Below are positions 1 through 54,311 of a stretch of DNA of 54,311 nucleotides, in pieces. Source of the DNA: Clostridia bacterium (lineage in GTDB: Bacteria > Bacillota > Clostridia > Oscillospirales > JAAYXM01). The notes below the pieces were generated by a model that did not search any database, was not told where the DNA came from, and saw only the letters and a program-made list of their open reading frames with translations. Each line of letters opens with the position of its first letter. The stretch's first letter is position 1. The stretch is from positions 1 to 54,311 of the forward strand of contig JAFYQP010000005.1 in assembly GCA_017559855.1 (NCBI GenBank), in the 5' to 3' direction. The translations under genes and the position numbers were made by a program.

Positions 1-21
1 AAACCTCTCGCTTTTTAATAT

Positions 22-450
22 TTAGTGATGGCCACAGCAATGCTCACAATCGCCGCCGCATCCTACGATGGGGCCCGGATCGATGCCCTGTTTCTTATAA
101 TAATCCGCAATTGCCGCCTTCATTGCCTCTTCTGCAAGGACTGAGCAATGCACCTTTGCGGGGGGAAGCCCATCGAGTGCTTCCATTACGTCCTTATTTG
201 TGACTTTAAGTGCTTCCTCGATAGTCTTGCCTTTAATCATTTCGGTTGCCATACTTGAAGTCGCAACCGCAGCACCGCAACCGAAGGTTTTAAATGAAAT
301 ATCCACGATTACGTCGTTTTCAATCTTTAAGTAAATCTTCATAATATCGCCGCATTTGGGGTTACCCACAGTTCCTACTGCAGAGGGGTTTTCCATTTCA
401 CCCACGTTGCGGGGATTTGTGAAGTGATCCATAACTTTTTCGCTATACAT
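22..450 (-). CDS. nifU: Fe-S cluster assembly scaffold, NifU/IscU type
   Basis: A 142-residue IscU-type scaffold on which Fe-S clusters are built from sulfur delivered by the cysteine desulfurase encoded just upstream. The three expected cluster cysteines are visible: Cys33 in NPKCGD, Cys58 in FGCGAA and Cys102 in KVHCSV. The protein ends in a Cys/His-rich tail (Cys131, 135, 138, 139 and two terminal His) that lies beyond the core fold. This gene follows nifS by 15 bp and has its own ribosome binding site (AAGGAG), so the two are a co-transcribed pair. Family assignment is firm; the role of the tail is not known to me. The physiological clients cannot be told from the sequence. Confidence 0.95.
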   Translation of the reverse strand: MYSEKVMDHFTNPRNVGEMENPSAVGTVGNPKCGDIMKIYLKIENDVIVDISFKTFGCGAAVATSSMATEMIKGKTIEEALKVTNKDVMEALDGLPPAKVHCSVLAEEAMKAAIADYYKKQGIDPGPIVGCGGDCEHCCGHH

Positions 451-465
451 TTATCTTTCTCCTTT

Positions 466-1638
466 TTACCAGATAGGCTTTCCGTTTTCCCAAACGGGTG
501 ACATTGCACGGAGCCTTTCAACCACTTTGTAAAGTGATTCTATAATTGCGTCAATTTCCTCCTCGGTATTGTCCTCGGCAACCGATAAACGGAGAGAGCC
601 GTGAGCAATATGATGAGGAAGTCCGATTGAAAGCAGAACGTGCGACGGATCGAGTGAGCCGGAAGAGCAGGCAGAGCCTGAACTTGCACAAATTCCCTCG
701 TTATACATATTGAGAAGGAGGCTCTCGCCCTCAATACCCTCAACGCAAATACTTGCGATACCGGGGTGACGGCATGTGGGATGACCTGTAAGGATTGTAT
801 AAGGCATCTTAAGCGCCGCCTCTATGATTCTGTCACGCATTTTGGTAACTTTTGCGATGTTTTCGTCCATCTCGGCCTTTGCGATTCTTGCCGCCTCACC
901 GAGACCTACAATGTACGGCACGTTTTCGGTACCGGATCTTTTTCTCCTCTCATGGCCGCCGCCGTGAATGAGACTGTCGATAACCACGCCACGTCTCATA
1001 TACATAACGCCGATTCCCTTGGGAGCACCTAATTTATGACCGGAAAGTGCAAGCATATCGATATTCATTTTCTTAACGTCAATGGGAATATGACCTGCAG
1101 CTTGTACTGCGTCGGTATGGAATAAAATTCCACACTCTCTTGCAATTGCACCGATTTCCTCAATAGGTTGAATTGTTCCGATTTCGTTATTTGCAAACAT
1201 AACGGAAATTAAAATCGTATCGGGGCGGATTGCCGCCTTTAATTCATCAAGAGAAATCATGCCAAACTCGTCAACGCCGAGGTAAGTTACCTCATAACCC
1301 TTTTTCTCCAAATATTGGCAGGTATGAAGTACCGCATGATGCTCGATTTTTGTTGTGATGATGTGCTTTCCTTTATCTGCTTTTGCAAAAGCAGCACCTT
1401 TGATTGCCCAGTTATCACTCTCCGTACCGCAACCGGTAAAATAAATCTCATTCACATCAGCACCGAGTAAGTCCGCAACCTGTGCACGGGCGGTTTCGAT
1501 TGCCTTTTTTGAATTATAGGCAAAGGAATAAAGGCTTGAAGGATTGCCGTATTGCTCACTGAAATAAGGAAGCATAGCCTCTAAAACCTGCGGTTTTACC
1601 TGAGTTGTCGCCGCATGGTCTGCGTAAATCATTTTCAT
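466..1638 (-). CDS. nifS: Cysteine desulfurase, NifS/IscS class
   Basis: PLP-dependent enzyme that converts cysteine to alanine and passes the persulfide sulfur to scaffolds and tRNA thiolases. The 390-residue length is normal. It starts [12 protein letters not shown], the usual class V aminotransferase opening. The PLP lysine lies in [10 protein letters not shown] (near residue 200) and the catalytic cysteine in [16 protein letters not shown] (near 330). The ATG is preceded by AAGGAG at good spacing. It heads a two-gene unit with nifU. The upstream gap (1639-1705) contains no visible IscR-like regulator gene. MnmA, a likely client for sulfur, is encoded elsewhere in the window at 41442-42476. 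Confidence 0.96.
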
Positions 1639-1705
1639 TTATATTAACTCCTTGAGGAAAAATTTCCTATACTAATATACTACCTTTTATACTCTATTAC
1701 AAGTG

Positions 1706-2155
1706 TTATTCCGAATATTTTTTACTTTCACTCACCGCTAAAGCGTCACAACGGTTGTTATAAGGATTACTTGCGTGACCTTTTACCCAAATAAATTCCA
1801 CCTGATGAACTTCAAGCAAATCTAAAAGTTCCTGCCACAGTTCGGGATTCAGTGCCGGTTCACGTTTGTTACGCATCCACCCGTTTGCACGCCATTTTTT
1901 CGCCCAACCGTTGTTAATTCCGTCGATTATATATCGGCTATCGCTGTATAACGTAACTTTACACGGCTCTTTAAGCATTTTCAGGGCGGAAATTACGCCG
2001 GTAAGTTCCATTCGGTTATTTGTAGTGTCCGCCTCACCGCCGGATATTTCACGCTCGGTTTCCTTGTAACGCAAAATTGCACCCCAACCGCCGGGGCCGG
2101 GATTTCCGGAGCATGCCCCGTCTGTATATATTATAACTTCTTTTAAAGTTCCCAT
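1706..2155 (-). CDS. rnhA: Ribonuclease HI
   Basis: Removes the RNA strand of RNA-DNA hybrids (R-loops, primer remnants). At 149 residues it matches bacterial RNase HI without an extra hybrid-binding domain. The four carboxylates of the two-metal site are present: Asp12 in YTDGACSGNPG, Glu50 in NNRMEL, Asp72 in YSDSRY and Asp137 in NNRCDALA. It sits alone between nifS and gyrA, with a parS-like site and a hairpin directly upstream. Being next to gyrase in the origin region fits a role in limiting R-loops, but that link is inference. Confidence 0.96.
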   Translation of the reverse strand: MGTLKEVIIYTDGACSGNPGPGGWGAILRYKETEREISGGEADTTNNRMELTGVISALKMLKEPCKVTLYSDSRYIIDGINNGWAKKWRANGWMRNKREPALNPELWQELLDLLEVHQVEFIWVKGHASNPYNNRCDALAVSESKKYSE

Positions 2156-2180
2156 ACAAATTACCTATATTTTCTTAAAT

Positions 2181-2196
2181 TGTTCCACATGGAACA
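2181..2196. promoter_or_regulatory. parS-like site next to gyrA
   Basis: TGTTCCACATGGAACA differs at one central base from the perfect palindrome TGTTCCACGTGGAACA at 16874-16889, and resembles the Firmicutes ParB site TGTTNCACGTGAAACA. It lies in the short gap between rnhA and the gyrA end, about 7 kb on the other side of oriC from the main parS pair. Degenerate parS sites bound by Spo0J are known in Bacillus. That ParB binds here is inference. Confidence 0.6.
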
Positions 2197-2203
2197 TTTT
2201 ATT

Positions 2204-2231
2204 AACCGCCGAGGGAAAGTCCTCGGCGGTT
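2204..2231 (-). terminator. Strong hairpin after gyrA
   Basis: An 11-bp perfect GC-rich stem (AACCGCCGAGG / CCTCGGCGGTT) with a 6-nt loop, 7 bp past the gyrA stop. In the minus (gyrA) direction it is not followed by a U-tract; in the plus direction a weak ATTTGTTTT run follows. It probably ends or stabilises the gyrA transcript. Confidence 0.6.
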
Positions 2232-2238
2232 ATTTGTT

Positions 2239-4752
2239 TTATTCCTGAACAGGGGTTTCTTCTTCGCCGTCTCCTTCTTCATCCTCTTCTTTTTCGGTTG
2301 AAGCAACGGAGATAACGTGCACGTCGTCAGCAACACGCATAAGAATTACGCCCTGCGTTACACGGCTATATACGCTGATGCCCTCTGCCGGCATACGGAT
2401 AATGATACCGTCGTCGGAAATAAGCATAACGTCGTCGTTATCATCAACCATCTGAACGCCTGCAACCTTACCGGTCTTTTCGGTAATGTTGTAGTTTAAG
2501 ATACCTTTACCGTATCTGCTTTGTAGGCGATACTCCTCGATTTCGGTCTTTTTACCGTAACCGTTTTCGGTAACCGTGAGTAAGGTCTTACCCTCTTCAA
2601 CAACTGCGGCACCTACAACGTAGTCATCGGCACGAAGGTCAATACCGTAAACACCTGCACTGTCACGACCGGTAGGACGAATATCCTGCTCACTGAAGCG
2701 GATAGCCATACCGTTGCGTGTTGCAAGCATAAGTTGCTTTTCATTGTCGGTAAGCATAACGGAAATAAGTTCATCGCCCTCGCCGATGGTAACCGCACGG
2801 ATACCTGCCTTACGGGCAGACTGAACACGAGTAAGTTCAATTCTCTTAACAATACCGAGTTTTGTAGCCATGATAAGGTACTTACCCTCTTCAAAATCGT
2901 GAATCGGGATCATTGCGGTAACTTTTTCATCGCCCTCAATGGGTATTAAGTTAACAATGTTCATACCCTTTGCGGTACGACTGCTTTCGGGGATTTGGTA
3001 ACCTTTTATGCGATAAAGTCTGCCTTTATTGGTAAAGAACAGAATATGGTCATGAGATGATGCGATGAAAAGGGTTTCAACAAAGTCCTCTTCACGAGTC
3101 TTAAGTCCTGCTATACCTTTGCCGCCACGGCGTTGTGCACGGTAGGTATTAGACGGCAGACGCTTGATATATCCGTAATGAGTAAGTGTGTATACACATT
3201 CCTCAACGGGGATAAGGTCTTCATCCTCAATATCAATCTGACCGTCGAAAGGAACAATCTCTGTAAGACGCTCATCACCGTATTTGTCACGGATATTGAG
3301 AAGTTCTTCCTTGATAAGTTCCATAAGAAGGCCCTTATCGGAAAGGAGTGCACGGAACTCTTCACATTTCGCAAGAAGCTCGTTGTATTCAATGTCAATC
3401 TTCTCACCATTTAAGCGTTGGAGTTGAGCAAGACGCATATCAAGTACGCTCTGTGCCTGAATTTCAGACATGTCAAAACGCTCCATCAAGCGTTCCTTCG
3501 CATCATCGTAAGAATTTCTGATTATATGGATAACCTCGTCGATATTTGCAAGGGCAATGCGTAAGCCTTCCAAAATGTGCATTCTTGCCTCTGCCTTTTT
3601 AAGGTCATACTTAATACGGCGGGTTACAATTTCCTCCTGGAAGGAAATGAAGTTTGCAAGAATTTCCTTAAGGCATAAGGTTTTCGGCTGACCGTCACAA
3701 ATTGCGAGCATATTGATAGAGAAACTATCCTGTAATCTTGTATATTTGAATAACTGATTAAGTACAACGTTGGGGTTTGCGTCACGTTTTAAGATAATTT
3801 CAAGGCGGTTACCGATACGGTCGGAAGAATGGTCTTCGATATCGGAAAGCCCCTCGATTCTCTTTTCCTTAACAAGATCTGCAATAGACTCAACAAGAAG
3901 TTTTTTGTTTACCTGATAGGGAAGGTCGGTAACGATAATTGATGCTGTGCCGTCTCTGTGCTCTTCAATTTCGGTCTTCGCACGGATGATAATCCTGCCC
4001 TTACCTGTTGCGTAAGCGGAACGGATACCGGATTTTCCTATAATTGTTGCCTTTGTCGGGAAGTCCGGACCCTGGATGTACTCCATAAGTTCCTCAACTG
4101 TGATGTCAGGGTTGTCAATCTGTGCAACAACACCGTCTAAAACCTCGGTCAAATTATGGGGCGGTATATTTGTTGCCATACCAACCGCAATACCTGAACT
4201 ACCGTTAATAAGGAGTGTGGGAACACGAGTAGGAAGAACAACCGGTTCCTGCCTTTTTTCGTCGAAGTTAGGTAAGAAATCAACGGTATCCTTATCAATA
4301 TTCTCTAAGAGAAGATTTGAAAGTTTGCTCATTCTCGCCTCGGTATAACGATATGCAGCAGGCGGATCTCCGTCAATTGAGCCGAAGTTACCGTGACCGT
4401 CAACAAGAGGATAACGCATTGAGAAATCCTGTGCAAGACGAACCATTGCATCATAAACCGATGCGTCACCGTGGGGGTGATATCTACCGATAACATTACC
4501 GACGGTAGTAGCAGATTTAAAGAAAGGTTTGTCGACGGTGAGATGCTCTTCATACATTGAGTAGAGAATTCGTCTGTGAACCGGTTTTAAACCGTCACGA
4601 ACATCAGGAAGTGCACGGGCGACGATAACGCTCATTGCGTAGTCAATAAATGCCTCCCTCATTCTCTTTTCAATATCTACATCTACTATAGTTTGTGTAT
4701 CGAAGTATTCCTCGAAATGAGATTCTTCGTATTTTTTATTTTTCTTAGCCAT
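2239..4752 (-). CDS. gyrA: DNA gyrase subunit A
   Basis: Breakage-reunion subunit of gyrase, which introduces negative supercoils. The 837 residues contain the catalytic tyrosine at 136 (RYTE), the quinolone-pocket segment around 95-101, and the GyrA box QRRGGKG near residue 540, which marks true gyrase rather than topoisomerase IV. The C-terminus is an acidic tail. The residue matching E. coli Ser83 is Ala97 (GDASVYD), a change associated with lower intrinsic quinolone susceptibility in other taxa; the residue matching Asp87 is retained (Asp101). The gene follows gyrB by 28 bp. Transcription runs away from oriC, with replication. Confidence 0.98.
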
Positions 4753-4780
4753 AGATAAACTATCCTTTCAAAGACGCAGA

Positions 4781-6724
4781 CTAAACGTCAAGATTTGTTA
4801 CGTACTGAGCGTTTTCTTCAATGAAAAGTCGTCTCGGTTCAACCTCATCACCCATAAGGATACTGAAAATCTGGTCTGCCCTTTCGGCATCCTCTAAGGT
4901 AACACGGAGTAAGACACGGTTTTTCGGATCCATTGTGGTTTCCCAAAGTTCCTGCGGGTCCATTTCACCAAGACCTTTGTAACGGCTGATATCAACCTTG
5001 GCGTTTTTATCTCCTTCTTTTAATTCCTCGCTTATACGGTCACGCTCTTCATCGCTGAATGCAACCTGACTCTTCTTTCCGCGGGTTAATTTATAAAGCG
5101 GCGGCTTTGCAAGGTAAATGTGACCTGTTTCTACAAGAGGCTTCATAAATCTGAAGAAAAAGGTCAAAAGAAGTGTCTGAATATGTGCACCGTCAACGTC
5201 CGCATCGGCCATAATAATAACCTTGTCGTATCGGAGTTTTTCAATACTGAATTCATCACCGATACCGGTACCCAATGCCTGAATAACAGGTTTTAACTTA
5301 TCATTGTCATAAACTTTGTCGGTACGTGCCTTTTCAACGTTTAGCATCTTACCCCAAAGCGGAAGAATGGCCTGATATTTACTGTCACGACCGCTCTTTG
5401 CAGAGCCACCCGCAGAGTCACCCTCTACGATGTAAACTTCGGTCTTAGTCGGATCTTTTACAATACAGTCGGTAAGTTTACCCGGCAGAGAACTTGAGCC
5501 GAGGGCTGTTTTTCTTGTAGCCTCTTTAGCCTTACGACTTGCAAGTCTTACACGATAGGCAAGGAGTGCTTTTTCTAAAATTGCACGGCCGATTTTCGGG
5601 TTCTCTTCAAGGAAATCTGCAAGTTTTTCTTTAAGAAGGTTTTCAACAAGACCACGTATCTCAGAGTTTCCGAGTTTTGTTTTGGTCTGGCCTTCAAACT
5701 GCGGTTCTTCAAGTTTAACCGAAATTACAGCAATAAGACCTTCTCTTACGTCTTCACCTGTAAGTTCTTCATCGTCTTTTGTTATTTTATATTTCTTACC
5801 ATAATCAACTAAAACCTTGGTAAGTGCTGCTCTGAAGCCGGTTTCGTGGGTACCGCCTTCTGTGGTAGCGATGTTATTTGCAAATTTTTCAACAACCTGG
5901 TCAAAACCGGAGGTCCAGCAAAGTGCAACCTCTGCCATTGAGCCGTCTTTTTCGCCGCTTACGTAAATTACATCCTCATGAAGTGCGACGATAGGCTCTT
6001 TTTTACTCTCGTTTATCTTATCTAACTTATAAGTTACGAAGTTTTTAATACCGCCTTCGTAATGTAAAACTTCAACAAGCGGCTCTGTTTTACGGGTATC
6101 GGTAAATAAAATCTTGATACCGCCGTTTAAGAATGCCTGCTCACGGAGACGATTAATGAGAATATCCTCATCAAATACGGTTTCTTCAAAGATTTCGCCA
6201 TCCGGCCAGAAGGTGATTTCAGTACCTGTTCTGTCTGTTTTGCCTATAACTTCTACCTGCTTTGAAGGAACACCTCTGTTATATAACTGATGCCAGATGT
6301 TTTCGCCATCGTGGACAAAAACTTCAAGTTTTGTGGAAAGTGCGTTAACAACCGATGCACCAACACCGTGAAGACCGCCGGATACCTTATATCCGCCACC
6401 GCCGAATTTGCCGCCTGCATGAAGAACGGTAAATACAACGTCAATGGTGGAAATTCCCATTTTGGGATGGATACCGTGGGGAATACCACGTCCGTTATCC
6501 TTTACGGTTACAGAATTATCAGGATTTAAAATAACGTCAATCTGAGTACAAAATCCTGCAAGTGCCTCGTCGATGGCATTATCCACGATTTCATATACCA
6601 GATGATGGAGACCACGTGCAGAAGTTGAACCGATATACATACCCGGTCTTTTTCTTACCGCTTCTAATCCTTCCAATACTTGTATTTGATTTTCGTCATA
6701 TGTGTTTTGGATTTTATCAGACAT
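4781..6724 (-). CDS. gyrB: DNA gyrase subunit B
   Basis: ATPase subunit of gyrase. The start at 6724 ([13 protein letters not shown]) is preferred over the ATG at 6733 because the GGGGG ribosome binding site directly abuts the latter. The N-terminal GHKL ATPase shows [17 protein letters not shown] and [15 protein letters not shown]; the toprim part shows [14 protein letters not shown] and the [10 protein letters not shown] metal site; the C-terminus has the YKGLGEM motif. The toprim segment reads [13 protein letters not shown], with Trp where many bacteria have Arg or Lys. The length of 647 residues is normal for a GyrB without insertion. Confidence 0.97.
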
Positions 6725-6744
6725 AATTTTCATTCCCCCGTCTG

Positions 6745-7008
6745 TTATTCATAATTTGCTGAATTTTTTGATCTGCGTGTTATTGTTTGTGATGAAATCT
6801 GCGTGATGTAGGTTGTATTTTTTCCTTTTTCGCTGCAAACGACAAAGGAACGTGGCAGTTCTTCACTTACGTTTATTACGTTTTTTTTCTTTTCTTCCGA
6901 AGCTAAGAAATTTCGTGTTATTTTCGACTGCGATGTAATTTCAAGGTCAAAAATACCTATTATGTTCTTGTCGCGGATAACTGTTTCTTCTCCAAGATGA
7001 AGGTACAT
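6745..7008 (-). CDS. remB: RemB-like regulator (DUF370)
   Basis: Small 87-residue protein of the DUF370/RemA-RemB family (extracellular matrix regulator in Bacillus). It begins [23 protein letters not shown], typical of RemB, and sits in the conserved slot between recF and gyrB, two bases from the end of recF. Known relatives form rings that bind DNA; RemA activates matrix and osmoprotection genes in B. subtilis, while the role of RemB is less clear. The charged tail after residue 75 is poorly conserved as far as I can judge. Confidence 0.88.
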
Positions 7009-7010
7009 TG

Positions 7011-8105
7011 CTAAAATTCCCTGCTTTCTTTCAGACCGCCTTTTGAAATCTCAAAAAGTTTTCCGCACTCTAAATTCGGCGAAATCAAGTTTTCACAACT
7101 TGTAATAAATACCTGTCCGCAGTCTATTTTATTAAGTACAAAATTCTGTCGCGTTGTATCGAGTTCAGACAAAACGTCATCAAGTAAAAGGATGGGATAC
7201 TCTCCGGTAAGTTTATAAAAAACTTCTCTTTCTGCAAGTTTTGTTGAAAGTATTGCGGTTCTTATCTGTCCCTGAGATGCAAAATCCTTTGCACTGACTG
7301 AGTTTATCATAAAAACAAGATCATCTCTATGCGGCCCGATCAGTGACATTTCGCTTTCTTTTTCTGCCGCTCTTCTTTCATTCATATGACGAAGTAGTGC
7401 CTCTTCGATATCATTTTCAGGTGTTATGTATCGGTCTGTTTTGTATACAATCTGTAATTTTTCTCTACCACTTGACATTTCGTAGTGGTTTTTTTCCGCT
7501 TCAACTTGTAATTCATGAACAAAATCACGGCGATAACGGATTATTTCCGCACCGTGTTTTGCGAGTTTTTCGTTATACACGTCCAGCAGAATATCGTCTA
7601 CTTTTTCATTTTTTAAAAGTTTGTTCTTTTGCTCTAAAACTTTATTGTAAATGGAAAGAGCACTTAAATATTTAGGTTTAAGTTGCGATATTGCGATGTT
7701 TAAAAACCTTCTTCGAATAAAAGGACCTTCTTTAATCATTGACAAATCGTCAGGAATAAATAACACACATTGAAGATTTCCTATGTATTCGGTAACTTTT
7801 TCTTGCCTTACTCCATTTACAAATATTCTTCGCGGTGCCCCTGAAACATCAATTTTTACGTTAAAATTCCGTTCTGCAGTTTCAACCTCGGCAAAGAGAG
7901 AAGCGTCAGTCTCATCAAATAAAATAAGATCTTTTTCTTTCTTTGCATGAATTGTTTTAACGCAGGAAAGATAAAAAATTGCTTCCAGAAGATTTGTCTT
8001 ACCCTGAGCGTTTTCTCCGCTTATCACATTTATTCTGTCAGAGAATATAAATTCCGAATCTTTATAATTTTTGAAATTTTTAAGCGATAAAGACTTTATT
8101 TTCAT
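7011..8105 (-). CDS. recF: DNA replication and repair protein RecF
   Basis: SMC-like ATPase that loads RecA at gaps through RecO and RecR. The 364 residues show the Walker A motif GENAQGKTN (about residues 31-39), the signature region ASQGQIRTAILSTKLAE and the Walker B/D-loop LLLDDVLSELD near the C-terminus. It begins three bases after dnaN, so no S4-domain gene (yaaA/rlbA) lies between them, unlike Bacillus. It belongs to the run dnaN-recF-remB-gyrB-gyrA. Confidence 0.96.
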   Translation of the reverse strand: MKIKSLSLKNFKNYKDSEFIFSDRINVISGENAQGKTNLLEAIFYLSCVKTIHAKKEKDLILFDETDASLFAEVETAERNFNVKIDVSGAPRRIFVNGVRQEKVTEYIGNLQCVLFIPDDLSMIKEGPFIRRRFLNIAISQLKPKYLSALSIYNKVLEQKNKLLKNEKVDDILLDVYNEKLAKHGAEIIRYRRDFVHELQVEAEKNHYEMSSGREKLQIVYKTDRYITPENDIEEALLRHMNERRAAEKESEMSLIGPHRDDLVFMINSVSAKDFASQGQIRTAILSTKLAEREVFYKLTGEYPILLLDDVLSELDTTRQNFVLNKIDCGQVFITSCENLISPNLECGKLFEISKGGLKESREF

Positions 8106-8108
8106 TTT

Positions 8109-9224
8109 TTATTCCATATCGGATTTAAGACGTACGGGTAAAATCAAATAAATATAAGAGTTGCCCTCAAGCGGTTTTAAAACTATAGGTGCTAAATGTG
8201 TGGTAAGTTCAATTAAAACTTCACTATCCGGACATGCTTTAAGTGCGTCGAGGAAATAGCGGTTATTAAAGCCGATTTCTAAAGGTTCTGCAGCACTTTT
8301 TAAAATACATTCATCCTGAGACTTACCGAGAGGAGTTGTACAAGAAAGTTTCATACTTCTTTCGGTAAAGGTACAGCGAATGGGATTTTTAATACGCTCA
8401 TTTATAATGATTGATACACGTTCAAGGGATGAAATAAGGTCACGTACGTTAACACAGGTGGTAAATGCACAATCTTTGGGAATTGCGTTCTTATAATTTA
8501 AGAATTCACCCTCTAAAACACGGGAAATAAGAGTGGTTTCACCGACGGTGAAGGTAATGTGTTTCTTACCTAACATAATTTTAATTTCATCTTCAATATC
8601 GTCCATAATCTTTTCAATTTCCTTAAGAGTATGGCCGGGTACAATGAAAGAAAAATCATTCGGTGTGTTTACCGCGTCTAATTTTTCGGTTCTAATTGCA
8701 AGACGGAAACCGTCAACAGAAACGACGTTTAATATTCCATTTTCAATTTCAAATAGAGAGCCGGTATGTACGGGTTTGTTGTCATTTGTGCTGATTGCAA
8801 AGATTGTTTGTGCAATCATGGATTTAAGTTTGTTTTGAGGAAGGACTAAAATATGGTCATCCTCAATTTCGGGAAGACTGGGAAATTCATCTGCAGGAAG
8901 TCCCATAATCTCATATTTTGCGTTTCCGCACATAATTAAAACGGTAAGTGTTTCGGAAACAGAGATTGTAACGATATCGTCAGGGAAATAGCGGATAATA
9001 TCGCTTAAGATTTTTGCATTTATAACAACTTTACCCGGAGTAATAACGTCAGAGGGAATGCAGGTGGAAATACCGGTTTCGAGATTATAACCGGTAAGTT
9101 TAACGGTAATTCCTGCCTCTATGAGAAGACCTTCCAAAGTGGGAATTGCACTTTTAGCAGATACTGCCCATGCGGTAGTTGCTATTGCTTCTTGTAAAAT
9201 TGCTTTTTCACAGGTGAACTTCAT
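8109..9224 (-). CDS. dnaN: DNA polymerase III beta clamp
   Basis: Sliding clamp that tethers DNA polymerase III. The start at 9224 (MKFTCEKAILQEAIATTAWAVSAKS) has a GAAGGA ribosome binding site. The open frame reaches back to 9416, but that extension reads through oriC and has low-complexity translation, so it is rejected. The 371-residue length and the closing segment YIYLILPVRLK match the family. It is transcribed away from the origin, directly after the DnaA-trio/AT-rich element. Confidence 0.97.
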   Translation of the reverse strand: MKFTCEKAILQEAIATTAWAVSAKSAIPTLEGLLIEAGITVKLTGYNLETGISTCIPSDVITPGKVVINAKILSDIIRYFPDDIVTISVSETLTVLIMCGNAKYEIMGLPADEFPSLPEIEDDHILVLPQNKLKSMIAQTIFAISTNDNKPVHTGSLFEIENGILNVVSVDGFRLAIRTEKLDAVNTPNDFSFIVPGHTLKEIEKIMDDIEDEIKIMLGKKHITFTVGETTLISRVLEGEFLNYKNAIPKDCAFTTCVNVRDLISSLERVSIIINERIKNPIRCTFTERSMKLSCTTPLGKSQDECILKSAAEPLEIGFNNRYFLDALKACPDSEVLIELTTHLAPIVLKPLEGNSYIYLILPVRLKSDME

Positions 9225-9454
9225 AATTTTTCCTTCTTTCAGTAATAAAAATAAAAAAGCATAAATATAATAATAGTTTAGTAATAGTAGTAGTGCTGTT
9301 GAAAATGTGGAAAACACACTTGAGGTTTTGGAATTAAAGGAAAATTCCGTCATCAGGTTTGTGTTAAATTTTTGTGGAAAAATGATGAATAAAAAACAAG
9401 TAAAAATTTTCCACACTTTTTACCATGTTAATTCCACATATTTTTGTGGGAAAA
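9225..9454. other. oriC: Chromosomal replication origin oriC
   Basis: The 230-bp gap between dnaA and dnaN holds five DnaA-box-like 9-mers: TGTGGAAAA at 9306-9314 and 9373-9381, TTTTCCACA at 9407-9415, AATTCCACA at 9430-9438 and TGTGGGAAA at 9445-9453. Next to the box at 9306 lies a short spacer, then a DnaA-trio run (9268-9293), then an almost pure AT stretch (9241-9270) running to dnaN. Box, spacer, trio and AT-rich DNA occur in the same order and orientation relative to dnaA and dnaN as described for the B. subtilis origin. No box resembling the consensus is visible upstream of dnaA, so this looks like the main or only box cluster. Confidence 0.9.
9268..9293 (-). other. DnaA-trio element
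   Basis: On the minus strand the run reads CTACTACTATTACTA (9293-9279), five in-register trinucleotides, followed after a two-base slip by CTATTATTA (9276-9268). It is separated from the DnaA box at 9306-9314 by 12 bases and flanked on its other side by AT-rich DNA. This fits the published DnaA-trio consensus, where a DnaA filament engages one strand to open the duplex. Confidence 0.85.
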
Positions 9455-10756
9455 TCAGGAGCCGATAATATTACTTTTTATATCCTTAAGTTGGTTTTTG
9501 AATTCTTCATTCTTGGCACATTCGTTTTTAACTTTGTTATATGAATGCATTGCGGAAGAATGATCACAGTTAAAAAACTTTCCTATTGACGGATAAGATG
9601 AATTTTTGATTATTTTTTTAATTAAGTAAATTGAAACGTGACGAGCATTTACGATTTCTTTAACACGGCTCTTGCTCATAATTTGTTCAACTTCTATTTG
9701 ATAGAATTTAGAAACCTCTGCGACAACCATTTCCATAGTCGGATTAAGGCCCGGATTTTCTTGGAATACACTTTCTATTGCATTATTTACCGTTTCTTCG
9801 TTAATAGGTGCGTTAACAAGATCTCTTTGAGCGAGAATCTTTTTAGCAACACCCTCAAGTTGTCTTACGTTTGAAGTGATTTTATTTGCAATTAAGGATC
9901 TTAAATCTTCCGAAAGGTCAAGTCCTAAGCGAGTTGCTTTTAAACTTATAATCGCCATCCTTGTCTCATAATCCGGTGGATTAATATCAATGATAAGTCC
10001 TGCTTCAAACCTGCTTCTCAAACGCTCTTCAAGAGTTGCAATTTCTTTCGGAGGACGGTCAGAGGTAAGGACAATTTGTTTTCCTGCGTCGTAGAGAGCA
10101 TTGAAGGTATAGAAAAACTCTTCCTGTGTTCTCTCTTTACCTGCGATAAATTGAATATCATCAACAAGTAAAACATCTGCATTTCTGTATTTGTTTTGGA
10201 ATGACTTGATTTCACCGTCTCTTACACATTCGATAAATTCATTTATAAAAATTTCTGAATTTATACAAACAACATTGGTATCGGGGTTCGTGGCCTTTAT
10301 TGTACTCGCAATAGCATTTATAAGGTGAGTTTTACCAAGTCCCGGCCCGCTGTATATTGTAAGCGGATTATAGGCATTTGCGGGATTTTCCGCAACCGCT
10401 TTTGCTGCGGCACATGCAAATTGGTTTGAGTTTCCTATAACGAAATCCTCAAAAGAAAAATCACTATCAGTAACTACTTTTTTTACAGGCTCGGAACTTA
10501 TCTCATTTTCCGCATAAACGTCAAAATCAATATCCATTGAAAAAAGGAGTTTCAAAGCCTCTAAAATTTTGTCTTTATACATGCTTAAAATGCGTTCTTT
10601 TATGTATTTAACAGGTGTTACGATTACAAGTTTATTATTGTCGAAAGAAATGGCGGAAGTGTCCTTAAACCAAGTGTTTATAGTTATTTCATTAACGTTT
10701 AAGTTATCAGTCATGATCTTTAGGACCATAGCCCAAATGTCAGCTGCTGAATTCAT
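9455..10756 (-). CDS. dnaA: Chromosomal replication initiator DnaA
   Basis: AAA+ initiator that binds the boxes in the adjacent oriC and opens the duplex. Domain I covers about residues 1-85 (DIWAMVLKIM...INTWFKDT), followed by a short linker. The AAA+ core has Walker A GPGLGKTH (near 139-146), Walker B LLVDDIQFIAG and the sensor/arginine region RLRSRFEAGL. The C-terminal helix-turn-helix carries the signature DHSSAMHSYNKV. At 433 residues it is slightly shorter than average, the difference being in domain II. The start has a GGGG-containing ribosome binding site in ttaaaaggggatatatttat. Confidence 0.98.
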   Translation of the reverse strand: MNSAADIWAMVLKIMTDNLNVNEITINTWFKDTSAISFDNNKLVIVTPVKYIKERILSMYKDKILEALKLLFSMDIDFDVYAENEISSEPVKKVVTDSDFSFEDFVIGNSNQFACAAAKAVAENPANAYNPLTIYSGPGLGKTHLINAIASTIKATNPDTNVVCINSEIFINEFIECVRDGEIKSFQNKYRNADVLLVDDIQFIAGKERTQEEFFYTFNALYDAGKQIVLTSDRPPKEIATLEERLRSRFEAGLIIDINPPDYETRMAIISLKATRLGLDLSEDLRSLIANKITSNVRQLEGVAKKILAQRDLVNAPINEETVNNAIESVFQENPGLNPTMEMVVAEVSKFYQIEVEQIMSKSRVKEIVNARHVSIYLIKKIIKNSSYPSIGKFFNCDHSSAMHSYNKVKNECAKNEEFKNQLKDIKSNIIGS

Positions 10757-10807
10757 ATAAATATATCCCCTTTTAAACGGCTGAAAAGCCTAAAAATTTC
10801 CTTATAT

Positions 10808-10836
10808 ATTGTACCATATCGGGACACAAAAAGCAA
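10808..10836 (-). promoter_or_regulatory. dnaA promoter
   Basis: On the minus strand, -35 TTGCTT (10836-10831), 17-bp spacer and -10 TACAAT (10813-10808), about 50 bp before the dnaA start. No DnaA box overlaps it, so autorepression by DnaA at this promoter is not obvious. Confidence 0.7.
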
Positions 10837-10888
10837 ACAAAATTACGGAATTTTTCAAGAAAAAATTGACTTTTTTCAAAAGTTTTTC

Positions 10889-10918
10889 TTGACATACTTA
10901 AAAAGCCTGTTATATAAT
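10889..10918 (+). promoter_or_regulatory. rpmH operon promoter
   Basis: -35 TTGACA (10889-10894), 18-bp spacer and -10 TATAAT (10913-10918). A near-consensus sigma-A promoter, as expected for a ribosomal protein gene. Divergent from the dnaA promoter across about 50 bp. Confidence 0.85.
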
Positions 10919-10924
10919 AGCCTA

Positions 10925-11023
10925 TGTACCCGTATCAGGCAGTTATGGATAGCGGCATAAGCCTGAAAAAGCGGACTTAGTCCGGTATTTATAACAGAAA
11001 TTTTGATTTGGAGGTGTTTTTAA
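10925..11023 (+). other. Structured 5' leader of rpmH
   Basis: The roughly 100-nt leader contains a hairpin TCAGGC-AG-TTATG (10935-10947) / CATAAGCCTGA (10956-10966) with a two-base bulge and an 8-nt loop, then a smaller one CGGAC/GTCCG (10972-10984). The ribosome binding site GGAGG follows just before the ATG. The shape could be a ribosomal-protein autoregulatory leader or a stability element; I cannot match it to a named family. Confidence 0.5.
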
Positions 11024-11158
11024 ATGGTTCGTACATTCCAGCCTAAGAAGAGACATCGTGCTAAAGAGCATGGTTTTAGAAAGAGAATGAGCACCCGTAA
11101 CGGTAAGAAGGTTTTAGCAAGACGCCGTGCAAAGGGTAGAGCTCGTCTTACACACTAA
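11024..11158 (+). CDS. rpmH: 50S ribosomal protein L34
   Basis: A 44-residue, very basic protein beginning [21 protein letters not shown] and ending KGRARLTH, the invariant L34 pattern. The frame is short and easily missed. A strong ribosome binding site GGAGGTG lies 8 bases before the ATG. It is the first gene of the rpmH-rnpA-yidD-yidC-jag cluster, transcribed away from oriC. The opening HGF-RKRMST and following [14 protein letters not shown] residues are fully conserved. Confidence 0.98.
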
Positions 11159-11249
11159 GCGACGTATGTTGCAAATTAAGCGGTAAGTGGGAAGTTGCAC
11201 ACCATGTGCGCTTAATGCTTACCCTTTTTTATTTGTTAGGAGTGCTTTA

Positions 11250-11597
11250 ATGGTAAGTACCGACACAATTAAGAAAAATTATGAATTCAGACGTTTGTAT
11301 AATCGTGGTAAAAACAAGGTTTCCCCCTTTCTTGCGATGTATGTCATCGAGAAAAAACAGGGGCCGCGACGACTTGGTATTACCGTGAGTACAAAGGTCG
11401 GCTGTGCGGTAATCAGAAACCGCGTCCGCCGTTTAATCCGTGAGGCTTTTCGTTTAAATGAAAGCATTTTTGCGGAAAATGCGGATATTATTGTGGTTGC
11501 ACGGGTAAGGGCAAAGGATGCCACATTCGTGCAGATAGAGAAGTCGCTTCTCTCACTTGCAGGGGAACTTGGTATTTTAAAAGAAGATAAGGAATAG
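11250..11597 (+). CDS. rnpA: Ribonuclease P protein component
   Basis: Protein subunit of RNase P, which matures tRNA 5' ends together with the catalytic RNA. The start at 11250 ([21 protein letters not shown]) follows TTAGGAG; the frame extends 63 bases further upstream but without a ribosome binding site. The RNR signature is present in [16 protein letters not shown] (about residues 54-69). At 115 residues the length is typical. It lies 91 bp after rpmH and 4 bp before yidD. Confidence 0.96.
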
Positions 11598-11601
11598 TCT
11601 T

Positions 11602-11814
11602 ATGAAGAAATTACTTTTAAGGTTAATCAGGTTTTACAGAAAAAATATATCACCGCTTAAGAAACCCTGCTGTAGGTTTACGCCTACCTGCTCCCAGTAC
11701 GCACTGGAAGCGATTGAAAAATACGGTGCACTTAAAGGTTCATATCTTGCCCTTCGCCGTATACTCAGATGTCATCCCTTTAGTGGGAAATCCGGATACG
11801 ATCCGGTAGAATAG
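11602..11814 (+). CDS. yidD: Membrane protein insertion efficiency factor YidD
   Basis: A 70-residue protein of the YidD (haemolysin-like) family, thought to sit at the inner face of the membrane and assist YidC. The family pattern is plain: [31 protein letters not shown], followed by [19 protein letters not shown]. The three conserved cysteines (PCCRFTPTC) and the RCHPF motif are intact. It is packed between rnpA and yidC, with 19 bp to the next gene. Confidence 0.96.
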
Positions 11815-11833
11815 TAAAGAAAGGTAATAAAGT

Positions 11834-12625
11834 ATGTTTGATTTTATTGCACGTCCTTTCGGATGGCTTTTAATGCAGATTTATAATCTGACAGGCTCTT
11901 ACGGTATAGCACTTATTATCTTTACTCTTATTGCAAAACTTGTTCTTCTTCCCTTCCAGATGAAGAGCAAAAAGAGCATGATCGGTATGCAAAAGATTCA
12001 GCCGAAAATGAAGGAACTTGAAAAAAAGTATAAAGATGATAAGGAACGCTATGCACTTGCAGTACAGCAACTTTACAAGGACGAGGAAGTAAGTATGATG
12101 GGCGGATGTCTCCCCCTCCTTCTCACTTTCCCGATTATGCTTGGTCTTTACGCGGTTGTCCGTCAGCCTCTTACATTTATGTTTGGTATGGAGGAGACGG
12201 CAATTGAGGCCCTTGCACAGCAAATTGGTATTGTCATGCAGGGACCTGCAAGCAATTATGAAATCCAGATTGCCGCAACACTCGGTAAAATAGATTTCTC
12301 TTTCTTAGGTATTGATTTATCTGCAACACCGAGTTTTGCAAAATTCAATATTCTTTGGATAATCCCGATTCTTTCAGGTATTACCTCATACTTGGTATCC
12401 TGGGTGTCAAAGAAATCTCAGCCGGCACCGACAAACGGACAGGAAAACCCAGCCGGTATGATGACAATGCTTATGCCGATTATGTCGGTATGGATTGCAT
12501 TTATCGTTCCCGGTGGCCTTGGTTTCTATTGGGTTGTAAATAACCTGCTTTCTGCAATTCAGGAACCCGTACTTCAGTGGTACTACACAAAGTTTAAACC
12601 TATTAAAAAAGAGGGGAAAAAATAA
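11834..12625 (+). CDS. yidC: Membrane protein insertase YidC/SpoIIIJ
   Basis: Inserts membrane proteins alone or with Sec. The 263-residue protein has five predicted membrane segments and the cytoplasmic hairpin between the first and second (MKSKKSMIGMQKIQPKMKELEKKYK). It lacks the long N-terminal region of Gram-negative YidC and shows no lipobox cysteine. The charged residue in the first membrane helix, usually Arg in the hydrophilic groove, is Lys35 (FTLIAKLVLLPFQ). Its stop directly abuts the jag start. Confidence 0.94.
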   Translation: MFDFIARPFGWLLMQIYNLTGSYGIALIIFTLIAKLVLLPFQMKSKKSMIGMQKIQPKMKELEKKYKDDKERYALAVQQLYKDEEVSMMGGCLPLLLTFPIMLGLYAVVRQPLTFMFGMEETAIEALAQQIGIVMQGPASNYEIQIAATLGKIDFSFLGIDLSATPSFAKFNILWIIPILSGITSYLVSWVSKKSQPAPTNGQENPAGMMTMLMPIMSVWIAFIVPGGLGFYWVVNNLLSAIQEPVLQWYYTKFKPIKKEGKK

Positions 12626-13306
12626 ATGAATAAATACGTTGAAGCAACAGGAAAAACTATTGATGAAGCAATTGCTGCCGGCAAAAAGATGCTCGGCGTT
12701 GAAGATGACGCTTTGGTTTCTTACGAAGTTTTAGAAATTCCGAAATCCGGATTTTTAGGCATCGGCGGCACTCCCGCAAAGGTTGCCGTATCTCTTATCG
12801 AGGCTGAGTCTGCAGGTTCTGTTGAGGAATTCCTTACCACCATGCTTGATAAAATGGGTGCAGATGCTAAGATTGAGTCTAAACTTACCGACGAAGGAAA
12901 TATTGCAATTGAACTTATCGGTGAGAATATGGGTATGCTTATCGGCCGTCGTGGAGAGACACTTGACGCTATTCAGCACATTGCAAATTTAGTTGCAAAC
13001 AAGGGCCGTGAAGAGCACGTACGAGTTATGGTAGATACTGAAAACTACCGTGCAAAGCGTGCAGAGACCTTAGAAAGCCTTGCAAAGAAGGTTGCAGGTC
13101 AGGTGCTTAAGTATAAGAGAAACAAGGTTTTAGAGCCTATGAACGCTTATGAGCGTCATATCATTCACGCAGCACTTCAGGATGTTGAAAATGTATCAAC
13201 CTCCTCCACCGGCGTTGAGCCGAACCGTCGAGTAGTTGTAAACTATACCGGAAGTGACGCAGGTTCTTACCGCCGTCCTTACCGTCCCCGTTACAACAAC
13301 AAGTAA
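12626..13306 (+). CDS. jag: RNA-binding protein Jag/KhpB
   Basis: RNA-binding partner of KhpA that affects cell envelope growth in Firmicutes. The 226 residues comprise a Jag N-terminal domain (GKTIDEAIAAGKKMLGV, about 1-50), a type II KH domain (IGENMGMLIGRRGETLDAI, about 95-135) and an R3H domain (YERHIIHAAL...GVEPNRRVVV, about 150-210). The ATG starts immediately after the yidC stop, so translation is probably coupled. In most Firmicutes the next gene is mnmE; here a terminator and an inverted gene block follow. Confidence 0.95.
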   Translation: MNKYVEATGKTIDEAIAAGKKMLGVEDDALVSYEVLEIPKSGFLGIGGTPAKVAVSLIEAESAGSVEEFLTTMLDKMGADAKIESKLTDEGNIAIELIGENMGMLIGRRGETLDAIQHIANLVANKGREEHVRVMVDTENYRAKRAETLESLAKKVAGQVLKYKRNKVLEPMNAYERHIIHAALQDVENVSTSSTGVEPNRRVVVNYTGSDAGSYRRPYRPRYNNK

Positions 13307-13316
13307 GAAATAATAA

Positions 13317-13357
13317 ATACCCGTCCGGAGTGTAAATACTCAGACGGGTATTTTTTT
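13317..13357 (+). terminator. Terminator of the rpmH-jag operon
   Basis: ATACCCGTC (13317-13325) pairs with GACGGGTAT (13343-13351), with further pairing inside, followed by a run of seven T on the plus strand. Confidence 0.9.
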
Positions 13358-13363
13358 GCAATA

Positions 13364-13398
13364 AAAAACCTGCAATACATTGGTATTGCAGGTTTTTG
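13364..13398 (-). terminator. Terminator of the parB-serS transcript
   Basis: Stem CCTGCAATAC / GTATTGCAGG with an ATTG loop, flanked by A6 on the left and T5 on the right, so it can act in both directions. It lies 7 bp after the serS stop. Confidence 0.88.
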
Positions 13399-13404
13399 TT
13401 TTAA

Positions 13405-14682
13405 TTAAAGAGTGATTTTTTCCAAACCGCCGAGGTAAGGACGAAGCGCCTCAGGAATTGTTACAGAGCCGTCTGCGTTCTGATAGTTTTCTAAAATTGC
13501 GGCGGTTGTACGGCCCAAAGCCACGCCGGAGCCGTTTAATGTGTGGACAAGGCGGGGTTTGGGAGATTCCGCATTTTTAAAGCGGATGGAAGCACGACGT
13601 GCCTGATAATCTTCAAAGTTGGAGCAGGAGGAAATCTCAACGTATCTGCCGTAGGAGGGCATCCAAACCTCAATGTCATAAGTCATTGCGGAGGAGAAAC
13701 CAAGGTCACCTGCACAAAGCATTACAACACGATAGGGAAGGCCTAATTTCTCTAAAACGTACTCTGCATCACGAGTAAGAGATTCAAGTTCCTCGTAGGA
13801 TTTTTCAGGAGTAGCAAACTTAACAAGTTCTACCTTGTTAAACTGATGCTGACGGATAAGACCACGGGTATCACGACCTGCACTACCCGCCTCTGCACGG
13901 AAACAAGCGGAATAAGCACAGTACTTGATTGCATCGTCAAGACCGTCTATGATTTCGTTTCTGTGCATATTGGTAACCGGAACTTCTGCTGTGGGAATGA
14001 GGAAGTAATCGGTACCCTCTACCTTGAAGGCATCTTGTTCAAACTTTGGCAGCTGACCGGTACCGGTCATGGATGCACGGTTTACCATATAAGGCGGGAA
14101 AATTTCGGTATAACCACGCTCTGAATGGGTATCAAGGAAAAAGTTCATAATAGCACGTTCAAGTTTAGCGGCAGCACCACGGTAGAAGTGGAAACGAGCA
14201 CCGGTAACCTTTGCAGCGGTAGCAGGATCTAAAACGCCAAGGTTTTCGCCGATATCCCAATGTGCCTTAGGCTCAAAGTCAAACTCACGGGGAGTTCCCA
14301 CACGGCGGATTTCAAGGTTTGAATCACTATCTAAGCCGTCGGGAATTTTATCGTTGGGAGTGTTGGGAATGGGAAGAAGAGTTGCGGCAATCTCGTCGTC
14401 GATTTCACGGAGTTTTGCATCAAGATCCTTAACGGTGTCTGCGATTTTCTTCATTTCCGCGAAAACGGCACTTACATCCTCGCCGGCCTTCTTCATTTGG
14501 GGAATCTTTTTGGAAACCGCATTCTGCTCTGCCTTGAGAGACTCGGTTTTGCCGATGAGTTCACGTCTTTCGGCGTCAAGTGCTAAAACCTTGTCGATCT
14601 CTGCATCAAAACTTTTGTTGCGTCGTGCAAGAGATGCTTTTACTTTTTCGGGGTTTTCTTTAATTACTCTGATATCTAACAT
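13405..14682 (-). CDS. serS: Seryl-tRNA synthetase
   Basis: Class II enzyme that charges tRNA-Ser. The N-terminal antiparallel coiled coil covers about residues 1-110; the catalytic core contains motif 2 ([21 protein letters not shown]) and motif 3 ([20 protein letters not shown]). The length of 425 is normal. It follows the membrane coiled-coil gene by 5 bp and is the last gene of the soj-parB run. No T-box leader is present before it. It is transcribed towards oriC, opposite to the fork. Confidence 0.97.
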
Positions 14683-14687
14683 TTAAA

Positions 14688-15152
14688 TCAACCTTTCGTG
14701 TTTTTTTCAATTCTCTTAAGTTCTGCAAGACCGTCTTCGTCTAAGTATTTGCGGAGATCGTTGGAGTCGATCATTGCAATGATTGAACGGCAATCGCCGT
14801 ACTTTTTCAGATAACTTGCCTTTACTAATTTCCAAAGGTAGTCGGATGCGGCAAGTTTCTTTTCCTGCTCTGTAAGTTTTGCGGTTGATGCGGTAACCTG
14901 AGCGGTTAAGGTGTCAATCTGCTTTTTTTGCTCCACAATAGTAGTTTCAAATTCCGCATTTTTTGCATTTGCCTGTTCAAGACGGGATGCAAAGCCTTCT
15001 GCCTTTTCGGTTGTATCAACAAGTTGCTGTTCAACACGCTCTTGTGATATGTAGGAAAACGTTATTAAAATTCCTGCGAAAAGGAAAAGGACAACACAGT
15101 AGAAAATGAAAAAATTTCGGGACGGCTTTTTTTCATTGTTTTCAGTACTCAT
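14688..15152 (-). CDS. Membrane-anchored coiled-coil protein, unknown
   Basis: I do not recognise this 154-residue protein. After a short charged start (NNEKKPSRN) one membrane helix spans about residues 13-32 (FFIFYCVVLFLFAGILITFS). A heptad-rich coiled coil runs from about 37 to 100 (rich in E, Q, K, A, L, T). A small terminal part (about 101-154) holds the sequence LKKYGDCRSIIAMID. Its start overlaps the parB stop (shared ATGA), so it is translated with parB. In Clostridia a DUF4446 gene (one membrane helix plus coiled coil) often occupies the slot between parB and serS; this could be a divergent relative, but I cannot confirm it. Confidence 0.75.
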   Translation of the reverse strand: MSTENNEKKPSRNFFIFYCVVLFLFAGILITFSYISQERVEQQLVDTTEKAEGFASRLEQANAKNAEFETTIVEQKKQIDTLTAQVTASTAKLTEQEKKLAASDYLWKLVKASYLKKYGDCRSIIAMIDSNDLRKYLDEDGLAELKRIEKNTKG

Positions 15153-16018
15153 TATAATTCCCTCCCAAGTTGTTCTAAGAGTTTAATTAGTTTTTCAAGA
15201 TCTTCCGGATTGTAAAATTCAAGTTCGAGTTTTCCTTTTTTGCGACCGCTTGTTACTTTAACTTTACGGCCCAATTTTCCGGAAAGATTACGCTCGATTT
15301 CTTCAAGGTAATTTACCGTGACGCTTTTTGCCGCTGTCGGCTTTGCCTTAGAGGATTCCAACAACTTCTTAACAAAAACCTCGGTCTGACGTACGGTAAG
15401 GTTCTTTGCCAGAACCAGGTTTGCCGCGTCAATCTGTTTCTTCTCAATTACAATTGAAAGAAGTGCCTTTGCATGACCTGCACTCAAGCGGCCGTCTGCT
15501 ACCATTTCACGCACAACGGGTGCAAGAGTTAAAAGACGGAGAGTGTTGGCAATAGCGGAACGTGATTTTCCGATTCTCGCCGCACAATCTTCCTGAGTAA
15601 GTGAAAAATCATTCATTAAAACACGGTAGCCTTCTGCTTCTTCGATAGGATTTAAGTCCTGTCTTTGAAGGTTTTCCACCAAAGCAAGTTCCATAACCTT
15701 CTTGTCGTCTGCCTCTACAACGTAGACCGGGACCTCCGCAAGGCCTGCCTCACGTGCGGCACGCCAACGACGCTCGCCTGCTATAATCTGATATCTGCCA
15801 CCGGCAATTTCACGAACCGCAAGTGGTTGTAGAATGCCATGTGTTTTAATAGATTCACATAAATCGGCAAGGGCTTCGGGATCGAAATCTTTTCTCGGCT
15901 GGTCAAGATTAGGCTCGACCAAGGAAATTTTGACAGTAGCAACACCTTTATCGGCAGATGCTGAAGAGTTGTCCATAAAAAGGGCATCTAATCCCATTCC
16001 AAGTCCTTTAGCACTCAT
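15152..16018 (-). CDS. parB: Chromosome partitioning protein ParB (Spo0J)
   Basis: CTP-dependent DNA clamp that loads at parS and spreads. The CTP site shows GERRWRAAREAG and ENLQRQDLNPIEEA. The helix-turn-helix reads GKSRSAIANTLRLLTLAP, followed by LSAGHAKALL; these Arg, Thr, Ala and Gly positions are those reported for ParB-type rather than Noc-type specificity. A dimerisation segment closes the 288-residue protein. It starts right after soj (stop and start adjoining). The nearby sites at 16874-16906 are its probable targets. Confidence 0.96.
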   Translation of the reverse strand: MSAKGLGMGLDALFMDNSSASADKGVATVKISLVEPNLDQPRKDFDPEALADLCESIKTHGILQPLAVREIAGGRYQIIAGERRWRAAREAGLAEVPVYVVEADDKKVMELALVENLQRQDLNPIEEAEGYRVLMNDFSLTQEDCAARIGKSRSAIANTLRLLTLAPVVREMVADGRLSAGHAKALLSIVIEKKQIDAANLVLAKNLTVRQTEVFVKKLLESSKAKPTAAKSVTVNYLEEIERNLSGKLGRKVKVTSGRKKGKLELEFYNPEDLEKLIKLLEQLGREL

Positions 16019-16789
16019 TTACACGCCCCCCTTTTCATTTTTCTCAATTATCTCACGTGCCAGAAGGGCGTAACATTCCGCACCTTTTGAGTATTTATCA
16101 TAAACGTTAATGGGTTTGCCGTGACTTGGAGCCTCGGCAAGACGCACGTTACGGGGTATTGCGGTTGCAAATACCTTACCGGGGAAAAACCTCTTTACCT
16201 CCTGTGCAATCTGGATGGAGAGATTCGTACGCCCGTCAAACATTGTAAGCAGTACACCCTCAATGTCAAGGGCGGTATTAAGTCCTTTTTTAAGCGTGGA
16301 CATTGTTGCGGTGAGTGCGGAGAGTCCCTCAAGAGCATAGAACCCGCAATCCACCGGAACCAAAACCGTATCTGCAGCACAGAGGGCATTTATTGTAAGT
16401 TGTCCCAAAGACGGCGGACAGTCGATTAAAATATAATCGTAGTTATCGCGAACCGCATTTATAGCATCACGAAGGATAAAATGACGGTTGTCCATAGACA
16501 TCATCTCGACCTCTGCACCTGCAAGGTTTGTATTTGCGGAAAGCAAGTCGCCGTAGGGAGTTTTTCTTATAGCCTCAGCCGGTGCGGTTTTTCCTATTAA
16601 AACATCATAAACTGTAGCGCCGCTATCTCTCTTGCTTACACCAAAGCCGATTGTGGCATGGCCCTGAGGATCCATATCGCAAAGCAAGATTTTCTTACCT
16701 AATGTATTTAAAGCGGCGGATAAGTTGACACAAGTAGTAGTTTTGCCTACGCCACCCTTTTGGTTGGCAAGGGCAATAACTTTCGCCAT
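16019..16789 (-). CDS. soj: Chromosome partitioning ATPase ParA/Soj
   Basis: Deviant Walker ATPase that binds nucleoid DNA, interacts with ParB and, in Bacillus, modulates DnaA. Walker A is KGGVGKTT (near residues 10-17), with the signature Lys; ILIDCPPSLG is Walker B. The ATG at 16789 (MAKVIALANQKGG) is chosen over a GTG at 16801 because GGAG abuts the latter. It has a clear promoter at 16830-16857. Two parS sites lie directly upstream, so ParB spreading could affect its expression. Confidence 0.96.
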   Translation of the reverse strand: MAKVIALANQKGGVGKTTTCVNLSAALNTLGKKILLCDMDPQGHATIGFGVSKRDSGATVYDVLIGKTAPAEAIRKTPYGDLLSANTNLAGAEVEMMSMDNRHFILRDAINAVRDNYDYILIDCPPSLGQLTINALCAADTVLVPVDCGFYALEGLSALTATMSTLKKGLNTALDIEGVLLTMFDGRTNLSIQIAQEVKRFFPGKVFATAIPRNVRLAEAPSHGKPINVYDKYSKGAECYALLAREIIEKNEKGGV

Positions 16790-16829
16790 ATCATCACCCA
16801 CTCCGTTGTTTATTTAAAGTACATAGATT

Positions 16830-16857
16830 ATTATACCACACTAAAATCAAATTTCAA
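16830..16857 (-). promoter_or_regulatory. soj-parB promoter
   Basis: Minus strand -35 TTGAAA (16857-16852), 16-bp spacer, -10 TATAAT (16835-16830). The parS pair begins 17 bp upstream of the -35, close enough for bound ParB to influence the promoter. Confidence 0.75.
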
Positions 16858-16873
16858 TACTTAAAGTGAAAAA

Positions 16874-16906
16874 TGTTCCACGTGGAACATTGTTTCACGT
16901 GGAACA
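16874..16906. promoter_or_regulatory. parS: Tandem parS sites
   Basis: TGTTCCACGTGGAACA (16874-16889), a perfect 16-bp palindrome, and TGTTTCACGTGGAACA (16891-16906), one base apart. Both match the Firmicutes parS pattern with the CACGTG core. The second ends exactly at the noc stop codon. They sit between noc and soj, about 7.6 kb from oriC, and should be centromere sites for the ParB encoded at 15152-16018. Confidence 0.93.
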
Positions 16907-17719
16907 TTATCGAGGTGTTTTATAAATGCTTATTGTCATATGCAGAGCGGAGTCGTCTTCCTTTTTTGTAAGGTCTGCTTTGATCCCAGAGGAACGCATA
17001 GTATCTACCGCATGATTTATGGTGTTTACAAACGGGCGGACGTCTTTGAAAACAAAAACTGTGCGTTTTGGGGAAGGCTTGGTCTTTTCTACAAGCAGAC
17101 GCTCAACGTATTCGTCGGTCTGGGAAACGTTTAAGTTCCGTGCGATTATATTTTGCAATGCGGATTCCTGCAGTTCGCTGTTTTCCAGACGAAGAAGTGC
17201 CCTTGCGTGGCGTTCGGTCAGGTTGTTTTCTATTATAAGTTTAATTACCTTTCGGGGTAATTTTAGAAGGCGTAGTTTATTTGAAACAGCGGATTGGGAC
17301 TTTCCGAGTTTCCGCGCTGCTTCCTCCTGAGAAAAATTATAGGTGCGGATAAGATTGTCGATACCCAAGGCTTCCTCAAAAAAATCCAGATCGCATCTCT
17401 GCAGGTTCTCTATAAGGGCTACAAGGGATGACTGCCTCTCATCCATATCCGATACTATGGCGGGAATTTCCCGAAGCCCTGCCATTATTGCAGCACGCAG
17501 ACGGCGTTCCCCTGCGACAAGGACAAATCGCTCGTCAATTTTCCTTACGGTTATGGGTTGAATAACTCCGTTTTCTGCTATACTGTGGGAAAGTTCACGC
17601 AGTTCATCCGCATTGAATACTTTACGCGGCTGTGCAGGATTGGGCTCAATTCGTCCGATGGGAAGCATAACAATTGAAGTGTTTTCATATATAGGTTTCT
17701 TTCGTAAAGGTGAGAGCAT
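16907..17719 (-). CDS. noc: Nucleoid occlusion protein Noc
   Basis: ParB paralogue of 270 residues. The CTP-binding motifs are present (GERRLRAAIMAG and ENLQRCDLDFFEEA). The DNA-reading helix is GKSQSAVSNKLRLLKLPRK followed by TERHARALL; the Gln, Lys, Lys and Arg positions are those reported to switch specificity from parS to Noc sites, so this is Noc rather than a second ParB. Known Noc blocks division over the nucleoid by tethering DNA to membrane through an N-terminal amphipathic helix; here the N-terminus (MLSPLRKKPIYENTS) is only weakly amphipathic. The ribosome binding site lies in a hairpin (17725-17776). Confidence 0.93.
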   Translation of the reverse strand: MLSPLRKKPIYENTSIVMLPIGRIEPNPAQPRKVFNADELRELSHSIAENGVIQPITVRKIDERFVLVAGERRLRAAIMAGLREIPAIVSDMDERQSSLVALIENLQRCDLDFFEEALGIDNLIRTYNFSQEEAARKLGKSQSAVSNKLRLLKLPRKVIKLIIENNLTERHARALLRLENSELQESALQNIIARNLNVSQTDEYVERLLVEKTKPSPKRTVFVFKDVRPFVNTINHAVDTMRSSGIKADLTKKEDDSALHMTISIYKTPR

Positions 17720-17724
17720 AATAA

Positions 17725-17776
17725 ATTCCTCCTTACTTATAAATTACCATTTTCTTCCAAATAAGTAAAGAGGAAT
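17725..17776 (-). promoter_or_regulatory. Hairpin covering the noc ribosome binding site
   Basis: Two 16-base arms (17725-17740 and 17761-17776) separated by 20 bases. In the noc mRNA all 16 positions pair, with one U-G wobble. The downstream arm contains the noc Shine-Dalgarno AAGGAGGAA, 6 bases before the ATG, so the folded leader should hide it. Alternatively the DNA inverted repeat is an operator for a dimeric repressor. It does not resemble parS or the known Noc site. Confidence 0.7.
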
Positions 17777-17839
17777 ATATCGACAAAAAGTATGTAGTTT
17801 TAACAAAAGTAACGGTAATGCGTGGAAAATGCACAAAAA

Positions 17840-18544
17840 TTATAACGGATTCTTTTGTATTTTGGCGAAGCGTCGGGGGTATTTTGAGGGGGTATTTGCA
17901 AGTTTTTTAATAACCACCACGCAATATGCAAGATCTGTTCCCTCTATTGAGTATTCCCAAATTCTTTCTACACGTGCCTGAAGTGTTTTAATTGCATTCT
18001 CGGATGCCTCAAGTTCTGCAAGATAGTCCTTTGACTTCATTGCAAGGAAAACGCCGCCCGGCTTTACAAAGGGGAGGCAGAGTTCGCAAAGCATCGGAAG
18101 AGAAGCAACCGCACGGGAGGTAACCACATCAAAACAATCACGGAAATCGGCGCTCATTGCCGCCTCTTCCGCTCTTGCATGGATGCAATTTGCATCTAAA
18201 CCAAGCAAATCGCAAGTGTTTTGTAAGAAATCCACTCTTTTTCTTAAACTGTCGAGGAGAGTAAGATTTATATCAGGACAGGCGATTTTAAGAGGAAGGC
18301 CGGGAAATCCCGCACCGGTGCCAACATCAATAACCTTTTTCCCCGAAAAGTCAAAACAAGCAAGAAGAGCAACGGAATCTGCGAAATGACGGAGATAAAT
18401 CTCCTGCGGGTCCACAATTGCGGTTAAGTTCATAACTTTATTTGTTTCTATAAGCGTTTCACAGTATTTTTCAAAACGCTCCTCTGCCCTTGCGTCCAAG
18501 GAAATATCGAGACTTTGCAGGGCGTCTTTTAATTTATTGAACAT
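17840..18544 (-). CDS. rsmG: 16S rRNA m7G methyltransferase RsmG
   Basis: Methylates N7 of G527 (E. coli numbering) in 16S rRNA. The SAM-binding motif is VIDVGTGAGFPGLPLKIA (about residues 70-87), followed by LLDSLRKRVDFL. The start MFNKLKDALQSLDI has a GGGG ribosome binding site. At 234 residues it is typical. It follows mnmG by 13 bp, the conserved pairing, and is separated from noc by a 120-bp gap holding the noc leader. Confidence 0.95.
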   Translation of the reverse strand: MFNKLKDALQSLDISLDARAEERFEKYCETLIETNKVMNLTAIVDPQEIYLRHFADSVALLACFDFSGKKVIDVGTGAGFPGLPLKIACPDINLTLLDSLRKRVDFLQNTCDLLGLDANCIHARAEEAAMSADFRDCFDVVTSRAVASLPMLCELCLPFVKPGGVFLAMKSKDYLAELEASENAIKTLQARVERIWEYSIEGTDLAYCVVVIKKLANTPSKYPRRFAKIQKNPL

Positions 18545-18557
18545 AACTATCCCCTTT

Positions 18558-20423
18558 TTAAAAATTCAAATACATCATAAGTGCGGTCATATCCGCAGGG
18601 CTTACGCCGGAAATACGGGATGCCTGACCGAGAGAGCGGGGACGCACTTTCGAAAGTTTCTGCCGAGCCTCAATGCGAAGTCCCGCAATGGATTCATAAT
18701 CTATATCCTGAGGAAGAAGCCTCTCCTCCATGCGTTTGAATTGCTCAATCTGAGCAAATTGACGCTTTATGTATCCCTCATATTTAAGGGCAATTTGAAC
18801 CTGCTCTATTATATCGTCGGTTATATTCTCCGGACGATGGGTGTCAAATTTTGCAATATCATCGTAAGAAACCTGGGGACGACGAAGAAGGTCTGCAAGA
18901 CTTGCACCCGTCTTAAGTGCTGCGGTACCAAGACTTTCGAGTAATGTGTTAAGGACCGCAGACGGAGGTAAAACGGTACTTTCAAGGCGAGTACGCTCAA
19001 GTTCGACCAATTGATATTTTTCCACAACCTGTGCATAAGTTTTATCACTTACAAGGCCGATTTTATTGCCGAGTTCGCTTAGGCGGAAGTCTGCATTGTC
19101 CTGACGAAGAACAAGGCGATATTCGGAACGAGAGGTCATCATACGATAGGGCTCGTTTGTGCCTTTGGTTACAAGATCATCAATCAAAGTGCCAATATAC
19201 GCCTGAGAGCGGTCTAAAACGAAGGGTTCTTCGCCTTTTATTTTAAGACTTGCGTTAATTCCAGCAATAAGACCTTGTGCCGCCGCTTCTTCATAACCGG
19301 AGGTGCCGTTAAACTGTCCTGCACCGTAAAGGCCGGAAATCTGTTTTGTTTCCAGAGTGGGCAGCAACTCCTGAGGATTTATACAGTCATACTCTATTGC
19401 ATATGCCGGACGCATAACCTTCGCGTTCTCAAGGCCGGGAACCGAGTGAATCATCTGAATCTGAACGTCTTCCGGAAGGGAGGAGGACATTCCCTGAATG
19501 TACATTTCTTCGGTGTCAAGGCCCATTGGCTCAATGAAGAGTTGGTGCCGCTCTTTATCGGGGAAGCGGACGATTTTATCCTCAATTGACGGGCAATAAC
19601 GTGGGCCGACACCCTCGATATTACCTGAGAAAAGAGGTGAACGGTGCAAATTTTCACGGATAATGCGGTGGGTTTCCTCTGTTGTATATGTCAGGTGGCA
19701 CATTGCACGGTTTTCCGGCGGGGTTTGTGTTGAAAATGAGAACGGAATAACCTGCTCATCGCCGTATTGAGGCTCCATTTTTGAAAAATCAATGGAACGT
19801 GCATTGATTCGTGCGGGGGTACCGGTTTTGAAACGCATAAGGGAAAGCCCCATTGCTTTTAATGATTCGGTAAGAGAATTTGCTGCAAACATACCGTCCG
19901 GACCACCGTTTTGGGACACATCCCCCACGATTGTTCTGCCGCAAAGATACGTGCCGGAGGCGATAATCGCCGCCTTTACCGGATGGGTGGCGCCGGTATG
20001 TGTGACAACCGCAGTCACCTTTCCGTCGGATACCTCAATATCAACGATTTCCGCTTGTTTTACATCTAAATTCTCCTGCTTTTCAAGTGCGTGTTTCATA
20101 TAAATCTGATATGCACGGCGGTCGGCCTGAGCACGGAGAGAATGAACGGCAGGACCTTTTCCGCGGTTTAACATTCTGTACTGAATACAGGTGGCATCTG
20201 CCGCCCTGCCCATTTCGCCACCGAGAGCGTCAATCTCACGGACGAGATGACCTTTTGCGGTACCGCCGATTGACGGATTGCAGGGCATATTGCCCACCGC
20301 ATCTAAATTTATGGTAAAGCAAACGGTTTTTATGCCGAGACGGGCACAGGCGAGGGCCGCTTCTATGCCCGCATGGCCTGCACCGATTACGGCTATATCA
20401 TATTGTTCTGCAAGGTATTTCAT
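18558..20423 (-). CDS. mnmG: tRNA uridine-34 modification enzyme MnmG (GidA)
   Basis: FAD enzyme that with MnmE installs (carboxymethyl)aminomethyl at the 5 position of U34. The FAD motif is [19 protein letters not shown] (about residues 12-30); the family patterns [22 protein letters not shown] and LKTRTPAR-like [17 protein letters not shown] are present, as is [16 protein letters not shown]. The 621-residue length is normal. Its obligate partner mnmE, usually directly before it, is not in the window; a CYTH gene takes that place, 16 bp upstream. Confidence 0.97.
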
Positions 20424-20439
20424 ATAAGGTCCACCAAAT

Positions 20440-21036
20440 TTATTTTAAATTTCTTGCACGGAAAAGTTTACTTCTGTGCTCCGGTGTAAGAGAAAGTTTT
20501 GTCATCAAAATTTCGCCGTATTTGCAAAGGGAGGCGGGATCACCGTCAATGAGTTCCAACTCCACCTCACGAAGGGGGACGCATTTTATGCCGTCGGGCG
20601 ATAAATAACCGATATCAACACAGAGTTCTGCGGAGAAATCATCGCCTCTGACCACGGCACATTTTCTGAGGTATTCAAACTTTGCCACGGGGAAAAGAGG
20701 CTTTTTCGCGGTTTCGATAATAAAGGAATCCACACCTGCTGAAAGTAGAAGAGGAAGCGCCTCTTCAAGGCAGTTTGCCGCAACCTCCCATTCGCCACGC
20801 CTTGCCAAAGCACCTTTTTCCGTGCCGGGAGTTTTTACGGTAAATACGGATACGTCATTTTCCATACGGTGACGGAGAGATGCCATTGTTTTACCCAAGG
20901 CGTTATCCTCTGTGTCAAGATACGTGCACACCATTTTGATTTCATCAATCGGTGACGGAAAATCTGCTGCCGCAAAAACTTCATTTTCGGTAAGGTTTTC
21001 GGGAAGGGAGTATTTTAATTCTATTTCACAACTCAT
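20440..21036 (-). CDS. CYTH-domain protein (triphosphate-binding)
   Basis: A 198-residue protein with the CYTH hallmark E-x-E-x-K at the N-terminus (EIELKYSL, residues 4-11). Further charged beta-strand motifs follow: [24 protein letters not shown] and [11 protein letters not shown]...[15 protein letters not shown] proteins form a tunnel that binds triphosphate compounds; members include adenylate cyclase, thiamine triphosphatase and inorganic triphosphatase. It lacks the CHAD domain sometimes fused to it. Its ATG overlaps the end of the Ca2+-ATPase by 4 bp, so it is co-expressed with it. Substrate unknown. Confidence 0.85.
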
Positions 21037-23621
21037 TTTAAAAACTTCCTGACTAAAACTACGATTTCATGTGCAACAAGCGGCACGAGCGATACGCCGA
21101 TAACAACGCCCCAACTGCCGAAAGAGAGAGGAGACGTTGAGAAAAGCGTTGCAAGGGGCGGAATATAAAGGATAAGGAATTGGAGTGCAAATCCAACGAC
21201 CAGCGAGGTTATAAACAGCGGGTTGTTAAGAATCTTTACGCCAAAAACAGACTTATCCCCTGCTCTTACCGTGATGGAATACACAAGTTGGCTTCCTGCA
21301 AGGGTTACAAGAGCCATAGTTTGTGCGTAGTTAAGATTTTCGGTTGTTACCTGTGTGATTTTAAATGAGCAAAGGGTAACAATTGCGATGATTATACCGT
21401 AGAATATTACCTTAAATCCACCGCCGTCTGCAAAGAGAGACTGATCTGCAGGACGGGGTTTTTTATTCATAACATCAGGACTTCCCGGATCTATTCCCAA
21501 CGCAAGTGCGGGTAGAGAGTCGGTAATAAGGTTAATCCAGAGAATGTGTAAGGGGAGAAGCGGAGTATCCCAGAAAAGAAGTACGGAAACAAGGACGGTT
21601 ATAAGTTCGCCCATATTGGAGGAAAGTAAGAAATAGATTGATTTTCTTATGTTTTCAAATATATTTCTTCCCTCTTCCACCGCATTTGCAATGGTTGAGA
21701 AATTATCATCCGTAAGAATAAGAGATGAGGCATCTTTTGCCGCATCGGTGCCGGTAATTCCCATTGCAACGCCGATGTCCGCCGCTTTGAGTGACGGAGC
21801 GTCATTTACGCCGTCGCCGGTCATTGAAACAACGTGGCCGTGTGCCTTAAGTGCGGCAACGATTCTTACCTTATGTCTCGGATCGACTCGTGCAAAAACA
21901 CAGACGTTTTCAATACAAGCGGAGAGTTCCTCGTCGCTCATATTGTCAAGTTCCGCACCTGATAAAACGGTGTCGCCCTCTTTGCAGATTCCGGTCTGAA
22001 TACCGATTGCGGTGGCGGTTGCCTTATGGTCACCGGTAATCATAACAACGCGGATGCCCGCACGTTTACAGATTTTGATTGACTCTATCGCTTCCTTACG
22101 GGGCGGATCCATCATAGCGACAAGGCCTGTAAATGCAAGGTTTTCCTCTTTGGGAGTGTGATTGCCGCTACGCATTGCAAGAGCAAGGACACGAAGGGCT
22201 TTATCGGACATTTTCTTTGCGGTGTCCTGAATTTGTCGGATATCCTCGTCGGTTATGGGACGGATATCGCCGTTATCCCAGATATGTGTACAGTTGGGAA
22301 TGACCATATCAAGAGCACCTTTTGTATAGGAAATCGTGGTGCCGTCGGCGGAATGTACCGTGGTCATCATCTTACGCTCGGAATCAAAGGGAATTTCATC
22401 GATTCGGGGGAAGGTTTTATTAAGAGAATCGGGGGAAATACCGTGTTTTATCGCAAAATCAATAAGTGCAATCTCCGTGGGATCACCTGTTTTAGCCTCA
22501 CCATTTACCGTTGCGTCGTTGCAAAGGGTAAAGCCGTGGATGAGGGGAAGGATATCCTTTGCGGCGATGGAGTTTGAATTTAAGGTGACGCCGTTGAAAT
22601 ATGCGGAGACGACGGTCATTTTATTCTGTGTGAGCGTTCCGGTTTTATCGGAACAAATTACACTTACGGAGCCTAAGGTTTCAACCGCAGGAAGGTGACG
22701 GACGATAGCGTTTCGCTTTACCATTCGCGTAACGCCCATTGCAAGAACGATTGTAACAACCGCAGTAAGACCTTCCGGAACAACCGCAACCGCAAGGGAA
22801 ATTGAGGTTAAAAGAATCTCGGCAAACGCCTTGCCCTGAAGAAGGCCGATTAAAAGGATTAAAGCACAAGCACCGATTGCCGCAATACCCAGGATTTTAG
22901 AAAGCCCAGCAAGTTTTTTCTGCAGAGGGGTTTTTCCTGCGTCCTGCTCGTTTAACATATCGGCAATTCTGCCAACCTCGGTAGACATTCCGGTTGCAAC
23001 AACGATGCCTTCGCCACGGCCGCCGGTTACAACCGTGCCTTGGAATGCCATGTTTGCACGGTCTCCCAACGGAATATCGCCGTCGGCAATGAAGTCCGGA
23101 TCTTTTGAAACCGGTACGGATTCACCGGTGAGTGCGGATTCATTCACCGCAAGGTTTGACGCAAAAGTAAGGCGTAAGTCCGCAGGGACTACACGTCCTG
23201 CATCAAGCAGTACCACGTCGCCAACAACAAGGTCATCGGCGGAAATTTCCTGAACAATACCGCCACGACGTACGATTGCGTGGGTGACTGTTAATTTCTT
23301 AAGCGCTTCAAGTGCTTTTTCCGCTTTATTCTCCTGTACTACGCCGATAATTGCGTTTAGTACGACGATTGCCAGGATAACAAGGGAGTTTGACCACTCA
23401 CCAACCAATGCAGACAGTATTGCAGCTGCAAAGAGAATGTATATCATAGGTTCGTTAAGTTGCTTTAAAACCATTGAGATAAAAGAGGTCTTCTGATCGC
23501 CTCGAATGGAGTTTGCTCCACTTGCACTAAGGCGTTCTTCAACCTCGGTGGAACTTAAGCCTTCTTTTATGTCAACATCGACTCTTTTTGCCGTTTCATC
23601 GGCACTCAATTTAGCATACAT
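21033..23621 (-). CDS. P-type Ca2+-transporting ATPase (PMR1/SERCA-like)
   Basis: Cation pump of 862 residues with about ten membrane helices. The type II hallmarks are plain: TGES in the actuator domain (ALTGESVPV), the phosphorylated Asp in CSDKTGTLTQNKM, MITGDHKATA, and the hinge TGDGVNDAPSLKAADIG. The fourth helix carries VVPEGLTAVVTIVLAMG, and helices five/six contain SSNMGELITV and LWINLITDSLPALALG, consistent with Ca2+ (or Mn2+) transport out of the cytoplasm. It has a consensus promoter and begins the run ATPase-CYTH-mnmG-rsmG. Confidence 0.94.
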   Translation of the reverse strand: MYAKLSADETAKRVDVDIKEGLSSTEVEERLSASGANSIRGDQKTSFISMVLKQLNEPMIYILFAAAILSALVGEWSNSLVILAIVVLNAIIGVVQENKAEKALEALKKLTVTHAIVRRGGIVQEISADDLVVGDVVLLDAGRVVPADLRLTFASNLAVNESALTGESVPVSKDPDFIADGDIPLGDRANMAFQGTVVTGGRGEGIVVATGMSTEVGRIADMLNEQDAGKTPLQKKLAGLSKILGIAAIGACALILLIGLLQGKAFAEILLTSISLAVAVVPEGLTAVVTIVLAMGVTRMVKRNAIVRHLPAVETLGSVSVICSDKTGTLTQNKMTVVSAYFNGVTLNSNSIAAKDILPLIHGFTLCNDATVNGEAKTGDPTEIALIDFAIKHGISPDSLNKTFPRIDEIPFDSERKMMTTVHSADGTTISYTKGALDMVIPNCTHIWDNGDIRPITDEDIRQIQDTAKKMSDKALRVLALAMRSGNHTPKEENLAFTGLVAMMDPPRKEAIESIKICKRAGIRVVMITGDHKATATAIGIQTGICKEGDTVLSGAELDNMSDEELSACIENVCVFARVDPRHKVRIVAALKAHGHVVSMTGDGVNDAPSLKAADIGVAMGITGTDAAKDASSLILTDDNFSTIANAVEEGRNIFENIRKSIYFLLSSNMGELITVLVSVLLFWDTPLLPLHILWINLITDSLPALALGIDPGSPDVMNKKPRPADQSLFADGGGFKVIFYGIIIAIVTLCSFKITQVTTENLNYAQTMALVTLAGSQLVYSITVRAGDKSVFGVKILNNPLFITSLVVGFALQFLILYIPPLATLFSTSPLSFGSWGVVIGVSLVPLVAHEIVVLVRKFLK

Positions 23622-23658
23622 AAATTTATTCTCCTTTAAGAAGATTATACTTATTTAC

Positions 23659-23688
23659 ATTATATCCCGATATAAGATTTACTGTCAA
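23659..23688 (-). promoter_or_regulatory. Promoter of the Ca2+-ATPase operon
   Basis: Minus strand -35 TTGACA (23688-23683), 18-bp spacer, -10 TATAAT (23664-23659). It is divergent from the thrS promoter, with 23 bp between the two -35 boxes. Confidence 0.85.
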
Positions 23689-23711
23689 GAAATAGATTAC
23701 TTTTTGTGTCC

Positions 23712-23739
23712 TTGACTTTTTAAAAAATATGCTTATAAT
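23712..23739 (+). promoter_or_regulatory. thrS promoter
   Basis: -35 TTGACT (23712-23717), 16-bp spacer, -10 TATAAT (23734-23739). A second TATAAT at 23745-23750 is too far from the -35 to be used with it. Confidence 0.75.
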
Positions 23740-23750
23740 ATAGGTATAAT

Positions 23751-24005
23751 GATAAAAAGCAATGAAAGGGACGGCAAAAAGTAAAACACTTTTTCCAGAG
23801 AGCAAGGGCCATAAGGCTGAAAGCCCTTGCAAAAAGTCACTTTTTACCTACCACCCTTTGGCTCCCGATTTGAAGTGACAATGTGTAGGGTTGGGCGTAT
23901 GGCGTGCGTTAAACGCAAAATGAGGGGCATTCTTTATGAATGCAAGCAGGGTGGAACCGTGTAAGCCTACACCCCTGGTTTTATCAGGGGAGTGGGCTTT
24001 TTTTA
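23751..24005 (+). promoter_or_regulatory. T-box leader (threonine) of thrS
   Basis: The T-box sequence AGGGTGGAACCGTG is at 23948-23961. Stem I closes with AAAGGG (23765-23770) / CCCTTT (23854-23859). Its apical part has GGCTGAAAGCC (23814-23824), the typical AG-loop hairpin. The 3' side of the specifier loop reads ACCTACCA (23846-23853); ACC, a Thr codon, is read at 23850-23852, followed by a purine. The terminator is GCCTACACCCCTG / CAGGGGAGTGGGC with a T7 tract (23965-24004), competing with the T-box antiterminator. Uncharged tRNA-Thr should permit read-through into thrS. Confidence 0.93.
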
Positions 24006-24035
24006 TTGCTCCCCAAATCTGAAAGGAGAAAAATT

Positions 24036-25979
24036 ATGCCTAAAATCACACTTAAAGACGGATCAGTAATGGAGGTCGCTCAGGGTGCTACCTGTCTGGA
24101 TGTTGCACTCCAGATAAGCGAAGGCCTTGCCCGTGTTGCACTCGTCGCAAAACTTAACGGAAAAGTAGTTGACTTAAAGACCACCATCGAAGAGGATGCA
24201 ACCCTGGAACTTTGCACTTTTGACAGCGAAGAAGGAAAACACGCGTTCCGCCACAGTGCATCCCACGTTCTCGCACAAGCGGTTAAGAGACTTTATCCCG
24301 ATGCAAAACTTGCAATCGGTCCCGCTATTGAAAATGGTTTTTACTACGACTTTGACGCCGCTCCCTTTACCGCAGAAGATTTAAAGAAAATCGAGGCGGA
24401 GATGAAGAAAATCGTTAAGGAGAACATTCCTTTTAAACGCTATACCCTGCCCCGTGACGAGGCAATTGCCTTTATGCAGGAAAAGGGTGAGCCCTACAAG
24501 GTTGAACTTATTGAAGACCTTCCCGAAGGTGAGGAAATCTCCTTCTACGAGCAGGGCGATTTTACAGACCTTTGTGCAGGTGCACACGTGCCGAGTACGG
24601 GTAAAATCAAGGCTTTTGCTCTTACCTCCTGTACCGGTGCATATTGGAGAGGTGACTCCAGCCGTAAGATGCTTCAGAGAATTTACGGTACTGCATTTGC
24701 AAAGAAAAGCGACCTTGATGAATACCTTGCAGCGGTTGAAGAGGCAAAGAAGCGTGACCATAACAAAATCGGCCGTGAACTTGAATTCTTTACAACCAGC
24801 GACGTTATCGGTCAGGGCCTTCCCATTCTTCTTCCCAAGGGTGCACGTGTAATTCAACTTCTTCAGCGTTTTGTTGAGGACGTTGAGCAGCGTGAGGGTT
24901 ATCTTTTGACTAAAACACCTCTTATGGCAAAGAGTGACTTATACAAAATTTCCGGCCATTGGGATCATTACCGTGACGGTATGTTCATTATGGGTGATCC
25001 GGACAATGAGGAAAGTGAGTGCTTTGCACTTCGTCCCATGACCTGTCCCTTCCAATATCAGGTATATTTAAACCGTATGCGTTCATACCGTGACCTGCCC
25101 ATGAGACTTGGCGAGACCTCTACCCTCTTCCGTAACGAGGATTCCGGTGAAATGCACGGTCTTATCCGTGTTCGTCAGTTCACCATTTCCGAGGGACATC
25201 TTGTTCTTCGCCCCGACCAACTTGAGCAGGAGTTCCGCGGTTGTTTTGAACTTGCAAAATATATGCTTGAAACCCTCGGTCTTTTAGAGGATTGCTCCTT
25301 CCGCTTCTCACAGTGGGATCCCAATAATACCGCAAAATATGAAGGAACTACCGAGCAGTGGAATGAAGCACAGGGCGTTATGAAAAAAATTCTTGACAAT
25401 CTGGGAATTGATTATGAAATCGGTATCGATGAGGCAGCATTCTATGGCCCGAAACTTGATATTCAGATCAAGAACGTTCACGGTAAAGAAGATACTCTCA
25501 TTACAATTCAAATTGATATGCTTCTTGCAAAAAAATTCGGCATGGAATACGTTGATACAGATGGTAGCAAGGCAACACCATATATCATTCACCGTACGTC
25601 AATCGGTTGTTATGAGCGTACTCTTGCACTCCTTATCGAGAAATATGCAGGTGCGCTTCCCACATGGATGATGCCTACTCAGGTCAAGATTCTTCCCATT
25701 ACCAGCCGCCAACATGATTATGCTCTCGATATTGAGAAAAAACTTGCAAATTACGGAATTCGTGTAGAAACCGACTGCAGAAGCGAAAAGATCGGCTATA
25801 AGATCCGCGAAGCACAGATGGAAAAGATTCCGTTCATGCTTATTCTCGGCGATAAGGAAATGGAGGACGGCTGCGTTGCGGTTCGTTCAAGAAAAGACGG
25901 TGCAGATCTTGGTACCATGTCGGTTGAGGATTTTGCGAAGATTATTTTAGAACTCAACGCAACCCACTCAAGAGACTAA
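24036..25979 (+). CDS. thrS: Threonyl-tRNA synthetase
   Basis: Class II synthetase charging tRNA-Thr. The start at 24036 (MPKITLKDGSVMEV) has GAAAGGAG upstream; an ATG at 23940 in the same frame lies inside the T-box and is rejected. Domains in order: TGS (1-60), editing domain with HSASHVLAQAVKRLYP (near 70), the catalytic core with zinc ligands Cys (ALRPMTCPF), His (EMHGLIRVRQF) and His (YIIHRTSIG), and an anticodon-binding domain from about 540. The 647-residue length is standard. Expression is controlled by the T-box. Confidence 0.98.
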   Translation: MPKITLKDGSVMEVAQGATCLDVALQISEGLARVALVAKLNGKVVDLKTTIEEDATLELCTFDSEEGKHAFRHSASHVLAQAVKRLYPDAKLAIGPAIENGFYYDFDAAPFTAEDLKKIEAEMKKIVKENIPFKRYTLPRDEAIAFMQEKGEPYKVELIEDLPEGEEISFYEQGDFTDLCAGAHVPSTGKIKAFALTSCTGAYWRGDSSRKMLQRIYGTAFAKKSDLDEYLAAVEEAKKRDHNKIGRELEFFTTSDVIGQGLPILLPKGARVIQLLQRFVEDVEQREGYLLTKTPLMAKSDLYKISGHWDHYRDGMFIMGDPDNEESECFALRPMTCPFQYQVYLNRMRSYRDLPMRLGETSTLFRNEDSGEMHGLIRVRQFTISEGHLVLRPDQLEQEFRGCFELAKYMLETLGLLEDCSFRFSQWDPNNTAKYEGTTEQWNEAQGVMKKILDNLGIDYEIGIDEAAFYGPKLDIQIKNVHGKEDTLITIQIDMLLAKKFGMEYVDTDGSKATPYIIHRTSIGCYERTLALLIEKYAGALPTWMMPTQVKILPITSRQHDYALDIEKKLANYGIRVETDCRSEKIGYKIREAQMEKIPFMLILGDKEMEDGCVAVRSRKDGADLGTMSVEDFAKIILELNATHSRD

Positions 25980-25993
25980 TTTAATTATGGCCA

Positions 25994-26016
25994 GGGGGGA
26001 AACTTTCCCCCTTTTT
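25994..26016 (+). terminator. thrS terminator
   Basis: GGGGGGAA / TTTCCCCC hairpin followed by T5, 15 bp past the thrS stop and 22 bp before metF. It separates thrS from the methionine genes, which then need their own promoter or partial read-through. Confidence 0.8.
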
Positions 26017-26038
26017 GCTTAAGAAAGGGTGTACATTT

Positions 26039-26917
26039 ATGAAAATCTCGGAAATTTTAAAACAAAATAAAGTTACCGTGTCTTTTGAGGCGTTTCCGCC
26101 CAAACAGGACAGTGCCTACGATGATGTTGTGGCGGCGGTTGAAAGTATGTGTGCCCTTTCGCCGGATTTTATGAGCGTTACATATGGTGCAGGCGGCGGA
26201 ACAAGCAAGAACACCGTGAAAATCGCAGATTATGTGCAGAATAAATTGGGTGTAACCGCCCTTGCACACTTAACCTGTGTTTCAAGTACAAAGGAAAAGG
26301 TTTCCTCCGTACTTGACGACCTTGCAAAAAGCAATATAAAAAACGTTCTCGCCCTCAGAGGAGACATTCCGAAAGATGCCGCCTTTCCCCTGCCCAATCA
26401 GTACAAATATGCCTATGAACTTGTGCGTGAGATTAAAGAACGCGGGGACTTTTGCGTAGGTGCTGCGTGTTATCCCGAAGGTCACACCGAATGTGTCCAT
26501 CAGGCGGATGATATTGAGCATTTGAAGCATAAGGTGGACTGCGGCGTTGATTTTCTTACAACGCAGATGTTTTTTGACAACAATGTTTTATATAATTTTC
26601 TGTACCGTATTCGTGAAAAGGGAATTACCGTGCCCGTAATCGCAGGTATTATGCCGGTTACAAACGGCAAACAAATCGCACGTACCTGTGAACTTTCCGG
26701 CACGTATCTGCCCACACGTTTTAAAGCGATAGTTGATAAATTCGGCGAAAACCCCGATGCAATGCGTCAGGCAGGAATTGCCTATGCTACCGAGCAGATT
26801 ATCGACCTTATCGCAAACGGGGTTAATCATATCCACATTTATTCCATGAATAAGCCGGAAATTGCAACCGCAATTATGTCAAACCTTTCCGTAATTTTAG
26901 GCGAGGGCAGAAAATAA
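26039..26917 (+). CDS. metF: 5,10-methylenetetrahydrofolate reductase
   Basis: FAD enzyme that makes 5-methyltetrahydrofolate, the methyl donor used by MetH two genes on. The start at 26039 (MKISEILKQNKVTVSFEAFPPK) has AAAGGGTG upstream. Family motifs include SFEAFPPK, VTYGAGGG, HLTCV, NVLALRGDIP and DFLTTQMFFDN. At 292 residues it matches bacterial MetF. Its stop overlaps the next start by one base. I see no SAM or cobalamin riboswitch in the 60 bp upstream. Confidence 0.96.
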   Translation: MKISEILKQNKVTVSFEAFPPKQDSAYDDVVAAVESMCALSPDFMSVTYGAGGGTSKNTVKIADYVQNKLGVTALAHLTCVSSTKEKVSSVLDDLAKSNIKNVLALRGDIPKDAAFPLPNQYKYAYELVREIKERGDFCVGAACYPEGHTECVHQADDIEHLKHKVDCGVDFLTTQMFFDNNVLYNFLYRIREKGITVPVIAGIMPVTNGKQIARTCELSGTYLPTRFKAIVDKFGENPDAMRQAGIAYATEQIIDLIANGVNHIHIYSMNKPEIATAIMSNLSVILGEGRK

Positions 26918-27432
26918 TGAGCAGAAAAAGTGAAATTCTGCGATATTTAGGTTATAAAAAAGCAGTACCCCGTAAGGATATAGACGGGGCGATTGACCGA
27001 ATTGAAAAAGAAATAGAATCGGTGGCAGAACCTCGAACGGTAAAGATGAAAATTTCCATCGAAAATATGCCTTTTTGCGGCAAAACCGTGGAAAAGGCGA
27101 TGCACGGATGCAAAAAAGCGATTATTTTTGCCGCAACGCTCGGTGCAGGTGTTGACCGTCTTATTATGCAGAAGGAATGCAGTAATATAAGCGAGGCGGT
27201 AATTGCACAGGCTATTGCCGCCGCTCTTATTGAAGAGGTGTGCGATAAATTGCAGGGTGAATATGAATCTTATCCCAGGGTAAGTCCGGGATACGGAGAT
27301 TTCCCCCTGGCGGCACAAAGGGACATACTTAAAATTCTTAGTGCGGATACAAAAATCGGACTTTCGACGACCGAGGCGTTGATGTTGGTACCCACAAAAT
27401 CGGTTACCGCCATTTTTGCAATTAAGGAGTAA
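26917..27432 (+). CDS. Stand-alone MetH activation-domain protein
   Basis: A 171-residue protein of the vitamin B12-dependent methionine synthase activation family. The AdoMet-binding hallmark is visible in YPRVSPGYGDFPLAAQRDIL (residues about 126-145), with TLGAGVDRLIM earlier. In E. coli this domain is the C-terminus of MetH and reactivates oxidised cobalamin by reductive methylation. The adjacent MetH (27437-29788) lacks that domain, so the two proteins should act as one enzyme. Tightly coupled to metF (1-bp overlap) and metH (4-bp gap). Confidence 0.9.
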   Translation: MSRKSEILRYLGYKKAVPRKDIDGAIDRIEKEIESVAEPRTVKMKISIENMPFCGKTVEKAMHGCKKAIIFAATLGAGVDRLIMQKECSNISEAVIAQAIAAALIEEVCDKLQGEYESYPRVSPGYGDFPLAAQRDILKILSADTKIGLSTTEALMLVPTKSVTAIFAIKE

Positions 27433-27436
27433 ACTT

Positions 27437-29788
27437 ATGAAGGATTGGGGCAAGAAAATTAAATTTTTTGACGGAGGCACCGGAAGTCTGCTTTTTGAAG
27501 CGGGACTTAAGCCCGGTATCCCGCCCGAAACGTGGAATATAGAGCATCCTGAAGTGTTGTGCGATATTCACGCCCGCTATTTTAATGCGGGTGCGGATTA
27601 CGTTATGGCGAATACTTTCGGTGCCAACAGAATAAAACTTAAAGACTGCAAATATTCTCTTGAAGAAATAATCACCGCCGCAATTAAAAACGCAAAAAGT
27701 GCGGGAGCAGGTAAAGTTGCTCTTGATATCGGACCTACCGGAAAACTGCTTAAACCCTTGGGAGACCTTGATTTCGAGGATGCAGTATCGGTTTTTGCCG
27801 AGGTGGTTGAAATCGGTGCACGTGCAGGTGCGGACGTAGTTCACATTGAAACTATGAGCGATACGTACGAACTTAAGGCGGCGGTACTTGCGGCTAAAGA
27901 AAACTGCGATTTGCCGGTTTTTGCAACCGTTGTTTTTGATGAAAATGGCAAACTTTTAACCGGTGGCGATATCCCTACGGTTGTGGCACTTTTAGAGGGG
28001 CTCGGCGTAGACGCAATCGGTATGAATTGCGGCCTCGGCCCGATTCAAATGAAGGAACTTGCCCGTGAAATGGTAAAGATTTCAAATCTTCCCGTGATAG
28101 TTAATCCCAATGCGGGACTCCCCCGTCAGGTTGGAGATAAAACCGTTTACGATATTGATGCGGACACCTTCGCCGAAACCATGGCGGAAATTACATCACT
28201 TGGCGTATGGGCGGTTGGCGGTTGTTGCGGCACAACGCCGGAGCATATTGAGAAAACCGTATCCCTTTGTCGTGATATTATCCCCTGCCCTATTGAAAAA
28301 AAGGAGAGATGCGTCGTTACGTCCTACAGTAAGGCGGTCTTAATTGACGACTCACCCGTTATCGTCGGTGAGAGAATAAATCCCACGGGTAAAAAACGCT
28401 TCAAAGAAGCACTTAAAACCAGCGACATTGACTACATCCTGCGTGAAGGCGTGGCACAGGTCAAGGCGGGTGCCCATATTTTAGACGTAAACGTGGGCCT
28501 TCCCGAAATTGACGAAAAAGAAATGCTTATAAAAGTGAGCGAAGGATTGCAAGCGGTTTGCGACCTGCCGCTTCAACTTGATACCTCTGATCCGATTGCC
28601 CTTGAGGCGGCACTTCGCAGATACAATGGCAAGGCGCTTATAAACTCGGTAAACGGTAAAGAGGAAGTTATGGCACAAGTCTTCCCCATCGTAAAAAAAT
28701 ACGGTGGTGTTGTGGTTGGTCTTACCTTGGACGAAAAAGGCATTCCCGCAACCGCAGAGGGAAGATACGAAATTGCGGAACGAATCGTAAAATGTGCAGA
28801 AAAGTACGGTATATCCAAAGAAAATATAATTATTGACGTACTTTGTATGACAATAAGTACCGATGCGTGTGGTGCAAAGACAACACTACGAGCACTTTCT
28901 CTCGTTAAAGAGCGACTTGGAGTAAAAACCATTCTCGGCGTATCAAATATTTCCTTCGGTCTCCCCCGCCGTGAGGTTGTAAATGCGGGATTTTTTGCCC
29001 TCGCTTTGCAAAAGGGGCTTGACGCAGGCATTATAAATCCCAATAATGAGGCGATGATGAATTCATATTTTGCATATCGTGCACTTTATGCCAAAGATGC
29101 AAATTGTGCCGACTATATTGCAAGATACGCAAATGAAACCGAGGAAAAGCCGAAAGTTACGGGAAGTTTGACCTTATCTCAGGCTATCGAGTCCGGACTG
29201 AAAGAGGATTCTTACAAATTGGCGTCGGAATTATTACAAGAGTTTACCCCTCTTGAGGTTATAAATGAACATCTGGTACCCGCATTGGACAGGGTGGGTG
29301 TGGGCTTTGAAAAGGGAGAGGTATTCCTACCGCAACTTTTAATGAGTGCCGAGGCGGCAAGTGCAGGGTTCGATGCGGTTAAGGAGCAAATCTTAAAAAG
29401 CGGAGAAACCCCTGAAATTAAAGGCGAAATTTTACTCGCTACCGTAAAGGGCGATATTCATGATATAGGTAAAAATATTGTAAAAGTCCTTTTGGAAAAC
29501 TACGGTTACCGTGTGTATGATCTTGGAAAAGACGTATCACCTGAGGCGATTTTACAGGCGGTAGGGGAAAAAGGAATTACTCTCGTAGGACTTTCCGCAC
29601 TTATGACAACAACCGTACCCGCAATGGCGGAAACCATAAAATTACTCCGTGAAAAGTGCCCGAATACCAAGATAATGGTAGGCGGTGCGGTGTTAAGCGG
29701 CGAATATGCAGAAACAATCGGTGCAGATTTTTACGGAAAAGATGCTATGAGCGGAGTACATGCCGCAGAAAAACACTTTGGTAAGTAG
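27437..29788 (+). CDS. metH: Cobalamin-dependent methionine synthase, three-domain form
   Basis: Transfers methyl from 5-methyltetrahydrofolate to homocysteine through cobalamin. Start at 27437 (MKDWGKKIKFFDGGTGSLLFEAG) after AAGGAGT. Domains in order: homocysteine methyltransferase with zinc cysteines (GMNCGLGP and VGGCCGTTPEH, about 190-265), the pterin-binding barrel beginning VIVGERINPTGKKRF (about 305), the B12 cap (about 560-650) and the B12-binding Rossmann domain with the lower-ligand motif GDIHDIGKNIV (near 675). The protein ends there at 783 residues; the activation domain is encoded by the preceding gene. Confidence 0.96.
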   Translation: MKDWGKKIKFFDGGTGSLLFEAGLKPGIPPETWNIEHPEVLCDIHARYFNAGADYVMANTFGANRIKLKDCKYSLEEIITAAIKNAKSAGAGKVALDIGPTGKLLKPLGDLDFEDAVSVFAEVVEIGARAGADVVHIETMSDTYELKAAVLAAKENCDLPVFATVVFDENGKLLTGGDIPTVVALLEGLGVDAIGMNCGLGPIQMKELAREMVKISNLPVIVNPNAGLPRQVGDKTVYDIDADTFAETMAEITSLGVWAVGGCCGTTPEHIEKTVSLCRDIIPCPIEKKERCVVTSYSKAVLIDDSPVIVGERINPTGKKRFKEALKTSDIDYILREGVAQVKAGAHILDVNVGLPEIDEKEMLIKVSEGLQAVCDLPLQLDTSDPIALEAALRRYNGKALINSVNGKEEVMAQVFPIVKKYGGVVVGLTLDEKGIPATAEGRYEIAERIVKCAEKYGISKENIIIDVLCMTISTDACGAKTTLRALSLVKERLGVKTILGVSNISFGLPRREVVNAGFFALALQKGLDAGIINPNNEAMMNSYFAYRALYAKDANCADYIARYANETEEKPKVTGSLTLSQAIESGLKEDSYKLASELLQEFTPLEVINEHLVPALDRVGVGFEKGEVFLPQLLMSAEAASAGFDAVKEQILKSGETPEIKGEILLATVKGDIHDIGKNIVKVLLENYGYRVYDLGKDVSPEAILQAVGEKGITLVGLSALMTTTVPAMAETIKLLREKCPNTKIMVGGAVLSGEYAETIGADFYGKDAMSGVHAAEKHFGK

Positions 29789-29818
29789 AAAAACCGCTAA
29801 ATTTAAATTCAAATTTTC

Positions 29819-29847
29819 TTGACATTTGGTATAAAAAGAACTAAAAT
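29819..29847 (+). promoter_or_regulatory. rny promoter
   Basis: -35 TTGACA (29819-29824), 17-bp spacer, -10 TAAAAT (29842-29847), placed 30 bp after the metH stop. It implies a 5' leader of nearly 300 nt before rny. Confidence 0.75.
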
Positions 29848-29853
29848 GAATAT

Positions 29854-30149
29854 GTATGCAAGTATGCATAGCCGGATTGTGGCTTTAATATATGATATAA
29901 CATCATAAAATTACAAAAACATGACGGTATAATTCCGAATTTAAACCCCTGGAAAAGATGGTGTTTTGGGGGAATATCGGGATTTTTCGGAACATTGGCA
30001 CAGGAATATTTAATTAGACGGAAATTCCTGTAAGTTATAAGTAATTCGTAACAAAGGTAGGATTTTAACTATAAACTTGCAAAATTTAATCGATTGAATA
30101 TTTGGGTGTCCGTGTTCCCTCTTAAAATTTTTAACAGGAGGTGCACGAT
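29854..30149 (+). other. Long uncharacterised leader of rny
   Basis: About 296 bases without a credible gene. Visible elements are a hairpin ACAGGAAT / ATTCCTGT (30000-30007 and 30024-30031), a CCCC/GGGG pairing around 29946-29982 and a near-palindromic ATGCAAGTATGCAT at 29854-29870. A second TATAAT at about 29932 has no good -35. It ends with the strong ribosome binding site AGGAGGT of rny. I do not recognise a riboswitch family. RNase Y itself may act on it, which is speculation. Confidence 0.45.
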
Positions 30150-31706
30150 ATGTTTACAGATCCGTTGTTTTGGATCATTACCGCAGGCGTTGCAGTTGTT
30201 TTTTCGGTAGTTTTCTTTATCATCGGCAGTTCACATCGCAGAAAAATCGCAGAAAAAGCGATTGGCAGTGCTGAAGAAGAAGCAAAACGCATTGTAAACG
30301 AAGCAATCAAAGCGGCAGAAAACAAAAAGCGTGAAACGCTTATCGAAACAAAAGAAGAAATCCACAAAAACCGTGCGGAGTTCGACCGTGAAATGAAAGA
30401 ACGCCGTGCAGAAGTTCAGAAGCAAGAGCGTCGTATCACCCAGAAAGAGGAAACGCTCGACAAAAAGTATGAGACTTTGGAAGCAAAAGAGGCTACTCTT
30501 GCGGAAAAAATCGCAAAGACCGAAAAGGCGTCCGAAGAGGTTGCTCTTTTAAAGAGATCGCAACTTGAAATGCTTGAAAAAATCTCCGGCTACACCGCAG
30601 AAGAGGCAAAGCGTGACCTTATTTCCGCACTTGAGTCCGAGGTTCGTCATGAGTACGCTATGCGTATAAAGGACATTGAGGATCAGTTTAAGGAAGAGTC
30701 AGAGCAGAAGGCACGTGAACTCCTTTCCCTTGCTATTCAGAAGTGTGCAGCGGACCACGTTGCAGAGGCTACCGTTTCCGTTGTTCCCCTTCCCAACGAT
30801 GAAATGAAGGGACGAATCATCGGCCGTGAAGGTAGAAATATCCGTACACTTGAGACACTTACAGGTGTTGACCTGATTATCGACGATACTCCCGAGGCAA
30901 TTACTTTATCAAGTTTTGACCCGGTTCGTCGTGAAATCGCAAGACTTTCACTTGAAAAACTCATTGCGGACGGTCGTATTCATCCGGCACGCATTGAGGA
31001 AATGGTTGAAAAGGCTCGCCGTGAGGTAGAGCAGGTTATTAAGCAGGAAGGCGACCGTGCTACATTCGAAACAGGTGTTCACGGAATCAATCCTGAAATT
31101 GTCAGACTTCTCGGTAAACTCCGTTTCCGTACAAGTTACGGACAGAACGTACTTATGCATTCTATCGAGGTTTCACACGTTGCAGGTCTTCTTGCGGCGG
31201 AACTCGGTGTTGATATTATGATGGCAAAGCGTGCCGGTCTTCTCCACGATATCGGCAAGGCGGTTGACCATGAGGTTGAAGGCTCCCATATCTCCATCGG
31301 TGTTGACATCGCAAAGAAGTATAAGGAATGTGAGGACGTTGTTCACGCAATTGAGGCACATCACGGTGACGTTGAGGCGAGAACGGTTATCGCTTGTCTC
31401 GTTCAAGCGGCAGATGCCATCTCCGCTGCACGTCCGGGTGCTCGTCGTGAAAACTTAGAGAACTATATTAAGCGACTTGAAAAACTTGAGGAACTTTCAA
31501 ACTCCTTCCCCGGTGTTGAGCGTTCATATGCAATTCAGGCAGGTCGTGAAATCAGAATTATTGTTAAACCCGATGAGGTTAACGATGATGAGATGATTCT
31601 TCTCTCCCGTGACCTTGCAAAGAAGGTTGAAGAGGAACTTGATTATCCGGGCCAGATTAAGATTCACTTAATCCGTGAAACCCGTGCGATTGAGTTTGCA
31701 AAGTAA
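30150..31706 (+). CDS. rny: Ribonuclease Y
   Basis: Membrane-anchored endoribonuclease that starts mRNA decay in Firmicutes. The ATG at 30150 is used because AGGAGGT ends 7 bases before it; a GTG at 30141 lies within that site. Layout: one membrane helix (about 5-27), a long charged coiled coil (about 30-200), a KH domain ([21 protein letters not shown], about 210-270) and an HD domain with [15 protein letters not shown] (about 330-430). The 518-residue length is typical. ymdB follows two genes later, a conserved neighbour. Confidence 0.97.
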
Positions 31707-31711
31707 ATGAA

Positions 31712-31762
31712 GAAAAAGGTGCAACAGAGATAGAAGAACATCCTGTTGCACCTATCTTTTTA
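31712..31762 (+). terminator. rny terminator
   Basis: AGGTGCAACAG (31717-31727) pairs with CTGTTGCACCT (31743-31753), then ATCTTTTT. It lies just after the rny stop. Confidence 0.85.
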
Positions 31763-31785
31763 ATTTGAAATAAGTAGGTGATACC

Positions 31786-32040
31786 GTGAAAAAATGGTAT
31801 ATCTGGCTCATTTTGGCATTGATTTTTGCACTCGACGGGGTGCAGCAGTTTATAAGCGGCGGAAATGTGCTGAGCCGTGTTATTCAGGTGGTTATAGCGG
31901 TAGTTCTTGCAATTACCCAATACATATGCGATAAAAAAGGGGAAAGGGGAGTGCGAGTATTTAAGTATATTTGTATGGTGTTGACTATTATAATTGTGAC
32001 AGTTCTCCTTTTTCTTATTATTAAAACATTTTTAATCTAA
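31786..32040 (+). CDS. Small membrane protein, unknown
   Basis: An 84-residue protein starting at GTG with TAGGTG upstream. It has three hydrophobic stretches (about 4-20, 30-47 and 60-83) and a basic loop CDKKGERGVR between the second and third, so the loop is probably cytoplasmic. I do not recognise a family. It lies between the rny terminator and ymdB, whose start is 20 bp beyond its stop, so it is probably co-transcribed with ymdB. The frame is open and well positioned, but support is limited to coding context. Confidence 0.65.
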   Translation: MKKWYIWLILALIFALDGVQQFISGGNVLSRVIQVVIAVVLAITQYICDKKGERGVRVFKYICMVLTIIIVTVLLFLIIKTFLI

Positions 32041-32060
32041 AATGAAAGGGTGCATTTACC

Positions 32061-32837
32061 TTGAATATTTTGGCAATTGGTGACGTCGTAGGTGAAATTG
32101 GCGTTGAAGCACTTGAAAAGTCCCTTCGCAAAATAAAAGAAGAAAATAAGGCGGACTTCGTGGTGGTAAACGGTGAAAACTCCGCAGGTGTGGGAATTAC
32201 CCCACAACTCGCACACAGGATTTACAATGCGGGTGCGGATGTTATAACCTTGGGCAACCACGTGTGGGGAAAGCGTGATATCGCAAGGTTTTTAGACGAG
32301 GATGGGTATATTCTCCGCCCTGCGAATTTGGCAGATATTGCACCGGGCAGGGGATACGGAATTTTCCAAGTAAAGGGCAAAATGATCTGCGTTATAAATC
32401 TTATCGGCAGATGCGGAATGGATTTTGGCCCTGATAACCCATTTACTTGCATAACCCGAATTTTAAAGGAAACCGCACATCATGCGGACTTTACCGTAAT
32501 TGACTTCCATGCGGGAGCAACGAGCGAGAAAATAGCAATGGCATATCACGTAGACGGCAAGGTAGCGGCACTTTGGGGCACACATACTCACGTACAGACC
32601 GCGGATGAGAGGGTTTTCCCCAATGGCCTTGGTTACATAACCGATATTGGAATGACAGGCCCGATTGATTCCGTGCTCGGTGTACGTCCGGAGCAGTCGG
32701 TGCGTATGTTCAAAGGCGATGTGCCGGTTAGATTTGAAACAGCAACGGGACCGTGCAGTATTTGCGGTGCGGTATTTTCCCTTGATGATAATTTAAAATG
32801 CCGAGAGGTAAAAAGAATTCAGTTTTTAAGAGGATGA
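32061..32837 (+). CDS. ymdB: Metallophosphoesterase YmdB
   Basis: Member of the YmdB family, 2',3'-cyclic nucleotide phosphodiesterases that influence biofilm and motility choice in B. subtilis. It starts at TTG (MNILAIGDVVGEIGVEAL) after AAAGGGTG. Metal-binding motifs are GDVVGE, NGENSAG, LGNHVW and the pair DFHAGATSEK and GTHTHVQTAD. The 258-residue length is standard. The pairing with rny is conserved in Firmicutes. Confidence 0.94.
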   Translation: MNILAIGDVVGEIGVEALEKSLRKIKEENKADFVVVNGENSAGVGITPQLAHRIYNAGADVITLGNHVWGKRDIARFLDEDGYILRPANLADIAPGRGYGIFQVKGKMICVINLIGRCGMDFGPDNPFTCITRILKETAHHADFTVIDFHAGATSEKIAMAYHVDGKVAALWGTHTHVQTADERVFPNGLGYITDIGMTGPIDSVLGVRPEQSVRMFKGDVPVRFETATGPCSICGAVFSLDDNLKCREVKRIQFLRG

Positions 32838-32843
32838 TGTAAG

Positions 32844-33902
32844 ATGCTTAAAATAATCCACGCAGCGGATTTGCATTTAGACAGTGCTTTTGCGGCACTT
32901 AATAACGACCAGGCACGGGAGCGACGTGCACATCAAAGAGAACTTGTCCACAAGATTATTGAAATCGGCAATGAGGAGCAGGTGGATATTATCCTTTTGG
33001 CGGGAGATTTATTTGACGGACAAAACGCATATTACGAGACCGCGGAGGCACTTTCCACCGCCTTTGCGAAAAGCCGTGCAAAAATCTTCATTTCTCCCGG
33101 CAACCACGACGCCTACGTGCGAAATTCTCCCTATCGCTCGGTTAAATTCAGCGATAACGTGCATATATTTACAAACGAGCAGATTGAAAGAATTCCCATT
33201 CCGGAACTTGATTGTGTGGTTTACGGTGCAGGATTTTCAACCCCTGCTTGTGAAAGGTCGCTTTTAGAGGGTTTTTCCGCAAATGACGATGCAATAAAAC
33301 TTATGGTACTACACGGCGAGGTTACAAATGCCGTGTCAAAATACAACCCCATAACGTTATCACAGATTGCAGAAAGTAATCTTACGTATCTCGCCTTAGG
33401 ACATATCCATATGACCGAGGGTGTTAAAACCGCGGGTAATACCTGCTATGCCTATTCCGGTGCACCTGAAGGCAGAGGTTTTGACGAAACCGGTGATAAG
33501 GGTATTTATATCGGCACAATTTCCCGTGACAGCGTGAATTTGGAGTTCCGCAAAGTGTCCCCTTATGTATATACGGAAAGTATAATAGATGCAAAAATAA
33601 ACGAAATAGAAAAGAATTTGGAAGGGGATCATTCCTTTGAAGTTTGCCGTCTTATTATAGAGGGTGTAAGCGAGGGAATAGATTGTGATGCCCTTTGGGA
33701 AAAATTCGGCAAGAATTTTTATAAACTTACCATTGTTGACAGAACGACGCCGCCCTTTGACGTATGGGAAGGTTTGGAGGAAGAGAGTATCAAGGGAATG
33801 TTTTTAAGAAAACTTAAATCTCTTGATATTGACGATGAACTTCGTGAGAAGGCGGCGTTTTACGGCGTTTCCGCCATTGAAAACAGGGAGGGCAGAAAAT
33901 GA
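32844..33902 (+). CDS. SbcD/YhaO-like DNA repair exonuclease
   Basis: Calcineurin-like nuclease of 352 residues. The Mre11/SbcD metal motifs are present in order: HAADLHLDS (near 5-13), AGDLFDG (near 52), PGNHDAY (near 85), LHGE (near 152) and LGHIHM (near 187). By size and by its partner it is closer to B. subtilis YhaO than to SbcD. Its stop overlaps the start of the ATPase gene by 4 bp, so the two should form a nuclease-ATPase complex for DNA end processing. Precise substrate unknown. Confidence 0.9.
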   Translation: MLKIIHAADLHLDSAFAALNNDQARERRAHQRELVHKIIEIGNEEQVDIILLAGDLFDGQNAYYETAEALSTAFAKSRAKIFISPGNHDAYVRNSPYRSVKFSDNVHIFTNEQIERIPIPELDCVVYGAGFSTPACERSLLEGFSANDDAIKLMVLHGEVTNAVSKYNPITLSQIAESNLTYLALGHIHMTEGVKTAGNTCYAYSGAPEGRGFDETGDKGIYIGTISRDSVNLEFRKVSPYVYTESIIDAKINEIEKNLEGDHSFEVCRLIIEGVSEGIDCDALWEKFGKNFYKLTIVDRTTPPFDVWEGLEEESIKGMFLRKLKSLDIDDELREKAAFYGVSAIENREGRK

Positions 33903-35968
33903 TAATAAAGACAATGTATGCCACTTTCGGCAAATTGGATGAAGCCCGCCTTGACTTAAGTGAGGGAATGAACGTACTGTATGGCGAAAATGAATCGGGA
34001 AAATCCACGTGGAGTGCGTTTCTCCGTGTAATGTTATACGGTATCTCCACAAAAGAGAGAACAAAGACCGGCGTTATGGCGGACAAGGACAAATTTCTTC
34101 CCTGGGCGGGTAAACCAATGTACGGCAAAATTGAGTTTTCCCTAGACGGCAAAGACTATATTTTGGAACGTACATCGGGCAAAGGAAAGGTTCTGCAAGA
34201 TGCAAAAATTACAGAAGTTGAAACCGGAAAGGTTCTTGATATTCCTGAACCCGTGGGTGAAACTCTGCTTGGCATACGCCGGGAGGTTTTTGAACGCACT
34301 TCTTTTATCGGTCAGGCACAAATTGCGGTAAGCGGAGATAAAACCGGCGAACTTGAAAAGCGAATCTGTGCTCTTGCAACAACCGGCGAAGAGGACGTGT
34401 CACAAAAGCAGGTGATAGACCGCTTAGAGAGGGAAAAACGTGCTCTTAAATACAACAAGCGGAGCGGTGAAATCCTGGAACTTGAAGATGAACTTACCAA
34501 ACTGAACAAAACGATTGACGAGGCACAAAGAGAGGCGTTTGAACTTACCACCCTGCACACCGAAATCCAGGCCCTCCGTGAAAAAGAGGAGAGGGCATTG
34601 GGTGATATTGAGAGGGCAAAAGTCCTTGAAGCACGTCGGAATTTAGAATATATAAAAGTTGCTCAAAATGAATTGGAAGAGGCACGTGCAGAACTTAAAT
34701 CCCTCGAAGAGCAGGAAACCGTCACACCGCAACAAGCATCAGAAATCGAAGCAAAGTATAAACAATACGAAGAAAAGATGAGAATTTATACAAATTGTTG
34801 TGAAAGATTAGATGGCGAGTCACCTGCAGAGCAGCAGGAAATTCCGGATGGACCGGGTACAAAACCCGTGATTTCAGCGGCAATTTGTGGGCTAGTGTCC
34901 CTTGCGTTGTACTTTTTGATAGGACTTTTTGCAATTCCCGTTGCCGTTTTAACTTTTGCGGTAGTATATTTTGCGGCAGTAAGTGCATTTTATAAAAAAT
35001 ACGGTGTAAAAAATCGTGGTGAACTTAATTTAATGCGTGAGGATGCGGCTAAAAAGGTAAGAACCCTTGAGATTTTGCAGGAAGACTGTGCCCGTGCAAA
35101 AGGTGAATGTGATGCTGCCGAAGAAACCCTTAAGGCAATACTTAATATGTTGGGTGGAGGATACTCTGTAGCGGACGTGCCGCAGATCCTTGAAAACGTA
35201 AGAGAATACCAACTTAAATTAAAAGCCCTTTCACAAAAGGTGGAGACTTGCACCGCAAAATGCGATGCGGTAAAAGTTGGCCGTGATATAGAAGAACTTG
35301 AAACTTTGGCGGAAAAATCGATAAATGACGAAACTCCCTGTGCAAGTGAAGAACAACTCCGCACAATCTGCACCCGTGCACGGGAGGAAAGTGAGGTCAG
35401 AGCCCGTCAACTTGCCGCTCTTGAGGAGCGAATTTGCGCAAGGGGAGAATTGGGAGCACTTCAGGCAAGACGCTCCGCTGTTGAAGAGGAACTTGCTGAG
35501 AAAAATAAAAATTACGAGGCACTAAGCCTTGCAAGTCAACTTATCACCGAACTGCAAACGGAACTTGCACGAAAATTTGCCCCCACGGTTGAAAAGGCTG
35601 CGGCGGAGATTTTCGGCTACTTAACCGGCGAGCGGTTTAAAGTTGTAAATATTGAGAATGCTGATATGGCACTGAGCGTTGCGGAAAATCCGGCATCCCC
35701 CACACGAAATATCCTTCAACTCTCAGGGGGTACGTTGGATGAACTGTATTTATCCGTGCGACTTGCCTTGTGTGAGGCACTGCTTGATAAAAAGGTGCCG
35801 ATTTTTCTTGATGATGCCCTTGTTAACTTTGATGATGCAAGAGTCGAAAAAATGCTGACCTTGCTTAAAAAGTTATCAAATGATAGGCAAATCGTGGTTT
35901 TCTCCTGTCATTTAAGGGAGCAAGAGTTTGCAAAACGGAACAATATTACCGGCGGAACAGTTAAATAA
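33899..35968 (+). CDS. SbcC/YhaN-like ATPase with membrane hairpin
   Basis: A 689-residue ABC-type ATPase of the Rad50/SbcC class. Walker A is GENESGKST (residues 29-37); the signature LSGGTLDELYLSVRLAL and Walker B PIFLDDALVNFDD are near the C-terminus. Long coiled coils lie between (about 165-310 and 365-560). At their apex, residues about 323-362 form two hydrophobic helices (AAICGLVSLALYFLIGL and VAVLTFAVVYFAAV), and no CxxC zinc hook is seen. This suggests anchoring of the coil tip in the membrane, as in YhaN-type proteins. Works with the overlapping nuclease. Confidence 0.88.
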   Translation: MIIKTMYATFGKLDEARLDLSEGMNVLYGENESGKSTWSAFLRVMLYGISTKERTKTGVMADKDKFLPWAGKPMYGKIEFSLDGKDYILERTSGKGKVLQDAKITEVETGKVLDIPEPVGETLLGIRREVFERTSFIGQAQIAVSGDKTGELEKRICALATTGEEDVSQKQVIDRLEREKRALKYNKRSGEILELEDELTKLNKTIDEAQREAFELTTLHTEIQALREKEERALGDIERAKVLEARRNLEYIKVAQNELEEARAELKSLEEQETVTPQQASEIEAKYKQYEEKMRIYTNCCERLDGESPAEQQEIPDGPGTKPVISAAICGLVSLALYFLIGLFAIPVAVLTFAVVYFAAVSAFYKKYGVKNRGELNLMREDAAKKVRTLEILQEDCARAKGECDAAEETLKAILNMLGGGYSVADVPQILENVREYQLKLKALSQKVETCTAKCDAVKVGRDIEELETLAEKSINDETPCASEEQLRTICTRAREESEVRARQLAALEERICARGELGALQARRSAVEEELAEKNKNYEALSLASQLITELQTELARKFAPTVEKAAAEIFGYLTGERFKVVNIENADMALSVAENPASPTRNILQLSGGTLDELYLSVRLALCEALLDKKVPIFLDDALVNFDDARVEKMLTLLKKLSNDRQIVVFSCHLREQEFAKRNNITGGTVK

Positions 35969-36002
35969 AATGAGAAATTTTTAAGAAAATCGCGTATTAC
36001 TA

Positions 36003-36031
36003 TTGAGTTTTTTTAAAAAATATAATAAAAT
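36003..36031 (+). promoter_or_regulatory. Promoter of yloU-yloV
   Basis: -35 TTGAGT (36003-36008), 17-bp spacer, -10 TAAAAT (36026-36031), about 37 bp before the yloU start, which has GGAGGA upstream. Confidence 0.65.
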
Positions 36032-36067
36032 AAGATGATGTATCAGCATTTATGAAGGAGGATTGCT

Positions 36068-36415
36068 ATGACTATTCAGAGAGATAAAGGCGTAATTGAT
36101 ATATCAAATGAAGTCCTTACCGTGATGAGCGGCTATGTGGCAACCAACTGCTTCGGCGTAAAAGGTATGGCACAGCGTAACGTAAAGGACGGCATTGTTG
36201 GTCTTCTTAAAAAAGAGCATATGGCACGTGGCGTCAAAATTGATTTTGACGAGGACAGTGTTATCATTGAGATTCATATCGTTGTTGAACATGGCGTTAA
36301 CATCCCTGCGGTGTGTCAGTCCATTATGTCCGAGGTACGCTATAATATTGAGCGTTTTACCAAGGTGAAGGTCAAGGAGGTTAACGTTTGCGTTGACTCC
36401 ATGATGGCCGAGTAA
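36068..36415 (+). CDS. yloU: Asp23/Gls24 family protein YloU
   Basis: A 115-residue envelope-associated protein of the Asp23 (alkaline shock) family, recognisable from GVIDISNEVLTVMSGYVATNCFGVKGMA and EIHIVVEHGVNIPAVCQSIMSEVRYNIE. It carries no membrane segment. The order yloU-yloV-recG matches the B. subtilis chromosome, where the serine dehydratase genes lie between; they are absent here. It precedes yloV by 15 bp. Confidence 0.92.
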   Translation: MTIQRDKGVIDISNEVLTVMSGYVATNCFGVKGMAQRNVKDGIVGLLKKEHMARGVKIDFDEDSVIIEIHIVVEHGVNIPAVCQSIMSEVRYNIERFTKVKVKEVNVCVDSMMAE

Positions 36416-36430
36416 TCGGAGGTGCAAAAT

Positions 36431-38068
36431 TTGAAGGAAATCATATCAGCAAGTGATTTTAAACGAATTGTGCAATTCGCTTCAGCAGGAATTGACGCAA
36501 ATCGTCAACTTTTAAATGAAATGAACGTTTTCCCCGTGCCTGACGGTGACACCGGTGTCAATATGGCACTTACAATGAAGGCGGCGGCAACCGCGGTTTC
36601 TTCCCTTAATCCCGAAACCGTAAGTCAGGTTGCAGATGCAACCGCATCCGCACTTCTTCGTGGTGCACGCGGAAACTCAGGCGTTATTTTATCCCTTCTT
36701 TTCCGCGGCTTTGCAAAAGCGTGTGCAGGAAAGGAAACACTTGATGCCAAAACTTTCGCAGAGGCACTTGCCGGTGGCGTTTCAGCTGCATACCGTGCGG
36801 TTATGAAACCTGCAGAAGGTACGATTTTAACCGTATCACGCCGTGCGTCCGAGCAGGCGGTTGTCGTTGCGGAAACTACAAGTGACATTCTTGCACTTTT
36901 AGACGCAACTATTGCAGAGGCAAAGATTGCCCTTGACGAAACAATGGAATTAAACCCCGTTCTTAAAAAGGCAGGCGTTGTTGACGCCGGAGGTAAGGGT
37001 TGGGTAATCGTTTTAGAGGCAATGTCTGATGCCCTTTCCGGTAAAGAACTTGTAATCACCGAGACATCTGATGCTGTCGAGGGCGGTGCAAGTTTTGCCG
37101 ATGAAGATGTGGAAATCACCTTCACTTACTGTACCGAGTTTATCGTTACTTTAAGTGCGGCAGGCGAGAAGATGGAGGTTTCCAAACTCCGTGCACTTCT
37201 TGAGTCCATCGGTGACTGCGTTGTTGTGGTTGATGATGACGAGATTATCAAGGTACACGTACACACCAATAATCCCGACCGTGCACTGGGCGAGGCACTT
37301 AAATATGGTGACCTTATCAACATTAAAATCGAAAATATGCGTGAACAGCACACACAGAAGGTTGTTGCGGAGGAAGCACGTGCAAATGCGAGCAAGTCCG
37401 TAAAGCCGGAGAAAAAGTACGGCTTTGTAACCATCGGTGTAGGCGAGGGTATTAAGGGCGTGTTCAATGATTTAGGAGTTGACCAAATCGTTGAGGGCGG
37501 TCAGACAATGAACCCCTCCACTCAGGATATTTTAGCGGCAATTGATAAAACTCCTGCAGAGGTTGTTTTCGTACTGCCTAACAATAAGAATATTATTATG
37601 GCGGCACAACAGACAATTGACCTCTCCGACAAGCAGGTTGTTGTTATCGGCACAAAGTCCATTCCTCAGGGCGTTTCCGCTCTTCTCGCATTCAACCCGG
37701 ATGCAGAGGTTGAGGAAAACCGCGAGGCAATGACCGCGGCGGCAGAGAATGTCCGCTCCGGCTCCATTACCTACGCTGCACGTGATTCAGAGTTTGACGG
37801 TCACACTATCGCAAGTGGTGAATATCTTGCACTTTGCGAGAGTAAACTTTCCTCAAACGGTGCAGACCTTGAAGCGGTGGCAGATGAACTCTTTAACCAG
37901 ATGAAGGTTGAGGAAACCGGATTCATCACCATCTTCTACGGTGAGGGTGTTGAAGAGGCAGATGCTGCAATGGTTCAGGCGTTATGTCAGAAGAAAGCAC
38001 CTGATGCCGAGGTTATGTTACTCGACGGCGGCCAGCCGGTATACTACTATTTAATCTCCGCAGAATAG
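36431..38068 (+). CDS. fakA: DAK2-domain fatty acid kinase, FakA/YloV type
   Basis: ATP-binding kinase that phosphorylates fatty acids held by a DegV/FakB protein. The start is taken as TTG 36431 (MKEIISASDFKRIVQFASAG) because the GTG at 36422 falls inside the ribosome binding site. The DAK2 domain (about 1-200) carries the metal motif NVFPVPDGDTGVNMALTM and RGARGNSGVILS. A middle domain with HVHTNNPDRAL and a DegV-like C-terminal part follow. The 545-residue length fits. No fakB is seen in the window. Confidence 0.92.
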   Translation: MKEIISASDFKRIVQFASAGIDANRQLLNEMNVFPVPDGDTGVNMALTMKAAATAVSSLNPETVSQVADATASALLRGARGNSGVILSLLFRGFAKACAGKETLDAKTFAEALAGGVSAAYRAVMKPAEGTILTVSRRASEQAVVVAETTSDILALLDATIAEAKIALDETMELNPVLKKAGVVDAGGKGWVIVLEAMSDALSGKELVITETSDAVEGGASFADEDVEITFTYCTEFIVTLSAAGEKMEVSKLRALLESIGDCVVVVDDDEIIKVHVHTNNPDRALGEALKYGDLINIKIENMREQHTQKVVAEEARANASKSVKPEKKYGFVTIGVGEGIKGVFNDLGVDQIVEGGQTMNPSTQDILAAIDKTPAEVVFVLPNNKNIIMAAQQTIDLSDKQVVVIGTKSIPQGVSALLAFNPDAEVEENREAMTAAAENVRSGSITYAARDSEFDGHTIASGEYLALCESKLSSNGADLEAVADELFNQMKVEETGFITIFYGEGVEEADAAMVQALCQKKAPDAEVMLLDGGQPVYYYLISAE

Positions 38069-38072
38069 ATAA

Positions 38073-38102
38073 AAAAAGCGATGCACAACGTGCATCGCTT
38101 TT
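38073..38102 (+). terminator. Bidirectional terminator after yloV
   Basis: GCGATGCAC / GTGCATCGC with an AAC loop, A7 on the left and TTTTATTTG on the right. It serves yloV and the converging zinc-ribbon gene. Confidence 0.87.
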
Positions 38103-38108
38103 ATTTGT

Positions 38109-38513
38109 TTATCTAAGTTTTTCTTTAATCTCGGTTACTTTATCAAATATATAGCCGATTGCATAGGTGGAAGTAGCGGAAAGAAAACTTGCAATAGGAC
38201 CTACGATAAGGTAAACGAAACCTGATGTTATGTAAGAGGAGTAGAGAGCATCGCTCTCGCGGCTGCTCATCCAAGGAGCATCTGAGTAATTGCCCGCTTC
38301 TACAAAACTTATGATAGCCATGATGACAGAAGCAATAATGCCACCGATAAAAACAACTTTTGCAAGAACTTTAAGGATTTTGCCGGAATTTGCAAAGAGG
38401 TTATCCAACTTACCGGAGGAATCGGTATTGGCTACGAATTCAACGTATGCACCACAAGAAGGACATTTAACTTCCGTATCTTTGCAATAGCAACCACATT
38501 TTGGACAATTCAT
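38109..38513 (-). CDS. Zinc-ribbon membrane protein, unknown
   Basis: A 134-residue protein starting with a four-cysteine zinc ribbon (CPKCGCYCKDTEVKCPSCGA, residues 3-22). Two membrane helices follow (about 46-70 and 90-115), separated by a short polar loop, and a basic C-terminus. Such zinc-ribbon membrane proteins are frequent in Clostridia, but the function is unknown to me. It is a single gene on the minus strand with its own promoter, a perfect 14-bp inverted repeat in the leader and a GGAG ribosome binding site. Confidence 0.75.
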   Translation of the reverse strand: MNCPKCGCYCKDTEVKCPSCGAYVEFVANTDSSGKLDNLFANSGKILKVLAKVVFIGGIIASVIMAIISFVEAGNYSDAPWMSSRESDALYSSYITSGFVYLIVGPIASFLSATSTYAIGYIFDKVTEIKEKLR

Positions 38514-38527
38514 ATAATCATCTCCAT

Positions 38528-38565
38528 AATCTTATTATAGTACTGTTAGGCACTATAATAAGATT
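38528..38565 (-). promoter_or_regulatory. 14-bp inverted repeat in the zinc-ribbon gene leader
   Basis: Perfect arms AATCTTATTATAGT (38528-38541) and ACTATAATAAGATT (38552-38565) with a 10-nt loop. The upstream arm overlaps the -10 box (38563-38568), and the other ends 14 bases before the start codon. It could be a repressor operator or a stable mRNA hairpin. A related 8-bp palindrome ACTATAGT is at 38605-38612. Confidence 0.65.
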
Positions 38566-38591
38566 GTACATAAAAACCGTGATATTGTCAA
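38563..38591 (-). promoter_or_regulatory. Promoter of the zinc-ribbon gene
   Basis: Minus strand -35 TTGACA (38591-38586), 17-bp spacer, -10 TACAAT (38568-38563). Confidence 0.75.
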
Positions 38592-38654
38592 TGAACGGGA
38601 AAGTACTATAGTGGTTCAGCGGATTATATTTTGGGACTATCAGATGAATAAGGT

Positions 38655-38683
38655 TTTACAACGGGAGAAAATGATAGTATAAT
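38655..38683 (+). promoter_or_regulatory. recG promoter
   Basis: -35 TTTACA (38655-38660), 17-bp spacer, -10 TATAAT (38678-38683); the recG ribosome binding site AGGAGG follows within 10 bases, so the leader is very short. Confidence 0.7.
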
Positions 38684-38704
38684 ATAGAAAAAGGAGGTGT
38701 TTTT

Positions 38705-40762
38705 ATGAATCGTGAACTAACCCGAAAAGTAAATACTCTCTTCGGCGTAGGGGAGGATCGTGCCAAAAAACTTGGAAAACTTGGCATTTTTACGATTTTT
38801 GACCTTATTTCATACTTCCCACGGGATTACGAGGACAGGACACGCATAAAAACAATCTCCGAATTAGTGCCGGATGAAATGGTATGCGTCGAGGGCATTG
38901 TTTCAAGTGTGCCGAAAAGGAAGGTTATTAGAAAAGGACTTGAGATTTCCACCGTGCGTGTTGTTGATGAAGGCGGCGGAATGGAGATGGTTTTCTTTAA
39001 CCAAAAGTATGCAACCGCAGGACTAAAATTAGGTGAGCGGTATGTGTTCTACGGTAAAACCGTGCTAAACGGGCATCGAATGGAAATGCACAGTCCGGAA
39101 TATGAGCGAAAGAGCGACAACGTAAAAACCGGAAGAATCGTACCCATATATCCGCTTACCGCAGGTATAACACGGAATATGATGGCGGCCTATATCAGAG
39201 GTGCATTGGGAAAAACGCTTGATCTGCTCATTGACCCAATACCTGAGGAATATCGATATGAATATAACCTTGCACATCAGGTGTTTTCGTATAGGAACAT
39301 ACATTATCCGGAAAACGGAACTCTTTTAGAAGCGGCAAGAAATAGAATGATTTTCGAGGAACTTCTTGTCTTTGCAATGGGTTTGGGACTTTTGAAAAAG
39401 AGACGTGCACCCATTGAGGGAATAAAAATGGAAAAAGTTTCCCTCTCGCCGTTTCTTGATAAACTTCCCTTTAAATTAACCGGTGCACAAAGCAGGGCGA
39501 TAGAAAATGGGATAGAGGATATGTGTAAGGGAATCCCAATGAACCGTCTGGTGCAGGGTGACGTAGGATCAGGTAAAACCATGGTTGCGGCAGCCCTTGC
39601 CTTTTTTGCCGCACAGAATAAATACCAGACCGCACTTATGGCACCTACGGAAATACTTGCAACCCAACATTTTGAAACCTTATCGCCAATTTTTGAAAGT
39701 CTTGGCTTAAAGTGTGAACTTCTAATCGGCAGTACTACCGCTGCAAATAAACGCAAAATCAAGGCAAGACTTGACAGTGGTGAGATTGACATTGCAATCG
39801 GTACCCATGCACTAATCAGTGACGATGTTACCTTCTCAAACCTCGGCCTTGTCATAACTGACGAGCAACACCGTTTCGGTGTAGGACAACGAGCAACCCT
39901 TATGTCGAAAGGCAAAAATCCTCATCTTCTGGTTATGTCTGCAACACCGATTCCCCGTACACTAGCACTTATTTTGTACGGCGATTTGGACGTGTCTATA
40001 ATTGATGAACTGCCGCCCGGCAGAAAAGAAGTTAAAACCGTTGCGATTAACGATGAAAAACGCAAAACTGCATACAGTTTCATGGCAGGGGAAATTCAAA
40101 AAGGCAGGCAGATTTATATCGTATGCCCACTTGTTGAGGAAAATGATGAACTTGAACTTAAATCCGCAAAACAGTATGCGGAAAAGTTAGGCAGAGAAGT
40201 TTTTCCTAACGTTAAAGTTGCATTTCTCCACGGCAAAATGAAAAGCCGTGAAAAAGAGGAAATTATGAGTGCATTTTCCGCAAATGAAATACAAATCCTT
40301 GTTTCCACAACGGTTATTGAAGTCGGCGTCAACGTGCCTAACGCAACGGTTATGGCGGTTGAAAATGCAGAGCGATTCGGACTTTCTCAATTGCATCAGT
40401 TAAGGGGACGTGTAGGACGTGGCTCGGAGCAATCCTACTGTATTTTATTCTCAAACCACACAGGAGAGGTAGCGAGGGCGAGAATGAAAGCCCTTTGTGC
40501 AACAAACGACGGTTTTAAAATATCTGAGGAGGACCTTAAACTCCGTGGCCCCGGCGATTTCTTCGGCACAAAGCAACATGGCGTTCCAAACTTAAGAATT
40601 GCAGACCTTGCACACGATTTAGTGACTTTACAGAAGGCACAAAAGGTGGCATTTGACATTCTCAAAAAGGACCCGACACTTGAAATGCCGGAGCATACGG
40701 AACTTGCAGACCGTGTAAAACTTCTCTTTAAGGAAGAAGAATACGGCGATATATTCAATTAA
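38705..40762 (+). CDS. recG: ATP-dependent DNA helicase RecG
   Basis: Branch-migration helicase that remodels stalled forks and Holliday junctions. It has an N-terminal OB wedge domain (YFPRDYEDRT onward, about 40-150), then the helicase core: GDVGSGKTMVAAALAF (Walker A), APTEILATQHF, DEQHRFGVGQR (motif II) and SATPIPRTLAL, and in the second domain STTVIEVGVNVPNATVM and QLRGRVGRGSEQSYC. The 685-residue length is normal. It is downstream of yloV, the B. subtilis neighbour, but has its own promoter. Confidence 0.97.
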   Translation: MNRELTRKVNTLFGVGEDRAKKLGKLGIFTIFDLISYFPRDYEDRTRIKTISELVPDEMVCVEGIVSSVPKRKVIRKGLEISTVRVVDEGGGMEMVFFNQKYATAGLKLGERYVFYGKTVLNGHRMEMHSPEYERKSDNVKTGRIVPIYPLTAGITRNMMAAYIRGALGKTLDLLIDPIPEEYRYEYNLAHQVFSYRNIHYPENGTLLEAARNRMIFEELLVFAMGLGLLKKRRAPIEGIKMEKVSLSPFLDKLPFKLTGAQSRAIENGIEDMCKGIPMNRLVQGDVGSGKTMVAAALAFFAAQNKYQTALMAPTEILATQHFETLSPIFESLGLKCELLIGSTTAANKRKIKARLDSGEIDIAIGTHALISDDVTFSNLGLVITDEQHRFGVGQRATLMSKGKNPHLLVMSATPIPRTLALILYGDLDVSIIDELPPGRKEVKTVAINDEKRKTAYSFMAGEIQKGRQIYIVCPLVEENDELELKSAKQYAEKLGREVFPNVKVAFLHGKMKSREKEEIMSAFSANEIQILVSTTVIEVGVNVPNATVMAVENAERFGLSQLHQLRGRVGRGSEQSYCILFSNHTGEVARARMKALCATNDGFKISEEDLKLRGPGDFFGTKQHGVPNLRIADLAHDLVTLQKAQKVAFDILKKDPTLEMPEHTELADRVKLLFKEEEYGDIFN

Positions 40763-40791
40763 AAAAGAGGTGTCGCAAGACACCTCTTTTT
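40763..40791 (+). terminator. Bidirectional terminator recG/cysE
   Basis: AAAAGAGGTGTC / GACACCTCTTTT with a GCAA tetraloop, T5 on the plus side and T6 on the minus side. It serves the converging recG and cysE transcripts. Confidence 0.9.
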
Positions 40792-40792
40792 A

Positions 40793-41437
40793 TTATTCGT
40801 TTCCTTCAAGTTCTTTTATGCGTTTTTCCATACGTTCCATCTGGACACGCATTGCACAAAGTTCCTGTGCAATCGGGTCGGGAATGTGAATTTGGTCAAG
40901 GTCGCTGCAATCGGTTTTAACACCGCCACGACGCACCACTCGTGCAGGAACACCAACCGCGGTACAGTTCGCTTCAACCGCCTCTAAAACTACCGCATTT
41001 GCGGCAATTTTTGCATTGTCACCAACTTTAAACGGACCTAAAACTCTTGCACCGGAGCCTACCATTACGTTGTTGCCTAAAGTCGGATGGCGTTTGCCGG
41101 TATCTTTACCCGTACCGCCTAACGTAACACCCTGATAAATGGTGCAGTTATCTCCGATTTCCGTCGTTTCACCGATTACAACGCCGCTTCCGTGGTCAAT
41201 AAAAAGTCCTCTGCCGATTTTTGCACCCGGATGGATCTCGACACCCGTGAAAAATCGGTTGAGTTGTGATACCCAACGTGCAATGAAAAGCATCTTATGG
41301 CGATAGAAAAAATGTGCAATTCTATGGCCGATAAGGGCGTGAAAACCTGAATATAGAAGAAAAATCTCAATAGATGAACGTGCCGCAGGATCACGCTCTT
41401 TTATTGCGGAGAGGTCTGCCCGTAAATTTTTAAACAT
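40793..41437 (-). CDS. cysE: Serine O-acetyltransferase
   Basis: First step of cysteine synthesis from serine and acetyl-CoA. An N-terminal helical part (about 1-65) is followed by hexapeptide repeats forming a left-handed beta helix, with the catalytic region IDHGSGVVIGETTEIGDNCTIYQGVTLGGTGKDTGKRHPT (shown in overlapping pieces: IDHGSGVVIGE, GVTLGGTGKD, KRHPT). A short charged tail (MERMEKRIKELEGNE) closes the 214 residues. It starts 4 bp after mnmA. No T-box or S-box is visible upstream. Confidence 0.94.
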   Translation of the reverse strand: MFKNLRADLSAIKERDPAARSSIEIFLLYSGFHALIGHRIAHFFYRHKMLFIARWVSQLNRFFTGVEIHPGAKIGRGLFIDHGSGVVIGETTEIGDNCTIYQGVTLGGTGKDTGKRHPTLGNNVMVGSGARVLGPFKVGDNAKIAANAVVLEAVEANCTAVGVPARVVRRGGVKTDCSDLDQIHIPDPIAQELCAMRVQMERMEKRIKELEGNE

Positions 41438-41441
41438 AACC

Positions 41442-42476
41442 TTACCTCGCTTTCATAATTCCGCCGCCCAAAAGTCTCCCATCCTTATAAAGGACAACCG
41501 ACTGTCCGGGGGAGGCGGCTCTCTGCATAGTATCAAAGGTAACTGTCATCTCATCGCCCTGAATTTCTACCCTGGCGGGAGAGGCTTTACCATTATATCT
41601 TATTTTTGCGTCACAGTAAAATGTTCCGTCGATTTTTTTATCGGTCAGGAAAGTAAGGGTGTCTGCGTAGACCACGTCGGTATTCTGTACCCCTTCAAGA
41701 CCTAAAATAACCGCATTGTTTTCAGTGTCAAGTTTCGCAACGTAAATACGCTCACCGTATGCAACGTTAAGGCCTCGTCTTTGCCCTACCGTGTAGTGGA
41801 TAAGTCCCTTGTGTGTGCCTAAAATTTCACCATTCGGACCAATGAAATTTCCCGGCTTACTCTTACCGATTGCACGTTCAATGTATCCGCCGTAATCGTT
41901 GTCGGGAATAAAGCATATTTCCTGACTGTCCTTCTTATTTGCAACGTCAAGTCCAAGACTCTCCGCTATTTTCCGCACCTCGTCCTTTGAAAGAGAGCCC
42001 AACGGGAAGCGGGCACGTTTAAGTTGAGTTTGCGTAAGACGGTAGAGGGCATAGGTCTGGTCCTTTTCGCCATATTCTGCGGGGTAGAGGTAAAATTCCT
42101 CGCTCTCTTCGTCATAACCACGGCTAACGTAATGTCCGGTGGCTATAAAGTCGCAACCATATTTGTCTGCAAGGTCTGACATTACGCCGAATTTTATATA
42201 GTAATTACACCATATGCATGGGTTGGGAGTACGTGCATTTCTGTACTCATCAATAAAGTTTTCGATAACGTATCGTTTAAATATATCGGATTTATCCTCT
42301 ATGTAGTGAGGAATGCCCAATTTATCACATACCGCTTTTGCATCTTTTACCGCATCGGAACAGTCGCCATGTAAGGCGAGGGTAACACCGATAACCTCAA
42401 ATTCATCTTTTAAAAGGAATGCGGCAACGCTGCTGTCCACGCCGCCACTCATGCCGACAAGAATTTTCTTTTTCAT
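41442..42476 (-). CDS. mnmA: tRNA 2-thiouridylase MnmA
   Basis: Thiolates position 2 of U34 in Lys, Glu and Gln tRNAs using persulfide sulfur. The PP-loop SGGVDSSVAAFLL is near residues 9-21. The catalytic cysteines are in TPNPCIWCNYYIKFG (near 95) and SQEICFIPDNDYGGYIE (near 195). The C-terminal beta barrel ends RLLGGGIMKAR. ATG 42476 is chosen over GTG 42485 because GAGGTGAGG precedes it properly. With MnmG also in the window, both U34 modifications are represented; no desulfurase gene adjoins it. Confidence 0.95.
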   Translation of the reverse strand: MKKKILVGMSGGVDSSVAAFLLKDEFEVIGVTLALHGDCSDAVKDAKAVCDKLGIPHYIEDKSDIFKRYVIENFIDEYRNARTPNPCIWCNYYIKFGVMSDLADKYGCDFIATGHYVSRGYDEESEEFYLYPAEYGEKDQTYALYRLTQTQLKRARFPLGSLSKDEVRKIAESLGLDVANKKDSQEICFIPDNDYGGYIERAIGKSKPGNFIGPNGEILGTHKGLIHYTVGQRRGLNVAYGERIYVAKLDTENNAVILGLEGVQNTDVVYADTLTFLTDKKIDGTFYCDAKIRYNGKASPARVEIQGDEMTVTFDTMQRAASPGQSVVLYKDGRLLGGGIMKAR

Positions 42477-42517
42477 TGCCCTCACCTCATTTCCATAAAA
42501 TAATACACGAAATAGTT

Positions 42518-43582
42518 CTATAATGCAATATGGTGCGGACTTTGCGTAAGTACCTCAAAGCCGTCTTCGGTCACAAGTACCGTGTCTTCTATTCGTACAC
42601 CGCCTAGATTGGGGACGTAGAGGCCCGGCTCCACGGTTACCACCATACCAGGTTTAAGAATTTCATCACTTAAGCGGGAAAGGGTTGGTGCTTCGTGAAT
42701 TTCAAGACCTACACCGTGTCCCAGACTGTGGCAAATATATTGGGAAAGATTTAATTTTTCAAACTCTGCCCTTTGATATGCGTCGATTTCCTTTGCAGAG
42801 ACACCGGGGCGGATTTTTCTTACACAAGCCGCTTGAACGTCCTTTACCGCAAAATATATTTTCTTTAAGTCGTCACTCGGCTCACCCAACCAAAGGGTGC
42901 GTGTAATATCCGACATATATCCGTTTACACAAGCACCGAAATCAAGAGTGATTAAATCACCGTTTTTGATTTTCTTGTCTGTTGGGGATGCGTGGGGCAT
43001 GGACGAGCGTACGCCCGATGCAACTATTGTATCGAATGCACATTTTTCGCTGCCGAGTTTTGCCATATTATACTCTAAAAGAGCGGCAATCTCCCGCTCG
43101 GTCATCCCTTCCTTGATTTGCGGGATTAGCAAATGGAGGGCATCGTCTGCCACCGCAACCGCTTTTCGGATATGTTCAATTTCAGAGGGATCTTTTACAC
43201 TTCGATTGGCAAGTGCGAAATTGGGAATCGGGTGCCATTTTACATCCGGAAGTGCCTCTTTAAATTTACCCAATGTGTAGTCAGACATTTTCATCGTCTC
43301 ATAGCCTATGCTTTTTCCACAGGCAGTGGATAAAACCTCGGCAACAAGAGAGGTCAAAGTTCCTTGCTTTGAAATGATTTCAAAGTCGGGGGATTGAAGT
43401 TTTGCCTGCTCGGTGTATCTGCCGTCGGTAATTAAAATCGCATCACGGTCGGTTATGATAAGCGTGCAGTTACTGCCGGTAAAGCCTGAAAAATAGCGAT
43501 AATTTTCATATGAAGTAATGATCATGGCAAAAAGATTCTGTTCTTTTAAACTATCTCGAAGTACATTTAAGCGAGGGTTCAT
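42518..43582 (-). CDS. Xaa-Pro aminopeptidase (M24B)
   Basis: Dimetal peptidase that removes N-terminal residues before proline. An N-terminal creatinase-like domain (about 1-125) precedes the pita-bread domain. The five metal ligands are seen in DFGACVNGYMSDITRT (two Asp), HSLGHGVGLEIHEAP (His), TVEPGLYV (Glu) and VRIEDTVLV (Glu). The 354-residue length matches Firmicutes YqhT/PepQ-like enzymes. Its start directly follows the glycosidase stop, with 41 bp to mnmA. Confidence 0.93.
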   Translation of the reverse strand: MNPRLNVLRDSLKEQNLFAMIITSYENYRYFSGFTGSNCTLIITDRDAILITDGRYTEQAKLQSPDFEIISKQGTLTSLVAEVLSTACGKSIGYETMKMSDYTLGKFKEALPDVKWHPIPNFALANRSVKDPSEIEHIRKAVAVADDALHLLIPQIKEGMTEREIAALLEYNMAKLGSEKCAFDTIVASGVRSSMPHASPTDKKIKNGDLITLDFGACVNGYMSDITRTLWLGEPSDDLKKIYFAVKDVQAACVRKIRPGVSAKEIDAYQRAEFEKLNLSQYICHSLGHGVGLEIHEAPTLSRLSDEILKPGMVVTVEPGLYVPNLGGVRIEDTVLVTEDGFEVLTQSPHHIAL

Positions 43583-45844
43583 TTAAACCTCTCCTTTGAT
43601 ATAAGTATTTACTCGGTCTAAAAATACCGCACTTTCCGCACGGGTGGCATTGCCTGTGGGATTTACTCGATTTTCGTTATCACCCGCAACAAGGTCTAGG
43701 GATACAAGGGTGGAAAGTGCAGGTTTTGCGTATTCCGCAATATTATCCTTATCGGTGAATACGTCAAGGACGGTTAAGTCGTTTTCTGTTGCAATTTCAA
43801 GGGTACGCCAGGTAAGTGTAAACATTTCCTGACGGGTAATGCATCTGTCGGGATCAAAGGTGGTGGGGCTTGTACCCTGTGTAATGCCAAGGCGTTTTGC
43901 CGTTGCGAGTTCGTAGTAATAATAAGAGCCTTCGGGTACGTCCGCAAACTGATCCTCTGCCTCGGTGTCAATTTCAACACCCATAAGGCGGAGGAGCATG
44001 AGCATAAAATCTGCTCTTTTAATCTCATTTTGCGGTGCAAACTCTGTATCCGATACGCCTTTTACAATTCCTGCGTCGTAAAGACGGTAAAGAGCATCTT
44101 TTGCCCAAACGTGGCCGCTCATATCTTTAAAAGTTTCAAAATCTTCAGGTGTAGGACCGTCAAGGGTAACCGCAATTTCCTTTACCGTATCGCCAAAGGA
44201 TACAAAGATTTTTCCCTCGTTTTTAAACTTTGCCGCCTTAAATTTACCGGGCGCGATAAACTCACCAATGTCACCCTCTACCTCCCAGGTGAGAAGTTCG
44301 TTTGTGAAGGGAACGGAGGTGCTCTCGTGAATCAGCGTCACGGGAATATCTATGGTTTCTTCGGATTCTACGGTGATGTGATCGCTACATGAAATAGAAT
44401 CCACGCGGTCCAGCACCGTACAGTAGGTGTTGGCACTTAATCCCGCAATGTGTGCACTTACGATGGTAGTGCCCGGTGCGTAAGGTATAAAGGTGCCGTC
44501 AGGTGATATTTCGCCGATTTCTTCATTTACCGCCCAAAGGGGGTTTTCCTCAAATTCGTAGGCGAGATAATTTTCGTCAATTGCACCGGCGATACTGAAT
44601 TTATGCGTGCTTCCCAACAGGATTTTAGCGGGAGATTGGGCGAGAAGCAGGGTTTTTGGCGTGGAAAGAGGAGCGGTGTTTAAAAGAATAACCGAATTTG
44701 CCACGGCACGAGCACTACTTGCCGAACGATTTATCATTTTCACGTTATTTGAGCCGAGATAACGCATTGCGAAAGTGGTAGAGCCGCCGCCGTCTAAATT
44801 AACCGCGTCAACACAGCCTAAATCCTGCATTATCTTTGCCGCATGCTTCTGTGTTGCACCAACCGAGAAATTCGACATTTTACCGTCGATTGTGTAGAAA
44901 ACAACGTTGCCGTCCGGCTTAATACCAATTACCGTACGCGCTGTACGTTCGGTATTAGGGGTGTCGTAAATTTCGCCATCTTTTAAGAGAAGGTGGCTAC
45001 CTGCAACCGCAAAGGAAACGTCACTCCAGAATTCGTTAAACTCTATTTGCACGTAAATTTCCTTGCCCTCGTAAAGGGTGTTAAGGACGTCTTTGTACGC
45101 ACCTTTTGCGGAAAGGACGAATTTATCTTCGGGAATAGGAGTGTTTCCGCTATCGGGAATAATCTCCTCAACAACAAAAGAGAGTGTCTCGCCGTGTTTT
45201 AATTCACCGCTTATAAGAGAAAGAACAACCTCGGTGCAGTCCTTGGTTGTGCGGGTGGAGTTGTCAAAAAGACGGTTGAAGAGGATTATGCTGTCCTCTG
45301 CATTGCCGTGACGACCGTTTATAGCACTAAGTTGAGTTTTATATTCGTCGATAATGAGCGTTCTGTTCATAATCGTGCCGTGACTCTGACAGAAGGGCGT
45401 GCCGTCTTTCTTTAAGCCAAAAGCCACGGAATATTGAGGCGGAGTGCTTAGAATCTCGCCGCCGTCCATAAAAATACCGAAAGGAACACCCACGCCGAAA
45501 TCAAAGAAGTCCGCATTTATTGCCGCTACTACCTGACCTTCGTTCTTTTTGTTAAAGGCGTTTGCCTGACTTGCAACCGTTTGAGTTCCGTAGATTTCTC
45601 CGTTACTTAGTCCGGCACGAAGAGTCATATACTCATTCTTGGGGTTAAATTCGATGGCATTTATGCTTTGCGGACCGATTGGCGAGGAAACCGACAGTTT
45701 ACTGTATACGGTTTCCGGTGCAATAAGTTGCTCCGCTTTTGATATTATTTCTCCCCAGGACCAGTTGCTTGTATCAAGTGCCATAGCGTTAAAAACAAAA
45801 AGAAAAGCAAGTGAGAGGGAGATAAAATTTCTAAACAGTTTCAT
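43583..45844 (-). CDS. Secreted SLH-anchored phosphodiester glycosidase
   Basis: A 753-residue exported protein. A signal peptide covers residues 1-22 (LFRNFISLSLAFLFVFNAMA). A NAGPA/DUF2233 phosphodiester glycosidase domain follows (about 60-395), recognised by AAINADFFDFGVGVPFGIFM and AVNLDGGGSTTFAMRY. A beta-rich, Ig-like stretch spans about 400-570. Three S-layer homology repeats end the protein (about 580-632, 640-690 and 700-750), each starting FKDM, FADV and FTDK, which would bind cell-wall polymer. The family cleaves sugar phosphodiesters; the substrate here is unknown. Confidence 0.88.
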   Translation of the reverse strand: MKLFRNFISLSLAFLFVFNAMALDTSNWSWGEIISKAEQLIAPETVYSKLSVSSPIGPQSINAIEFNPKNEYMTLRAGLSNGEIYGTQTVASQANAFNKKNEGQVVAAINADFFDFGVGVPFGIFMDGGEILSTPPQYSVAFGLKKDGTPFCQSHGTIMNRTLIIDEYKTQLSAINGRHGNAEDSIILFNRLFDNSTRTTKDCTEVVLSLISGELKHGETLSFVVEEIIPDSGNTPIPEDKFVLSAKGAYKDVLNTLYEGKEIYVQIEFNEFWSDVSFAVAGSHLLLKDGEIYDTPNTERTARTVIGIKPDGNVVFYTIDGKMSNFSVGATQKHAAKIMQDLGCVDAVNLDGGGSTTFAMRYLGSNNVKMINRSASSARAVANSVILLNTAPLSTPKTLLLAQSPAKILLGSTHKFSIAGAIDENYLAYEFEENPLWAVNEEIGEISPDGTFIPYAPGTTIVSAHIAGLSANTYCTVLDRVDSISCSDHITVESEETIDIPVTLIHESTSVPFTNELLTWEVEGDIGEFIAPGKFKAAKFKNEGKIFVSFGDTVKEIAVTLDGPTPEDFETFKDMSGHVWAKDALYRLYDAGIVKGVSDTEFAPQNEIKRADFMLMLLRLMGVEIDTEAEDQFADVPEGSYYYYELATAKRLGITQGTSPTTFDPDRCITRQEMFTLTWRTLEIATENDLTVLDVFTDKDNIAEYAKPALSTLVSLDLVAGDNENRVNPTGNATRAESAVFLDRVNTYIKGEV

Positions 45845-45876
45845 TTTAATTCCTTTCCTTATTATCCCATATTGAG

Positions 45877-45905
45877 ACTGCCACGAGGAGTGCCCTCGTG
45901 GCAGT
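45877..45905 (-). terminator. Hairpin after secA
   Basis: ACTGCCACGAGG / CCTCGTGGCAGT, 12 perfect pairs with a 5-nt loop, 8 bp past the secA stop. No U-tract follows in the secA direction, as with the hairpin after gyrA. Confidence 0.6.
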
Positions 45906-45913
45906 ATACTTCT

Positions 45914-48664
45914 TTAGGCATCTCTGCCGCAGCAATGCTTATATTTTTTTCCGCTTCCACAAGGACACGGCTCGTTACGGCCGACCTTTTGTGCCTTCTT
46001 TACCGGCTGTTTTTTAAGGGATTCATCCCCGCCGCCGGACTCTCCCGTGATTTTTGCAACCTGCTCACGCTTGGGTGCCTCACTCTGGATTCGTACTGCA
46101 AAAAGGTTGCGTACCGTGGTTTCGGCGATGGAGGCGTTCATTTCCTCAAACATCTCAAAACCTGCGTTCTTATACTCGTCAATGGGGTTACGCTGTGCAT
46201 AGGCGTTAAGGCCGATACCCTGACGGAGTTCGTGCATGGCGTCAATATGATTCATCCAATGTTCGTCAACCGCACGAAGAAGGATAACACGCTCCGCCTC
46301 ACGCATAATGGGTGAGCCTGCAAGTGCTTCCTTTGCCTCATACGCCGCATCGGCAAGTTCATAAACGTCTTCCGCAAGTTTCTCTGCATCATAATCCCAG
46401 GAATTTAAATCTTCAACGGAGAAATTGAGGTCGTCGGGCTTTAAGAACATACCGTCAAATTTTTCGTGTACCTGATGGATGTGGTAGGTCTGCACGTATT
46501 TTTCGGGAGCAACAATATCGGAAACCGTGGCAAAAACCGTGTCACGGATCATCTTTTTAATAGATGCCGCAATATCGTCACCGTTTAATACGGTCTGTCT
46601 CTGAGAGTAGATAATCTCACGGTGCTTGTTCATTACGTCGTCGTACTCAAGCACGTTTTTACGAATTGCAAAGTTTCGGGACTCGACTTTCTTTTGTGCA
46701 TTTTCGATTGCACTTGTAAGGATGCCCGGATCAATGGGATCATCTTCACCGAGACCGAGAGTGTTTGCCATATTCATAACTCGCTCCGAGCCGAAAATAC
46801 GCATAATATCATCGTCGAGAGCGAGGAAGAAACGGCTTACGCCTTCATCGCCCTGACGGCCGGCACGACCACGCAACTGATTATCAATTCGGCGTGATTC
46901 GTGACGTTCGCTGCCGATGATAAAGAGACCGCCAACGGAGCGAACTTTTGCCGCTTCCGCGTCGCAGACTTCTTTGTGCTTCTTGTAGAGTTCGCGATAC
47001 TGTGCACGTGCTTCCAAAATCTCCGGATCATCGGTGGGGGCACTGCCGCCGGCATCTATGATAAGATTTTCGTCCATGCCCGCCTTGCGTAAATCACTTT
47101 TTGCCATGAAGTCGGCATTACCGCCAAGCATAATATCGGTGCCTCGACCTGCCATGTTGGTTGCGATGGTAACCGCACCGAGTTTACCCGCCTGTGCGAC
47201 GATTTCCGCTTCTTTTTCGTGGTGCTTTGCATTTAGCACAACGTGTTTAATGCCCTTCTTTTTAAGAAGAGAGGAGATCGCCTCACTCTTTTCAATGGAA
47301 ACCGTACCTACAAGCACCGGTTGACCGGTGGCAACACATTCCTCAACCTGACGGATGATGGCACGGAATTTACCCGCCTCGTTTTTATAGACAACGTCGT
47401 TTAAATCACGGCGGATCATCGGTCTGTTGGTGGGGATTTCCACAACGTCGAGACGGTAAATGTGCTTAAATTCTTCCTCTTCGGTAAGAGCGGTACCCGT
47501 CATACCGGAGAGTTTGTTATACATACGGAAATAGTTCTGGAAAGTGATTGTGGCAAGAGTTTTGCTCTCACGCTGGATATCAACGTTTTCCTTCGCTTCA
47601 ATCGCTTGATGAAGCCCTTCGGAATAACGACGACCGGGCATAAGGCGACCGGTAAATTGGTCAACGATAACAATCTGTCCGTCACGGACAACATAGTCAA
47701 CGTCACGGTGCATAAGACCGTATGCACGAATGGCCTGATTGATATGATGATGTAAAATTGTATGCTCAGGATCTGAAAGACTATCTAAACCGAAATGACG
47801 CTCCGCCTTTTCGATGCCACGGGCGGTAAGGGTTGCGGAATGGGACTTTTCATCTACGATAAAGTCATAATCCTTAAATGTCTCTTCAAGTTGTGCCTTT
47901 TCGTCGGTAGATGCTACCGTAAAGTGCGTTAAATGTTTTACGAAATTGTTTGCCTGCTCATAAATCAAGGTTGGCTTGTCGCCAATACCGGAAATGATAA
48001 GGGGTGTACGAGCCTCGTCGATTAAGATAGAGTCAACCTCGTCCACAATGGCAAAAGAATGAGTCTGACGCTGTACCATCTGCTCTTTATAAATCGCCAT
48101 GTTGTCACGGAGATAGTCGAAACCGAATTCATTGTTTGTACCGTAAGTGATGTCCGCAAGGTACTCCTCACGGCGTCGGTCACTAAGTAAATCATGGGTG
48201 ATAATACCTACAGTGAGGCCTAAAAAGCGATGGACACGGCCCATAAGTTCACCCTGATATTTTGCGAGGTAGTCGTTTACGGTTACAACGTGAACGCCTT
48301 CTCCCGCAAGAGCATTAAGGTATGAGGGAAAGGTTGCCACAAGGGTTTTGCCCTCACCTGTTCTCATCTCTGCGATTCGTCCCTGATGTAAAACGATACC
48401 GCCGATAAGTTGTACGGGGAACGCACGGAGACCGAGTACACGGTCTGCCGCTTCTCTGACGGTTGCAAATGCCTCTACAAGAATATCGTCTAAAGTTTCG
48501 CCACGACCGAGGCGTTCTTTAAACTCTGCAGTTTTGCCACGCAGTGCTTCGTCGGAAAGGGCTTTATATTCATCCTCAAGAGCGAGAATGCTATCAACAA
48601 GGGGCTGTATTTTCTTTACTTCACGCTCAGAGCGTGTGCCGAAAAGTTTTTTAAATAAACCCAT
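45914..48664 (-). CDS. secA: Protein translocase ATPase SecA
   Basis: Motor that drives preproteins through SecYEG. The start at 48664 (MGLFKKLFGTRSEREVKK) has GGAGG upstream; an ATG 15 bases earlier lies in that site. Motifs: GEGKTLVATFPSYLNAL (Walker A), DEVDSILIDEARTPLIISG (Walker B), TNMAGRGTDIMLGG and RRIDNQLRGRAGRQGDEG. The C-terminus carries the zinc-binding tail EPCPCGSGKKYKHCCGRD. At 916 residues it is complete. It is transcribed towards oriC, opposite to the fork. Confidence 0.98.
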   Translation of the reverse strand: MGLFKKLFGTRSEREVKKIQPLVDSILALEDEYKALSDEALRGKTAEFKERLGRGETLDDILVEAFATVREAADRVLGLRAFPVQLIGGIVLHQGRIAEMRTGEGKTLVATFPSYLNALAGEGVHVVTVNDYLAKYQGELMGRVHRFLGLTVGIITHDLLSDRRREEYLADITYGTNNEFGFDYLRDNMAIYKEQMVQRQTHSFAIVDEVDSILIDEARTPLIISGIGDKPTLIYEQANNFVKHLTHFTVASTDEKAQLEETFKDYDFIVDEKSHSATLTARGIEKAERHFGLDSLSDPEHTILHHHINQAIRAYGLMHRDVDYVVRDGQIVIVDQFTGRLMPGRRYSEGLHQAIEAKENVDIQRESKTLATITFQNYFRMYNKLSGMTGTALTEEEEFKHIYRLDVVEIPTNRPMIRRDLNDVVYKNEAGKFRAIIRQVEECVATGQPVLVGTVSIEKSEAISSLLKKKGIKHVVLNAKHHEKEAEIVAQAGKLGAVTIATNMAGRGTDIMLGGNADFMAKSDLRKAGMDENLIIDAGGSAPTDDPEILEARAQYRELYKKHKEVCDAEAAKVRSVGGLFIIGSERHESRRIDNQLRGRAGRQGDEGVSRFFLALDDDIMRIFGSERVMNMANTLGLGEDDPIDPGILTSAIENAQKKVESRNFAIRKNVLEYDDVMNKHREIIYSQRQTVLNGDDIAASIKKMIRDTVFATVSDIVAPEKYVQTYHIHQVHEKFDGMFLKPDDLNFSVEDLNSWDYDAEKLAEDVYELADAAYEAKEALAGSPIMREAERVILLRAVDEHWMNHIDAMHELRQGIGLNAYAQRNPIDEYKNAGFEMFEEMNASIAETTVRNLFAVRIQSEAPKREQVAKITGESGGGDESLKKQPVKKAQKVGRNEPCPCGSGKKYKHCCGRDA

Positions 48665-48779
48665 GAGTAATGCCTCCAAAAAATAAAATCAAATACATTA
48701 TAGCACATGTATTTTATATTAAGAAGAGATTTGCCCGATTTTTCACAAAAATGTAACATTGAAAAAATCTGTAGAATAA

Positions 48780-48811
48780 AAAAGCCGAGTGGGTTTTACC
48801 ACTCGGCTTTT
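48780..48811 (-). terminator. glyS terminator
   Basis: AAAAGCCGAGTGG / CCACTCGGCTTTT, 13 pairs with a GTTTTA loop and a T-run in the glyS direction. The rest of 48665-48779 holds a TATAAT (minus strand, near 48695) that may serve secA. Confidence 0.88.
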
Positions 48812-48815
48812 ATCG

Positions 48816-50195
48816 TTAGAATTCGATTTTCTTCGTGATGTAGGATACGAGATCTTCGATTTTAACTCGCTCCTGCTCCATTGTGTCACGGTCACGGACG
48901 GTAACGCATCCGTCTTCTTCACTCTCAAAGTCGTAAGTGATACAGAAGGGAGTGCCTGCCTCGTCCTGACGGCGGTAACGCTTGCCGATTGAACCTGCAT
49001 CGTCAAAGTCAACGGAGAAGTGCTTTGCAAGGTCAGCATAAAGGTCGCCTGCCTTGTCGCTGAGTTTCTTGGACAAGGGAAGGATTGCACACTTATAAGG
49101 TGCAAGTGCCGGATGTAAGCGGAGAACGATACGAACGTCGTTCTTCTCTGCATCAACAACCTCTTCGTCATATGCTTCGCAAAGGAATGCGAGTGCAACA
49201 CGGTCAGCACCGAGTGACGGCTCGATAACGTAGGGAACGTATTTCTCGTTGGTTTCCGGATCGAAGTATTCCATATTTTCGCCGGAATGAGTCTGATGAG
49301 CCTTAAGGTCGAAGTCGGTACGATCTGCAATACCCCAAAGTTCACCCCAACCGAAGGGGAAGAGGTACTCGATATCGGTGGTAGCGTTTGAATAGTGTGA
49401 AAGTTCCTCCTGCTCGTGGTCACGGAGTTTTAAGTTCTCGCTCTTGATGCCGAGGTCTAAAAGGAACTTCTCGCAGTAGTCTTTCCAATACTTAAACCAT
49501 TCTAAATCAGTACCGGGTTTGCAGAAGAACTCAAGTTCCATCTGCTCAAACTCACGGGTACGGAAGGTGAAGTTACCGGGGGTAATTTCGTTACGGAAAG
49601 ACTTACCAACCTGACCGACACCAAAGGGAACTTTCTTACGGGTGGTACGCTGGATGGACTTAAAGTCTACGAAAATACCCTGAGCGGTTTCCGGACGAAG
49701 GAAGAGTTCGTTCTTTGCATCCTCGGTAACGCCCTGGAAGGTTTTGAACATAAGGTTGAACTTACGGATATCGGTAAAGTTCTGCTTACCACAGTCGGGA
49801 CAAACAATGTTGTTGTCCTTGATATACTGTGTCATCTGCTCGAAGGACCAACCTGCGGGATTTCCGCCTGCTGCCTCGATAAGCTGGTCTGCACGGTGAC
49901 GGGTTTTACATTCCTTACAGTCCATAAGCGGATCGGAGAAGCCGCCAACGTGACCGGAAGCAACCCATACCTGCGGGTTCATAAGAATAGCGGAGTCAAG
50001 ACCTACGTTGTAACGGCTTTCCTGAACGAATTTCTTCCACCAAGCACGTTTTACGTTGTTCTTGAATTCAACACCCAAGGGGCCGTAGTCCCAGGTGTTT
50101 GCGAGACCGCCATAAATCTCACTACCGCTGTAAACATAGCCGCGTCCCTTACAGAGAGCGACGATTTTTTCCATTGTTTTTTCGGTGTTTTTCAT
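48816..50195 (-). CDS. glyS: Glycyl-tRNA synthetase, single-chain alpha2 type
   Basis: Charges tRNA-Gly. It belongs to the alpha2 dimer type found in many Firmicutes, not the alpha2beta2 form. It begins [37 protein letters not shown] zinc-ribbon-like insertion has CKECKTRH and CPDCGKQNF (about 75-130). Class II motifs are [21 protein letters not shown] (motif 2) and [13 protein letters not shown] (motif 3), followed by an anticodon-binding domain with [13 protein letters not shown]. The 459-residue length is standard. No T-box leader is seen in the 85 bp before it. Confidence 0.97.
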
Positions 50196-50280
50196 TTTTA
50201 TATGCCCCTTTGTTAAATAATAAACCTATACAAAGCCATTTTAACACAAAGACACCTAAAAAGTAAAGGGAAAAAGCAAT

Positions 50281-51258
50281 TTATTTTGAAATTTTCCCGA
50301 AATTTATGCCCTTGTAGTAAGTGGAAAGGATGTCACGGTAAATTTTACCCTCCTCTGCAAGGAGTTTTGCACCGTATTGACTCATTCCCACTCCGTGACC
50401 GTAGCCTTTTGTAGATACAGTTACCGTACCGTTTGCACAACTTACGGAAAAATTAGTTGAACGAAGGGATAAAAGCGTGCGGAGGTCGCTTCCCTTGAGC
50501 GGTACACCGCCCACGGTGAGTTTCATAACACCTCCGGCATCACTTCGGGTAATATCGGTTATCCAGAGCGAAGGATCGTCGCCGAAAACCATTTTAGGAT
50601 ATTTTTCCGCAAGTTTCTTTTTAAACTCGTCATAGGAAAAAGACACGGTTTTTTCAAAATTTTCAAGTTGGGTTTCCCCAACACTCTCAACACTCTGTAA
50701 ATACGGTACGTCCGAGCCCCATACGTCAACCGCACGTTCGGTTTTCCCGGAGGACATGGAGAAAAATACCGCAGATATGGGCTTTCCGTCATAGAGTAAA
50801 ATTTCTCCGTCGGTGCTACTTACCGCAGATTTTATTTTGTTTATGTAAATATTTGCCTTATCGCCCCAGGCTTTCTTTGCATCTTCGATTGGGCGGTAGG
50901 CCTTACAATGTGCGGAATTTGAGCAAACCATAGCACCCTGATGCTCACTCGACGGAGTGAGGGATGCACGGTTCATCGTGTATGTACGTGCCGCCACAAC
51001 CTGAGCCTTGAGTGCTTCAATCGGGAAGGAAGCGGGCATTTCTGCGGAAAGCACACCTTCCAAATACTTATCCAATGCAAGGGTTTCTACGGCTCCGTTG
51101 TGGTAAAGGGTTATTTCCGTAGCCGCATCAATACTGCCGTCTTTCTGCGGTACGGGTAAAGGAATTGCGTTGTTTTCGTCCCAGGGGCGTTGGACAAAAA
51201 TGGGAATAATAAAAAGAAGAGCCCACAATATAAGGCATAAAATGAGAAAACGTTTCAT
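50281..51258 (-). CDS. spoIID: SpoIID/LytB-family lytic transglycosylase-like protein
   Basis: A 325-residue membrane-anchored protein of the SpoIID/LytB family; SpoIID trims glycan strands during engulfment in spore formers. Start at 51258 (MKRFLILCLILWALLFIIPIF), where AAGGA has 9-base spacing; one N-terminal membrane helix follows. The family core includes LDKYLEGVLSAEMPASFPIEALKAQVVAARTYTM (seen in pieces: YLEGVLSAEMP, EALKAQVVAARTY), and the C-terminal GYGHGVGMSQYGA with LSTYYKGI. LytB-type members also occur in non-sporulating cells, so sporulation is suggested rather than proven. Confidence 0.88.
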   Translation of the reverse strand: MKRFLILCLILWALLFIIPIFVQRPWDENNAIPLPVPQKDGSIDAATEITLYHNGAVETLALDKYLEGVLSAEMPASFPIEALKAQVVAARTYTMNRASLTPSSEHQGAMVCSNSAHCKAYRPIEDAKKAWGDKANIYINKIKSAVSSTDGEILLYDGKPISAVFFSMSSGKTERAVDVWGSDVPYLQSVESVGETQLENFEKTVSFSYDEFKKKLAEKYPKMVFGDDPSLWITDITRSDAGGVMKLTVGGVPLKGSDLRTLLSLRSTNFSVSCANGTVTVSTKGYGHGVGMSQYGAKLLAEEGKIYRDILSTYYKGINFGKISK

Positions 51259-51287
51259 AGACATCAATCCTTGTATGGTAAATTTAG

Positions 51288-51316
51288 TTGACTTCAAGGT
51301 AAAAATGCGATAAAAT
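51288..51316 (+). promoter_or_regulatory. Citrate synthase promoter
   Basis: -35 TTGACT (51288-51293), 17-bp spacer, -10 TAAAAT (51311-51316). The ribosome binding site AAAGGAGG follows at about 51344. Confidence 0.75.
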
Positions 51317-51360
51317 ATAATTTAACTATGTTTGTCCCCCGAAAAGGAGGTTTTTAACCC

Positions 51361-52710
51361 ATGTTGTCATCAAAGGAATTTATTACAAGTTTATGTGACG
51401 AGTTTAAGAAAAATAACCACATTTCACCGGAAGTACACAGAAACCTGCGTGTTAAGAGAGGTCTCCGTAATGCGGACGGTACCGGTGTACTTGCAGGACT
51501 TACCCTTGTAGGTAACGTTCGCGGCTATACCATGATTGACGATGAAAAGTGTGCACTTGAAGGTAAACTTACTTACCGCGGCATAGACGTTGAGGATATC
51601 GTTGCGGGTATTACCGAGGAAAAACGCTTCGGCTATGAGGAGGTTGCATACCTTCTTCTCTTCGGTCAACTCCCTACCGAGGAGCAACTTGCGACTTTTA
51701 CAAAATTGATTGACGAGAACCGTCAACTTCCCAAGGACTTTACCGAGGATATGATTATCAAAGCACCCAGCAACAACATTATGAACAAGTTGGCAAGAAG
51801 TGTTTTGGTTCTTTACTCAAGTGATGATAATCCTGACGATACATCCCTTGACAATATGCTCCGTCAGAGCATTCAACTTATTGCCCGCATTCCGATTATT
51901 GCGGCACAGGCATATCAGGTAAAGAGACATTATTACGAGAATGAGACCATGTATCTCCACGTTCCGCCCAAAGGGCTCAGTACTGCGGAAACTCTGCTTT
52001 ACTGCCTGCGTCCGGATAAGAAATACACGGAGGAAGAGGCGAGACTTCTTGACATCTGCCTGATTCTCCATGCGGAGCACGGTGGCGGTAACAACTCGGC
52101 ATTTACCTGCCGTGTGCTTTCCTCCTCCGGCACCGATACTTATTCCGCAATTGCTGCTGCTATCGGTTCTCTTAAGGGCCCGCTTCACGGTGGTGCAAAT
52201 GCTCAGGTAGAGAAGATGCTTGCAGACATTGAAAAGAACGTATCTGATTGGAAAAACGACGATGAGGTCAAGGAATATCTCCGCCGCATAATCCGTAAGG
52301 AGGTTGGCGATAAGAGCGGTAAAATTTACGGTATGGGACATGCTATTTATACCGTTTCCGATCCTCGTGCGGTTATGCTTAAAAAGTTTGCGAAAGAACT
52401 TGCAATCAAGCGTGGTTTTAAAGACAGATTTGAACTTATTGAATCCGTCGAGCGATTGACACCCGAAGTGTTCTTAGAGGCAAAGGGTGACAGCAAACTG
52501 ATTTGTGCAAACGTTGACTTGTATTCAGGTATGGTCTACGAAATGCTTGATATTCCCAAGGATATGTACACACCGATTTTTGCAATTGCACGTATTGTCG
52601 GTTGGTGTGCACACAGAATTGAGGAGGTTATGTTTGGCGGAAAGATTATCCGTCCCGCATACAAGTCGATTTCTCCGGATGCAAATTACGTATCCCTTGA
52701 GGACAGATAA
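51361..52710 (+). CDS. gltA: Citrate synthase
   Basis: Condenses oxaloacetate and acetyl-CoA. The 449 residues include the catalytic histidines in GPLHGGANAQVEKML (near 278) and GMGHAIYTVSDPRAVML (near 325) and the catalytic aspartate in ANVDLYSGMVYEML (near 386). The N-terminal extension and LTYRGIDVEDI segment match the longer Firmicutes citrate synthases. A 2-methylcitrate synthase role cannot be excluded from sequence. No aconitase or isocitrate dehydrogenase gene adjoins it, so its pathway (probably glutamate supply) is inferred. Confidence 0.94.
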   Translation: MLSSKEFITSLCDEFKKNNHISPEVHRNLRVKRGLRNADGTGVLAGLTLVGNVRGYTMIDDEKCALEGKLTYRGIDVEDIVAGITEEKRFGYEEVAYLLLFGQLPTEEQLATFTKLIDENRQLPKDFTEDMIIKAPSNNIMNKLARSVLVLYSSDDNPDDTSLDNMLRQSIQLIARIPIIAAQAYQVKRHYYENETMYLHVPPKGLSTAETLLYCLRPDKKYTEEEARLLDICLILHAEHGGGNNSAFTCRVLSSSGTDTYSAIAAAIGSLKGPLHGGANAQVEKMLADIEKNVSDWKNDDEVKEYLRRIIRKEVGDKSGKIYGMGHAIYTVSDPRAVMLKKFAKELAIKRGFKDRFELIESVERLTPEVFLEAKGDSKLICANVDLYSGMVYEMLDIPKDMYTPIFAIARIVGWCAHRIEEVMFGGKIIRPAYKSISPDANYVSLEDR

Positions 52711-52712
52711 TT

Positions 52713-53498
52713 ATGAAAAAGTTTTTTTACCTTATCCCAACTGCGGCAGTGCTCGGACTCTTTGCCTCCTGGGCAAGAGGTTACGAACTTGCCTTCGGGT
52801 TTGACATGATAAGCGGACTTCCGGTATCCGGCGCGTGGATTGCGTGGCTGTTGATGGCGGTTGCCGCCCTTATCGGTGTCTGTGTTTTCTTTATGCTCGG
52901 CAAAAAAGTGCCGGAAGCAAGGGATGCAAAAAAATCGCCGGTGTATACAGGCGTGTCGCTTTTTGCGGCGGCGGTTATGCTGGGACACGCGGGATATGTG
53001 TTTTTCACAAATCAGATTGTCGGTGAGACGATTTTGTACCTTTTTGCAGCACTAAGTGTTTTAAACGCAATTTCCTTTGCACTTATAGGCGTGAAAAACT
53101 TAATCGCAAACGACAACCCGATTTATTCGGTATTTACCTTCGTTCAGGTGCTTTGGGCAACCCTTGCGGTTATTCTTGTGTTCAGAGAACGTGTGAGTGA
53201 GCCGATTGCAGAGCATTTTATATTCCTGCTCTTTGCTTTTCTGTGCATCCTTATGTTTGCTTATGCACAGACCGGATACGTCTTTGGCAGAAACAGATTT
53301 GCGGTTGCGGCGGTAACCGGTGTTGTGGGTGTTTACCTTGCATTGATTGAAATCATTGCACCGTTTATTGCAAGTGCATACAACGTTGAGTATTATCTCA
53401 GTCTTGATTTCAAAATCTTCCTGCCCCTTGTGGCATATGTGTTTTATATGCCGGTAGCGGTTTTGAAAATCCTGCGTAATGAAAATGACGTAAAATAA
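52713..53498 (+). CDS. Polytopic membrane protein, unknown
   Basis: A 261-residue protein with about eight hydrophobic segments (beginning near 5, 36, 66, 92, 122, 151, 180 and 232), no signal peptide cleavage site and a basic C-terminus. It starts two bases after the citrate synthase stop, with a GAGGA ribosome binding site inside the preceding gene end, so it is translated from the same mRNA. I do not recognise the family. The linkage could mean citrate-related transport, but no transporter motif is visible. The strong bidirectional terminator follows directly. Confidence 0.78.
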   Translation: MKKFFYLIPTAAVLGLFASWARGYELAFGFDMISGLPVSGAWIAWLLMAVAALIGVCVFFMLGKKVPEARDAKKSPVYTGVSLFAAAVMLGHAGYVFFTNQIVGETILYLFAALSVLNAISFALIGVKNLIANDNPIYSVFTFVQVLWATLAVILVFRERVSEPIAEHFIFLLFAFLCILMFAYAQTGYVFGRNRFAVAAVTGVVGVYLALIEIIAPFIASAYNVEYYLSLDFKIFLPLVAYVFYMPVAVLKILRNENDVK

Positions 53499-53499
53499 T

Positions 53500-53535
53500 A
53501 AAAGCCTGTGTGGATTCTATCCACACAGGCTTTTT
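53500..53535 (+). terminator. Bidirectional terminator after the membrane protein
   Basis: AAAAGCCTGTGTGGA / TCCACACAGGCTTTT, 15 perfect pairs with a TTCTA loop, T-run on both strands. It ends this operon and the converging nucleotidase gene. Confidence 0.92.
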
Positions 53536-54111
53536 CTATTCTCCCAATTCGTCCAACGTAAGGCGGAATGCAGGGATAAAGTGTTCAATAAAGTAATCTG
53601 CTTCTTTTAAATTCATCGCTTTTAATGATGCAAGCGTGCTCTCCTCTGCACGGGCAAATTCTGCATTGCCGGAATTTTTCTCTTCAATACATTTAATAAG
53701 TGCAGAGAGTTTGTCCGCCGCTTTTATAATGGGTACATACTCTTCGGGAACATTTAACATCTCACGGTATGCGGGGGCGAGGGTGTCAGGAAGTGCGTTT
53801 ATAAGACGCTCGTTTGCGGTCTTTTCGATTTCACCGTAAATCCTGCGTATTTCAGGATTGTAGTACTTGATGGGAGTTGGCATATCACCGGTTAAGATTT
53901 CACTTGCATCGTGAAGAAGTGCAAGACTTGCCGCCTTGTCGGGGGAACATTCCTCGCCGAAAACATCACGCTTTATGCAGGCAAGTGCGTGGGCAAGAAG
54001 AGAAACGAAGAAACTGTGCTCCGCTATGTTTTCCTTACTTGTATTTCTCATAAGAGCCCAACGCTCAATATATTTCATTCTTGCAATAAGTGCGAAAAAG
54101 TTATTGCTCAT
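53536..54111 (-). CDS. HD-domain 5'-nucleotidase, YfbR-like
   Basis: A 191-residue HD hydrolase. The metal site is visible as His in ENIAEHSFFVSLLAH (near 28), the HD pair in LALLHDASEILTGDMPTPIKY (near 66) and Asp in IIKAADKLSALIKC (near 132). The TGDMPTP sequence is characteristic of YfbR, which dephosphorylates deoxyribonucleoside 5'-monophosphates. ATG 54111 is chosen because GAGGTG precedes it; a GTG at 54120 lies within that site. Single gene with its own promoter. Confidence 0.9.
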   Translation of the reverse strand: MSNNFFALIARMKYIERWALMRNTSKENIAEHSFFVSLLAHALACIKRDVFGEECSPDKAASLALLHDASEILTGDMPTPIKYYNPEIRRIYGEIEKTANERLINALPDTLAPAYREMLNVPEEYVPIIKAADKLSALIKCIEEKNSGNAEFARAEESTLASLKAMNLKEADYFIEHFIPAFRLTLDELGE

Positions 54112-54131
54112 AACAATCACCTCGTAGTGTG

Positions 54132-54160
54132 ATTATATCCTATTACGGCAAAAAAAGCAA
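54132..54160 (-). promoter_or_regulatory. Promoter of the YfbR-like gene
   Basis: Minus strand -35 TTGCTT (54160-54155), 17-bp spacer, -10 TATAAT (54137-54132), about 20 bp before the start codon. The remaining bases to 54311 show no gene or structure I can name. Confidence 0.7.
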
Positions 54161-54311
54161 ATAAAAAAAGCGGCGCCTTCACTTAGGGATAAATCGCTTT
54201 AAAAAGGCATTTTTAGTCCATAACTGCACAAAAAATCTTGATATCCGACAGGATTATCTGCGATTTTATTGCTTGTTCTGAAACAAAAAATGCACGTTTT
54301 AAAGTGCCTTG

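Follow-up and report, generated by a model that had tools for sequence, protein, structure and literature searches.

Analysis of a 54,311-nt stretch of DNA (contig JAFYQP010000005.1; the whole stretch is called the window here) revealed that the gene noc is preceded by a 16-bp inverted repeat whose RNA hairpin is nested with the noc promoter and buries the noc Shine-Dalgarno (SD) sequence, an arrangement that probably insulates noc from read-through of the upstream genes. If so, the arrangement deliberately frees noc expression from that of the upstream rsmG genes. The proposed insulation hairpin is new for noc, and no report of noc leader control was found in the literature searched, which lay mostly outside subscription journals.

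The hairpin, noc, and rsmG all lie on the minus strand. The noc gene (positions 16907 to 17719) encodes a 270-aa protein of the ParB/Noc family with ParB_N and HTH_ParB domains; its best NCBIfam model was TIGR04285 nucleoid_noc, at 296 bits and under the cutoff of 315, and by-eye alignment against PMC7383237 placed Q173, K179, K184, and R201 at the four specificity positions, where Q, K, K, and R are assigned to Noc (PMC7383237). The rsmG open reading frame (17840 to 18544; TIGR00138, 173 bits, above the cutoff) ends with a stop codon 120 nt 5′ of the noc ATG, and scanning of the rsmG-noc gap on the minus strand detected no terminator-like site. Despite the four NBS-specificity residues, the Bacillus subtilis site ATTTCCCGGGAAAT had no exact match and two one-mismatch sites in the genome sequence examined, and this Noc may recognize a different target site. 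Two parS-like palindromes, TGTTCCACGTGGAACA and TGTTTCACGTGGAACA, were observed between noc and soj (16874 to 16906), and exact matches to TGTTYCACGTGRAACA occurred nowhere else in the genome sequence examined. The Rfam scan of the window returned a single match, a T-box leader on the plus strand at 23753 to 23979 (RF00230, 98.7 bits), and none at the hairpin.

The inverted repeat consists of a 5′ arm, ATTCCTCTTTACTTAT (17776 to 17761), a 20-nt loop, TTGGAAGAAAATGGTAATTT (17760 to 17741), and a 3′ arm, ATAAGTAAGGAGGAAT (17740 to 17725), with 15 Watson-Crick pairs and one U-G pair. The whole noc SD, AAGGAGG (17734 to 17728), is contained in the 3′ arm; it is the sole good SD of noc, followed by AAGGAGGAA, 6 nt, and the ATG at 17719. 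The 52-nt hairpin alone formed the full stem in RNAfold at −17.9 kcal/mol, and the stem was extended by 4 further pairs once the flanks were included. Thus, the two structural claims of the initial annotation, that 16-base arms pair throughout with a single U-G and that the second arm holds the SD 6 bases from the noc ATG, were both confirmed. An intrinsic terminator was also considered for the repeat and rejected: the stem is AT rich and followed by TTATTATG, with no real T-run, and the terminator scan did not call it.

To place the noc promoter, about 150 noc leaders gathered from the family, the order, and a genome collection were compared, with the loci of a class-level search (L167 to L177) left out of the leader analysis. 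A promoter common to many of these leaders was found, comprising a −35 element TTTAC[AT] or TGGACA, a 17-nt spacer, and an extended −10 element TGG-TATTCT, TGG-TATTAT, or TGG-TAATCT, and the best by-eye alignment paired GGTCGATTTCCCTTTACTTTTTGGCATATAATGGTAGTCTATAA of L107 with TGTCGATATATTCCTCTTTACTTATTTGGAAGAAAATGGTAATTTATAA of the window. By this consensus, the predicted −35 element of the window is TTTACT (17764 to 17769), within the 5′ arm and aligned with TTTAC[AT] of the relatives across the 17-nt spacer, and the predicted extended −10 element is TGG-TAATTT (17741 to 17749), at the 3′ end of the loop, where relatives have TGG-TA[AT]TCT or TGG-TATTAT. The −10 hexamer TAATTT is weak, its TGG extension aside. 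Consensus and conservation together indicate that transcription should start near 17734 (17733 to 17736), 6 to 8 nt past the −10 element and inside the 3′ arm, which would give a leader of only ∼15 nt with the SD at its extreme 5′ end. Because the −35 element lies in the first arm, the −10 element in the loop, and the predicted start in the second arm, the mRNA that noc makes from this promoter most likely lacks the first arm and would therefore be unable to form the stem. A start downstream of 17761, named in the initial annotation as a finding that would refute its interpretation, is accordingly probable for the main transcript. An alternative promoter-like site, TTAAAA-18-TATATT (17774 to 17803), was found by scanning and was not conserved in the leaders inspected; its start, at about 17767, would leave just 7 nt of the 5′ arm in the RNA.

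These positions suggest two fates for noc RNA. Read-through RNA from mnmG-rsmG would carry both arms and fold the 16-bp stem, and ribosomes would not load at noc, while RNA from noc's own promoter would start within the second arm and leave the SD exposed. In folding calculations, the probability that the SD is unpaired was 0.001 in read-through RNA versus 0.25 to 0.39 in RNA starting at 17736 to 17733, and opening the SD cost 13.1 kcal/mol in read-through RNA versus 4.0 kcal/mol in own-promoter RNA. Since the hairpin would form only in read-through RNA, noc output would depend on the noc promoter and not on the upstream operon.

The occurrence of strong leader stems is linked to the upstream neighbor. 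Stems with a z of >3 were found in 20 of the 34 leaders that follow a codirectional rsmG at a distance of <170 nt, compared with 15 of 118 others. After removal of near-duplicates, promoter-spanning hairpins with a score of ≥24 were present in 13/31 rsmG-adjacent leaders versus 5/100 others (Fisher P = 2.8e-6, a value inflated to some degree by kinship, as the leaders are not phylogenetically independent). The nearest relative, L012 (Noc 59% identical), has a divergent FAD oxidoreductase gene upstream and a similar promoter without a hairpin, and in L072, L074, L076, and L078, where the upstream gene on the same strand encodes a Spo0A-like regulator, a different SD-burying hairpin is present. 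In several rsmG-adjacent leaders (for example, L095, L103, L111, L125, L159, and L166), the spanning hairpin is missing and an ordinary terminator precedes the promoter, and in some, such as L121, no spanning hairpin or terminator is clearly recognizable. The hairpin thus accompanies a close codirectional neighbor rather than noc as such, and we conclude that it probably serves to insulate noc from read-through.

Two other readings of an RNA hairpin have to be weighed against these observations. First, the stem could be part of noc's own mRNA and block translation until opened by an RNA-binding protein, a small RNA, or temperature; the full stem does fold and bury the SD, and promoter-like sites exist upstream of the hairpin, including one ending in TATAAT at 17839. 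We regard this as unlikely, considering that the conserved promoter lies within the hairpin, that most relatives with a hairpin also have promoter elements overlapped by the 5′ arm, that neither a conserved loop or aptamer nor an Rfam match was seen at the site, and that the hairpin is linked to the close codirectional neighbor and not to noc itself. Second, upstream transcription could disturb the noc promoter while delivering a noc mRNA that cannot be translated, and transcription of mnmG-rsmG would thereby actively lower Noc. The anatomy of such a long-transcript switch is identical to that of insulation, and the switch would follow from frequent, regulated read-through, but no sign of regulation was found in this analysis, and the fact that ordinary terminators take the place of the hairpin in relatives argues for plain insulation, leaving a regulated switch with quite a small probability.

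A best-stem scan of all noc leaders showed that many lineages have strong stems whose arm sequences are unrelated, in several layouts. The 3′ arm includes the noc SD in the window, in L086 (21-nt arms), in the four leaders behind the Spo0A-like gene, and in L132, L128, and L106, while in L035, L040, L043, L045, L048, and L059 a T-run follows the 3′ arm and the −10 element of noc is located within the loop or on its border, resembling a terminator that has a promoter in its loop. The 3′ arm of L037 and L041 is the SD of a four-codon open reading frame (MFFK) whose stop codon overlaps the noc ATG, a layout suggesting translational coupling. In L140, L163, and L164, an arm overlaps the −10 element and base pairs with the region of the noc start codon; among these leaders of f18 genomes, an A-T arm pair of L140 is T-A in L164, with L163 as the mismatched intermediate. 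Moreover, an alignment of five leaders (L040, L059, L041, L037, and L042) had 69 of 70 cells paired (98.6%) and compensatory changes in 4 pairs, and one-sided changes almost all yielded G-U pairs. Its covariation score was 0.450 compared with 0.258 for shuffled alignments, none of 500 shuffles scored as high, and every slid control was lower. When arms were swapped among 38 leaders, own arms scored 23.6 versus 15.3 for foreign pairings, and none of 20,000 permutations reached the score of the own arms. The genus of the window is represented by one genome, and no relative was found to retain the window's own arms; thus, the covariation that had been proposed as a check holds for same-place hairpins in other lineages, that is, for the architecture, but not for these 16 pairs.

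The initial annotation had proposed either posttranscriptional control of Noc or a DNA operator for a dimeric regulator. Action at the RNA level is the most likely, given the covered SD and the covarying hairpins of relatives, but it would apply to the rsmG read-through RNA and not to noc mRNA as such. An operator, in which the inverted repeat flanking the −10 element would bind a dimer, accords with the symmetry of the repeat around the promoter and with an inverted DnaA-box-like pair around the −10 element in L084, L100, and L112; it is nonetheless disfavored and very unlikely, because the arms of different lineages are wholly dissimilar and their changes are compensatory, the near-universal G-U outcome of one-sided changes aids an RNA stem rather than a palindromic operator, and the repeat is single copy, with no second copy found in the genome. 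The inverted pair in those three leaders, TTTTTCCACA ... TGTGGAAAAA, resembles two DnaA boxes, and DnaA control of noc was rejected in view of its presence in these three near-identical leaders only. As a separate observation, the word GGACAAG (or CTTGTCC), mostly as GGGACAAGCC, occurred near the predicted noc start in 24 of 153 leaders versus 1.5 expected from shuffles (L014, L015, L017, L036, L039, L086, L091, L092, L095, L099, L104-L106, L120, L123, L125, L128, L132, L140, L158-L160, L163, and L164). Its occurrence in both orientations suggests a DNA element; the word is absent from the noc leader of the window.

With criteria of 16-bp arms, at most one G-U pair, and a loop of up to 60 nt, three repeats were found on the minus strand of the window, whereas dinucleotide shuffling (60 replicates, 3.3 Mb in total) yielded one. 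SD-covering stems were also scored at 613 gene starts, crudely called from 983 kb of this genome; that of noc ranked second with a score of 37, behind sigG with 38, the 99th percentile being 29.4. A chance or neutral inverted repeat, for which the AT-rich sequence and the unexceptional stability of the entire 151-nt leader (z = −1.26) might speak, is scarcely credible given this rarity and the recurrence of such hairpins in relatives.

Insulation by a promoter-nested hairpin may extend beyond noc. The first-ranked sigG of this genome has a hairpin, CATAAAAATTTCCCCCGATGGC / GCCGAAGGGGGAAGTTTTTATG, directly after the upstream sigma-factor gene (L212, 5290 to 5329), which matches the B. subtilis sigG hairpin (PMC5942855). 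At a spoIIQ-like gene, an SD-burying hairpin (L190, 2690 to 2726) encloses a sigma-F-like promoter, GTATA-N15-GGCTAAAATA by our reading, and similar SD-burying stems were found at spoIIR (L189, 11400 to 11440) and, on minus strands with positions counted from the start of the reverse complement, at a GH18/LysM gene (L194, near 4565), an HPF gene (L203, near 9904), and a VWA gene (L216, near 2410). All of these genes sit behind codirectional genes. With confidence just short of even, we tentatively suggest that promoter-nested hairpins are a general, little-noticed means of insulation in these clostridia, in which promoter DNA doubles as the anti-Shine-Dalgarno or terminator arm that silences read-through, and which noc leaders reevolve with new sequences beside a close codirectional gene. 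On the same tentative footing, sigG, the spoIIQ-like gene, spoIIR, and noc would be instances in this genome, and the GH18/LysM, HPF, and VWA genes candidates. No general survey of the device was found in the literature searched, again mostly outside subscription journals. If this is correct, clostridia make recurrent use of a device known from a single sporulation sigma gene and the lysozyme gene of a phage, and an SD-burying hairpin seen in genomic sequence may be absent from the gene's own mRNA. Any genome can be screened for this pattern, in which a promoter occupies the loop and the 3′ arm holds an SD or T-run.

The noc hairpin shares features with several known systems. Like the hairpins of riboswitches and RNA thermometers that act at ribosome binding sites, it holds the SD within a stem, but it has no conserved sensor and no Rfam match, and its 5′ arm is probably outside the own mRNA. 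An intrinsic terminator between rsmG and noc, as in the six relatives with a T-run after the 3′ arm, occupies the same place and has the same insulating effect, whereas the 3′ arm of the window has an SD in place of the T-run. The classic phage case is the lysozyme gene e of T4, whose late transcripts initiate within a helix and are translated. In the long early RNA of gene e, which starts upstream, this helix sequesters the SD or start codon (PMC3014915), as proposed for noc, but serves lysis timing rather than insulation of a bacterial operon. At B. subtilis sigG, read-through RNA folds a hairpin that prevents its translation, and transcripts of the sigG promoter are unable to form this hairpin (PMC5942855). 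Thus, the initial statement that no control of this type is described holds for noc in the literature searched, but the same anatomy exists at B. subtilis sigG. Unlike sigG, noc is a chromosome-segregation/division gene with a vegetative-type extended −10 promoter and a hairpin predicted from sequence, while both have a codirectional upstream operon, a hairpin of 16 to 20 or more bp with its 3′ arm over the ribosome binding site, and an own-promoter RNA that is unable, for noc by prediction, to form the hairpin.
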